A DNA stretch of 51,848 nt from Muribaculaceae bacterium. GTDB lineage: Bacteria > Bacteroidota > Bacteroidia > Bacteroidales > Muribaculaceae. This document shows, piece after piece, positions 1 through 51,848 of the stretch (its first letter is position 1; every line of letters begins with the position of its first letter). The position numbers and the translations under genes were made by a program. The stretch spans positions 1-51,848 of the forward strand of contig JAFQSX010000007.1 in assembly GCA_017409345.1 (NCBI GenBank), given 5' to 3'. The notes under the pieces were generated by a model. It made no database searches, was not told the origin of the DNA, and saw nothing but the letters and a program-made list of their open reading frames with translations.

Positions 1-243
1 GTCGCCTGCGGTGGCGCCACAAGTTGTTTGGTTGCTGGCAAATTCTTTTAGAGAACGGAATCCGGTTACACCGATTCGATAGTATTTCCCTTTGTAGAGG
101 GCATAGGTGCCTCCGTCTTTGTTGTGTTGAGCGAGCAACTCATCACTCACAGTTGGAGAAAGGTTGCAGTCAACCAAAAATGTTTTAGCCGAAATTGTAG
201 ATGTGCATAGGGCTAAAATAATGAAATAAATTAAGCGTTTCAT
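1..243 (-). CDS. Secreted protein, 5' part only (runs off the window)
   Basis: The minus-strand frame opens at an ATG at 243 and stays open for 81 codons to the window edge, so the C-terminus is missing. The first 19 or so residues form a signal peptide (MKRLIYFIILALCTSTISA), so the product is exported. The mature part begins KTFLVDCNLSP and contains GGTYALYKGKYYRIG, which looks like a short beta-rich segment. I do not recognise the family. A -7 box lies at 282-289 on the same strand. Confidence 0.65.
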   Translation of the reverse strand, partial: MKRLIYFIILALCTSTISAKTFLVDCNLSPTVSDELLAQHNKDGGTYALYKGKYYRIGVTGFRSLKEFASNQTTCGATAGD

Positions 244-417
244 TTTAGTTAGATTTTTGTGTAGTATATAAAGAACTTCCACAAAGATAGAAAATTTTAC
301 AAATTTTAGGGGGCGGGGACAACAATATTTAACGCAACAAAGTGAACAATCGGGAAGATTGTCCATTTTGTCGAAAAAGAGGCGCTGGCTGCGTAGCGAC
401 TTGAGTCGCAAATGGTT
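244..417. other. Non-coding spacer with small inverted repeats
   Basis: No convincing ORF. It holds a G-rich run near 310-319, an inverted repeat ACAATC/GATTGT (346-351 and 357-362) and GCGACT/AGTCGC (396-401 and 404-409). Their role is unknown. Confidence 0.4.
282..289 (-). promoter_or_regulatory. -7 promoter box for the partial gene at 1-243
   Basis: The minus strand reads TATCTTTG, a match to the Bacteroidetes -7 consensus TAnnTTTG, about 40 bp before the start codon. No good TTTG is seen at the -33 position. Confidence 0.4.
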
Positions 418-460
418 AAAAAAAAGCGATGTGTCAAAATTCAAAAGAATGACACATCGC
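418..460 (-). terminator. Rho-independent terminator of the 489-3341 gene
   Basis: The perfect 11-bp stem GCGATGTGTCA/TGACACATCGC (426-436 and 450-460) is followed on the minus strand by eight T. It lies 29 bp after the stop codon of the minus-strand surface protein. Confidence 0.8.
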
Positions 461-488
461 TTATTTTGGGTTTTAAATTGAAAAAATC

Positions 489-3341
489 CTATTTGATAAT
501 CACCTTAGTGGTATATGAAATATTGTCGGTTGATTTTACATTTACGATGTATACACCATTTAGGTGAGATAGATTAAGAGTATTGCTATTGCTGCTGTTA
601 GCCATTAGCGCACCGGTGGTGGAATATACATTGATCGTTTTAACATTGGCATTTTCTATAATCAGAATCTTGTTTGCAACCTTAATAATTGGTTGGTCAA
701 TAATGCTGTTGTATTCAACATTGGTTTGTGATCCATTATAAGTTGCCGTTAAAGGAATGACAATGTCGTTTGATTCAATATTAGAAGATGCGAGAGGAGA
801 AAATAATCTCAGTGTTGCATTAAATGACTGTTTATTTGACCTAATGTTGTTTGGCTTGAATGTTACGGTTGCAGTCGCTTTTGCTGAGTAAGCATTGTTT
901 TCAGGAATAGAAACGGTAAATGCTTCACCATCTTCACCGGTAATGACTCCATACCATCGGCCAAAGATGTATTCACCATTGTTTATTGTGATGGTTTTAG
1001 AGTCGGTCCCGTCGGGAGTTTCAGTGGCAAAACTAAGTGAATGAGTGTCGCAACTATAATTCATCGCAGGGTAGTCACCTTTGAAATGGGCGTCAATGCT
1101 AGTGTCTTTGCCTATAACTTTAGCCGTTCCGGTAGTTGCGTCATAGTCGGTGTGATAGTCGATGATAAATTTAAATATATTCACCTTTCGAGAACCTGCA
1201 TTGCCATTAACAAATCCAAGATATAAACAGGCATGACCATATTCATCGGGACGAATAACCATACCTTCGGGCTCGCCATATACAAGATTATTTATTCGTC
1301 CATAATCTATTTTTGCACGATATACATAAGTATTAGTGCGCCAGTTATATAGTGTGAGTACGATAGTTGGCTTGCCTGCTTCGATGTTACCGGGCTCATC
1401 TTTTGGAAGACCTTCGAAACAGTATATATAATCACCTTTAATGTCGAAACTTTGAAATGCCCAGGTGTTGTATCCGTTGTCGTTATTAATAGTGGGACGA
1501 ACATAGTCGCCAATATTGAGTGTCACGCTTTTTATTAAAGTTTTCTTTCCTTCCAACGCGTCATCGAGGTCGTAGATGTGATAAGAGTTGGTTGTAGATG
1601 TAACGGTGCGCACGCATAAATAACGTGAGGTCTCATCAACAGCGGGGTAGTCGTTTGCCGCATCAAACACGTTGAAATATTTGATATCTTCAGAATCGCT
1701 CGAAGTGTTGAGGTTTACATCGGCTCCGGCTTTGAATTTTATGCGGGCTGTCGAACTTGTGAGGTCGTTTCCATCGCGAATTGATGCTTTGCCTCCGGTC
1801 CATAACCAAAGTTCACCGTTTTTGTCGCGCACGGTGCATATCTTCATTCCGTGTCCACCATAACCGAGGTCCATTGATTCGGTGTTTGAACTATAAGTGT
1901 ATTTATAGCCATCGATTTTTGTGCAAGGAACGCGGGTAATTACAATGCCGTCGTGAGTAGCGTCAAAGCCATATTTTGAATTATAAGCGTTGTTGCGCGA
2001 CGTGGGCATCATTTGTGTGAAATATAAGTCGCCGGTAACAGGGTCGATGTCGAAACTTTGAAGCACGGTTACATCGTCGAGCTCAACGGCCGATGCGTGG
2101 TATGAAACATCTTCACCGGTCAATGAACTTGTGAAATCCGACATAGTATCGCCTAAATAAAAGCGAGTGAATTGGTCGGCATAAATTTCGCGACACCCTT
2201 GCCAGTCATCAAGCGTTACCCATGCAATCTTATAAAAACGATTGTCGAAATGGTTGTTTGACACATTGAATCTGATATCTTGGCCGGTGCCATAGTCATT
2301 ATATAGTATCACATTTTGTCCCGATTGGTTATGGTTGGCTACCGGAGTGATTGAAGTCTTATTTTTAAATGTGTTTTCGTTAACATTTATACGATAGTTT
2401 ACCGGTTTAACTTGATCTGATGCTCCCGATGTCCCTTGGAAAATGCGTATTAAGGGATATAACGACGCTTGGCCATAGCATCCGTCAAATTCGTTGGCAA
2501 TAATGTTGGCTGTGGTAGAATTAGCAAAGGCACTGCGATATATGGCAACACAAAAATCACCTTTATTGCCACCATCCGGTGCAGTAAATGTGGTTTTCCC
2601 TACACTTTTGAATACGTTGTGCTTGATGTTGAGAGTGCCTTGTGCGTTAGCGAAATAGATGCCGGTGCCACCATCATAGAAATAGTTGTCAACAGCGGTT
2701 GTTGTGCCGAATGCACCACCGAAACTGATGCAGTTGGCATAGTGTGTGGCATCACCCACAAAGTGGTTGTGTGATGCTTCGCAATCCTTATATCGGCATT
2801 GTGATGAAATGTCGTTAACATTGGCATTTGCTACAATATTCCCTATCTCAACGAGAGGATTTGAGGTAGAGCGTTTGATTGTCATGCCGGTGAAATAGTT
2901 ATATAACACCTTAATACCACTTAATGGGGCAGCGTTTGTGCCGGCTGTTGATTCTATGCGTCCCTCCTCGGTGAATTTAAATCCGTTGATTGTTACATTT
3001 GAGGCCTTTATGTATATCGTGCCGGTGATTGTAGATTCCTCTTTGCGAATCCCGGTCCAATCATTAAATGCGTTGTTTCCTAAAAATGTCAAGCCATTGG
3101 TTTCTATTGTGATGTCGTCAGAGTAATTGCCGTCGGCAACATAAACAGTGGAGTTCTCTTCGGCATTGGCCAATAAAGTGTTGAAATCGGCGAAAGCATT
3201 CTCTCCCACAGTAAACCACCGTTCGTTGTGGGCGATAGGCTTGCCTGCTTCGTTTGCCTTGCTGCTAATGAGGTAGATTTCGGCATTGCTACTGATGGCA
3301 CATAGCAACATTGTTAGCAAAAAAGAAAATAATTTTTTCAT
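489..3341 (-). CDS. Secreted beta-helix/beta-propeller protein with T9SS sorting domain
   Basis: A 950-residue exported protein with signal peptide MKKLFSFLLTMLLCAISSNA. Residues of about 40-400 have the spaced N, V, I and F pattern of a right-handed parallel beta-helix (NVTINGFKF, NYFYDGGTGIYF, ANEFDGCYG). From about 420 to 735 the motifs QSFDIDPVTGDLYFTQ, GYGGHGMKI, NGELWLWTG, QSFDIKGDYIY and EPEGM resemble the beta-propeller of phage P68 receptor-binding protein, TagC and helveticin J. A beta-sandwich-like stretch follows (about 790-880). The last 65 residues (INVYSTTGALM, LNGVYIVNVKS, TTKVIIK) resemble a type A T9SS C-terminal sorting domain, so cell-surface attachment is likely. The substrate is unknown; binding or processing of a glycan or polyanion is only a guess. 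It is transcribed alone between its own -7 box and terminator. Confidence 0.8.
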   Translation of the reverse strand: MKKLFSFLLTMLLCAISSNAEIYLISSKANEAGKPIAHNERWFTVGENAFADFNTLLANAEENSTVYVADGNYSDDITIETNGLTFLGNNAFNDWTGIRKEESTITGTIYIKASNVTINGFKFTEEGRIESTAGTNAAPLSGIKVLYNYFTGMTIKRSTSNPLVEIGNIVANANVNDISSQCRYKDCEASHNHFVGDATHYANCISFGGAFGTTTAVDNYFYDGGTGIYFANAQGTLNIKHNVFKSVGKTTFTAPDGGNKGDFCVAIYRSAFANSTTANIIANEFDGCYGQASLYPLIRIFQGTSGASDQVKPVNYRINVNENTFKNKTSITPVANHNQSGQNVILYNDYGTGQDIRFNVSNNHFDNRFYKIAWVTLDDWQGCREIYADQFTRFYLGDTMSDFTSSLTGEDVSYHASAVELDDVTVLQSFDIDPVTGDLYFTQMMPTSRNNAYNSKYGFDATHDGIVITRVPCTKIDGYKYTYSSNTESMDLGYGGHGMKICTVRDKNGELWLWTGGKASIRDGNDLTSSTARIKFKAGADVNLNTSSDSEDIKYFNVFDAANDYPAVDETSRYLCVRTVTSTTNSYHIYDLDDALEGKKTLIKSVTLNIGDYVRPTINNDNGYNTWAFQSFDIKGDYIYCFEGLPKDEPGNIEAGKPTIVLTLYNWRTNTYVYRAKIDYGRINNLVYGEPEGMVIRPDEYGHACLYLGFVNGNAGSRKVNIFKFIIDYHTDYDATTGTAKVIGKDTSIDAHFKGDYPAMNYSCDTHSLSFATETPDGTDSKTITINNGEYIFGRWYGVITGEDGEAFTVSIPENNAYSAKATATVTFKPNNIRSNKQSFNATLRLFSPLASSNIESNDIVIPLTATYNGSQTNVEYNSIIDQPIIKVANKILIIENANVKTINVYSTTGALMANSSNSNTLNLSHLNGVYIVNVKSTDNISYTTKVIIK

Positions 3342-3390
3342 AATTAGGGATTTTTAGGTATAAAATATAATGTTTTTATGATATTTAATG

Positions 3391-3398
3391 CAAATATA
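3391..3398 (-). promoter_or_regulatory. -7 box for the 489-3341 gene
   Basis: The minus strand reads TATATTTG (TAnnTTTG) 50 bp before the ATG at 3341. The -33 element is not clear. Confidence 0.45.
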
Positions 3399-3491
3399 TA
3401 GATTAAAAATGAGATAATATGTATTTTTCTTAAAAAACTTCAATTCGGCTGATTTATGGTAAAATAATAATCTTTTTGTTGGGAAAAGTAG

Positions 3492-3522
3492 TTTAATATG
3501 TGGGCATTTTTTTGTACCTTTG
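3492..3522 (+). promoter_or_regulatory. Promoter of gpmI
   Basis: The -7 box TACCTTTG is at 3515-3522, with a TTTA variant of the -33 element at 3492-3495 (19-bp spacing). The predicted start of transcription is near 3526, giving a leader of about 47 nt. Confidence 0.65.
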
Positions 3523-3572
3523 CACTCTGGATTTTTTTAAGTATATAAATTACAAAAATAGATATAAAAACT

Positions 3573-5087
3573 ATGGCAAAAAAAGCGTTATTGATGATTC
3601 TCGACGGTTGGGGAATCGGTAACAAATCAAAAGGAGATGTGATTTATTCTACACCCACTCCTTATTGGGATTATTTAACAGAAACTTATCCCAATTCACA
3701 ACTTCAAGCAAGTGGCGAAAATGTAGGTTTGCCCGACGGACAAATGGGTAACTCTGAAGTAGGTCACCTTAACATTGGCGCCGGTCGCGTGCTTTATCAA
3801 GACCTTGTGAAAATCAATAAGGCATGTAAAGACGGTTCTATTCTTGAAAATCCCGAAATTAAGAGTGCATTTTCTTATGCTAAAGAAAATGGCAAATCAA
3901 TCCACTTCATGGGCTTGACCTCTGATGGTGGCGTGCACTCTTCACTCGAACACGTATATGCGCTTTGCGACATCGCTAAGCATTATGAACTCGACAAAGT
4001 ATTTATCCACTGCTTTATGGACGGTCGTGACACCGACCCTCGTAGTGGTAAAGGCTTTATCGAACAACTTCAAAACCACTGCGCGAAATCGGCAGGTGTG
4101 GTTGCTTCAATCATCGGTCGTTACTACGCAATGGACCGCGACAAACGTTGGGAACGTGTAAAAGAAGCTTACGACTTGTTGGTTAACGGTGTTGGCGAAA
4201 AGGCTACCGATATGGTTGCTGCCATGCAAGCATCTTATGACGCTGATGTTACCGACGAATTCGTGAAACCTATCGTTAACTCCAACGTTGATGGTCGCAT
4301 CAAAGAGGGTGATGTGGTGATCTTCTATAACTACCGCAACGACCGTGCTAAAGAATTGACTATCGTGTTGACTCAACAAGATATGCCCGAAGAAGGTATG
4401 ATGACAATCCCCGGATTGCAATACTATTGTATGACTCCTTATGATGCATCATTCAAAGGTGTTCACATTCTTTTCGACAAAGAAAATGTGTCAAACACTC
4501 TTGGTGAATATCTCTCTTCGCTCAACAAATCACAACTTCACATCGCTGAGACTGAAAAATATGCTCACGTTACATTCTTCTTCAATGGCGGTCGCGAAAC
4601 TCCTTACGAAGGTGAAGAACGTATCCTCGTGGCTTCTCCTAAGGTGGCTACCTACGACCTCAAGCCCGAAATGAGCGCTTACGAAGTGAAAGATAAATTG
4701 GTTGAGGCTATCAAGTCGGAAAAATTTGATTTCATCGTTGTAAACTATGCTAATGGCGACATGGTGGGTCACACCGGTATCTACGAAGCAATTGAAAAAG
4801 CGGTGAAAGCGGTTGACGAATGTGTCAAAGAAACTGTTGAGGCTGCTAAGGCTGCCGACTACGAAGTTATCATCATTGCCGACCACGGTAATGCCGATAA
4901 CGCTGTCAATGCCGACGGTACTCCAAACACTGCTCACTCACTCAACCCCGTGCCTTGTGTGTATGTGACTGCAAATAAAGATGCTAAGGTTGCCGATGGT
5001 ATTCTTGCCGATGTGGCGCCTACTATTCTTCACATCATGGGTATTAATCAGCCTGCCGAGATGACGGGTAAAAATCTCATAAGCTAA
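3573..5087 (+). CDS. gpmI: 2,3-bisphosphoglycerate-independent phosphoglycerate mutase
   Basis: Interconverts 3- and 2-phosphoglycerate in glycolysis and gluconeogenesis, in the cytoplasm, using two Mn2+ ions. All family landmarks are present: DGWG at 11-14, the phosphoserine loop [12 protein letters not shown] with the catalytic Ser61, the substrate loops DGRDTDP and [28 protein letters not shown], and the metal motifs GDMVGHTG and IADHGNAD. The length of 504 residues is normal. The ATG at 3573 gives the expected N-terminus [14 protein letters not shown]. It is a single gene with its own promoter. Its codon use is C-rich and regular, as in highly expressed genes here such as groEL. Confidence 0.97.
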
Positions 5088-5101
5088 TAGACTTCAATAT
5101 A

Positions 5102-5133
5102 TTTAGCGGGGTATCATAAGATGCTCCGCTAAA
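5102..5133 (+). terminator. Hairpin after gpmI, possible terminator
   Basis: Near-perfect 14-bp stem TTTAGCGG.../...CCGCTAAA with an ATAA loop, 14 bp after the gpmI stop. There is no T-run behind it, so it may serve as an mRNA 3'-end hairpin rather than a classical terminator. Confidence 0.5.
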
Positions 5134-5192
5134 GATTTATACATATAGTTAACAAAATCTAACAAGGGAGCAACCCCCCCACGATTAGTCGA

Positions 5193-5242
5193 CAAAATTT
5201 TAGTTATAATACATGATCAAAATTTTAGTTATAATACATAAT
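5193..5242 (+). repeat. Two tandem 25-bp repeats before the 5244 start codon
   Basis: Copies 5193-5217 and 5218-5242 differ at one base. The shared 22 bp begin CAAAATTTTAG and end TTATAATACAT. The second copy ends one base before the ATG. A run of seven C lies upstream at 5174-5180. Confidence 0.85.
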
Positions 5243-5243
5243 T

Positions 5244-8200
5244 ATGAAAATTACAAAATTGAATTTTAAACATTTACTTTTGCTTTTGTGCTCATTCGCA
5301 TTTGCGACAAATGCATCGGCACAAACGTTTCATGTTGGAGGAGTAGAGTGGCAGCATAATTCGGATAGTTATGCTGCTAATGGTATCTATTTACAATCAG
5401 CTGTAACTGATGGCGCAATATTTACATTGCCGGCTCCTGCTACTATTGACGATATGCACCCCGATTTGCAATATTGTACAAAAGGGTATAAGATTTATAA
5501 ATCAGGAGCGACATCAAGTGCTGTTACCTTAGAGACGTTTTCGGGTGGAAATATGCCGGCGATATATCCTGTGACTCGTAATAATTCTTCGGGAGATTAT
5601 TTTTATATGGGACCGGCTATTGCATCGGATGATGCAGGAACACTTTGGACTCACACTATGCGAGGCGATAACCCTACTACAACTCTTGATTGGGAAGTTG
5701 GTATTCACACTTTTTGTTATTATACCGAACGTCCGGGACTTGGAGTCCCTGGGACAAAGAAAACAATTAATTTGGATCCACTAGAGAAATGGATGGTAAA
5801 CAAAGCATACCTAATTAGTGCTAATGGTGATGGCGTAAATGGTACCGGCTATATTTGGATTGCTGCTGCCTCAACTAAAATTGCTCGATATACAATTGAA
5901 AAAGGCGTTTTCGTTGCAAAAGAACTTTTCTCCACTCCATTGTCTGGTGGAGATAGCCCTGCTAGTAATTATTGTTATGTGAAACAATATGGGAATAATG
6001 TATATTATACAACATCGGCATACAATGGGTCATCAATGATTGCTCAAGCAATTTATCGTGGAGAATTGAGTGCTGATGGAAAATCAATTACATGGGAATC
6101 TACACCGGTTGTAACTGACAACTATAGTCCACAATTTGCTGTGTTTACGTTAAGCGGACACGATTTCTTGGTTTATAATAGTTATGACGATACTTATGAT
6201 TATAACCCTTATAGAGAAATAACCGTATATGATTTGACCACTAAAACAAAAATATTATCGGCTAGTGGTGGCGAATTATTGACAATTTATAATAAGTCAC
6301 ATAATAATTATATTCGTCAAAGTTTGAACGCAGAGGTTATTGATGAATACACCGCCTATATCTATGGTTTTGTTCCTGGTGGGGGATCATATCGTTATCC
6401 AGTAATTGCAACACCTGATAGAAATCCAGTAACAAATATTTCGGTAGAATGTGAAGGTAATTATAGTTATCTAGGTCGTCAAGATGCAAAGATTTCATGG
6501 GATGCTCCTGCGTCGGCTCAAAGTTATATTGTATATTATCAATCTTCATATACTAATGGTGCTGGAACAAAAGTTACTAGCGATTGGATTAAGGTGGGAG
6601 AAACAACTGAGACTTCAATCACTCATGATGATGTTTGCTGGGCTACAGTGCTAGAAGATGATGACCGAAAATACTATGAACGTTCTTATACTTATAAGGT
6701 AATTCCTGTTTATGAATCGGGTGCGTTAGGTACTGAAGCGATATCATCGGCATTAACACCTGAATTTATCCCATGTACTCCTATGTGGGTTGATGCAAAT
6801 CCAGTACAAGACAATGAAGGATATTGTATTGTACAATTATTGTGGAAAGAATGGCATGGTTATGGCTGTCAACCTCACCATTATAATGTGATACGCGATG
6901 ATGAAGCGATAAATTATCGAAATGGAGAAATCCTTGAGATTGGTGGTTCTAACTATGTAGATACTACATGCGTGTCGGGTGCAACATATCGATATCATAT
7001 TGAGGCTGTTTACCCTAATGTAACAGTTGATGCTCAATATTCCAATTATTTTGAAAATGAAGATAAAGATGTGACAATAGCCACACGCGACTGGGCAAAA
7101 CCTCGATATAGTATCTCAAAAGTATATGAATATAAAATCGTGGGTAAAGATTATGAATCTGAAGAATATGAAGGATATGATGGGGTAGTAAAACCTGATG
7201 CTATTGAGTATCCTAACTTCTATAGTGAGCCCGACTGTTATCGTCAAGGGGTGTTCTATAATGGTTGCTGGTATATTGCTCAATATACTAATGATAATAC
7301 TGCTGATAAATTTCAACATAATCCGCAATCAACATCAACAACTTTGAAAGGTGGCATTTTGCGCTTCTTAGGAGAAGACCCACGTAAAGAAATTCCAGAT
7401 GATAAGGTAAATTATCCTTCGGCCTATCCTCAAGAAAATAATGTTGTAGTTGATAACCCAATTGAACGTCGTCCACTTGTAAGTTATCACCGCGAAAATC
7501 AATGTATTGCTGTAGATGAGAGTGGAACATTCTTGACTCGAGGTTTGAGAACAGGATGGAGTTGGAATGAGAACTCATGGGAGGATAATAACAACTATGC
7601 TCTTGCTTGTTCTTCAGTTGAGTTCCATAATTTTGACAAAAATTGGCATGGTTCATTTGACTTGCCAGCATCTCTTGTTGCTGAATTAGAAGCGTCGGCG
7701 GTAGCAGAGTCGATGCGTGCTGATGACCCTACATTGCCAGGCCGTGTAGATTATTTCTCGGCTCAAGGTGATTTATATAATGATGATTGGTGCTATCTCT
7801 ATATGGCTCCAATGGTGTCAAAAACAGTGTTCCGTGTAAAACTTGTTAAATCGGGAAATACAGTATATGTGCCTGAAGGAAATTGGATTAAATTTACCGA
7901 AGATAAAAATGCTGAGTTTGATTATGCTGATGAAAACTATGCATTCCCTGTAAATTGCGAAAATCGAGAAGGAGAACAGTTTGTCTATGAACAATTAACA
8001 AATGTTTATTCGTTATATTCTGGAACAAATACAGATCCAAGCCAAAAAGGTAAAAATATTTACGAAACAAGTACATTTGTAAATACAATAGGTGGTACTA
8101 CCTTTGAGTTTAATAATGAATTATTCTTAGTGGCTCCTCAAGGTCAATATCCAGGTAACACAGGTTCGTTCCTAGTGGGTATGGCAAACCGTTTTGAAAA

Positions 8201-9884
8201 AGATGAGAACAATAAATGGGTGAATGTTGGTGCAGCAAATGCTGATATGACCAATATTATTCCTACTGCTCAATGGTACACCGGTAAAGCAAATACCGAT
8301 GCAACCGAAACAAATGGTCTTTGGATTTATGGAGAACAAGCAAAAGATGCGGATGGTAATATAATAGATGAAAATAAGGATGGTATGACCGACTATGCTT
8401 ATATCTATACCTATCGTCCTGGTTTGATGTTCGGTAAGTATATCTTAACCCCTAATACATTCTTCCCACCATCACAAGTGTATTTGTCAATTTATCCACA
8501 ATATGAAACAAATGATGGCGGAACAAATATTGACTTGAAGCAATATGATGCCTCGGCATCATGGAGTGAAGTAGAAAACTATGCCACTTCAGGAGGTAAT
8601 TTCTATCAAATTCAAGGATATACACTGACAATCTATGACGTAGAAGAAAAAGAAAATGGCAGTACAGATGGAAATGATGGAAAAGTTGGAGAAATCACTT
8701 TTGACCTGACCGGCGATAATGCCGTGAAATTAAATGCTGATGGAACAGTATCAGATGCTTCGGGTAATATTATTAATGGTTTGACATATACTACTTATAC
8801 AGTTACAGAAAATGGTCAACCAAAGGATTACCATACATTTAAATATGTGGTTGAAGATGTTGATGCTATTGATGATAATGGTAATAAACGCGATTTTATT
8901 GCATACGTTACAGTGAATTATGAAGGAAATCCCGAAGAATCCACAGCAAACAAAACGTTTGATAGCGCTCAAACCGAATATGTAGCAGCTAATACGTATG
9001 TTCCCACTCCTCCAGCGGCAACTACACGTCTTTATAAACATTCTACTGTGATGAAATATGACTCAAATAGAGATGGAAAAATCAATGATGAATTTAAAGA
9101 TGGTGTGAGAGATTCATCTTATCAATGGTATTATGTTTATATGGATATAACTGCACCTGTAGCAGATGAGCCTGTTACAAATTATACTATTTCAATTGAT
9201 ACAGACCTCAAAAATGGTGCAGATAGAGATGTGACTAGTTTCTATTTATATGACCCACTTGTTAACGGAACAAACTCAACCGGACTAACTCCGGATGAGG
9301 ATGGATATGTGCTTGTAAAGGCTGAAGTTGATCAAGATGGAAATATTATCAAGCCGGCAACAATCCCCGGTACTTATGACTTCGAGGCTGCAAAGGCTGC
9401 GCTTGAAGGTACATATGATACCGACTTGAATGGTAATACGTTTGAAAAAGCAATTGTGAAATGGGTATTCAAAGATAATGTGGATAATCCTGATGCCGAT
9501 GGCGATAATGTTGCTGTAGAGGGCGAAGGAGCGAATGCTACTGTTAAATGGAACTTTATTGTTAATGCAAATTATGCTGCCAATAATCCAAAGATTAGCA
9601 ATTCGACAAGTGGAGGTGAAACAAAATATTATGGAACAATGACAAGTGTTGAGTCTACCTTGTTTGATACAGAAATTTTGGTTTATCCAAATCCCGCTGA
9701 CACATATATTATTGTTCAATCAACAAATGAAATTGGTCAATTGTTGATAGTGTCGGCCGATGGTATTGTGATGAGATCTCAATATATTCAAGAGACCAAA
9801 GCGACTATCGATGTTGAAGACCTCTCGGCCGGTATATACGTTTTGAAAGCAAACGGTATCGTAAAAATGATTGTAAAAAAATAA
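5244..9884 (+). CDS. Large T9SS-secreted surface protein with fibronectin type III-like region
   Basis: 1546 residues with signal peptide MKITKLNFKHLLLLLCSFAFATNASA. Residues of about 390-560 look like one or two fibronectin type III folds (KISWDAPASAQSYIVYY, YKVIPVYESGALG). Two Asp-rich loops resemble EF-hand or dockerin-type Ca2+ sites (DENKDGMTDY and DSNRDGKINDEFKDG). The C-terminal 70 residues (ILVYPNPADTYIIV, LSAGIYVLKANG, KMIVKK) are a clear type A T9SS sorting domain, so it is probably exported through the T9SS and anchored at the surface. No catalytic domain is recognised, and its ligand is unknown. It is monocistronic with a strong terminator. The 25-bp tandem repeat sits in its leader. 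Confidence 0.85.
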   Translation: MKITKLNFKHLLLLLCSFAFATNASAQTFHVGGVEWQHNSDSYAANGIYLQSAVTDGAIFTLPAPATIDDMHPDLQYCTKGYKIYKSGATSSAVTLETFSGGNMPAIYPVTRNNSSGDYFYMGPAIASDDAGTLWTHTMRGDNPTTTLDWEVGIHTFCYYTERPGLGVPGTKKTINLDPLEKWMVNKAYLISANGDGVNGTGYIWIAAASTKIARYTIEKGVFVAKELFSTPLSGGDSPASNYCYVKQYGNNVYYTTSAYNGSSMIAQAIYRGELSADGKSITWESTPVVTDNYSPQFAVFTLSGHDFLVYNSYDDTYDYNPYREITVYDLTTKTKILSASGGELLTIYNKSHNNYIRQSLNAEVIDEYTAYIYGFVPGGGSYRYPVIATPDRNPVTNISVECEGNYSYLGRQDAKISWDAPASAQSYIVYYQSSYTNGAGTKVTSDWIKVGETTETSITHDDVCWATVLEDDDRKYYERSYTYKVIPVYESGALGTEAISSALTPEFIPCTPMWVDANPVQDNEGYCIVQLLWKEWHGYGCQPHHYNVIRDDEAINYRNGEILEIGGSNYVDTTCVSGATYRYHIEAVYPNVTVDAQYSNYFENEDKDVTIATRDWAKPRYSISKVYEYKIVGKDYESEEYEGYDGVVKPDAIEYPNFYSEPDCYRQGVFYNGCWYIAQYTNDNTADKFQHNPQSTSTTLKGGILRFLGEDPRKEIPDDKVNYPSAYPQENNVVVDNPIERRPLVSYHRENQCIAVDESGTFLTRGLRTGWSWNENSWEDNNNYALACSSVEFHNFDKNWHGSFDLPASLVAELEASAVAESMRADDPTLPGRVDYFSAQGDLYNDDWCYLYMAPMVSKTVFRVKLVKSGNTVYVPEGNWIKFTEDKNAEFDYADENYAFPVNCENREGEQFVYEQLTNVYSLYSGTNTDPSQKGKNIYETSTFVNTIGGTTFEFNNELFLVAPQGQYPGNTGSFLVGMANRFEKDENNKWVNVGAANADMTNIIPTAQWYTGKANTDATETNGLWIYGEQAKDADGNIIDENKDGMTDYAYIYTYRPGLMFGKYILTPNTFFPPSQVYLSIYPQYETNDGGTNIDLKQYDASASWSEVENYATSGGNFYQIQGYTLTIYDVEEKENGSTDGNDGKVGEITFDLTGDNAVKLNADGTVSDASGNIINGLTYTTYTVTENGQPKDYHTFKYVVEDVDAIDDNGNKRDFIAYVTVNYEGNPEESTANKTFDSAQTEYVAANTYVPTPPAATTRLYKHSTVMKYDSNRDGKINDEFKDGVRDSSYQWYYVYMDITAPVADEPVTNYTISIDTDLKNGADRDVTSFYLYDPLVNGTNSTGLTPDEDGYVLVKAEVDQDGNIIKPATIPGTYDFEAAKAALEGTYDTDLNGNTFEKAIVKWVFKDNVDNPDADGDNVAVEGEGANATVKWNFIVNANYAANNPKISNSTSGGETKYYGTMTSVESTLFDTEILVYPNPADTYIIVQSTNEIGQLLIVSADGIVMRSQYIQETKATIDVEDLSAGIYVLKANGIVKMIVKK

Positions 9885-9904
9885 TAGTAGTTTTTATATT
9901 TGTT

Positions 9905-9944
9905 AGAGGAGTGCCAAAATCAATTGGCACTCCTCTCTTGTTTT
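9905..9944 (+). terminator. Terminator of the 5244-9884 gene
   Basis: A perfect 12-bp stem AGAGGAGTGCCA/TGGCACTCCTCT followed by CTTGTTTT, 20 bp after the stop codon. Confidence 0.85.
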
Positions 9945-10019
9945 AATGGATGTATTCTTTATTGTTTACGATTGTGCTTGGGTAACTTTTATTGCACAAC
10001 AAGATTTTTTTGAAATAAT

Positions 10020-10050
10020 TTTGTTTTTATAATTATAATTAATACTTTTG
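10020..10050 (+). promoter_or_regulatory. Promoter of the YiiX-like lipoprotein gene
   Basis: Exact Bacteroidetes promoter: TTTG at 10020-10023, 19 bp, TACTTTTG at 10043-10050. The predicted leader is about 25 nt. Confidence 0.75.
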
Positions 10051-10078
10051 TTGAAGGTGGATTATACCTCAAGGGCTT

Positions 10079-10696
10079 ATGGATCTTTTTAAAATTAATC
10101 ACATCGCGATAGGTTTGTTAAGTATGATATTATTACTTGCGATTGTGGCGTGTGATGATACCAATAGTCATCAGCCGATAATTCCCACTGAAAAGTTGAT
10201 GCAAGGCGATATTGCATTTCGTAAAGGAGAGGGTTTTGTCAGTGATGTCGTGTTGTATAATGATGCCGATGGATTATATTCACATATCGGGTTAATAGTG
10301 ATTCATAATGATAGTATTAAAGTTGTGCACTCAGTTCCCGGTGAAGGTGATTATGATGGAGTGAAAATTGAGCCTATTGAAATGTTTTATGCTACTAGTC
10401 GTGCCGTGAAAGGAGAGGTTTTGAGAATGGAGTTGAATGACGAGCAAAGACGAGTGATAGGGGAGATTGCAATAAAGAAAGGTATTGATAAGATTGAGTT
10501 TGATCATGATTATAATCTCAACGATACGACTCAAGTATATTGTACCGAACTAATAAAGTTATTGTTTAACCGTATTGGAATAAATATAGTAGAAGGTCGC
10601 TCAACAAGAGTAAATATTCCCGGAATGTCGGGCGATTATATTATGCCTTCGGATGTTTATAGAAACAAAAAACTTATAAGTATATATAAATACTGA
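10079..10696 (+). CDS. YiiX/YaeF-like permuted papain-fold lipoprotein hydrolase
   Basis: 205 residues with a lipoprotein signal (lipobox AIVAC, Cys25). The mature part has the arrangement of the YiiX/YaeF (C92-like, permuted NlpC/P60) family: GDIAFRKGEGFVSDVV near 43-58, SHIG with the likely catalytic His69, and the catalytic Cys155 in YCTELI. Relatives are thought to cleave amide or ester bonds, possibly in peptidoglycan peptides or lipids; the substrate is not known here. The protein is probably anchored to a membrane facing the periplasm. The next lipoprotein gene starts 27 bp downstream with no terminator between, so the two are likely co-transcribed. Confidence 0.8.
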   Translation: MDLFKINHIAIGLLSMILLLAIVACDDTNSHQPIIPTEKLMQGDIAFRKGEGFVSDVVLYNDADGLYSHIGLIVIHNDSIKVVHSVPGEGDYDGVKIEPIEMFYATSRAVKGEVLRMELNDEQRRVIGEIAIKKGIDKIEFDHDYNLNDTTQVYCTELIKLLFNRIGINIVEGRSTRVNIPGMSGDYIMPSDVYRNKKLISIYKY

Positions 10697-10723
10697 TTTA
10701 CTAACCATTAAATTTATTTTATT

Positions 10724-11128
10724 ATGAAGAAAATTTTATTATTTGCAGTGTTTGTTATGACATTAATGACAGCATGTGGTGGTACTAGTTCAACCCCTTC
10801 GGATAGCGCAAAAGAGTGTGTGGAATTGATGAAGGCCGGAGATTTCAAGGCTTTGGTTGAAAAAATGCATTTTGACGAAAGTATGTCGGCCGAACAACAA
10901 CAAGGAATGAAAGACTTGATAGTGTCAATGGGTAATGAAAAGATATCAAAAGAAATCGAAAAGAAAGGCGGTATCAAATCTTATGAAGTGATTGAAGAAA
11001 CAATTGCTGAAGATGGAAAAACTGCAGTGGTAAAGATGAAAATCACTTATGGAGATGATTCAACTAAAGACGAAAAATATGATATGGCTTTAGTTGATGA
11101 TACATGGAAACCAGTTGTGAAAAAATAA
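10724..11128 (+). CDS. DUF4878-like lipoprotein
   Basis: 134 residues with a lipoprotein signal (LMTACGG, Cys18). The body (SDSAKECVELMKAGDFKALVEKM, then a beta-rich end EDGKTAVVKMKITYGDDSTKDEKYDMALVDDTWKPV) matches the DUF4878 pattern of small NTF2-like lipoproteins common in Bacteroidales. Function is unknown. It ends the two-gene unit with 10079-10696 and is followed by a strong terminator. Confidence 0.75.
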   Translation: MKKILLFAVFVMTLMTACGGTSSTPSDSAKECVELMKAGDFKALVEKMHFDESMSAEQQQGMKDLIVSMGNEKISKEIEKKGGIKSYEVIEETIAEDGKTAVVKMKITYGDDSTKDEKYDMALVDDTWKPVVKK

Positions 11129-11167
11129 TTTTTTTAGATTTCAAGATTTCATAAAGAAAGATTTGAA

Positions 11168-11199
11168 GCGGGTCATCCAGTGGATGACTCGCTTTTTTT
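11168..11199 (+). terminator. Terminator of the lipoprotein pair
   Basis: A 12-bp stem GCGGGTCATCCA/TGGATGACTCGC with one G-T pair, followed by seven T. Confidence 0.85.
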
Positions 11200-11329
11200 A
11201 ATTGGGTAATTAGGTATGGATTCTAGCACATTATTTTACTATTAGGCTCAATATTTAGCCTGATAAATTGGTGAATTATGCTTAAAAACATAAATTTTGC
11301 ATTTTTTAATAAAATAGTGACAGATATAT

Positions 11330-11360
11330 TTTGTCATATCAATAAAAGTGCTTACCTTTG
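11330..11360 (+). promoter_or_regulatory. Promoter of the initiator tRNA
   Basis: TTTG at 11330-11333, 19 bp, TACCTTTG at 11353-11360. The tRNA begins 14 bp after the -7 box. Confidence 0.8.
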
Positions 11361-11374
11361 CATTCAGAAAACAT

Positions 11375-11446
<72 letters not shown>

Positions 11447-11454
11447 CAAAATTC

Positions 11455-11483
11455 AAGGTTGTCTTTCGGGACAACCTTTTTTT
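11455..11483 (+). terminator. Terminator of the initiator tRNA
   Basis: A 9-bp stem AAGGTTGTC/GACAACCTT running into a T-run, nine bases after the tRNA. Confidence 0.85.
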
Positions 11484-11519
11484 ATTTATAAAAATATCTC
11501 TCCAATAACTATTTTCTTT

Positions 11520-11527
11520 TATCTTTG
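11520..11527 (+). promoter_or_regulatory. -7 box directly before the 11533 start codon
   Basis: TATCTTTG matches TAnnTTTG and ends five bases before the ATG. If it is used, the mRNA would be leaderless or nearly so. No -33 TTTG at the right distance. Confidence 0.5.
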
Positions 11528-11532
11528 CATTT

Positions 11533-13125
11533 ATGATAAAAGTGCTGATTAATAAATTAGGAGAAACAAGATCGCAGCAATGGTTTTATTGGGGTGTGAT
11601 TGCAATGATTGCAGTTGCGCATATTTTGATTTATTCAATAATGCCATATACTTGTGATGATTATTGGTATATGACTCCCCTGCGAGATTATTGTATGGGG
11701 ATTGATACCTCCTTCCCGAGTGAGGCATTATGGGAATGTTGGAGGTATCATTATGAATGTGATAATATACGGCTTGCGAATGTTGTGTTTACATTCACAT
11801 TGTTAATCCCAAAAATTATTCCGTCTATCATTTCGGGATTATTGGTAGGAGTGATATTGTGGTTGTCCTCAAAACTAAGTGGCTTGTCATGGCGCAATCC
11901 TTTGCTAATGATGATGTTGGCATTTATGTTATCATTTATGTTGCCATGGTATGAAGAAATGTTCACTCAATGTTTTGCGTTGAATTATATATGGTCAACG
12001 GCATTGGCATTGTGGTTGGCATACATCTTTTTCATAAAGGAAAATTGTCCTCATTATATAATTATGGCATTATTAGGGCTAGTGATGGGAGCATGGCATG
12101 AGGGAATTGCCGGCCCGTTGTTAGTGGGATTTGTCACATATTTGGTAGTGAAAAGGCGAGCAGTTAATCGTCAAAGAATTGCTATGATTATAGGACTTGT
12201 TGCCGGATTGATATGGTTGGCAATGGCTCCCGGATTGCAAACAAATGTAGGCTATAAGACTGCTTCATTAGATATATATGCTATTTTAAGTAAATTGGTG
12301 TTATATCATAGCCCATTGCTTATTTTGTCGTTGTCAATTCTGATTGCATTGATTAAGAAAGACACACGGAAATTGATTGTAGATCCCATTTTTGTTGCAT
12401 TTGTTGCAATATGTATAGCAGGGGTTGCACTGAATTTTATTACTAATGTAGGAGTGCGTACCGGTTGGATGGGTTATGTTTTTGGGATAATATCAATTAT
12501 ATATCTATGGCGAAATATGAAAGATGCACGATATGGTCGAGGAAAATCAATGCTGAAACGAATAATTACGGTTGCCGTTGCTCTGTTTTTGTTGGCGCAT
12601 TATATCGTTGTAGTGTATTATTCAATTAATATTCGTGCAGAATTTGACAAAGTGATGGTTGAATATGAGAAATCTCCCGATGGTCTTGTATTTGCTGATG
12701 TTACTTATGATTATCAAGCCTCACCATTGGCATGGAAAAAACCTTATTTTGAAATATTTACCTATGATTGGGTAATGTATTGGAAAGATAAGTTTTATAA
12801 TGATTGTAATAAGCAAATGAGAGTTATTCCCACTTGTTTGCGCAAGGCTGATGAGTTGAAAGGGGAGAAGGTTAAGGGTAATAATCCATTTATGATTTAC
12901 GATGGATATTTATATGCACCGATTGTTTGTGATGATAGTTTTGAAAAGATTGCATATTATGAAATAGATTTTGGCCCCACAAAAAAGAGATTAAAATGCT
13001 CTAACTTTATATTTACTACTTCAAGTGGCAAAAAATATTATTTCTCGTTTCCTCAAAGAGCCACTGTACATCGTTGGATTGGAGAGATTGAAGAAATGAA
13101 TGAAGTGAAGTTGACCAATATGTAG
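11533..13125 (+). CDS. Polytopic membrane protein, DUF6056-like
   Basis: 530 residues with about ten hydrophobic segments between residues 20 and 380, then a C-terminal soluble part of about 150 residues. Near the first membrane segment is PYTCDDYWYM, where the acidic DD pair resembles the first-loop acidic motif of GT-C glycosyltransferases. The layout fits the DUF6056 family of Bacteroidetes, whose members are thought to act in surface glycan modification. That role is an inference from family resemblance. It stands alone between the tRNA terminator and the glucokinase promoter. Confidence 0.7.
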   Translation: MIKVLINKLGETRSQQWFYWGVIAMIAVAHILIYSIMPYTCDDYWYMTPLRDYCMGIDTSFPSEALWECWRYHYECDNIRLANVVFTFTLLIPKIIPSIISGLLVGVILWLSSKLSGLSWRNPLLMMMLAFMLSFMLPWYEEMFTQCFALNYIWSTALALWLAYIFFIKENCPHYIIMALLGLVMGAWHEGIAGPLLVGFVTYLVVKRRAVNRQRIAMIIGLVAGLIWLAMAPGLQTNVGYKTASLDIYAILSKLVLYHSPLLILSLSILIALIKKDTRKLIVDPIFVAFVAICIAGVALNFITNVGVRTGWMGYVFGIISIIYLWRNMKDARYGRGKSMLKRIITVAVALFLLAHYIVVVYYSINIRAEFDKVMVEYEKSPDGLVFADVTYDYQASPLAWKKPYFEIFTYDWVMYWKDKFYNDCNKQMRVIPTCLRKADELKGEKVKGNNPFMIYDGYLYAPIVCDDSFEKIAYYEIDFGPTKKRLKCSNFIFTTSSGKKYYFSFPQRATVHRWIGEIEEMNEVKLTNM

Positions 13126-13188
13126 AGAATTAATGTTTTTTTTGCAACAATTTCCTCTCTGATATAGTTATAAATTAAGATTTAATTA

Positions 13189-13196
13189 TAACTTTG
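13189..13196 (+). promoter_or_regulatory. -7 box for the ROK kinase gene
   Basis: TAACTTTG (TAnnTTTG) lies 40 bp before the ATG. The -33 element is weak. Confidence 0.5.
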
Positions 13197-13236
13197 TAGA
13201 AATATTTCTTAATACCATATAAAATAATAAATAATT

Positions 13237-14208
13237 ATGAGTAAACCTTATGTTATTGGTATCGATATAGGTGGTACCAACACTGTATTTGGAATTGTTG
13301 ATGCTCGCGGTATGGTTGTCGCTTCTTCGTCAATCAAAACTCAAAAGCACAGCAATATTGAAGATTATATCAACGAACTCTACACCGAAACAATGCGATT
13401 GGTTGACGCAAATGATGCAACCGACAAAATTCATGGTATTGGTATTGGCGCTCCTAATGCAAACTATTTTACCGGCATTATCGAAGATGGTGTAAACCTT
13501 CCTTGGCCTACTCCTATACCTTTAGCAAAACTTGTGAGTGAAAAGTTTGGCATTCCTGTAGCAATTACTAACGATGCTAATGCTGCTGCTATTGGTGAAA
13601 TGACTTATGGCGCTGCACGTGGTCTCAAAGATTTTATCATGATAACACTTGGAACAGGTGTTGGTAGTGGTATTGTAATCAATGGTCAACTCGTGTATGG
13701 TCATGATGGATTTGCCGGCGAACTTGGTCACACAATCGTGAAACGTAACAATGGTCGTCTATGTGGATGTGGTCGTACCGGTTGCCTTGAAGCATATTGC
13801 TCGGCTACAGGTGTGGCACGTACTGCTCGTGAATTCCTTGAAATTCGCAAAGATGAATCAATGCTTCGCGAATTGCCTATTGAGGATATTACATCTAAAG
13901 ATGTATTTGATGCAGCAAATGCCGGAGATCAATTGGCTAAAGATGTATTTGAATATACCGGTACCCTCCTTGGTGAAACATTCTGTGACTTTACTGTATT
14001 TTCATCTCCTCAAGCAATCATCCTCTTTGGTGGACTTGCTAAATCGGGGGAAATGTTGCTTAAACCATTGCGTAATGCTATGGATAAGAATATGATGGGT
14101 ATTTTCAAAGGTAAAGTAAGAGTGTTACTTTCTGAACTAAAAGAGGCTGATGCTGCTGTTCTTGGCGCATCTGCTCTAGGTTGGGAAGCAAAACCATTGG
14201 AAGCATAA
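13237..14208 (+). CDS. ROK family glucokinase
   Basis: 323 residues. The N-terminal ATP-binding motif DIGGTNTVFGI is at 10-20. The catalytic Asp113 lies in TNDANAAA, and a glycine loop LGTGVGSGIV at 138-147. The ROK zinc site is intact: His165 in GELGH, then Cys176, Cys178 and Cys183 in CGCGRTGCLEAYC. There is no N-terminal helix-turn-helix, so it is a sugar kinase and not a NagC/XylR repressor. Phosphorylation of glucose with ATP is the likeliest reaction; other hexoses or amino sugars cannot be excluded. It is monocistronic with its own terminator. Confidence 0.85.
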   Translation: MSKPYVIGIDIGGTNTVFGIVDARGMVVASSSIKTQKHSNIEDYINELYTETMRLVDANDATDKIHGIGIGAPNANYFTGIIEDGVNLPWPTPIPLAKLVSEKFGIPVAITNDANAAAIGEMTYGAARGLKDFIMITLGTGVGSGIVINGQLVYGHDGFAGELGHTIVKRNNGRLCGCGRTGCLEAYCSATGVARTAREFLEIRKDESMLRELPIEDITSKDVFDAANAGDQLAKDVFEYTGTLLGETFCDFTVFSSPQAIILFGGLAKSGEMLLKPLRNAMDKNMMGIFKGKVRVLLSELKEADAAVLGASALGWEAKPLEA

Positions 14209-14230
14209 TCCAAGTATAGAAAAATTATAC

Positions 14231-14269
14231 AACGAATGCTGGCTCATTGTGGTCAGCATTCGTTTTTTT
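14231..14269 (+). terminator. Terminator of the ROK kinase gene
   Basis: An 11-bp perfect stem AACGAATGCTG/CAGCATTCGTT followed by T residues. Confidence 0.85.
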
Positions 14270-14372
14270 ACATGATATTTTGTTGATAATGAGTTTTACA
14301 ATGAGTTGATCAACTGTATATATGCTTAATCTCTCATTGGCTCATAATATTCGGTATAGACTGTGCAAAAAC

Positions 14373-14403
14373 AAAAAAGAGTATCATAATGATACTCTTT
14401 TTT
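14373..14403 (-). terminator. Symmetrical terminator after the tRNA-Arg pair
   Basis: AAAAAAGAGTATCAT and ATGATACTCTTTTTT form a 15-bp palindrome around one base, with a T-run in both directions. It ends three bases from the 3' end of the first tRNA-Arg on the minus strand. Confidence 0.8.
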
Positions 14404-14406
14404 GAG

Positions 14407-14480
14407 TGACTCCGACAGGATTCAAACCTGTAACCTTCTGATCCGTAGTCAGATGCTCTATTCAGTTGAGCTACGGAGCC
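14407..14480 (-). tRNA. tRNA-Arg (ACG), distal copy
   Basis: 74-nt cloverleaf on the minus strand: acceptor GGCTCCG/CGGAGTC, D stem GCTC/GAGC, anticodon stem TCTGA/TCAGA with loop CTACGGA (anticodon ACG, normally read as ICG), T stem ACAGG/CCTGT. CCA is not encoded. Identical to the copy 99 bp away. Confidence 0.95.
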
Positions 14481-14505
14481 ATTTGATTGGCTTATTTTAT
14501 TTTGG

Positions 14506-14579
14506 TGACTCCGACAGGATTCAAACCTGTAACCTTCTGATCCGTAGTCAGATGCTCTATTCAGTTGAGCTACGGAGCC
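14506..14579 (-). tRNA. tRNA-Arg (ACG), promoter-proximal copy
   Basis: Identical in sequence and structure to 14407-14480. Both are served by the promoter at 14602-14632, so a tandem duplication within one transcript is the simplest explanation. Confidence 0.95.
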
Positions 14580-14601
14580 ATTCCGTTTGCGTTTGCGAGT
14601 G

Positions 14602-14632
14602 CAAAGTTACAATAAAAATTTTTATTAACAAA
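14602..14632 (-). promoter_or_regulatory. Promoter of the tRNA-Arg pair
   Basis: The minus strand reads TTTG (14629-14632), 19 bp, TAACTTTG (14602-14609): an exact consensus promoter. Confidence 0.8.
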
Positions 14633-14801
14633 GAATTTGTGACTAAATTTTGAACTGAAAAAATGAGAATTGTTATAACCGGCTGATTGATTGCTGAAGT
14701 TGAGAAAAAGGTTTAATCATTATATATAAGTTTATATATGTAAAGTTTGAGTTATTTAATCAAGTGTGATTGTGAAAATTATGTTATATATTGGATATTG
14801 T

Positions 14802-14832
14802 TTTGACTAATATTGTTTATTTAGTATATTTG
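14802..14832 (+). promoter_or_regulatory. Promoter of the 5'-nucleotidase/GH3 operon
   Basis: TTTG at 14802-14805, 19 bp, TATATTTG at 14825-14832. The predicted leader is about 27 nt. Confidence 0.75.
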
Positions 14833-14862
14833 CAATATTCTACTTCCTAAATATATATCAAA

Positions 14863-16365
14863 ATGAAATTAATAAAACAAATTTTGCTGATAGTCTTATT
14901 CGCGACTTCTTTGACTTTAACTCTTAATGCGTCAGAAATTGTAATATTGCACACTAATGATACTCATAGTCAAATAGATCCTATAGGTAAGGAGGATAAA
15001 GGTGGTGTTTTGCGTCGAAAAGCATTAATTGATAGTGTTAGAAGAGTTAATAAAAATGTGTTGCTAGTTGATGCCGGTGACGCTGTGCAAGGGACGGTTT
15101 ATTTCAACTTGTATAAAGGTGAGGTTGAGCAGCAAATGATGAATATAATGGGGTATGATTTGCGCATAATAGGAAATCATGAATTTGATAATGGTATTGA
15201 AGGCCTAAAATCGATGATTGATATGTCAACGGCGCAAGTCTTATCAACAAATTATCTTTTTGAGGATTCATTGTTGAGAAGTAAAATAGCACCTTATATA
15301 ATTAAAAGTATAGAAGATAAAAAAATTGCTTTTATCGCTATTAACATTGACCCCAAAGGGCTTGTTTCGACCGAAAATTATATTGGAGTGGGGTATGTTG
15401 ATGGTCAATTAATGGCAGATTCTTTCGCAAAACAACTAAAAGAGGATTTTGGCGCCGATTATGTGGTGGCATTGACTCATATCGGTTATGACGATGATGT
15501 GAAATTAGCAAAAGGAAGCCGGTATATAGATGTGATTATCGGTGGACATTCTCACGATTTAATAAATCCTGCCGATAAAAATTGTAAGTTGGCTCATAAA
15601 GTGGTGAATCAAAATGGCGATTCGGTTCTTATTGCGCAAGCCGATAAATCGGGAAGATATGTAGGTGAAGTTACTCTTAATTTAGACAACGGATATAAGC
15701 AATCAAAGGTTATTGCTGTTGATTCACGATTGGATCGCATTGAGTCCGATTCAACAATGGTAAATCTTATTACTCATTACGATGATGGAGTTGATAGCCT
15801 CATGAATCAAAAAATTGCTACTGCAGTTATTGACTTGAAAAAAGATGAAGCACCATTGCAAAATTATGTGAGTGATATGGCATTGTCGCAAGCAAAGAAA
15901 ATATATGGCAATGATATTGATTTATCAATAATAAATAGTGGTGGTATTAGAAACGATATCCCTCAAGGATATGTGTCAATTGGGCAAATAATGGGATTGT
16001 TGCCGTTTAATAATCGCATTGTGGTGATGACGATAACCGGGGAAGACCTATTAGAGGCCTTTGATGTGATGGCATCGCGTGGAGGAGATTGTGTGAGCGC
16101 GAATGTCGATGCTGTGTTTGATGCTGAAACAAAGAAATGTACTATGGTGAAAATCAATGGGGAGCAAGTGGAGCCTAAAAAGATATATACTCTTGCAACA
16201 ATTGATTATTTAGCCGGAGGCGGCGATTATATGTCGTCGCTAACAAGAGGAAAAATTGTAGCAAACGGAAGTAAAGTATTATATGATGAAATGATAGAGT
16301 TCCTACAATCGCAAAAAGATGCTCAAATCAACCCTTCATCAAAACAACGTATGAGAAAAAAATAA
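14863..16365 (+). CDS. Periplasmic 5'-nucleotidase (UshA/YfkN-type)
   Basis: 500 residues with signal peptide MKLIKQILLIVLFATSLTLTLNA. The N-terminal metallophosphatase domain has the full two-metal site: HTNDTH with Asp33 and His35, DAGD with Asp73, GNHEFDNG with Asn105 and His106, then THIG and GGHSHD. The C-terminal 5'-nucleotidase domain (from about 330) has INSGGIRND and LATIDYLAGGGDYM, which contact the nucleoside. Both domains are in one chain. The likely reaction is dephosphorylation of extracellular nucleotides in the periplasm. The GH3 gene starts four bases after the stop codon. Confidence 0.9.
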   Translation: MKLIKQILLIVLFATSLTLTLNASEIVILHTNDTHSQIDPIGKEDKGGVLRRKALIDSVRRVNKNVLLVDAGDAVQGTVYFNLYKGEVEQQMMNIMGYDLRIIGNHEFDNGIEGLKSMIDMSTAQVLSTNYLFEDSLLRSKIAPYIIKSIEDKKIAFIAINIDPKGLVSTENYIGVGYVDGQLMADSFAKQLKEDFGADYVVALTHIGYDDDVKLAKGSRYIDVIIGGHSHDLINPADKNCKLAHKVVNQNGDSVLIAQADKSGRYVGEVTLNLDNGYKQSKVIAVDSRLDRIESDSTMVNLITHYDDGVDSLMNQKIATAVIDLKKDEAPLQNYVSDMALSQAKKIYGNDIDLSIINSGGIRNDIPQGYVSIGQIMGLLPFNNRIVVMTITGEDLLEAFDVMASRGGDCVSANVDAVFDAETKKCTMVKINGEQVEPKKIYTLATIDYLAGGGDYMSSLTRGKIVANGSKVLYDEMIEFLQSQKDAQINPSSKQRMRKK

Positions 16366-16369
16366 TTTA

Positions 16370-19327
16370 ATGAAAAAGATAGTATTATCAGCATTAGTAA
16401 TGGTCTTGTCGTTGACAATGACGGCAATAAAACCATCTCTAATATTTCAAAGAAGTATATCTAAAAACCAACAATGGGTTGATTCGGTATATAAAACTTT
16501 AAGCGAGCGAGAACGAGTAGCACAATTGTTTATCCCAATGGTTGATCCTCGCAGTGGCGCATCGTCTAAGGCGACAATCGCCAAGTGGGTAAAAACCGAA
16601 AAAATGGGTGGTCTTCTTTTTAGTAAGGGCTCTTTGGCTGATTATGCCACAATGACCAACTATGCACAATCAATAGCCTCTGTTCCGGTTTTAATGACAT
16701 TTGATGGGGAGTGGGGATTGTCTATGCGTATAAAAGAGACTCCCAGATTTCCATATAATATGGGCCTTGGTGCTATTAGTAACGAAATGTTACTTTATGA
16801 ATATGGCCGTGAAATGGCTCGTGAATGTCGTGAGATAGGTATTCATGTGAATTTTGCTCCGGTATTTGATGTAAATTCCAATCCGTCTAATCCGGTGATT
16901 GGATATCGCTCATTTGGAGAAGACCCAACTAGAGTATCACGATTGGGGGTTGCTTATTCGCGTGGGTTGGAAGATGGGGGAGTCCTATCAGTAAGTAAGC
17001 ATTTCCCTGGACATGGTGATACTTCAGTCGATTCTCATAAAGCATTGCCTACAGTCTCGCACGACCGAACAACTCTAAATATGGTGGATTTATTGCCATT
17101 TAATCAATATGTTAATGCCGGATTGTCGGGCGTAATGGTAGGCCATCTATCGGTGCCTGCGTTAGATAAAAGTGGGATTCCTGCATCATTATCAAAGGCA
17201 ATTACTACCGATTTGTTGCGTGATGATATGGGTTTTGAGGGGTTGATTTTTACCGATGCCCTTGCTATGAAAGGCGCAAATTCTTCACTAAATAATTGTG
17301 TCGCGGCTCTTATTGCCGGAGCTGATGTGTTGTTAGGTTCAAATAGCCCATCAAAAGACCTTGATGCAGTAATGGCCGCTATAAAATCGGGGAAAATAAC
17401 ATCTAAAATGATTGAAACACGATGCAAAAAAGTATTGGCATATAAATATGCATTAGGTTTGACTGTTGAGAAGCCTGTGGATATGAATGGGCTTGAGGCA
17501 CGCATTAATTCATCATCGGCCGATGCTGTTAATCGCAAATTGTCAGCAGCATTGATGACTGTTGTTCGCAATGATACTAAATTGTTGCCAATAAGGGGTT
17601 TGTCACAACGTTCTATCGCAGTGGTAAATATTGGTGCATCAAGTGATGATGTGTTTTCTCGTTTTTGCCGCAAATATGCCAATGTAAAAGTGTATTCATC
17701 TACAGGTGTTTTTTCGTCGTCAACCCTTGCGTCTATAAAAACGCATGATGTGGTAATTGTTGGTGTTTTCGGGCATAAATCAGCACACAAACAGGCTTTT
17801 GCTCAATTAAAATCGATACCTAATATTGTGCCGGTTTTCTTTGTAAATCCATACGAAATGGCCGAGTTTGGTGTCTCGTTAAGTGGATTGAAAACTCTTG
17901 TAATAGCCTATGATGATACCCGCTACATTCGTGAATATGCTGCACAAGCAATATTTGGAGGGATAGAGGTTGATGGCCGTTTGCCGGTTAATCTCAAGGG
18001 AATTGCGCCATTGGGAACCGGTGTGAAATTAAAAAAAACACGATTAGGATATACTTCGCCGGAGGCGGTCGGACTTAAGCCAAATTTAGAGGCAAATATT
18101 GATGAATTGGTTAATCAAGGATTGCAAACTAAAGCCTTTCCCGGGTGCCAGGTGTTGGTGGCAAAAGATGGTAATGTGATTATTAATAAAAGTTATGGTA
18201 CACTTGATTTTGTAAGTAAAGATAAAGTTACCGAAGAAACTATTTATGATTTAGCATCAGTATCAAAGACGACAGGAACACTTCCGGGGGTGATGAAGGC
18301 CTATGATGAAGGCCTTTTTGAATTAGATGCTCCGGTATCGCAATATATTGAACCTTTGCAAGGTGGTGATAAATCCAAAATTACCGTGCGTCAGTTACTT
18401 TATCATGAATCGGGAATGCCTGCGGCTGTAAATATGTTTAATATGATGATGGATACGGCTACTTATGAAGGCAAACTTATTCAAAATACTCAATCTGAAA
18501 CCTACTCGGTGAAAATTGAAAATGGGGCTTATGGGCATAAAAATGCTCGTTTGCGCAGAGATATAACCTCGTCTAAACCTACGAATGATTTTAGAATTGC
18601 AGCAGCCGATGGCATTTATGTAGGACAGGCTACTATGGATACAATTATGTCGCGTATCTACAACATCAAATTACGCGATACAAAAAAATATAATTATAGT
18701 TGTCTTAATTTTTGCCTATTGATGAATATGGAGGAGTGGGTAACCGGTCGCCCTCATAATGAGTGGGTAGATGAAACGATCTTTGCTCCATTAGGAGCAT
18801 TCCACACAGGATATCGGCCATTGGAAAAGTGGGACAAATCAGATATTGCTCCGACTGAAAAAGATAATTTTCTACGTCGTCAGACGGTGAGAGGATATGT
18901 GCATGATGAAACGGCGAATTTTTCGGGAGGAGTGCAAGGTAATGCAGGTCTATTTTCAAATACTAATGACTTGGCCAAACTATGTCAAATGTGGCTTAAC
19001 GGGGGAGAATATGGTGGCGAACGTCTTCTCTCTGAAAAAACGGTTAAGTTGTTTACGACTTCAAAAAGTCCAACTTGCCGACGTGGACTAGGTTTTGATA
19101 AGCCCGATAAACGCAATGAGAAAAATTCGCCTACATGCCGTGAAGCATCGGCAGCAACTTATGGTCATACCGGATTTACCGGCACCTGCTTTTGGGTAGA
19201 TCCACAATCACAATTAATCTATATATTTTTATGTAATCGAGTTAATCCCACACGCAACAATTCCGCATTTTCACGCCTCAACATCCGTCCACGCCTCTTC
19301 GCCGAAGTTTATAAGGCTATAAAGTAG
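16370..19327 (+). CDS. GH3 (NagZ-type) beta-N-acetylhexosaminidase fused to a serine beta-lactamase-like hydrolase
   Basis: 985 residues with a hydrophobic N-terminal export signal. Residues of about 35-360 form the GH3 barrel with the NagZ signature KHFPGHGDT (210-218), the acid/base pair Asp221 and His223 (DSH), and the nucleophile Asp296 in TDALAM. A second GH3 alpha/beta domain reaches to about 560. Residues of about 590-985 are a class C beta-lactamase/penicillin-binding fold: SxxK at Ser630-Lys633 (SVSK), YSC near 774 where YxN or YSD is usual, and HTG near 932. Such fusions are known in Bacteroidetes. Cleavage of GlcNAc-MurNAc fragments plus an esterase or peptidase step is likely. It is co-transcribed with the 5'-nucleotidase. 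Confidence 0.9.
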   Translation: MKKIVLSALVMVLSLTMTAIKPSLIFQRSISKNQQWVDSVYKTLSERERVAQLFIPMVDPRSGASSKATIAKWVKTEKMGGLLFSKGSLADYATMTNYAQSIASVPVLMTFDGEWGLSMRIKETPRFPYNMGLGAISNEMLLYEYGREMARECREIGIHVNFAPVFDVNSNPSNPVIGYRSFGEDPTRVSRLGVAYSRGLEDGGVLSVSKHFPGHGDTSVDSHKALPTVSHDRTTLNMVDLLPFNQYVNAGLSGVMVGHLSVPALDKSGIPASLSKAITTDLLRDDMGFEGLIFTDALAMKGANSSLNNCVAALIAGADVLLGSNSPSKDLDAVMAAIKSGKITSKMIETRCKKVLAYKYALGLTVEKPVDMNGLEARINSSSADAVNRKLSAALMTVVRNDTKLLPIRGLSQRSIAVVNIGASSDDVFSRFCRKYANVKVYSSTGVFSSSTLASIKTHDVVIVGVFGHKSAHKQAFAQLKSIPNIVPVFFVNPYEMAEFGVSLSGLKTLVIAYDDTRYIREYAAQAIFGGIEVDGRLPVNLKGIAPLGTGVKLKKTRLGYTSPEAVGLKPNLEANIDELVNQGLQTKAFPGCQVLVAKDGNVIINKSYGTLDFVSKDKVTEETIYDLASVSKTTGTLPGVMKAYDEGLFELDAPVSQYIEPLQGGDKSKITVRQLLYHESGMPAAVNMFNMMMDTATYEGKLIQNTQSETYSVKIENGAYGHKNARLRRDITSSKPTNDFRIAAADGIYVGQATMDTIMSRIYNIKLRDTKKYNYSCLNFCLLMNMEEWVTGRPHNEWVDETIFAPLGAFHTGYRPLEKWDKSDIAPTEKDNFLRRQTVRGYVHDETANFSGGVQGNAGLFSNTNDLAKLCQMWLNGGEYGGERLLSEKTVKLFTTSKSPTCRRGLGFDKPDKRNEKNSPTCREASAATYGHTGFTGTCFWVDPQSQLIYIFLCNRVNPTRNNSAFSRLNIRPRLFAEVYKAIK

Positions 19328-19332
19328 AGAGT

Positions 19333-19737
19333 CTAAAATTTAAAATTCTCAAATTTGTTATTGATTTCATCGCGGATGCGGCGAAACTCGCTCATTATAT
19401 ATTCATCGGTGCCGATGGCATCGCTCGGATCTTCAAAGCCTATATGTAGGCGATTGGCGACCTTTCCTATGAAATTGGGACAACTCTCATTTGCTCCACC
19501 ACACACTGTTATAACATAGTCCCATTCTTCGTAGAGGTATATATCTACATTCTTGGGATAATGTGTGGATATATCAATCCCGGCTTCAGCCATCACTTCG
19601 ATGACTTTGGGATTAACTTGTGAAGCTGGTTTTGTTCCTGCCGAATGTACGTCAAAATCAGGGTAAAACGCTTGTATAAAGCCGTGAGCCATTTGGCTGC
19701 GACAGCTATTCCCGGTGCAAAGAATCAATATTTTCAT
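19333..19737 (-). CDS. arsC: Thioredoxin-coupled arsenate reductase
   Basis: 134 residues of the low-molecular-weight phosphatase fold. Cys7 begins the P-loop CTGNSCRS, and the general acid is in DPSDA. The redox pair is Cys79 and Cys86 (VCGGANESC). The spacings of 72 and 7 residues are the same as in the thioredoxin-dependent ArsC of Staphylococcus aureus (Cys10, Cys82, Cys89), so a true arsenate reductase is more likely than a tyrosine phosphatase. It reduces arsenate to arsenite. No arsenite pump or ArsR gene is adjacent. It is the second gene after crcB (12-bp gap) and converges on the GH3 gene five bases away. Confidence 0.9.
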   Translation of the reverse strand: MKILILCTGNSCRSQMAHGFIQAFYPDFDVHSAGTKPASQVNPKVIEVMAEAGIDISTHYPKNVDIYLYEEWDYVITVCGGANESCPNFIGKVANRLHIGFEDPSDAIGTDEYIMSEFRRIRDEINNKFENFKF

Positions 19738-19749
19738 GGTGCGTGAGTT

Positions 19750-20112
19750 TTATTTGAAAAATTTATCGGCAAGAGCCATACCAGCCCATGTCATTAAGAT
19801 GCATACAAGGAGCGATGCTATGATATAGAGAACACCTATTGTGCGTTGGCCCGATTGAAGCAAATGCAGTGCTTGAGCCGAGAATGTGGAAAAAGTGGTG
19901 AATCCACCACAAAATCCCACAGCTCCGAGCAGATACCAATCGCCTTTGGATAATGCTATGATTATCCCTATCAATAACGAACCAATCGCATTTGCCGCAA
20001 AGGTTCCAACCTCCGAAGCAATAGAGGCATAAGAGGCGAGCAATGTCAACCCATAACGAGCAATGCTCCCCAATGCACCTCCAATCCCTACCAATAAAAA
20101 ATCGCGTAGCAT
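19750..20112 (-). CDS. crcB: Fluoride channel CrcB/Fluc
   Basis: 120 residues with four membrane helices, the normal size for a dual-topology Fluc channel. The pore motifs are present: the conserved Asn41 in NAIGSLLIG and the phenylalanine/threonine strip GFCGGFTTFSTFS (66-78), which also forms the central Na+ site. It lets F- leave the cell down its gradient. It is the first gene of a pair with arsC. No fluoride riboswitch can be fitted into the 71-bp divergent region upstream. Confidence 0.93.
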   Translation of the reverse strand: MLRDFLLVGIGGALGSIARYGLTLLASYASIASEVGTFAANAIGSLLIGIIIALSKGDWYLLGAVGFCGGFTTFSTFSAQALHLLQSGQRTIGVLYIIASLLVCILMTWAGMALADKFFK

Positions 20113-20131
20113 ATTTATAAAAGTTATTTTG

Positions 20132-20139
20132 CAAATATA
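20132..20139 (-). promoter_or_regulatory. -7 box for crcB-arsC
   Basis: The minus strand reads TATATTTG 20 bp before the crcB ATG. The -33 element is not clear. Confidence 0.45.
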
Positions 20140-20183
20140 TAAATTTTTAGAAAAAAAGTGGCATTTTTGTGTAACAGAAAAAG

Positions 20184-20699
20184 ATGGCTATTCGTCATAT
20201 ATATGAAATGGAACGATTGGAGTTTGAACATATAGCAAAAAAAATTCGCCCACGATTGAAGAATAAGGCATTTTTAATTTTGCATGATGAAGACGAAGCC
20301 GAAGATATTGTACAAGATGCATTATTAAAACTTTGGACAGTTCGCAATAGATTGGATGAATATCAATCGATTGAAGCATTGGCTATGGTTATGACGCAAC
20401 GATTGAGTCTTGATGTATTGAAACGCCGACGATATGATACTTATAAAGGAGAGGAACCTCAAGAAATGGAATATTCTCCACATGAAGAACTTGAACGCAT
20501 AGAAAGTGACACGCGAGTAGATGCGATATTAGCACAACTTCCCGATAAACAATCAGCAATCTTGAGAATGAAACACATCGACATGCTTGAAACTAATGAG
20601 ATTGCAAAAATATTGGGAATGAAAGATGGAACAGTAAGAATAATACTTATGCGAGCAAGGAATAAAGTAAAAGAATTATTTTTGAATAATAAAAGATGA
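20184..20699 (+). CDS. ECF-type RNA polymerase sigma factor
   Basis: 171 residues with sigma region 2 (about 15-85, EDEAEDIVQDALLKLW) and region 4 (about 108-165, LPDKQSAILRMKHIDMLETNEIAKILGMKDGTVRIILMRAR split over a helix-turn-helix). It redirects RNA polymerase to a small regulon. It is the first gene of a tightly packed four-gene operon and is followed by a gene for a membrane-bound anti-sigma factor, with which it overlaps in an ATGA. The start at 20184 or an internal ATG at 20208 are both possible. Confidence 0.9.
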   Translation: MAIRHIYEMERLEFEHIAKKIRPRLKNKAFLILHDEDEAEDIVQDALLKLWTVRNRLDEYQSIEALAMVMTQRLSLDVLKRRRYDTYKGEEPQEMEYSPHEELERIESDTRVDAILAQLPDKQSAILRMKHIDMLETNEIAKILGMKDGTVRIILMRARNKVKELFLNNKR

Positions 20700-21217
20700 A
20701 TATGATTGATGACAAAAATATAAATGAGTGGTTGACTCGATTTTTTAATGGAGATACCACTTGTGACGAAGAAAAGGCATTGTTTGCTTATTTCAGGCAA
20801 ACTAACATACCTTCATCAGTGGAACAATATCGAGAAATGATGAAGTGGTATGATACTGGATTGCAAAGAGAATATAATGAAGATGAAATACAACAAAAAA
20901 AGTTATGGATATTAAAACCTATTTATCGATATATCTCATTAGTTGCCTCGATAGTGATATTATTCACCATCGGATTAAATATTATAAAAGTAGAAAAACG
21001 AAACAGGGAATTGATAGAATTATATGAGATATATGAGGGTAGTTATGTAATGGAAAATGGAATAAAAAACACCGATTTATCTGAGATATTATCCGAAGTG
21101 CAAAGAGGAGAATATCTTGTCAATAGGGCATTTGAAGAGTCGTTACAACAGTCTCTTGATGGAGTCGAAGACCCAATGGAAAGGAAGTGTATAATAAATA
21201 TGATGTTAAATGAATAA
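20696..21217 (+). CDS. Short membrane anti-sigma factor without a FecR domain
   Basis: 173 residues. The N-terminal 50 (INEWLTRFFNGDTTCDEEKALFAYF) resemble the cytoplasmic sigma-binding part of Bacteroidetes FecR-type anti-sigma factors. One transmembrane helix lies at about 78-97 (ISLVASIVILFTIGLNII). The roughly 75 periplasmic residues are helical and too short for a FecR domain. It overlaps the sigma gene by four bases (ATGA); an ATG at 20702 is an alternative start. It probably holds the 20184 sigma factor at the membrane until a periplasmic signal arrives. Confidence 0.7.
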   Translation: MNMIDDKNINEWLTRFFNGDTTCDEEKALFAYFRQTNIPSSVEQYREMMKWYDTGLQREYNEDEIQQKKLWILKPIYRYISLVASIVILFTIGLNIIKVEKRNRELIELYEIYEGSYVMENGIKNTDLSEILSEVQRGEYLVNRAFEESLQQSLDGVEDPMERKCIINMMLNE

Positions 21218-21229
21218 AAATAAGATAAT

Positions 21230-21751
21230 ATGAATGTTGTGAAGTTGATAATATTTGCATTAATGGTGTCGGTTGTGTCATTGAATGGTGTGGCGCAGAA
21301 AAAAATTAGTCATGCAGTAAAAGATATTGAGAAGGAAAAAACTACAAGAGTAATTTATTCCGAAAAGCGTGATCCCAAAAATAAAAAGGTATATAAAATA
21401 AGTAAACATGTTACCTTTTATGATAAAGATTTAAAAGAAAAATTGTTGGAAGCCTTTTCTGCTGAACGCGAGAATTCGGTGTCATATAAGGTATTGAGTA
21501 ACTGTATAATAATAAAATTTTCTGATGGTTCAGGAGAAAACACATTGGAGATAGGTGCTTTCCTAAATCGCAAAGATAATTGGTCAATTATGATAAAAAA
21601 GACCGGATATAAGGCTTGTGACGGTAGTTTTCCTGATTGGGAAGCAATGATAGAAAGGCTTATAAATATACATTCTGATTATGAGATATTTGCTGTTGAT
21701 ACAATTATATCTGTGCCCGATTGTAATGATGGCACATTCAGAGAATGCTGA
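21230..21751 (+). CDS. Small secreted protein, DUF5024-like
   Basis: 173 residues with signal peptide MNVVKLIIFALMVSVVSLNGVAQ. The mature part (YSEKRDPKNKKVYKISKHVTFYDKDLKEKLLEAFSAERENSVSY) resembles the DUF5024 proteins encoded beside ECF sigma genes in Bacteroides; I name the family from memory with moderate confidence. Function is unknown. It is third in the operon, 12 bp after the anti-sigma gene, and its last 71 bases are shared with the start of the barrel gene. A role as a periplasmic signal or sensor for the anti-sigma factor is an inference from its position. Confidence 0.6.
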   Translation: MNVVKLIIFALMVSVVSLNGVAQKKISHAVKDIEKEKTTRVIYSEKRDPKNKKVYKISKHVTFYDKDLKEKLLEAFSAERENSVSYKVLSNCIIIKFSDGSGENTLEIGAFLNRKDNWSIMIKKTGYKACDGSFPDWEAMIERLINIHSDYEIFAVDTIISVPDCNDGTFREC

Positions 21752-23762
21752 CACAGTAAAGTCTGACACATTAAATGAAGTTGTTGTAAATGCCGAACTT
21801 CAACGCACTTCTACAAATGTAACAACATATATACCTACTGCAAAAATTAAAAAATCATCTCAAGATGCATCTGATTTATTGTTGCAAATGGCAATTCCTC
21901 AGTTGGCAGTCAATCCAATATCAAAGGCAGTGACTACTCCTACAGGTCAAAATGTTGCGATTTTTATAAATTATTTGAGAGTGTCGTCTAATGAGATGCA
22001 AGGTTTGAAAACAACCGATGTGTTAAGGGTAGAATATTATGACTATCCTATAGACCCTCGTTTTCAAGGTGTACCACATGCTGTAAATATAATAGTTCAT
22101 GAGTATGAATATGGAGGTTATACTAAAATTTCCGACAATCAATTCGCTTTATCCGGTTTTGTAAATAAGGGATTGGTGTACTCAAAATTTGCATATCGCA
22201 AAATGGTATATGATTTATATGCAGGATGGGATTTTGCAAATACTAATATTAGTGGGACCTCTGAATATTCAATATTTAGATTGCCTTTAGGAGAAATAAA
22301 TCGTAATCAAGAATGGCTTTCTTCAGAATTAAAAAATACTAAGGTGCCATTATCAATTAGGGCATCATATGTTACCAAAAATATACAGATAGTAAATACT
22401 GTTGGTTTCTCAATAAACAATCAATTTGAAGATTCTCAACAAGGCCAACTTTCATTTGAACCATCTAATAATGTGGCATATAAATACGAAAATGAATCTC
22501 CTCAAATAAATAGGGCTATATCGTGGGCCGGCAACTATTTTATCTCGTTGCCAAAATTGTGGAGTATTGTGTTTTATCCGCGTTTAACTTATGCACATAA
22601 TAATTCAGTTAGTAAATATTCAACAGATATACCCAATGTCAGTCCAATTGTTAATGATGCGAAGGAAGATGTTTATAATCTTAGAGCGAGTGCCCAAGTA
22701 ATAAAGCGAATAAATCAAATAAATACGGCAAAATTTGTGCTATTGGGAGGCTCAAATATATACAATGTCTCATATTTAGGGACATCGCCATATGATACCT
22801 ATTTCACGAATACATATTATGGAGCATCTGTTGCATATGCTCTTAATATGCCAAAATTTAGTGTAGATGCTGATGCCGGGGTTACCGGAGAATTATTTAA
22901 TGTTAACGCAGTGCGGTATGATGATTTATACCCATTTGCTCATTTGTCGGCATCATGGTCTCCAAATAAAAGAAATAGATTAAATTTGTGGTTTCAATAT
23001 GCAACAAGTTCACCTAATCAATCGCAACGGTCACCTAATATAATACAAAGTAATGAGTTGTTATTTCAAACAGGGAATCCGTTGTTGCAAAATTCTCGAC
23101 ATGTAACGATTAATAGCACTTATACATTTATGCCACAAAATAGATTTATGATGCAAGGTTTTGCGAGTTATTATGGAATTTATAATAGAGCCGTTGCCTT
23201 ATATGACATATATGATGAGGGGCGCTACATAATACGAACATTTCGTAATAGTGGTGATTTTACAAGGACGCAAGTTGGAGTTAATGCGACATTGAAATTG
23301 TTAGATAATAAATTGATATTTCAAATTCGTCCGGCATTGAATAACTATTCATCAACAGGGGATATCGATGAGGAGTGTACGAAGTTTTCATGTAGTTTAT
23401 ATGGGCAGTACTATTGGAATGATTTTAGGATTTCGGCATATTATGCAACAAGAAATCATGCTATGAATCAAATGACCGGTGGCTATAATACTAATAGAAG
23501 TAACTATCAGATGCAAGTGGGCTGGGCAAATGGTTCGTGGAATATTGGATTGTCGGTTAATAACTTCTTGAGATATAGATATGACGATGGTTGGGGAATA
23601 CTTAATACTCCATTATATTCAAAGAAAATAATTAGTTATTCATCAAATGCTCATGCATATATGATGTTTTCTGCTACATATACATTCGGTTATGGTAAAA
23701 AGATTAAAAGAGGGAATGAGATTGAAGCAATAGAAAGTGTAGGAACAGCCATTATGGAATAA
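21681..23762 (+). CDS. TonB-dependent-receptor-like outer membrane protein (plug and barrel)
   Basis: 693 residues. Residues 1-19 look like a signal peptide and lie entirely in the 71-bp overlap with the previous gene. The segment SDTLNEVVVNAELQ leads into a plug domain (about 25-150; IFINYLRVSSNEMQGLKTTDVLRVEYYDYPIDPRFQG). The rest has the alternating aromatic pattern of a large beta-barrel. There is no carboxypeptidase-like N-terminal domain and no SusD partner, so this is not a standard SusCD pair. It may transport a substrate or relay an outside signal to the sigma system. It is the last gene of the ECF operon. Confidence 0.75.
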   Translation: MRYLLLIQLYLCPIVMMAHSENADTVKSDTLNEVVVNAELQRTSTNVTTYIPTAKIKKSSQDASDLLLQMAIPQLAVNPISKAVTTPTGQNVAIFINYLRVSSNEMQGLKTTDVLRVEYYDYPIDPRFQGVPHAVNIIVHEYEYGGYTKISDNQFALSGFVNKGLVYSKFAYRKMVYDLYAGWDFANTNISGTSEYSIFRLPLGEINRNQEWLSSELKNTKVPLSIRASYVTKNIQIVNTVGFSINNQFEDSQQGQLSFEPSNNVAYKYENESPQINRAISWAGNYFISLPKLWSIVFYPRLTYAHNNSVSKYSTDIPNVSPIVNDAKEDVYNLRASAQVIKRINQINTAKFVLLGGSNIYNVSYLGTSPYDTYFTNTYYGASVAYALNMPKFSVDADAGVTGELFNVNAVRYDDLYPFAHLSASWSPNKRNRLNLWFQYATSSPNQSQRSPNIIQSNELLFQTGNPLLQNSRHVTINSTYTFMPQNRFMMQGFASYYGIYNRAVALYDIYDEGRYIIRTFRNSGDFTRTQVGVNATLKLLDNKLIFQIRPALNNYSSTGDIDEECTKFSCSLYGQYYWNDFRISAYYATRNHAMNQMTGGYNTNRSNYQMQVGWANGSWNIGLSVNNFLRYRYDDGWGILNTPLYSKKIISYSSNAHAYMMFSATYTFGYGKKIKRGNEIEAIESVGTAIME

Positions 23763-23903
23763 AACTAGGAAGTAATGGGGTTATATAACTATAGTATATA
23801 TTTACTAAATATCTATATCGTTAGAGTATTGAGTTGTAAAAATGTATAATTGACAGATGGTTAAGAACTTGTATTTCACTATGTACAGTGGCACTATTTG
23901 AAG

Positions 23904-23935
23904 TTTGCAATATAGGGAAATGTTTCTTAAATTTG
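23904..23935 (+). promoter_or_regulatory. Promoter of the PorT-like barrel gene
   Basis: TTTG at 23904-23907, 20 bp, TAAATTTG at 23928-23935. This housekeeping-type promoter suggests that the 24019 gene is not simply read through from the ECF operon. Confidence 0.65.
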
Positions 23936-24018
23936 CGAAAGTAAGATTTTTTTTGGTAGCAATTAATAGAAGATGGTTGCTAAAATAAATAATATTAATA
24001 TTATAAAAATAAAACGAA

Positions 24019-24642
24019 ATGAAAACTATTAAACGATTTATTGCAGTTGCTATTGCATTAGTAGCATTCGCAGGAACAGTTTCTGCTCAAATTTCTTTTG
24101 GCGCAAGAATTGGTGCAAAAATAAATGATATAAACTTCAATAACGAACGATATGAAGATGCTACTAACACTGGTATTACCGGAGGATTGATGCTTGAGTA
24201 TATGTTTCCTAAAACAAATGTTGGCATTGATGTGTCTTTGATGTATTTTTATGTGAAGACTGCATTTAATGACAATGCAAATAGTATCCTTCCAACACCA
24301 GTAGAGTATAAAACTCATTTCATAGAATTGCCTGTAAACTTTAAATGGAAAATTGGTTTGCCTGTCGCTCGCAAAGTAGTAACACCATATCTCACTACCG
24401 GACCGGCCTTGTCAGTCATCGCGGGAGAAAGACAGATTGCTGTTAACCACATAAGATGCAAAACGGCTGTATTCGATTGGAATTTTGGTTTAGGCGTTGA
24501 GTTATTTGAAAAGTTTCAAGTGGGTGTTAACTATGGTCTAGCATTGACTAATGCCTATGAAACATTTGGGTTTAAGGGTCAGTGGACCGATATTGATAGC
24601 AAGAAAAATTCTTGGACAATTTCTGCAACTTATATGTTCTAA
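24019..24642 (+). CDS. Outer membrane beta-barrel protein, PorT-like
   Basis: 207 residues with signal peptide ending VSAQ, then eight or so amphipathic strands typical of the Bacteroidetes outer-membrane beta-barrel family 2 (PorT-like): ISFGARIGAKIND, GGLMLEYMF, VGIDVSLMYFY, HFIELPVNFKWKIG, and a C-terminal strand ending in Phe (SATYMF). It probably sits in the outer membrane; a specific function cannot be given. It follows the ECF operon after 256 bp with its own promoter and terminator. Confidence 0.8.
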   Translation: MKTIKRFIAVAIALVAFAGTVSAQISFGARIGAKINDINFNNERYEDATNTGITGGLMLEYMFPKTNVGIDVSLMYFYVKTAFNDNANSILPTPVEYKTHFIELPVNFKWKIGLPVARKVVTPYLTTGPALSVIAGERQIAVNHIRCKTAVFDWNFGLGVELFEKFQVGVNYGLALTNAYETFGFKGQWTDIDSKKNSWTISATYMF

Positions 24643-24663
24643 AATAGAATATATTAATATAAG

Positions 24664-24710
24664 AATGCTCGGAAAGGGTTTTAAATATCCATGTCCGAGC
24701 ATTTGTTTTA
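24664..24710 (+). terminator. Terminator between two convergent genes
   Basis: A 10-bp stem AATGCTCGGA/TCCGAGCATT with a 20-base loop, followed by a T-rich tail. It lies between the barrel gene and the end of the DUF2130 gene. Confidence 0.7.
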
Positions 24711-24721
24711 TAGGTCGTTAA

Positions 24722-26236
24722 TTATTCATCATCACTAGTGCCGAGTTGTGATTTTATCACGCGGGCTTCCTCAAATTTGGCTTGCATGGTGGGGTTGTTT
24801 TTAGTGAGTTTCTTGATTGTGAGTTCATCGGCTTTTTTGTTTGCGAGGCGGAGGTTATTTTCTGAGCCAACAAGTGATTCTCTCACTTTCTGAAGGTGTT
24901 TGATGGTATTGTCAATTTCGTCAATCGCCTTTTGGAACTTTTCGCTTGCAAGACGATAGTTGTTGCCAAATTTTTCCTTGAAGTCGTTGAGATTATCTTC
25001 GAAGTGGGTCACATCAATTGATTGTTGACGAGCGATGATTAACTCACGTTGGTAGTCAAGACTCTTGCGTGATGCCTGGGTGAGCAATGAGATAAGAGGC
25101 ATGAAAAACTGCGGACGCACTACATACATCTTGGGGTAGCGATATGATACATCTACGATACCTTCGTTATACAATTCACTATCGGGTTCAAGCAACGAAA
25201 CCAACACTGCGTACTCGCAATTTTTCTTCTTGCGGTCATCGTCGAGTTTCTTGAAGAAATCTTCGTTTTTGTGTTTTGTAGCGGTGGTGTCGCACTCGTT
25301 TTTCATCTCAAACATTATTGAGATATATTCCATACCGTCGGCAAAATCACGGAAAATGAAGTCGCCCTTAGTGCCATCTTTCGCATCATTATCTTTTTCA
25401 AAATATGCGTTAGGATACATTGATGAGCGTACACGATTAAACTCGGTGCTACAATGAACTTCAAGAGATTCTCCAATCATCTTGGTTGACATGCGCGATT
25501 TCATATCTTTGTAGAAATCAATCTCCTCTTGTTTTTGACGAATAATAAGCGCGTGTTGCTCTTTGATGCCGGTTTCACGAATTGTAGCCTCCTTTTTCTC
25601 TAAAATCATGCGGTTTTCGAGTTCGGCAATCTTTGCATCTTTGGCTTGCAACGCCTCCTGTGCCTTGCTTTTCTCCTCCATCACGGCAAGTTGGCGTTGG
25701 TTGTCGTTTTGAGCAATGGTTGATTTCAATGTCGAAATCTCTTGCTCTTTTTTTGCCACTTCGTTAGCAATCTCAAGTTCTTTAGCCTCCTTAATGCTTT
25801 GGAGTTGCTCTTTCAATTTTGCTATTTGAGCATCCCGATCGGCAAGGAAATCCTTAAACTCAAGCTCCTTTGACTGCACCGCACTTTTAGTCTGCTCACG
25901 AAGTTGGGCAATCTCGCTATCACGTTTCGACAACACCTCATTAAATTCCAACTGCTTATTTTGGGCAATGCTATTTGCTTGCTCACGTAGGCGAGCAATC
26001 TCAGTGTCTTTTTTGCCAAGTTCACGTTCTTTTTCGTTCAATCGCATTTGGAAATCCTGCTCAGCCTTCATCGCATCAGCCTTTTGCTCAGCACGATGTT
26101 GCTTCTCAATCTCCTCAATACGACGATTTACTTCTTCTTGAAATTCGGTGTTTTTCACTTGGCTTAAAATCGACGCATAATCAGCCTCATCAACCACAAA
26201 CGAACTCCCACACTTCGGACACTTCAATTCTTTCAT
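24722..26236 (-). CDS. DUF2130 protein: zinc knuckle, coiled coil and nuclease-like domain
   Basis: 504 residues. It opens with KCPKCGSS, half of a zinc ribbon, at residues 5-10. Residues of about 25-240 are a long charged coiled coil. After it comes the DUF2130 domain: KGDFIFRD followed by [10 protein letters not shown] places an Asp near 290 and a Glu-x-Lys near 310, the pattern of the PD-(D/E)xK nuclease fold. [16 protein letters not shown] and a further coiled coil follow. Members are widespread in bacteria with no settled function; a DNA-processing or defence role is often suggested from the fold. It is monocistronic here. Confidence 0.85.
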
Positions 26237-26276
26237 AAATGATAATTGGTTTAAAGTATAAATTTGATTATTTTTA

Positions 26277-26284
26277 CAAATATA
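26277..26284 (-). promoter_or_regulatory. -7 box for the DUF2130 gene
   Basis: The minus strand reads TATATTTG 40 bp before the ATG at 26236. Confidence 0.4.
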
Positions 26285-26326
26285 GTGATTTTTGGTGAGA
26301 GGTGGGGTTGATTTGTGGATATTTGT

Positions 26327-26334
26327 TATATTTG
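26327..26334 (+). promoter_or_regulatory. -7 box for the 26358 gene
   Basis: TATATTTG, 23 bp before the ATG. It is divergent from the box at 26277-26284. Confidence 0.45.
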
Positions 26335-26357
26335 CGAAGAATAAATTGTGAATTGAT

Positions 26358-27005
26358 ATGATGAAGGTGGTTTTTCTGAATATTTTGATGGTGTGTGTGG
26401 CGATGATGAGCTATGCACAGTCGGGCATGGTGAATGTGGCGAGTGGTGATAGTGTTGATGTGGAGCGCGTTAGGGTGGCGGTTGATGCTATGATGAGAGA
26501 TTATCCCGATGCTACGTTGCAAGATGTGTATAAGAGTTGTTTTCAGGATTATTTTGGTGTGGCGCATTTGTTGGGCAGTCGTGAGCAGGTGTATAATTAT
26601 ATATGTAGCGAACTTGAGGCGGATGATTATGTCGCAGGTAGCAGATATTACGAACCATGCGGTTGGCAAGGAAATTATTGTCGAGTGTATCTCAATGCCA
26701 TAAAGGAGGGGTATATTACTGCCGATATTCTCACTGATGCGTTTATGGCAAGTGCTCCCGAAGTGGCTCCGCAAGTAACCGACAAATGGGTTGCTCAATG
26801 GCGCGTGATTGAAAACGTGGTGAGAGAGCGATATCCTAAAATGTATAATCTTGAAGTCGATTCGCAGGCGATAAGTGAAATGTTGTCGCAAGGAAAATAT
26901 GTGATGCATCATAGTCGCCGTTTCAATGCTGCCTATCACCCTCATTATCGCATAATACACCACGACATATTCGTGCGCGATATTTTGCCTCATCTACCTA
27001 AGTGA
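26358..27005 (+). CDS. Conserved secreted protein of unknown function
   Basis: 215 residues with a signal peptide ending MMSYAQ. The body has the conserved-looking blocks [35 protein letters not shown] and a His-rich end [28 protein letters not shown] recall a similar set of blocks in hypothetical proteins of many Bacteroidetes but no named domain. The clustered His, Cys and Tyr suggest metal binding or catalysis; this is only an inference. Two adjacent ATG codons (26358 and 26361) could start it. Confidence 0.75.
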
Positions 27006-27018
27006 GGATTGATAAGAA

Positions 27019-27056
27019 TAAAAAACAACGGCTGTCGCGGGGAGCGGCAGCCGTTG
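27019..27056 (-). terminator. Terminator of fumarase
   Basis: A 9-bp stem CAACGGCTG/CAGCCGTTG (27026-27034 and 27048-27056) followed on the minus strand by a T-run. It also lies just behind the plus-strand 26358 gene and may stop both. Confidence 0.75.
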
Positions 27057-27077
27057 GCGTATAAGAAGGGGGATTGA

Positions 27078-28727
27078 TTACTTATTCAATGCGCATGATT
27101 TGCATTTCTCTGAGATTTCAACGAAGAAGTCGTTGCCTTTGTTATCCACGAGGATAAATGCGGGGAAGTCTTCCACTTCGATTTTCCAGATAGCTTCCAT
27201 GCCGAGTTCGGGATATTCCATACATTCGATTTTCTTGATGCTGTTTTGTGCAAGCACAGCAGCAGGACCGCCGATGCTACCGAGGTAGAAACCTCCATGT
27301 TTTTGACAAGCGTCGGTAACTTGTTTGCTACGGTTACCTTTAGCAATCATAATCATAGAGCCGCCTGCAGCTTGGAATTGGTCAACATATGAGTCCATAC
27401 GACCGGCAGTTGTAGGACCAAATGAACCAGAAGGCATTCCTTCGGGAGTTTTGGCAGGACCGGCATAATAGATGGGGTGATCTTTGAGGTATTGAGGCAT
27501 TTCTTCGCCACGATCGAGGCGTTCTTTAATCTTAGCGTGAGCGATGTCGCGACCTACGATGATAGTACCTTTCAAAGAAAGGCGAGTAGATACGGGATAT
27601 TTGCTCAATTCGGCAAGAATTTCGGGCATAGGACGGTTGAGGTCGATGTTAACCACTTCGCCTTCGCCGGCTTTGCGGTAAGATTCAGGAATGAGTTCGC
27701 CAGGATTGTTGTCGAGTTTTTCAATCCAAAGACCGTCTTTATTGATTTTTGCTTTCACGTTACGGTCGGCCGAGCATGATACACCAAGACCAACAGGGCA
27801 AGAAGCACCGTGGCGAGGAAGACGAATCACGCGAATGTCGTGAGCGAAGTATTTACCGCCAAATTGTGCGCCGAGACCGATTTTGTGAGTTTTTTCGAGC
27901 AATTGTTTTTCGAGTTCGATATCGCGGAAAGCGTGACCGAGCTCGTTGCCTTGAGTGGGAAGATCATCATAATATTTAACAGAAGCTTTCTTCACAGTAG
28001 CAAGGTTCATTTCTGCAGAAGTACCACCGATAACGAATGCGATGTGATAAGGAGGACAAGCAGCAGTACCCAATGATTTCATTTTTTCAACCAAGAAAGG
28101 AATGAGAGTTTTGGGGTTGATGAGAGCTTTAGTTTCTTGATAGAGATATGTTTTGTTGGCCGAGCCACCACCTTTAGCTACGAAAAGGAAGTTATATTCG
28201 TTTCCGTCGCAAGCATGAAGATCGATTTGAGCAGGGAGGTTGCAACCTGTGTTCACTTCGTCATACATGTTGAGAGGCGCGTTTTGTGAATAGCGAAGAT
28301 TGTCTTCAGTGTAAGTGAGATATACACCTTTTGAGAGACGTTCTTCGTCGCCACCGCCTGTAAATACGTTTTGGCCTTTGCTACCGTGAATGATTGCAGT
28401 ACCGGTATCTTGGCAGAAAGGAAGTTGACCTTTTGCAGCTACTTCGGCGTTACGGAGCATTGTGAGAGCAACGAATTTGTCGTTTTCGCTTGCTTCGGGG
28501 TCATTAAGGATTTTAGCCACCATAGCATTGTGTTCGCGACGAAGCATAAACGCATTGTCGTGAGTAGCTTGGCGAGCCAAAACGGTTAGTGCTTCGGGGT
28601 CAACAACGAGCATTTCGTGACCATTCCAATTTTCAACCTTAACATAGTCAGATGTCAAGTGATAATACTCAGTAGTGTCCTTAGCATGTGGAAACATCTC
28701 CTGGTATTTAAAAGGTTTGTTTGCCAT
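27078..28727 (-). CDS. Class I (4Fe-4S) fumarate hydratase
   Basis: 549 residues, the full one-chain class I fumarase (FumA/FumB type). The three cluster-binding cysteines sit at 105 (FCQDTGT), 224 (AACPPYH) and 318 (GVSCSADRN), the same positions as in E. coli Fum[16 protein letters not shown] and [11 protein letters not shown] near the C-terminus belong to the beta domain. It interconverts fumarate and malate; in an anaerobic gut Bacteroidales this serves the reductive branch to succinate. The enzyme is oxygen-sensitive. The C-terminal CKSC is an extra pair not needed for the cluster. Its promoter overlaps a palindromic repeat. Confidence 0.95.
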
Positions 28728-28767
28728 AATAATATTTGTTAGTAAGTTTGTTTTAATTTAGTTACTG

Positions 28768-28799
28768 CAAAGATAGTGCAAGCCGAGCGCAAATGCAAA
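28768..28799 (-). promoter_or_regulatory. Promoter of fumarase, inside a palindromic repeat
   Basis: On the minus strand TTTG (28796-28799), 20 bp, TATCTTTG (28768-28775). The predicted leader is about 37 nt. Both boxes lie in or at the edge of the 28770-28843 repeat. Confidence 0.65.
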
Positions 28800-28843
28800 A
28801 TAAACGGAGTTTAATTTTGCTTTGCCGAGGCGCCGCCTATCTT
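28770..28843. repeat. 74-bp palindromic intergenic repeat
   Basis: It begins AAGATAG and ends CTATCTT (perfect 7-bp ends) and contains an inner inverted repeat in which GCAAAATAAAC faces GTTTAATTTTGC. It resembles palindromic intergenic elements (GCCGAG...GAGGCGC core) that I recall from other Bacteroidales genomes. A second GCAAATGCAAAATAA occurs just outside at 28848-28862. Confidence 0.65.
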
Positions 28844-28872
28844 GGAAGCAAATGCAAAATAAGTTTGATCGT

Positions 28873-29427
28873 TTATTTAACTCGAGTCAAGTTGTATTCG
28901 TTGCCCTTTTCAAGAATTGTCATATTGTCACCTTCGAGGCTGACAATAGTCCATTCGGATCCGGATCCTATACTTGAACTTATTAAAGATTTTGATTGTT
29001 GGTTAAACATTTGAACCATTTGAGGTTTATAAGCATTCATCAATGCTTGAGTTTGAAGATCGTTGCAGATAAATTCAATGTCATTTTCAGTTAATACAAC
29101 TTCAAAATTAGAAGAATCCAATTTCATTATTATTGTAGAATCATTGATTGTCCATGAAAACGGACATTTCCCTTTTAGGTTAATTTTTAGTTGGGTATTT
29201 GGATCGATATTTCCACTTAAATTACCAATGAAATTTAGAAATCCGGAGCTATCGGCATTAAAAGTTTGAATGAAACTTAATTCCCCTTTCATGGGTTTAT
29301 TAAAGTTATTTTCATCTTTTACCGATTTCCCTTCCCAAGTGCCAATAATGTCATAGGTTTGTGCTGTTACGTTAAATGCAATAAATGCAATTAGGAGCAT
29401 TGTGATTATTGAAAAAGACTTTTTCAT
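28873..29427 (-). CDS. Secreted lipocalin-like protein
   Basis: 184 residues with signal peptide MKKSFSIITMLLIAFIAFNVTAQ. The start of the mature chain, YDIIGTWEGKS, and the end, WTIVSLEGDNMTILEKGNEYNLTRVK, are typical first and last strands of the small Bacteroidales lipocalin-like families. It probably binds a hydrophobic ligand or acts as a periplasmic binding barrel; nothing more specific can be said. It lies upstream of fumarase on the same strand, separated by the palindromic repeat. Confidence 0.7.
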   Translation of the reverse strand: MKKSFSIITMLLIAFIAFNVTAQTYDIIGTWEGKSVKDENNFNKPMKGELSFIQTFNADSSGFLNFIGNLSGNIDPNTQLKINLKGKCPFSWTINDSTIIMKLDSSNFEVVLTENDIEFICNDLQTQALMNAYKPQMVQMFNQQSKSLISSSIGSGSEWTIVSLEGDNMTILEKGNEYNLTRVK

Positions 29428-29461
29428 AATAAGATTCTTTAAAATTTAATTTATAATTCTA

Positions 29462-29469
29462 CAAAGTTA
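29462..29469 (-). promoter_or_regulatory. -7 box for the lipocalin-like gene
   Basis: The minus strand reads TAACTTTG, 34 bp before the ATG at 29427. The -33 element is unclear. Confidence 0.4.
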
Positions 29470-29579
29470 ATAGAAAATACAAAACTTATTTACTTAAATG
29501 TTGTGTATATTGATAAAATTTGCGACTTTTGTCATCGAATAAGTGATTCTAACAATTTATTAACTTAAAAATTTAAATT

Positions 29580-30464
29580 ATGAAATTAAATCTACGCAAA
29601 TTTTTGGCTGTTCTTGTAGCAGCGGTTGTTACTCTCGGAGCATCAGCTCAATCTCTTTACATCTTTGGGTCTTTTAATGGATGGAACCCCGGTGAATCAA
29701 TCGAAATGTGGAACGACAATGGTGTTTACACAATTGAAGATATCGAATTTGGTGCAGGAGGTAATTTTGGTCTTTCTACTGTTCAATCTTCTGATTGGAC
29801 AACAGTGAACTCAAATCGTTATGGCTTTGCCGAAGATAATGCAAAGGCAACAGAAGGAGTTGCAATGCCTATCGTTAAAGGCGAAGGTGCTATCCAAGTG
29901 CCTGGTGCAGGGGTTTATAACATCTATGTAAACCTTGCGGCAATGACTGTTACAGTGAAAAAAGCTGGTGAAGTAGTAGTGAATACTCCCGACAAACTTT
30001 ATGTGTTTGGAACATTGTCAGTTGCAAGTTGGGATCCAGCTCAGAGTGTTGAATTAACAAAAGATGGTAGTAAATTCAGTGGCAAAGTAACATTAGTTGA
30101 TAGCGGTGATGGATATGCTTATTTCGCAATGTCTTCAATTCAATCAAGTGATTGGAATATAGTGAATGCTAATCGTATCGCTCCAACTGCCGGTGAAGTA
30201 GCATTTAATCTTAATGAAGCTGTTGAATTTGGAAAAGGTGAAGCAGCATTTAAAACATCTGCTATCGGTGAATATTTTATCAATGTAGATTACGAAAAAA
30301 TGACAGTAACTGTGTCAAGCGAGTCTTCTGGCATTGAATCAATTGAAGTAGAAAATGCTCCTGCTGTTTATTACAACCTTCAAGGTGTAGAAGTCGCCAA
30401 TCCTCAAAATGGTCTTTACATTGTAAAACAAGGCGACAAAGTTTCAAAACAACTCATCAAGTAA
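29580..30464 (+). CDS. Secreted protein with two SusE/F-like modules and a C-terminal sorting tail
   Basis: 294 residues with signal peptide ending GASAQ. Two tandem modules of about 110 residues follow: LYIFGSFNGWNPGESIEM and STVQSSDWTTVNSNRYGF in the first, LYVFGTLSVASWDPAQSVEL and SSIQSSDWNIVNANRIAP in the second. These resemble the starch-binding modules of SusE/SusF. The tail (YYNLQGVEVANPQNGLYIV, KQLIK) is the T9SS-like C-terminal domain of Bacteroidales and nearly matches the tail of 41384-42994. Carbohydrate binding at the surface is likely; no Sus operon is near. Confidence 0.75.
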   Translation: MKLNLRKFLAVLVAAVVTLGASAQSLYIFGSFNGWNPGESIEMWNDNGVYTIEDIEFGAGGNFGLSTVQSSDWTTVNSNRYGFAEDNAKATEGVAMPIVKGEGAIQVPGAGVYNIYVNLAAMTVTVKKAGEVVVNTPDKLYVFGTLSVASWDPAQSVELTKDGSKFSGKVTLVDSGDGYAYFAMSSIQSSDWNIVNANRIAPTAGEVAFNLNEAVEFGKGEAAFKTSAIGEYFINVDYEKMTVTVSSESSGIESIEVENAPAVYYNLQGVEVANPQNGLYIVKQGDKVSKQLIK

Positions 30465-30513
30465 TTGAAGTTGAAAATTTATAGGGCCTCGGCGTGCCGT
30501 GTCCGGTAATAAT

Positions 30514-30549
30514 AGAGGGTAATTCCAATATGGAGTTGCCCTCTTTTTT
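30514..30549 (+). terminator. Terminator of the SusE/F-like gene
   Basis: The stem AGAGGGTAA/TTGCCCTCT (one G-T pair) is followed by a run of T, about 50 bp after the stop. Confidence 0.75.
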
Positions 30550-30593
30550 GAACAAAATATAGGGTAGAGGAGTTATATTTTAATGTGCGAGGT

Positions 30594-30620
30594 GTGACAA
30601 AATGGCAATTCTTTTGTCAC
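30594..30620 (+). promoter_or_regulatory. Perfect 9-N9-9 inverted repeat before groES
   Basis: GTGACAAAA (30594-30602) and TTTTGTCAC (30612-30620) are separated by nine bases. The geometry equals the CIRCE/HrcA operator, but the sequence is unrelated. It sits 12 bp upstream of the sigma-54-like promoter. Confidence 0.75.
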
Positions 30621-30631
30621 GAAATAAATTT

Positions 30632-30647
30632 TGGCACGGATTATGCT
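30632..30647 (+). promoter_or_regulatory. Sigma-54 type (-24/-12) promoter of groESL
   Basis: TTGGCACGG at 30631-30639 and ATGCT at 30643-30647 place GG and GC ten bases apart, as required. Against the consensus YTGGCACGrNNNTTGCW only one conserved base differs. The predicted start is near 30658, giving a leader of about 50 nt. No TAnnTTTG box is seen close to the gene. Confidence 0.7.
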
Positions 30648-30707
30648 AATTTATGAGTAAAACGAAAATAATATAAAAATAATAATAAACATTAAAAGAT
30701 TAAAGTT

Positions 30708-30983
30708 ATGAACATTAAACCATTGGCAGATAGAGTGCTTGTTAATCCTTGCCCTGCCGAAGAAGTAACCGTAGCAGGTATCATTATCCCTGATTCAGCA
30801 AAAGAAAAACCTCTTAAAGGTGTGGTTCTTGCTGCAGGTAACGGAACAAAAGATGAAGAAATGGTAGTGAAAGAAGGCGATACTGTGCTTTATGGCAAAT
30901 ATGCAGGCACTGAAATCGATGTTGACGGTAACAAATACCTCATCATGCGCCAAAATGACATCTTGGCAATCATTACTGAATAA
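30708..30983 (+). CDS. groS: Co-chaperonin GroES
   Basis: 91 residues, the usual GroES length. Landmarks are [12 protein letters not shown] at the start, the mobile-loop region ([18 protein letters not shown]) that docks on GroEL, and [30 protein letters not shown] at the end. It forms the heptameric lid of the GroEL folding chamber. First gene of groES-groEL, 35 bp before groEL, behind a sigma-54-like promoter and an inverted repeat. Confidence 0.97.
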
Positions 30984-31006
30984 TTAACCTAACTTAATCG
31001 TAATAA

Positions 31007-32656
<1,650 letters not shown>

Positions 32657-32701
32657 TAAATTCATAGTTCATAATGCATAATTCATAATTATGCCCAATA
32701 T

Positions 32702-32742
32702 AAAATCCTCGCCGATAAAAATCAGCGAGGATTTTGTTTTTT
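32702..32742 (+). terminator. Terminator of groESL
   Basis: A perfect 11-bp stem AAAATCCTCGC/GCGAGGATTTT followed by a T-run. Its T-tail carries the -33 TTTG of the next promoter. Confidence 0.85.
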
Positions 32743-32764
32743 AGAGTTTTAATTAATATATTTG
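32733..32764 (+). promoter_or_regulatory. Promoter of the 32795 lipoprotein gene
   Basis: TTTG at 32733-32736, 20 bp, TATATTTG at 32757-32764. It overlaps the end of the groESL terminator. Confidence 0.65.
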
Positions 32765-32794
32765 TGAATGTTATTAACTAAAATCTAATTAATT

Positions 32795-33379
32795 ATGAGG
32801 AATGTAGTTGTTTTATTTATTATTGGTCTTTTGTCATTCTCATGCAAAAGTGAAACTCCTAAGGGAGAAAAATGCGAAGCCGAAGTTTCTATTTACAAGG
32901 TGTACAATGCGCCAGAGTTGATGGAAAAGGTAACGGCTGTTGTGTCGCAAAATGATAGTGTAGGACTAACGCTATTTACTGAATTATGTAAGTCTTATGG
33001 TATGATAGCGACAAAAGACACTGCGATAGTTAAAGATTATATTGCCAAATTAAACTTTGATAATCCTACTGCTCTCGCATTTCTGCCATTAAATACCCCC
33101 GATGGAGAAGAATTGGTTTCAGTAATTGTTTATGAGCAAACTCCACTGATATCCGAAACTGTGACATTAGCCATTGTTCCAAATGAATATAATAGTTATG
33201 AAGCACCTTTTAAGTTTGCCGATGCTGAAAAATGGGAGCAAGTAACGAAAGAAAATGTTGGTCGCCAATTGGCTCTCGCAGTTAATGGAGTCATAAAAAG
33301 TGCACCAATTGTTAATGAACCAATAACAGGAGGCCATTGCTCGGTTATTGGTCCCGATTTAGATAAATTGCTCAAATAA
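32795..33379 (+). CDS. Lipoprotein with a SecD-like P1-head region
   Basis: 194 residues with a lipoprotein signal (LSFSCKSE, Cys17). The C-terminal third, FADAEKWEQVTKENVGRQLALAV and NGVIKSAPIVNEPITGGHCSVIG, closely follows the pattern of the periplasmic head of SecD (nvgr-la-v-dg-v-SAP-i---I-gG---I-g). No SecD membrane part is present. It may be a stand-alone periplasmic relative; function is unknown. It is monocistronic with a strong terminator. Confidence 0.65.
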   Translation: MRNVVVLFIIGLLSFSCKSETPKGEKCEAEVSIYKVYNAPELMEKVTAVVSQNDSVGLTLFTELCKSYGMIATKDTAIVKDYIAKLNFDNPTALAFLPLNTPDGEELVSVIVYEQTPLISETVTLAIVPNEYNSYEAPFKFADAEKWEQVTKENVGRQLALAVNGVIKSAPIVNEPITGGHCSVIGPDLDKLLK

Positions 33380-33417
33380 AGTAAAGAATTAATAAGAAAT
33401 AGAAACGCATATAACTA

Positions 33418-33456
33418 ACTTGAGCCGAGAATTTCTCGGCTCAAGTATTTTTTTTA
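33418..33456 (+). terminator. Terminator of the 32795 lipoprotein gene
   Basis: A perfect 13-bp stem ACTTGAGCCGAGA/TCTCGGCTCAAGT followed by T residues. Confidence 0.9.
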
Positions 33457-33543
33457 TCCCTTATAGAACATTTTGACGAAATGGGTGTTTTAGTGGTGAG
33501 TAACAGAAGAAAAGTTTTTTCATAAGTAAGTATGTATTGGTTG

Positions 33544-33578
33544 TCAGCCCGCTCGAGAGAGCCGGCTGATGATTTTTA
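33544..33578 (+). other. Unassigned GC-rich hairpin before ligA
   Basis: TCAGCC and GCTC pair with GAGC and GGCTGA around a GAGA loop (one C-C mismatch), followed by GATTTTTAAG. It lies 88 bp after the previous terminator with no ORF between. It could be the 3' end of a small RNA or an extra terminator. Confidence 0.45.
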
Positions 33579-33607
33579 AGATAGACTTTGTAATTTCCTG
33601 ATTTTAA

Positions 33608-35671
<2,064 letters not shown>

Positions 35672-35750
35672 GTTCAACAAGGCTCTGCTGAGGCAATTGA
35701 ATGGGCGATTTTTAATCTTTTTTAACTTGTGGAGAGGGGTTAATTATGCA

Positions 35751-35758
35751 TATATTTG
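35751..35758 (+). promoter_or_regulatory. -7 box of the 35804 gene
   Basis: TATATTTG, 46 bp before the ATG. A CTTG lies upstream at 35726-35729, 21 bp from the box. Confidence 0.5.
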
Positions 35759-35803
35759 CAAAATCAGAGTAAATTTTGACCAGAATAAAAAATATTATTA
35801 ATA

Positions 35804-38014
35804 ATGAAAAAGCTTAAGTTGTATTTAGTGAATCTATTGGCTGTGATGTTTCTGGCGTTTGCGGTCTCATGTGAAGATGAGAAGAACAAGCCTGGTGACG
35901 ACCCCGATACACCGTCGCCGGAGGAATTGCAGGAGATAATCAGTCCGCAGTATGTTTCGGTTGATTGGAACACTGCCGACGTGTTGATGTGCGACACCAT
36001 CACCGGCAAATACGTCATGACTAAAACCGCCGAGACCTCGCAGATTGCCCCAGGGTCGGTAGTGGTGCTTGATATGGACACCACCGGTATCGTTATTCGA
36101 GTTACCGAGGTTGTTGACAATACCAACGAGGTTAACGTCAAAGCCGAGCGAGGCACAATAGCCGACATTTTCGCCAACATAGATTTCACGCTCTCAACCT
36201 CTACCGAGGCTGAATCACGTAGCAAAAACGTGTTCTACCCCGAGAAAATCATCTGTCGCGACAGTACCGGCCGGATCCTGTCGCGCACATCATTCAGCAA
36301 GCCGATATGGGAATGGGGTAAGAATTTCGACGGCACAACCCTTTTCCAAAACTCAGCTGTGCACCTCTACTTCCGTGAGGCCAACATGAGCGCGTCGGTG
36401 GGACTGAATATGTATTTCAACTTCGGTCAACGCACCATTATAGAGACCGCCTATGAGGTGTGGGATAAATACCGCGCGCAGATGCTTGAGGTGGAAGCCA
36501 CATTGGACGGCGAATGGAACGCCAACTTCATTCTGCAAGCCGACGTGTCGGGCAGTTACACCTTCGACAAAGGAGAGGATTTGGTAAAACACAACCTTCT
36601 CCCTCCCAAATCAATAAAATTCGTAGTCTATGGCGTGCCTGTGTGGATCAACCTCAGTGCCGACCTTTTCCGTCATGTCAAGCTCACTTGCGAAGGTGAG
36701 GCTTCAGCTTACACCGGCGTGCGCAATAACATCACCGGCAAATTCGGATTCAACTGGCAGCAGCAAAGCGGAATGTCGAAAGTGAGCGGATTGGGTTGCG
36801 ACACCGAAATCATTTATCCCACCATCACCGGCAAAGGCCGTGTCGATGCCAAAGCATGGCTTTATCCTCGGTTGCGCATGACATTGTACGGGCTTGTCGG
36901 TCCCTCATTCGACATCAAACCCTATGTGGGCACCGAAGCGCGCGGCGGTTTCAAGCAAACCATGCTCGGCTCCTCATCTGACTATTTCGCATGGAGCTTG
37001 CGCAACTATTGCGGAGTTGACATCAATGCCGGACTGAGCCTTATGTTCATGAACTACGAGACCAAGCGTTACGCCTTGGGCGACATAAACGTTATAGAGA
37101 AAGACCTGTACAAATCACCCCATAGCATCGAGTTGGGTTCAGCCCCCGACAAAGTGAAAGTGGGCGAGGCCGCCACCATCTCATTCGTGGTCAAAGATTA
37201 TGATTATATCTTCGGCAAAACCATCGCCACCCCATTGCCCCAGGTCGTGAGGTTTGAGTCGAATGGCGGTTTGTCATCACAATATGGCATAACAAGCAAC
37301 GGCATGACAAGTGTGACATGGTCACCCAAGTCAAAGTCCGACAAATTATATGCGACATTATATAATTATGACGGGAGTATCATAAGTCGAGCGGAATACG
37401 CATCAGTAGAAGATAAAGAACCCGAAGATGAAATCACCCCCGGTCAGGAGGTTGACTTGGGATTATCAGTCAACTGGGGCGGTTGGAATGTCGGAGCGTC
37501 ATCACCCGAACAGTACGGCGGCTATTACGCCTGGGGTGAAACCGAGGAGAAAAACGATTACACATGGATGACATATAAATATTGGGTTGACAGAAATGGA
37601 GATGGCTATGTGGATTACAATGACAATGAAATAACCAATATAGGCACAAATATCAGTGGCACTCAATATGATGTGGCTCGTCAAAAATGGGGCGGTTCAT
37701 GGAGAATGCCCACAAAGGCAGAGATAGACGAACTTACCTCAATGTGTACTTGGACATGGTATCAATATAAGGGTGTTTGGGGACAAAAAGTTACCGGACC
37801 CAATGGTAATAGCATTTTCATGCCGGCTGCGGGCTTCCGCAGCGGTACTTCGCTCTACGACGATGGTAGCTACGGCTACTACAGGAGTGCTACGCTGGAC
37901 GAGGGCAGCTACGGCGGCGACAACGCATGGCACCTCTACTTCAGCAATGGCTCCTACGGCAGCGGCGGCAGCTACGATCGCAACGGCGGGCTCACGGTTC
38001 GCCCTGTAAAATAA
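35804..38014 (+). CDS. Surface lipoprotein with FISUMP/C-type-lectin-like end; candidate DGR target
   Basis: 736 residues with a lipoprotein signal (AFAVSCED, Cys23) and an acidic, Pro-rich linker, so probably surface exposed. Residues of about 45-540 are beta-rich and unrecognised. From about 545 comes a FISUMP/DUF1566-like domain related to the formylglycine-generating-enzyme and C-type lectin fold: VDLGLSVNWGGWNVGA, YYAWGETE, GGSWRMPTKAEIDEL, FMPAAGFRSG, GYYRSATL, AWHLYF, LTVRPVK. In the last 40 residues runs of Gly, Ser, Tyr, Asp, Asn, His and Arg are encoded almost only by NNC codons, as expected of an adenine-mutagenised variable region of a diversity-generating retroelement. Most of the gene is visibly G+C richer than its neighbours, which suggests transfer. 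Confidence 0.8.
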   Translation: MKKLKLYLVNLLAVMFLAFAVSCEDEKNKPGDDPDTPSPEELQEIISPQYVSVDWNTADVLMCDTITGKYVMTKTAETSQIAPGSVVVLDMDTTGIVIRVTEVVDNTNEVNVKAERGTIADIFANIDFTLSTSTEAESRSKNVFYPEKIICRDSTGRILSRTSFSKPIWEWGKNFDGTTLFQNSAVHLYFREANMSASVGLNMYFNFGQRTIIETAYEVWDKYRAQMLEVEATLDGEWNANFILQADVSGSYTFDKGEDLVKHNLLPPKSIKFVVYGVPVWINLSADLFRHVKLTCEGEASAYTGVRNNITGKFGFNWQQQSGMSKVSGLGCDTEIIYPTITGKGRVDAKAWLYPRLRMTLYGLVGPSFDIKPYVGTEARGGFKQTMLGSSSDYFAWSLRNYCGVDINAGLSLMFMNYETKRYALGDINVIEKDLYKSPHSIELGSAPDKVKVGEAATISFVVKDYDYIFGKTIATPLPQVVRFESNGGLSSQYGITSNGMTSVTWSPKSKSDKLYATLYNYDGSIISRAEYASVEDKEPEDEITPGQEVDLGLSVNWGGWNVGASSPEQYGGYYAWGETEEKNDYTWMTYKYWVDRNGDGYVDYNDNEITNIGTNISGTQYDVARQKWGGSWRMPTKAEIDELTSMCTWTWYQYKGVWGQKVTGPNGNSIFMPAAGFRSGTSLYDDGSYGYYRSATLDEGSYGGDNAWHLYFSNGSYGSGGSYDRNGGLTVRPVK
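37898..38011 (+). other. Putative DGR variable region
   Basis: In codons 37943-37987 all fifteen end in C or T (13 in C) and all encode residues reachable by changing A in AAY: AGC, AAT, GGC, TCC, TAC, CGC, GAT, AAC and so on. A second cluster is 37904-37924. Between and after them lie the invariant blocks GCATGG and the VRPVK end. No template repeat or reverse transcriptase was seen in the window. Confidence 0.5.
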
Positions 38015-38049
38015 GTGCAGCGTTTTAAATTTTTTAATTTTAAAAAAAA

Positions 38050-38072
38050 GTCGCCCGCTTAAGGCGGGCGAC
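38050..38072. repeat. GC-rich hairpin after the putative variable region
   Basis: A perfect 9-bp stem GTCGCCCGC/GCGGGCGAC with a TTAAG loop, 36 bp after the stop codon. Some DGR targets carry such a hairpin or cruciform just behind the variable region. It lacks a T-run on the plus strand but has one on the minus strand. Confidence 0.7.
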
Positions 38073-38086
38073 CGAAATCATAAAAA

Positions 38087-38152
38087 ATGCCAACCATACG
38101 TCAAATAATAGAAAAGGAACGTCAAAAAAATCAATTAATAAAACCTGACTAA
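38087..38152 (+). CDS. Possible 21-residue peptide
   Basis: ATG to TAA encodes MPTIRQIIEKERQKNQLIKPD, charged and helical in character. There is no signal peptide, recognised family or clear translation signal. It lies between a hairpin and a terminator, so it could be the last cistron of the 35804 transcript, or chance. Confidence 0.2.
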   Translation: MPTIRQIIEKERQKNQLIKPD

Positions 38153-38159
38153 ATATGAG

Positions 38160-38202
38160 GGTGCGTCAAAATTCAAAAATTTGACACACCTTCTTCTTTT
38201 GT
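38160..38202 (+). terminator. Terminator of the 35804 transcript
   Basis: An 11-bp stem GGTGCGTCAAA/TTTGACACACC with one G-T pair, then TTCTTCTTTTG. Its core GTCAAAATTCAAAA also occurs in the terminator at 426-460. Confidence 0.7.
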
Positions 38203-38356
38203 TTAATCATCTTCTTAAAATGAATTTGTGTTTCAACCCCCTCCCGGCTACGCCGTACTCCCCCTAATTGTCTTGCAATCAGAGGGAGAGCTAATAATGC
38301 TTAAGTCAATAATCTTGGTAGCTCCTCCTCTGAAAATTTGATTTTTTTTAGGGAAC

Positions 38357-38416
38357 CTCGCAGAGCTCACGAGTGAGCGAGCAGTGCATGTCGGCTTGCC
38401 GGTGCACGATTGCGAG
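38357..38416. other. Potential three-way-junction RNA or DNA element
   Basis: P1 CTCGCA/TGCGAG (38357-38362, 38411-38416) encloses two hairpins: GCTCA-CGAG-TGAGC (38365-38378) and GTGCA...CGGC-TT-GCCG...TGCAC (38384-38407). The surrounding 38235-38460 is G+C richer than usual and non-coding. Its function is unknown. Confidence 0.4.
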
Positions 38417-38528
38417 ACTCACCGTAACGTGGCACGTAGTGACGGAGGGGTTAATTTTGATACAATTATGATAGACTCTACAATTTTGACAACCCTCTCC
38501 TACTATTGCTCAATTATCAATTTTTTTG

Positions 38529-38536
38529 TAAATTTG
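38529..38536 (+). promoter_or_regulatory. -7 box of alaS
   Basis: TAAATTTG, 50 bp before the ATG, with ATTG at 38505-38508 as a possible -33 element (20 bp). Confidence 0.55.
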
Positions 38537-38585
38537 CAGTTTGTAAAGAAAATAATTAAATAACAAATATAAAAATACAATTAAA

Positions 38586-41207
38586 ATGCTTACAGCGAAG
38601 GAAATACGCGAGTCTTTCAAAGACTTCTTCCGCAGCAAGGAACACCAAATCGTGCCTTCTGCACCTATGGTAATCAAAGATGACCCCACATTGATGTTTA
38701 CAAATGCGGGTATGAACCAGTTTAAAGATATTATTCTTGGTAATGCGGCGGCGAAGTATAAACGTGTGGCAGACTCTCAAAAATGTCTTCGTGTGAGCGG
38801 TAAGCACAACGACCTTGAAGAGGTGGGTATGGATACTTATCACCACACAATGTTTGAAATGCTCGGAAACTGGTCGTTTGGCGATTATTTCAAACAAGAA
38901 GCAATTGATTGGGCTTGGGAATATCTTGTTGATGTGTTGAAACTCGACCCACGTCGCCTTTATGCAACAGTGTTTGAAGGTTCAAAAGAAGAAAACCTCT
39001 CTCGTGATGATGAAGCAGCATCAATTTGGGAAAAACATCTTCCTGCCGACCACATCATCAACGGTAATAAAAAAGATAACTTCTGGGAAATGGGTGATAC
39101 AGGTCCTTGCGGTCCTTGCTCTGAAATCCACATCGACCTTCGTAGCGATGCTGAACGTGCCGAGGTTGATGGTCGCGAACTTGTAAACAAAGACCACCCA
39201 CAAGTGATTGAGATTTGGAACCTCGTGTTTATGCAATATAACCGCAAAGCCGATGGCTCACTCGAATCGCTCCCTGCAAAGGTTATCGATACAGGTATGG
39301 GCTTCGAACGCTTGTGTATGGCACTCCAAGGCAAGACTTCAAACTATGATACCGATGTATTTACTCCGCTAATTGGCAAAATCGCTGAATTGTCGGGTAA
39401 GAAATATGGTGAAAATGATAAGGTGGATATTGCAATGCGTGTTATTGCCGACCACGTGCGTACAATCGCGTTCTCTATCGCTGACTCTCAATTGCCAAGC
39501 AATGCAAAGGCCGGTTATGTAATTCGTCGCATCTTGCGTCGTGCCGTGCGTTATGCATATACATTCCTCGACCAAAAGAGTGCATTTATGTATCGTCTCA
39601 TCGACACTCTCATCGAGAGCATGGGCGAAGCATATCCCGAACTTCCTGCTCAACGCGAACTTATCATGAAAGTAATCAAAGAGGAAGAAGATTCATTCTT
39701 GCGTACTCTCGAAAATGGTATCAAACTTCTTGATGGTGCTATCGAAGAAGCTAAAAAGGTAGGTAAAACAGAAATTTCAGGTAAAGAAGCATTCGTGCTT
39801 TATGATACATACGGATTCCCTCTCGACTTGACCGAATTGATTCTCAAAGAAAACAATATGACACTCGATCAAGCCGGCTTCACCAAAGAAATGGAGGCTC
39901 AAAAGGCTCGCGCTCGCAATGCTGCAGCAGTTGAGGCTACCGACTGGGTGACAGTGCGTGAGGGTGAACAAGAATTTGTGGGTTATGACAATACAAGTGT
40001 TGAGACTCAAATTCTCCGTTATCGCAAGGTGAAACAAAAAAATAAAGAATTCTATCAAATAGTTCTTTCGGTAACTCCTTTCTATGCCGAAATGGGTGGT
40101 CAGGTAGGTGATAGTGGTAAACTCATCAATGGCAATGATGTTATCGATATCTATGATACCAAACGTGAAAATGGTATGGGCGTTCACCTAGCTACAAAAT
40201 TACCTAAAGATGTTGAGGCTACATTTGTGGCTCAAATCAACGAAGATGCTCGTCTTGCAACTTGTTGCAACCACACTGCAACTCACTTGTTGCATGAGGC
40301 TTTGCGTGAAGTGCTTGGTACTCACGTAGAACAAAAAGGTTCATTTGTTTCTCCTCAAGTGCTTCGTTTTGACTTCTCTCACTTCCAAAAAGTTACTCCC
40401 GAAGAACTTTCAAAAGTTGAAAAACTTGCCAACAAGAAGGTGCGTCAAGCAATCGCACGCGATGAACGTCGTAATGTGCCCATCGCCGAAGCACAAGCAA
40501 TGGGGGCTATGGCACTCTTTGGTGAAAAATATGGCGAAGAGGTGCGCGTGATAAAATATGGCGACTCGGTAGAACTTTGTGGTGGTACTCACGTTGACAA
40601 TACCGGAAACATTGGTATGATTAAGATTATATCTGAAAGCAGTATTGCAGCAGGTATTCGTCGTATCGAAGCTATCACCGGTGAAAATGTGGAAAAAGCT
40701 ATCGATGAAACAGCTAACACATTGAAAGAAATAGGTGCTATGTTTAATAATGCGCCTAATCTACTTCAAACACTTCGCAAATCGCTTGAAGAAAATGCCG
40801 AATTGCGTAAAGAGGCTGAAGAATATTTCAAAGAACGAGTAAATAACCTTACTAAATCGGTTCTCGAAAGCGCTGAACAAGTAGGCGATATAAAGGTCGC
40901 CAAACTGATGGGTGTGCGTGTGCCAGATGTAGTGAAATCAGTAGCATTTGGTGTGCGTGCCGCATCGACCGAAAAAACAGCATTCATTGCCGCAACTGTT
41001 GATATGGGCGGTAAGCCATTATTGACAGTGATGTTGACCGATGACCTCGTGAAAGAGGGACGCAATGCATCTATGATGGTGCGTGAAGCCGCCAAAGAGA
41101 TCAAAGGTGGTGGCGGTGGTCAACCCGGATTTGCTCAAGCCGGTGGTAAAGATAAAGATGGCATCGTATCAGCAGGTCAAAAACTCATGGAAATGATTAA
41201 GAATTAG
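38586..41207 (+). CDS. alaS: Alanyl-tRNA synthetase
   Basis: 873 residues, normal length. The class II catalytic core is N-terminal ([54 protein letters not shown]). The editing domain has the zinc ligands HTATH (in [12 protein letters not shown]) and CGGTH ([12 protein letters not shown]). The C-Ala domain ends with [16 protein letters not shown]. It charges tRNA-Ala and removes misactivated Ser and Gly. Monocistronic. Confidence 0.97.
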
Positions 41208-41231
41208 GAAATTATAAATGACTAATATTGC

Positions 41232-41266
41232 AAAAGGGCACAAGTTTCGCAATTTGTGCCCTTTTG
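41232..41266 (+). terminator. Terminator of alaS
   Basis: A 12-bp stem AAAAGGGCACAA/TTGTGCCCTTTT ending in T residues. Confidence 0.85.
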
Positions 41267-41309
41267 TTGTTATAAAGCCGAACAGAGTGTTAAAAGATGC
41301 ACATTTGTG

Positions 41310-41340
41310 CTTGAAATTTGGTCAAAAATTACTAACTTTG
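41310..41340 (+). promoter_or_regulatory. Promoter of the PCMD protein gene
   Basis: CTTG (41310-41313, one base from TTTG), 19 bp, TAACTTTG (41333-41340). Confidence 0.6.
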
Positions 41341-41383
41341 TGCCGTTTTTTAAGAATATGATTTTAAAATAAATTAATTTAAT

Positions 41384-42994
41384 ATGAAGAAAATTTACTC
41401 AATTTTATTAAGTGCTGCATTCGTTGCTTCTTCAAGCATCGCATCTGCACAACAATTGCCTAATGTGGGCTTCGAATCTTGGAAGGACGCTTGTGGTTCT
41501 ACTGAGGCTTTTGGTACAGGGGGCTTGACTTCGTCTAAGACAGGTGAAATGCGTAAACGTCCCGGTGTTGAACCTACTGATTGGAATGGTTCAAGCATCA
41601 ATCAAAAAGTGATTATGCAGAAACAAGAAACATTGATCTTTGATGAAACAACCGAAAAGGTTTCAGGAAGCCATTCAGTAAAAATGCAAAATAAATTTGT
41701 TGGAGTAGGCTCAATCGGTAGTGTCGCTCCCGGATTTATTACACTTGCAACGCCTTGGGTATATGCGATTTCAACTATCGAAGAATGTGATGGTGGTGCT
41801 TATGGAGGAGTGGCATTTACTGCGAAACCAGATGCTATCACAGGTAAATATAAAAGAACAGATACAACAGGTGAAAATTCGCATATCATCGTTTACCTTT
41901 GGAATGGTACATTTACTTCAAACGTTGGTTCTAAATCAGCTCCAAGTCAATCACGCACAAATGTAGACCGTGCAATTTGGGGTACTGAAACATCAACAGG
42001 TGATGGTAAACTTGTAGCAAAATGTGACTATACATTTACTACAACTGATGGTGCATGGAAAGAAATTACTGTGCCCATTGAGTATGTGGCAGGTGCAGGT
42101 GCTCCAACAATGATGAATGCTGTAATTTCAGGTGGAGACTATTGGACTCGTGCTAATATGTTGGATGGAACAACTTTGTATGCCGATGATGTAAAATTCC
42201 TTTACTATTCACGTTTGAAAGATATTAAAGTAGGTGGTGTTTCTGTTGCCGGTTTCAACTCAGATACTTATAACTATAGCATGAGCGGAACTACTCTTCC
42301 TGCTGAAAGTGATATTGAAGTTTCACACATGGGTGTAGGTGCTTCTCACACTATTGCTATTGATAAAGTAAATGCAACTGTTACTATTACAGTTACAAAT
42401 GCAGGTAACGATGTTGACAATGTTGCTTCGCACACTTATGTGCTTCAATATGAAAAGAATGCTAATGTTGTTAAAAAAGAATATCCCGGATATTTGAACG
42501 TGTCAAGTGATATGTTGGGCGGTCAACTTATAAAAGATCAAGCAAATACTATTACTATTATTGAGAATGGTGATGGAACATGCACATTCATTCTCCCTGA
42601 TTTCCGTCTTGATGCTGAATCAGAATCTATGGGTGATATTACAGTAGAAAATGTTACAATGACAACAGGAGCTGATGGCGTTACTACATATAAAGGATCT
42701 GTAACTGATATGTCGTTGGCAGGTGACCTCCTTGCAAATGTAGAATTGAATGGTACAATCACTGCTGCAGGTGTAGTTGATATGGTTATTGATGTTGTGT
42801 GGACAAATTCAGGTATGGGAGATATCCCCATCTTGTGTACATTCACTTCATTCACATCAGGAGTTGAGAATATCATCGCAGCACCCCAAGGCGAAGTAGA
42901 ATACTATAACCTTCAAGGTGTGAAAGTGGCTAACCCTGAAAACGGTGTGTTTATCCGCGTTCAAGGTGGCAAGGCTACAAAAGTAGTGAAATAA
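41384..42994 (+). CDS. Secreted PCMD/calycin-like protein with C-terminal sorting tail
   Basis: 536 residues with signal peptide ending IASAQ. Residues of about 20-280 resemble the PCMD (putative carbohydrate metabolism) domain: LPNVGFESW, GSHSVKMQ, YGGVAFTAKPDAITGKYKR, YADDVKFLYY. A small beta-sandwich follows (LKDIKVGGVSVAGFNSDTYNY), then a calycin-like domain (about 375-490; YPGYLNVSSDMLGGQ, NGDGTCTFILPDF). The tail (YYNLQGVKVANPENGVFIRV, KATKVVK) is the Bacteroidales T9SS-like sorting region, nearly the same as in 29580-30464. Glycan binding at the surface is likely; no catalytic residues are assigned. Confidence 0.78.
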   Translation: MKKIYSILLSAAFVASSSIASAQQLPNVGFESWKDACGSTEAFGTGGLTSSKTGEMRKRPGVEPTDWNGSSINQKVIMQKQETLIFDETTEKVSGSHSVKMQNKFVGVGSIGSVAPGFITLATPWVYAISTIEECDGGAYGGVAFTAKPDAITGKYKRTDTTGENSHIIVYLWNGTFTSNVGSKSAPSQSRTNVDRAIWGTETSTGDGKLVAKCDYTFTTTDGAWKEITVPIEYVAGAGAPTMMNAVISGGDYWTRANMLDGTTLYADDVKFLYYSRLKDIKVGGVSVAGFNSDTYNYSMSGTTLPAESDIEVSHMGVGASHTIAIDKVNATVTITVTNAGNDVDNVASHTYVLQYEKNANVVKKEYPGYLNVSSDMLGGQLIKDQANTITIIENGDGTCTFILPDFRLDAESESMGDITVENVTMTTGADGVTTYKGSVTDMSLAGDLLANVELNGTITAAGVVDMVIDVVWTNSGMGDIPILCTFTSFTSGVENIIAAPQGEVEYYNLQGVKVANPENGVFIRVQGGKATKVVK

Positions 42995-43021
42995 TTACTT
43001 TAGGTAAAACAGAATATGTCT

Positions 43022-43056
43022 AATGGGCGCTTCGTTAAGGAGTGCCCATTTTTTTG
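43022..43056 (+). terminator. Terminator of the PCMD protein gene
   Basis: The stem AATGGGC/GCCCATT with a further inner CTT/AAG pairing is followed by seven T. Confidence 0.8.
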
Positions 43057-43115
43057 ATAAAAATAGATTGAACTTATTGAGACTGGGGTATATAGCATAC
43101 AATGTGTGATAATTT

Positions 43116-43143
43116 TCAATTCTCAACTCTCAATTATCAATTC
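43116..43143 (+). repeat. Four tandem 7-bp units
   Basis: TCAATTC, TCAACTC, TCAATTA, TCAATTC in direct succession, before the promoter of the LptF/G gene. Confidence 0.8.
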
Positions 43144-43170
43144 TTAAGACTCTATATCAGAAAAATTTAG

Positions 43171-43178
43171 TAAATTTG
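43171..43178 (+). promoter_or_regulatory. -7 box of the LptF/G-ribBA operon
   Basis: TAAATTTG, 15 bp before the ATG at 43193. The predicted leader is very short (about 10 nt). Confidence 0.5.
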
Positions 43179-43192
43179 CATCTTGAATTATT

Positions 43193-45133
43193 ATGCGACA
43201 AAAATTGCCTAAAATAAAGAGACTTTACACGTTCATGTTGCAGAGTTTTTTGCCTCTGTTCATGATGACGTTTTTTATATGTCTTTTTATTGTGTTGATG
43301 CAATTTCTATGGCGCTATATCGATGACCTTGTAGGGAAAGGGTTGACAATCGATGTAATTTCTGAATTATTCTTCTATGCCGCGTTGACGATGGTGCCTA
43401 TGGCATTGCCATTGGCAATTCTTTTAGCATCATTGATGACCTTTGGTAATCTCGGTGAGCGATTTGAACTCACTGCAATGAAAGCATCGGGAGTATCTTT
43501 GTTTCGCACGATGCGCCCACTGATTGTGTTAATGGTATTTATTGCGATTGGAGCATTTTTCTTTCAAAATAATGTGTTGCCAATTGCCCAGACCAAGATG
43601 TGGACTCTGCTTTATTCAATGCGACAAAAATCCCCTGAAGTGGAAATTCCCGAAGGTACATTTTATGATCAAATACCGGGTGTAAATCTATATGTAGAGC
43701 ATAAAGATTCCGAAACGGGAATGCTTTATGATATGATGATATATGATGTGTCGAAAGGATTTGATAATTCTCGTATCATTCTTGCTGACTCGGGAAAATT
43801 GAGTTTTACTGAAGATAAGACACACCTGTTTTTGCAATTGTATAATGGAGAACAATTTGAACAATTACAAAATCAAGATGCAATTTCAACAAAGTCAAAA
43901 GGTAAATTTGTCCCTTACCGAAGAGAGTCCTTTAGTGAGAAACAGTTGAGAGTCGCTTTTGATGCAAATTTCTCTCGAATGGATGAGAGTACAATGCAAC
44001 AACAGTATGTGGGGAAAAATATATCCCAATTACTCCAAACAATTGACTCGGTAAATCAAAGAGTTGATAGTATCGGTTCTACTTATGCCAAAGATATCAA
44101 AGAGGCACCATATTTTGGAATTACATATTATCGCAAAAAGTATGTAGATCATAAACTCACAGATGTGCCGCAAAATCAAATAATTCTTGATGATACATTG
44201 AACCTAGATACGTTGTTAATGGCAAAAGGTGGAAGTTATGCTCGCACTTATTTGGTGCAAGCCAAGAATAAGGCAAAACGTCATCGTCAAGATTATGAAT
44301 TTAAATCTTTCTCAATGAAAGACCAACGCAAATCTATTCGTCGTCATGATATAGAGATGCAGAAGAAATTTACATTATCATTTGCGTGTATCATATTCTT
44401 CTTTATAGGTGCTCCTTTAGGTGCAATTATTAAGAAAGGTGGTATCGGTACACCATTGGTAATATCGGTAATATTGTTTATTATATATTATATCATAGAT
44501 AACACCGGTTATAAGATGGCCCGTGAAGGCCGATTGGAAGTGTGGATGGGTATGTGGCTTAGTTCAGTAATCTTACTACCTTTAGGTGTGTTCTTTACTT
44601 ATAAGGCTGTTCATGACTCGGCATTGTTTAATTTGGATGCATATAGAAACTTCTTCCGAAAGTTAGTTGGGGTAAATGAAACTCGTCATTATGAAATAAA
44701 AGAAGTAGTGATGGATGATGTATATTCGTCAAAGGCTATTGAGATGGCTACGGAATTACATGAAAAGTTTCAGTTTTTTGTATCAAAGCACAAGAAACGT
44801 CAATCTTATTATGAATATTGGATAAAAGGATATAGCCGTAAGGAAATTTTAGATTTGGAAGAATCTCTTGAAGGGTTAGTAACATATTTGTCTAATTCAA
44901 GAAATCAATTGTTAATTAATAAGATTTCTCAATATCCAATTTTGAAAAAGATATGGGCAAATCAACCATCCACATCAATGCTTCTGTCATGGGTTGGAAT
45001 ATTATTATTCCCAATCGGTATCCCTATATATTTTGTGGGATTGAAGAGCCATGCGGCGTTGATGCGAGATGTTAAAGCCGTATTGAAGGTAAATAATGAT
45101 GTTTTAGAATTATTAAATGAGAATTCAATATAA
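43193..45133 (+). CDS. LptF/LptG family permease of LPS export
   Basis: 646 residues. The N-terminal half has the YjgP/YjgQ pattern: amphipathic RLYTFMLQSFLPLFMMTFF, then membrane helices, with MVPMALPLAILLASLMTFG and GERFELTAMKASGVSLFRTMRPL. A large periplasmic beta-jellyroll loop follows (about 150-390), then membrane helices FACIIFFFIGAPLGAIIKKGGIGTPLV and two more. The extra C-terminal 180 residues with one more hydrophobic segment (LLSWVGILLFPIGIPIYFVG) are longer than in E. coli. With LptB and LptC it would extract LPS from the inner membrane. F or G identity cannot be decided. ribBA follows after 12 bp. Confidence 0.88.
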   Translation: MRQKLPKIKRLYTFMLQSFLPLFMMTFFICLFIVLMQFLWRYIDDLVGKGLTIDVISELFFYAALTMVPMALPLAILLASLMTFGNLGERFELTAMKASGVSLFRTMRPLIVLMVFIAIGAFFFQNNVLPIAQTKMWTLLYSMRQKSPEVEIPEGTFYDQIPGVNLYVEHKDSETGMLYDMMIYDVSKGFDNSRIILADSGKLSFTEDKTHLFLQLYNGEQFEQLQNQDAISTKSKGKFVPYRRESFSEKQLRVAFDANFSRMDESTMQQQYVGKNISQLLQTIDSVNQRVDSIGSTYAKDIKEAPYFGITYYRKKYVDHKLTDVPQNQIILDDTLNLDTLLMAKGGSYARTYLVQAKNKAKRHRQDYEFKSFSMKDQRKSIRRHDIEMQKKFTLSFACIIFFFIGAPLGAIIKKGGIGTPLVISVILFIIYYIIDNTGYKMAREGRLEVWMGMWLSSVILLPLGVFFTYKAVHDSALFNLDAYRNFFRKLVGVNETRHYEIKEVVMDDVYSSKAIEMATELHEKFQFFVSKHKKRQSYYEYWIKGYSRKEILDLEESLEGLVTYLSNSRNQLLINKISQYPILKKIWANQPSTSMLLSWVGILLFPIGIPIYFVGLKSHAALMRDVKAVLKVNNDVLELLNENSI

Positions 45134-45145
45134 GTTCATTTTACA

Positions 45146-46381
45146 ATGAATAACAAAAATATATCAATGGGAAATATACATTTAGATACAATAGAAGAAG
45201 CAATAAAGGATTTTGCCGAGGGTAAAATGATTATTGTAGTAGATGATGAAGATCGCGAGAATGAAGGTGATATCATTGTTGCTGCCGAAAAGATTACTCC
45301 TGAACAAGTTAACTTTATGCTTAAAAATGCACGTGGATTGTTATGTGCGCCTATCACAATTTCACGATGCAAGGAACTAGGTCTTGACCGTCAAGTTTCG
45401 GACAATACTTCAGTGTTAGGGACACCATTTACTGTGACAATTGATAAACTTGAAGGGTGCTCAACAGGAGTGTCAATCAATGACCGTTGTGCTACAATTC
45501 GTGCACTTGCAGACCCAACATCGGTTCCTTCTACATTTGGACGTCCCGGGCACATTAATCCTCTTTATGCCCAAGATCAAGGAGTGCTTCGCCGCCCCGG
45601 GCACACAGAGGCTGCTGTCGATTTAGCCCGTCTTGCCGGGTTATATCCTGCCGCTGCTTTGATGGAGATAATGAGTGATGATGGTTCGATGGCTCGATTG
45701 CCCGAATTGCGTCAACGTGCCGATGAGTGGGGTATGAAACTTGTGTCAATAAAAGATTTGATTGCATATCGTCACAAACGTGAATCTCTTGTTGAGAAAG
45801 GTAGTGAAGTGGATATGCCGACAAAATATGGTCATTTTCGCTTGATTCCATTCCGCCAAAAAAGCAATGGGCTAGAGCATATTGCAATAATAAAGGGTAA
45901 TGTTAAATCGGGTGAGCCTGTACTAGTGCGTGTTCATTCTTCATGTGCAACCGGTGATATTTTTGGCTCAATGCGATGTGATTGTGGCGACCAATTACAT
46001 ACGGCTTTGCGTATGATTGAAAAAGAGGGTTGTGGGGCAGTTGTATATCTTAATCAAGAAGGACGTGGTATCGGCTTGATGGATAAGATTGAGGCCTATC
46101 GATTGCAAGAAAAGGGAATGGATACTGTTGAAGCAAATATCCACCTCGGTCATAAAGCAGATGAACGAGATTATGGTGTAGGAGCGCAAATATTAAGTTC
46201 TCTAGGAATTAGTAAAATGCGCTTGATGACCAATAACCCAATTAAGCGAATAGGACTTGAAGGGTATGGGTTGACAGTAGTTGAGAATGTTCCTATTGAA
46301 ATTGAACCAAATGAATATAATCGATTTTATCTTCACACCAAAAAAGAGCAAATGGGGCATGAATTAAAGAATGTTGATTAA
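45146..46381 (+). CDS. ribBA: Bifunctional DHBP synthase / GTP cyclohydrolase II
   Basis: 411 residues. The N-terminal RibB domain (about 10-205) has the acidic motif [10 protein letters not shown] and [13 protein letters not shown], and makes 3,4-dihydroxy-2-butanone 4-phosphate from ribulose 5-phosphate. The C-terminal RibA domain has the zinc site [17 protein letters not shown] and [10 protein letters not shown], and opens GTP to the first riboflavin precursor. Both entry steps of riboflavin synthesis are thus on one chain. It shares an operon with the LptF/G permease; no FMN riboswitch is visible. An ATG at 45167 is an alternative start. Confidence 0.95.
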
Positions 46382-46390
46382 TCATTCATA

Positions 46391-46432
46391 AAGCAAAAGC
46401 CTATCACTTTTCGTGATAGGCTTTTGCTTTTT
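46391..46432. terminator. Bidirectional terminator between ribBA and the SEL1 gene
   Basis: A perfect 17-bp stem beginning AAGCAAAAGCC and ending GGCTTTTGCTT, with a T-run on the plus side. It sits between convergent genes and may stop both. Confidence 0.85.
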
Positions 46433-46445
46433 AGTCATTGAAAAT

Positions 46446-47069
46446 CTATTCTTTGATGTGATTTTTTAATTCATATCTTGCGTCGTGATTACCTCTTTCA
46501 GCGGCTTTCTTTAGATATTCAATGGCCTTTTCTTTGTCGCGTTCAACACCGGTGCCATCTAAATAACACATGCCAAGCATATAATATGCTCCGGGGATGT
46601 TTGATGCTTCGGCCTTACGAAATAGAGAAATTGCTGTGTCGTAATTGCGTTTGCATTCTTCTCCGTTGTAGTACATGCGCCCCAATTCATAATGAGCATC
46701 AGCAACATCGGCTTCAGATGCTTTTGTCCAATATTGAAATGCTTTTTTCTTGTTTTTCTCAACACCACTGCCATAATAATAACATGCGCCAACTTTGTGT
46801 TGGGCAAGTGGATGCCCAAGATCGGCAGCCTCAAGATATTTTTCGTAGGCTCGTTTGATGTCACGTTTAACACCTTTTGAACCACTAGAATAATTCATTG
46901 CTTCTTCATATATGTCTTGACCGGGATAATCTAGTTTTTTATAACCGGCTTTTTTTTCGGTGCGTTCAACGTTCCATTTGCCACGCAACGATTTGAGGTC
47001 TTGTGCTGCGATATTATAACTTCCCGCAGTTATAACTATAACTGCTATTATATAGGCTATTTTCTTCAT
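46446..47069 (-). CDS. Periplasmic SEL1-like repeat protein
   Basis: 207 residues from the ATG at 47069, which gives the signal peptide MKKIAYIIAVIVITAGSYNIAAQ; a longer frame reaching to 47222 would run through trxA and is rejected. Three or four SEL1 (TPR-like) repeats follow: HPLAQHKVGACYYYGSGVEKNKKKAFQYW, DAHYELGRMYYNGEECKRNYDTAISLF and GAYYMLGMCYLDGTGVERDKEKAIEYLKKAAE are the clear ones. It is a protein-interaction scaffold of unknown partner. It starts four bases after the trxA stop, so it is the last gene of dnaE-trxA-SEL1. Confidence 0.8.
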   Translation of the reverse strand: MKKIAYIIAVIVITAGSYNIAAQDLKSLRGKWNVERTEKKAGYKKLDYPGQDIYEEAMNYSSGSKGVKRDIKRAYEKYLEAADLGHPLAQHKVGACYYYGSGVEKNKKKAFQYWTKASEADVADAHYELGRMYYNGEECKRNYDTAISLFRKAEASNIPGAYYMLGMCYLDGTGVERDKEKAIEYLKKAAERGNHDARYELKNHIKE

Positions 47070-47073
47070 TGAA

Positions 47074-47397
47074 TTATAAAGCAAGAAGTTCTTTGATTTT
47101 TTCTTCAATAGTTTCTTTTGATTGAGAACCAGCAAGACGAATAGATGTTTTCTTGCCATCTTTAAAAAATAGGATAGTAGGAAGTGACATGATGCGATTG
47201 TCGGTGCTGAAATCACTTTCATCTTCTACATTATATTTCCCAATAACAACTTGTCCGTCATATTGAGTTGCGAGTTCGTCAATGACTGGTCCCATTGCAA
47301 CACAAGGACCACACCAAGTTGCCCAAAAATCAATTACTACGGGTTGGCCCGATTCGATGATTTCGTTTACGTTTTCGTCTGTAAATGTAAATGCCAT
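47074..47397 (-). CDS. trxA: Thioredoxin
   Basis: 107 residues, the standard one-domain thioredoxin, without a signal peptide (cytoplasmic). The active site is WCGPC (Cys29, Cys32) and the cis-proline loop is SLPTILFF. It reduces protein disulfides and could serve partners such as the thioredoxin-type arsenate reductase at 19333-19737. It lies 36 bp after dnaE and four bases before the SEL1 gene. Confidence 0.95.
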   Translation of the reverse strand: MAFTFTDENVNEIIESGQPVVIDFWATWCGPCVAMGPVIDELATQYDGQVVIGKYNVEDESDFSTDNRIMSLPTILFFKDGKKTSIRLAGSQSKETIEEKIKELLAL

Positions 47398-47433
47398 TTT
47401 AGTAAAATTTTAAGTTATTAATTATTTAGTTTA

Positions 47434-50400
47434 TTATCGTTCAATAGTAAATTCAATATCCATACTTTCAAGTTTATTAATTAAATCTTTATTTAATGGA
47501 ATTGTTTTTGATGACATGAGTTTTACTGTGCGGTTAATTTCCGGGTCGTAAATTAAGAATGTCAATGAGCGATGATTTTCGGTAGATGACGCAATATGGT
47601 CAGTTAATATATCCATCAAATTGGGATTTACCATTTGAGTATTAAGTTTTATAGTGATTCCCGATAGCCATTGACCTTTTACATCTTCTAAAAGTCGGAT
47701 ATTGGTTATATTAAATCGTAATTCTTCTGACTTGAATCTCTTTTGGAATTTTCCTGTAACAAGAATTGGGGTCCCTGGTTGTCCATAACGACCAAAGTCA
47801 ATATATTGTTGACCAAAAAGCATTAGTTCAGTACTTCCTGTATAGTCTTCAAGTTTTAATATCCCAAAGTTGCCTCCTCTTTTTGATGGCTTTGATTGAA
47901 ATCCGGTAACCATACCTCCAAAAGTTAATTCCATATCTTCTTCAGGAGTTATCTCGTCTTTGTGTTTAATGTTTGAATTACATCCGAAGTGTAATTCCAT
48001 ATAATATGGGTCAAGTGGATTTCCGGATAGGAACATGCCTACAAGATCACGTTCTTTTTCCAACTTTTCGGCATTAACCCATTCTACAGCCGGTTTTATT
48101 TCTGGACGTCCTGCTATGTTTAAAGAAGCATCATCATCTCCAAATAGTGATGCAGATTGCTGTTGTGATGCATTCTGGAAGAGTTGCCCATATTTTATTA
48201 TTTGTTCTGAGAAACTTTCATCTTTGTTGTTTTTTTCAAAGAAATCTTCTCGTTTTATTTCGGTAAAGCAGTCAAACGCACCTGCTAAAGCAAGAGAGTC
48301 AAATGTGCGACGATTTAATGCCGATAAAGGAACTCTTTCAACAAAGTCATAGATTGACTCAAATGGCCCACCTGCATCTCGTGCCGAAATGATGTCTTTT
48401 ACAACATTTTCGCCAACACCTTTAATTGCAGATAGCCCAAATCTTATTTCGCCCTTTTTGTTAACCCCGAATTTATTGAAACTTTCATTGACATCGGGAC
48501 CTTTTACCGGGATGTGCATTTTTTTACATTCATCCATAAACCCGGTAAGTTTGGTTATATCAGAACTGTTTCGACTTAAAACTGCAGCCATATACTCGGC
48601 AGGATAGTTGGCTTTAAGGTAGGCAGTTTGGAATGCAACCCAACTATAACATGTTGCATGACTCTTGTTGAATGCGTATGATGCAAACTTTTCCCAATCG
48701 GCCCAAATCTTTTCTAAGACCTTAGGGTCATGCCCATTCTTTTTCCCTCCTTCTATGAATAAGGCTTTGAGTTCGTTCATTTTATCAATCATCTTCTTAC
48801 CCATTGCTTTACGCAAAGTGTCACTTTGTCCACGAGTAAAGTCGGCGAGAAGACGAGATAAGAGCATCACCTGTTCTTGATATACAGTAATCCCATAAGT
48901 GTCTTTGAGGTACTTCTCCATGATGGGTATATCATATACAATTGGAGAACGTCCATGTTTACGAGCTATGAAGTCGGGGATATAGTCCATAGGACCTGGA
49001 CGATAGAGAGCATTCATCGCAATCAAGTCCTCGAATGTAGTTGGCTGAAGTTCGCGAAGATATTTTTGCATACCGGCCGATTCAAATTGGAAAGTACCGG
49101 TTGTTCGTCCTTCACAATAAAGTTGATATGTTTTCTTATCTTCAATATCAATGGTATCAATGTCAACGTCAATTCCATGAGTGAGTTTTATGTTGGCAAT
49201 TGCCTCCTTGATAATTGAAAGTGTTTTCAGCCCAAGGAAGTCCATTTTGATTAGTCCTGTTTCCTCAATTACACGACCTTCAAATTGAGTAACAAGTAAT
49301 TTGCCGTTTTCTTTATCATCAGCGGTACTTACTGGAACCCAATCGGTAATATCATCACGACAGATGATTACACCACAAGCATGAACACCGGTATTTCTTA
49401 CGTTCCCTTCAAGTTTTTGTGCATACTTAAGGGTGTCGGTTATCATTGTATTGTGGCTATTTAGTTCATCTTTAAATTCAGGGACATGTTCATAGCAGTT
49501 CTTTAGAGTGGGTTTTAATTCCTTGCCATTGACCTCCGGCATGTGCTTTGGAATGAGTTTGGTCAGGCGTTCACTTTCTGATAATGGGAGTTGTTGTACG
49601 CGAGCAACATCTTTAATGGCCGATTTAGCAGCCATGGTGCCGTATGTAATAATGTGCGCAACTTTTTCTTCTCCATATTTTTGAGTTACATAGTGAAGCA
49701 CGTCAGCACGACCATCATCGTCAAAGTCAATATCAATATCAGGGAGAGAAATACGATCGGGATTTAAAAAACGCTCAAACAGAAGGTCATATTTGATGGG
49801 GTCAATTTGAGTAATACCTAGGCAATATGCTACTGCCGATCCGGCAGCAGAACCACGACCGGGACCGACGCTTACTCCTAATTGTTCTCGTGCTACATTG
49901 ATGAAATCTTGCACAATTAAGAAGTACCCGGGGAAACCCATGGTCTTCATAATGTGCAACTCAAAATTTATTCGTTCATTTAATTCGGGGGTTAGTGGAT
50001 CTCCATAACGTTTCTTGGCGCCATCATATGCTAATTTTTTCAAATAATCGGCCTCAAGTTTAATACGATACAATTTGTCATATCCACCCAATTTTTTGAT
50101 TTTATCTTTAGCCGCATCTTCGCTCAAAACAACATTGCCATTCTCGTCTTGAGTAAATTCGTCAAATAAATCTTTTTCGCTAATTCGTTGGCGATATTCT
50201 TCTTCAGTGCCAAATTCTTTTGGAATATCAAAAGTAGGCATGATAGGAGCATTATCAATAGAGTAGGGCTCTACTTTGTCAAGAATATCAATAGTATTAT
50301 ATAATGCTTCAGGAATGTCGCTGAAAATCTCATTCATTTCTTCTTGAGTCTTCATCCACTCTTGCTTGGTGTAGAGCATGCGACTTTGATCGGCAATGAA

Positions 50401-51228
50401 TTTATTGGTTGATACACATATTAGTCTATCGTGTGCTTCTGCATCTTCAGCATTTACAAAGTGCACGTCATTTGTGGCGACTAATTTGATATCATATTTT
50501 TTGGCAATCCTAATAAGTTCCGGGTTTACTTGCTCTTGAACCTCATAGACATTGTGATTTGATCTGGGAATGTCGGTCTTGTGACGTTGTAATTCTAAAT
50601 AATAGTCGTCACCAAAAGTGTCTTTCCACCATTGTACTTGTCTTTCCGCCTCTTCAATTTCTCCAGCCTGAATTAGTCTGGGAATTTCACCCCCAAGACA
50701 TGCCGAACAAATAATTAAACCGTCTTTGTGTGCGGCCAATTCTTCTTTGTCAGTACGTGGATGAGAATAAAAACCTTCAGTCCATGCTCTAGATACAATT
50801 TTTATGAGATTATGATATCCGGTTTTGTTTTTTGCTAATACCACCAAATGTCTACCGGTATCACGTTTATCAACGTGTTCAAAACGTGATTTTTGAGCCA
50901 CATACATCTCGCATCCAAATATTGGCTTGAATATTCTCTTTTTTAATGATTCAATTTCGGCTCTTTTTTCGGTAATTAGTTCTTCGTTTTCTTCGGCAAT
51001 GGCTTTGGTTAATTCTTTTTCGGCATCTTTAATGGCTCCTTTTATCTTGCCGTTCTTTTTATTAACATAGTTGTGGAATTCTTTTATGGCAAACATATTG
51101 CCGTGATCGGTTATTGCAATGCCTGGCATGCCATTGTCAATAGCCTTATCTACCAATGCAGTGACTGATGCTTGTCCATCAAGAACTGAGTATTGGGTGT
51201 GTACATGGAGATGTATAAAGGGATGCAT
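47434..51228 (-). CDS. dnaE: DNA polymerase III alpha subunit
   Basis: 1264 residues. The N-terminal PHP domain begins FIHLHVHTQYSVLDG and has ITDHGNM. The C-family polymerase palm has GPGRGSAAGSAVAYCLG and the catalytic acidic motif PDIDIDFDDDGR (about 495-505), with YRPGPMDYIPDFIARK and YQEQVM further on. Tandem helix-hairpin-helix motifs (FGLSAIKGVGENVV) and an OB-fold region (about 1060-1170; LTFGGMVTGFQSK) follow. It is the replicative polymerase of the DnaE1 type. First gene of a three-gene unit with trxA and the SEL1 gene. Confidence 0.97.
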   Translation of the reverse strand: MHPFIHLHVHTQYSVLDGQASVTALVDKAIDNGMPGIAITDHGNMFAIKEFHNYVNKKNGKIKGAIKDAEKELTKAIAEENEELITEKRAEIESLKKRIFKPIFGCEMYVAQKSRFEHVDKRDTGRHLVVLAKNKTGYHNLIKIVSRAWTEGFYSHPRTDKEELAAHKDGLIICSACLGGEIPRLIQAGEIEEAERQVQWWKDTFGDDYYLELQRHKTDIPRSNHNVYEVQEQVNPELIRIAKKYDIKLVATNDVHFVNAEDAEAHDRLICVSTNKFIADQSRMLYTKQEWMKTQEEMNEIFSDIPEALYNTIDILDKVEPYSIDNAPIMPTFDIPKEFGTEEEYRQRISEKDLFDEFTQDENGNVVLSEDAAKDKIKKLGGYDKLYRIKLEADYLKKLAYDGAKKRYGDPLTPELNERINFELHIMKTMGFPGYFLIVQDFINVAREQLGVSVGPGRGSAAGSAVAYCLGITQIDPIKYDLLFERFLNPDRISLPDIDIDFDDDGRADVLHYVTQKYGEEKVAHIITYGTMAAKSAIKDVARVQQLPLSESERLTKLIPKHMPEVNGKELKPTLKNCYEHVPEFKDELNSHNTMITDTLKYAQKLEGNVRNTGVHACGVIICRDDITDWVPVSTADDKENGKLLVTQFEGRVIEETGLIKMDFLGLKTLSIIKEAIANIKLTHGIDVDIDTIDIEDKKTYQLYCEGRTTGTFQFESAGMQKYLRELQPTTFEDLIAMNALYRPGPMDYIPDFIARKHGRSPIVYDIPIMEKYLKDTYGITVYQEQVMLLSRLLADFTRGQSDTLRKAMGKKMIDKMNELKALFIEGGKKNGHDPKVLEKIWADWEKFASYAFNKSHATCYSWVAFQTAYLKANYPAEYMAAVLSRNSSDITKLTGFMDECKKMHIPVKGPDVNESFNKFGVNKKGEIRFGLSAIKGVGENVVKDIISARDAGGPFESIYDFVERVPLSALNRRTFDSLALAGAFDCFTEIKREDFFEKNNKDESFSEQIIKYGQLFQNASQQQSASLFGDDDASLNIAGRPEIKPAVEWVNAEKLEKERDLVGMFLSGNPLDPYYMELHFGCNSNIKHKDEITPEEDMELTFGGMVTGFQSKPSKRGGNFGILKLEDYTGSTELMLFGQQYIDFGRYGQPGTPILVTGKFQKRFKSEELRFNITNIRLLEDVKGQWLSGITIKLNTQMVNPNLMDILTDHIASSTENHRSLTFLIYDPEINRTVKLMSSKTIPLNKDLINKLESMDIEFTIER

Positions 51229-51266
51229 TCTGATGTATTTAATATATTATGTGTGATTATTGTTCC

Positions 51267-51274
51267 CAAAGTTA
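51267..51274 (-). promoter_or_regulatory. -7 box of dnaE-trxA-SEL1
   Basis: The minus strand reads TAACTTTG 38 bp before the dnaE ATG. The -33 element is weak. Confidence 0.5.
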
Positions 51275-51533
51275 CGAAAATTCCTAATTAAAAAAATGGA
51301 TATTTTTTATTTTATATCAACATTGTTGATAAGTTGCATTAACTGTTGATATCTACATTTACTAAATGAAATGATTTTATTATTTAGTTTTAGAGTAAGA
51401 ATGATAATGCTTATATTGAATAATAAATAAAAATATGTTTTATAACATAAAATTTTTCGAGGGTTAAAATGTTGATTAATAGGAATAATGGTGTAAAAGT
51501 GTCAAAAATGGGCAAAAAATAAATGCAAAAAAG

Positions 51534-51565
51534 TTTGGTAGATTGGTAAAATGTACCTAACTTTG
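51534..51565 (+). promoter_or_regulatory. Upstream promoter of the putative rRNA operon
   Basis: TTTG (51534-51537), 20 bp, TAACTTTG (51558-51565). Confidence 0.7.
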
Positions 51566-51614
51566 CACTCGCTTTTGAGGACGAACCGCAGCGGCGGTAG
51601 CAAAGGGCTGGTGG

Positions 51615-51638
51615 CAGGTTAAAACCTGTTAATTTTTT
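51615..51638 (+). terminator. Terminator-like hairpin between the two promoters
   Basis: CAGGT/ACCTG with a TAAA loop (extendable by one pair), then six T after TTAA. It may end or attenuate transcripts from the upstream promoter. Confidence 0.4.
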
Positions 51639-51646
51639 GAGAAAAT

Positions 51647-51677
51647 TTTCACAGAATAAAATTTTGTTGTACCTTTG
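51647..51677 (+). promoter_or_regulatory. Downstream promoter of the putative rRNA operon
   Basis: A TTTC variant of the -33 element (51647-51650), 19 bp, TACCTTTG (51670-51677). Confidence 0.65.
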
Positions 51678-51848
51678 CAAAGTTTTCCGCTCATTTTAAA
51701 TGAGTGCAAAGCACACGAACATTGAAAGAAATACAATAGACAAGAGTAGTACAAGAGCAAAAAAAGTTCTTAGTCAATTCTTAAACGAAATAAGTCAAGC
51801 AGGAAGTTCTGAACGGGAATTTTCGTTGAATATCAAGTCTTGTTAATA

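Follow-up and report, generated by a model that had tools for sequence, protein, structure and literature searches.

DGR targets that stand apart from the machinery rewriting them are already known from Treponema denticola and from Thiohalocapsa PB-PSB1. Isolates of T. denticola keep target genes without reverse transcriptase (RT) or template, which the authors, in the portion of the paper available, regard as remnants of lost core components (PMC4891356). In PB-PSB1, degenerate and remote DGR loci are shaped by MITE-like repeats, and some are best explained by diversification in trans, according to the accessible sections of that study (PMC10907252). RT-first DGR surveys miss stand-alone targets of this kind, and the available text of a large survey states that remote targets would go undetected (PMC8144416). 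Starting from the target, orphans that retain a stub of an accessory gene offer a way to trace DGR activity that has been lost or is remote, and make it possible to study for how much time a diversified surface protein persists once its mutator is gone.

Here we analyze a 51,848-nucleotide stretch of a contig of a Muribaculaceae bacterium (GCA_017409345.1, JAFQSX010000007.1; hereafter the window), in which one gene ends in an NNC-rich segment followed by a hairpin. Our best explanation as a whole, held at a probability of roughly 0.78, is that this gene originated as a DGR target, that the cassette is missing at the locus and that the target is orphaned there. Like loci in PB-PSB1, it is incomplete and carries repeats where components have degraded; only PB-PSB1 has intact DGRs in the same circular genome and diversification measured in populations, as far as the consulted part of that source goes (PMC10907252). 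T. denticola differs in phylum and target protein, and a likely accessory stub remains in the window locus. What the present case would add, judged from sequence, is this recognizable stub together with a genus in which five genomes hold the target and none yielded a DGR RT. Literature searches joining DGR with FISUMP or with MutS-like found nothing, and those joining DGR with Muribaculaceae found, in the text available, nothing beyond a review holding each term once.

Target gene and terminal domain

The target gene (35804..38014, plus strand; open reading frame list and translation) encodes 736 aa in an intact frame. Its neighbors are an NAD-dependent DNA ligase gene upstream and an alanyl-tRNA synthetase gene downstream. 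The sequence-only reading had seen no RT in the window, and this holds: the sole RVT_1 match of the genome lies on another contig. Read by eye, the N-terminus is a signal containing AFAVSC, which resembles a lipobox, and then acidic residues (CEDEK), making a surface lipoprotein plausible on this basis; surface exposure and ligand binding are what we infer for the protein.

The last domain, described earlier as FISUMP/C-type-lectin-like, is indeed of Lcl_C/FISUMP type by weak profile matches. It matches Lcl_C (PF07603) with E 1.1e-5 and 26.2 bits, under the curated cut-off of 34.9; we take this family to be the former DUF1566. In alignment A1, comprising the window and 58 of 60 domain sequences chosen from 80 related loci (two were left out for frame or stops), Lcl_C matches 53 of 59 sequences and the NCBIfam FISUMP model 16 of 59, the window sequence not among the latter (E 0.01 for both). 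A profile of the domain searched against PDB sequences returned no match; a C-type-lectin fold of the variable domain is putative. Three more FISUMP-like domains of the same genome (G000), at L011 2723-3859 and L012 1783-2301, are AT-rich and show no NNC pattern. By this sign they are not DGR targets, a classification drawn from codon content, and the domain is thus not inherently a DGR target.

Variable region

The variable region (VR; 37840..37996, plus strand) is NNC-rich, with limits that we set from the alignment. The constant gene end that follows, VRPVK (37997..38011, plus strand), has 0 differences from the orthologue in 5 codons; its position is presumably IMH-like, a role inferred from knowledge of DGRs. 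The earlier count of fifteen NNY codons among the fifteen at 37943-37987 is exact. The best 40-codon stretch of the target gene contains 30 C-ending codons, compared with a mean of 7.4 over all 13,873 such stretches in 29 ORFs (chosen by us from 57 ORFs), and the other 28 ORFs reach at most 22 per stretch.

A syntenic locus from a goat-cecum MAG of the same genus (L014 in G004), whose long aligned pieces are 85-93% identical in DNA, supplied the orthologue for comparison. The gene body (35804-37180) differs at 37 of 1377 bases (~97% identity), with 24 synonymous and 10 nonsynonymous codons among 459 and with 4, 4 and 29 differences at codon positions 1, 2 and 3. The corresponding counts are 19, 13 and 41 in the linker (91 codons), 10, 10 and 38 in the domain upstream of the VR (123 codons), and 17, 13 and 6 in the VR itself (52 codons), a shift in codon position with a Fisher p of 5e-6, or 1.9e-6 with a second set of limits. 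The gene thus carries, near its 3′ end, variation at positions 1 and 2 of NNY/NNC codons. The same shift appears among four copies in G003, where first/second- versus third-position differences are 191:24 in the VR and 139:169 upstream (pairs not independent). It is weaker among three copies in G001 (102:57 versus 91:123, p 4e-5), the third of which, L109, is not NNC-rich. Third positions of the VR also differ from the orthologue less than those of the adjacent domain (6/52 versus 38/123 codons, p 0.007), which fits rewriting from conserved templates after the domains parted.

The linker and Lcl_C/FISUMP-type domain ahead of the VR (37181..37839, plus strand) are unusually diverged between orthologues, mostly at third positions. 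Ahead of the VR the DNA of the domain is 84% identical, compared with ~97% in the gene body, with a sharp fall at ~37181, and the upstream domains of the window and L014 are mutually closest among eleven compared. This pattern points to a faster or separate history of the C-terminal domain through recombination or selection. Part of the difference between the orthologues would therefore reflect recombination or fast domain evolution, and some VR difference may predate the species split. The VR has Arg where 54 of the 59 A1 sequences have Trp, the window being one of five that deviate. Adenine mutagenesis of TGG would not give Arg, since this is a T-to-A type of change; the residue counts against the DGR reading, as does the divergence of the whole C-terminal domain, and may be a first sign of VR decay.

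Hairpin

A perfect hairpin with a 9-bp stem (GTCGCCCGC/GCGGGCGAC) and a 5-nt loop lies 35 nt past the stop (38050..38072, plus strand), after the VR as in DGR targets. The GC-rich hairpin flagged by the sequence-only reading is therefore real: folded as DNA it reaches -13.3 kcal/mol (z -4.55), a value that none of 200 shuffles equalled. Its minus strand has the look of a terminator as well. Its GC-rich 9-bp stem soon after the VR resembles the BPP-1 hairpin/cruciform, so far as the available part of that paper describes it, and any comparable function here would be putative (PMC3240598). According to the same partial source, phage DGR hairpins have a 4-nt GRNA loop and lie 4-34 bp from the VR; the window loop, unlike these, is TTAAG (PMC3240598). 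The position matches that in an intact cassette of the same family, L151, where, by eye, one stem pair reads A-T in place of G-C.

Intact cassettes in relatives

A template-tolerant scan of 80 related-domain loci returned one locus, L069, that also contains a template lacking non-A mismatches. It comprises the target, an accessory gene, the template and a 395-aa RT with LPIGNLTSQ; over 202 bp, template and VR differ at 24 A and at 4 other bases, the 4 lying past the gene's stop. The L069 accessory gene matched none of the family profiles searched. L151, in genome G076, contains in order the target, hairpin, accessory gene, Avd-like gene, template and an RT 56% identical to that of L069, and all 25 of its 25 template/VR mismatches over 180 bp fall at template A. 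Its Avd-like gene matches NF033474 (E 7.5e-8) and bAvd (E 1.3e-7), and its accessory gene matches MutS_I (E 0.006), all below cut-off. A MutS-like DGR accessory gene is known as MSL. Compared with the L151 template, a distant proxy aligned with gaps placed by hand, the window VR has position-1 and -2 mismatches at 26 of 51 A and 14 of 65 other bases.

These Bacteroidales Lcl_C-type cassettes, L151 with its Avd-like gene and L069, are alike with the window in the target domain, the hairpin between target and accessory gene and the start of the accessory gene. Missing from the window are the remainder of the accessory gene, any Avd-like gene, the template repeat and the RT. Together with the VR signature, the homologous intact cassettes mark the window gene as a bona fide DGR target by origin, which we consider highly probable, and the earlier identification of the segment as a DGR variable region gains strong support from these cassettes and from the codon-position shift.

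Ordinary diversifying selection and recombination acting on an Lcl_C/FISUMP domain with GC-rich codon usage, with no DGR ever involved, would accommodate both the fast divergence upstream of the VR and the three domains in the same genome devoid of the NNC pattern. Such an origin is very unlikely, given that third positions mostly stay C as positions 1 and 2 vary, that the same domain occurs in intact cassettes whose mismatches within the gene are confined to adenines, and that an accessory stub occupies the cassette position.

Two further domain copies in G076 were considered for service in trans by the G076 template and gave no support for it: the match of L219 stops after the first 60 bases (3/47 non-A mismatches) and L220 has no match at the threshold used. 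At L019 (8001-9440), the VR and hairpin are followed by the beginning of the accessory gene, which then passes into the C-terminal portion of an RT, with no template seen; this would be a deleted cassette or an assembly artefact. Phage cassettes on two IMG/VR contigs (L148 and L150) have the order target, accessory gene, template, RT; their RTs are 48-49% identical to that of L069, and the phage target end looks similar.

Across the family, the target domain occurs in 86 of 297 genomes (E 1e-25), not all with a VR, and an RT close to that of L069 in at least 17 of 297 (E 1e-15), a lower bound because the DGR RT of G007, at 1e-13, misses the threshold. Both occur in three genomes (G076, G227 and G252; two tables compared by reading). 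An NNC-rich relative at L221 (3263-3790; G057, of the genus of G076, 92% complete) is not among the 17 RT matches and is likely another orphan target.

Likely accessory stub and flanking repeat

Of a complete DGR cassette, the locus holds the target, the hairpin and a likely accessory stub alone. The stub (38087..38152, plus strand; 21 codons, stop 38150-38152) sits right behind the hairpin, where intact cassettes begin the accessory gene, and opens at its ATG with MPTIRQIIEKERQKNQLIKPD before the stop. Intact accessory genes start with MSTIKERIEREQSN (L151) and MAKLNDILDAEKQR (L069), and the stub is similar over its first ~15 residues to the accessory genes at L019, L069 and L151. When the window's 3331 start-codon peptides were compared with a set of five accessory starts, of which two are truncated as well, the stub came first (98, next 46). 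It also scored highest against the two intact accessory genes jointly (42, next 23) and against that of L069 alone (19, next 17), and ranked second against that of L151 alone (23 versus 24). At the DNA level, the stretch from stop to stub aligned to L151 with a score of 32, compared with a maximum of 20 among 1100 window segments and of 25 among 1000 shuffles. A blastn search of the window with the L151 tail gave just E 0.034 and 0.099, too weak for a call by itself, and unrelated places reached 0.099 as well. The stub is thus likely a truncated start of the accessory gene, with good support from a short match.

L014 matches the stub and the next ~190 bp at 99-100% identity. Ten copies are known in the genus (the window, L014, three in G001, four in G003 and one in G009), and no stub was found behind the eight other than the window and L014 (partly by eye), a point against our explanation. 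A wider scan for accessory starts covered 68 of 81 sequences, with 93 C-terminal copies scored; it excluded copies that were not C-terminal or whose alignment ended before query residue 180. Accessory starts behind the VRs of L047, L051, L019 and L069 scored above all 971 null windows, those of L047 and L051 each being open for 38 codons. The L024 stub reached 11.0, just under the 99.5% null threshold of 11.4, and that of L025 is out of frame and was recognized by eye only.

Dispersed repeat material (38155..38560) begins about where the resemblance to the accessory gene ends. It has at least 35 matches in G000, the query itself included (40 of 60 candidates scored), and matches in at least 11 of 12 genus genomes, G000 counted (40 candidates scored per genome). 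Most matches are partial; among those listed, most start at query base 134 or later and one weak match at 109.

The likely stub behind the hairpin suggests that a cassette once present at the locus has gone, or that the locus derives by copying from a cassette, and of the two we favor loss. Transfer of the VR-hairpin-stub unit out of another cassette, which would have made a new remote target with a different N-terminal region, is unlikely though worth weighing: truncated accessory starts of varied lengths stand behind the VRs of L047, L051, L024 (sub-threshold) and L025 (by eye), and ~97% identity in the gene body drops sharply at ~37181. The RT search of the genus assemblies revealed no intact source cassette of this type, loss in cis gives identical anatomy, and L019 keeps both cassette ends, as an internal deletion would leave. 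A broader version is improbable and offered as speculation, namely that VR, hairpin and accessory start form a portable module in Bacteroidales, copied to new genes and sites, with a small number of mobile DGRs, missed by assembly, acting remotely on many surface proteins. If so, the stub would be a scar, or even a needed part, of the spread.

Under the preferred reading, an orphaned target at this site, the ancestral cassette of the lineage would have begun with the VR-bearing target and the hairpin, continued with a weakly MutS-I-like accessory gene and an Avd-like gene, and closed with the template repeat and RT. The last ~50 codons would stem from mutagenic retrohoming, the source being a template with many AAC codons. 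At this locus, nothing past the first ~15 accessory-gene codons is present, with the dispersed repeat next in line and the target orphaned at the site; the gene has kept its frame and shows signs of purifying selection in the gene body.

Search for template and RT

The sequence-only reading had proposed a trans target of a DGR elsewhere in the genome, to be recognized by a near-identical template repeat and a DGR-type RT. Neither turned up in the assembled 75% of G000 (2.09 Mb, 38 contigs), leaving the proposal unsupported. BLAST with the VR gave no template in this assembly, the best other match being 26 bp at 88%, and a degenerate pattern allowing up to 3 mismatches, run with no positive control, found the VR itself only (control 0). 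Built from the window, that pattern matched 0 of 4 VR copies in G003 and 1 of 3 in G001 and is thus no template test in congeners. BLAST with the VR over 12 genus genomes found VR copies and no recognized template; the missing template counts against our explanation.

DGR RTs were sought with the RVT_1 family and with the L069 RT protein, and none was found in the 75%-complete G000. The sole RVT_1 match there is of UG24 type: a large RT (L001, G000:C27:204381-204944, minus strand; PADLOC RT_UG24, E 2e-258) with the motif QGLPQS, by its sequence a candidate anti-phage defence RT. The 12 genus genomes gave 12 RVT_1 matches in 7 genomes, and the same search recovered the DGR RT of G007 as a positive control. 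The RT motif was read in 9 of the 12; L123, L125 and L126 (G008 and G010, with no VR match there) were left unclassified. In the five VR-bearing genomes (G000, G001, G003, G004 and G009; 63-92% complete), GxxxSQ was present in 0 of 5 RTs, one from G000 and four from G004, with none in G001, G003 or G009. Were each RT missing by chance and independently of the others, five such absences together would have a probability of ~3e-4, by arithmetic from the completeness values. The lineages have either lost the DGR or carry it on elements left out by MAG binning.

Because the genome is only 75% complete, the gene could still be an active trans target of a DGR that is in the cell but outside the assembly, in the missing quarter or on a plasmid, phage or integrative element. 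We hold this as a minority possibility; it overlaps the preferred explanation, which concerns origin and anatomy. The VR retains its frame and NNC pattern, its low third-position divergence relative to the adjacent domain is as expected from conserved templates, and trans targets with observed diversification are described for PB-PSB1 in the part of that report available (PMC10907252). The absence of a DGR RT from all five VR-bearing genus genomes weighs against it, with the caveat that mobile elements are not missed at random, which weakens the ~3e-4 figure. Searches of phage and viral collections found no relative of the target, and no exact 20-base match to the VR end was found in viral contigs. 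In this strain the target has more probably become frozen, or changes solely through recombination among relatives; active rewriting is the less likely state.

Further loci

A different DGR occurs in the genus of the window (L097, G007:C8, minus strand; TR near 7613, VR near 9347), with a 328-aa RT carrying VPIGNLTSQ and 21 A and 0 other template/VR mismatches in 70 bp; its accessory gene looks HRDC-like and its target formylglycine-enzyme-like (both by eye). At L224 (G043:C72), one of three adjoining FISUMP copies has an internal TGA. Positions 14398-14632 of the window have several overlapping 83-97% matches in G003 beside the VR copy L115 and are probably a dispersed or tandem repeat.
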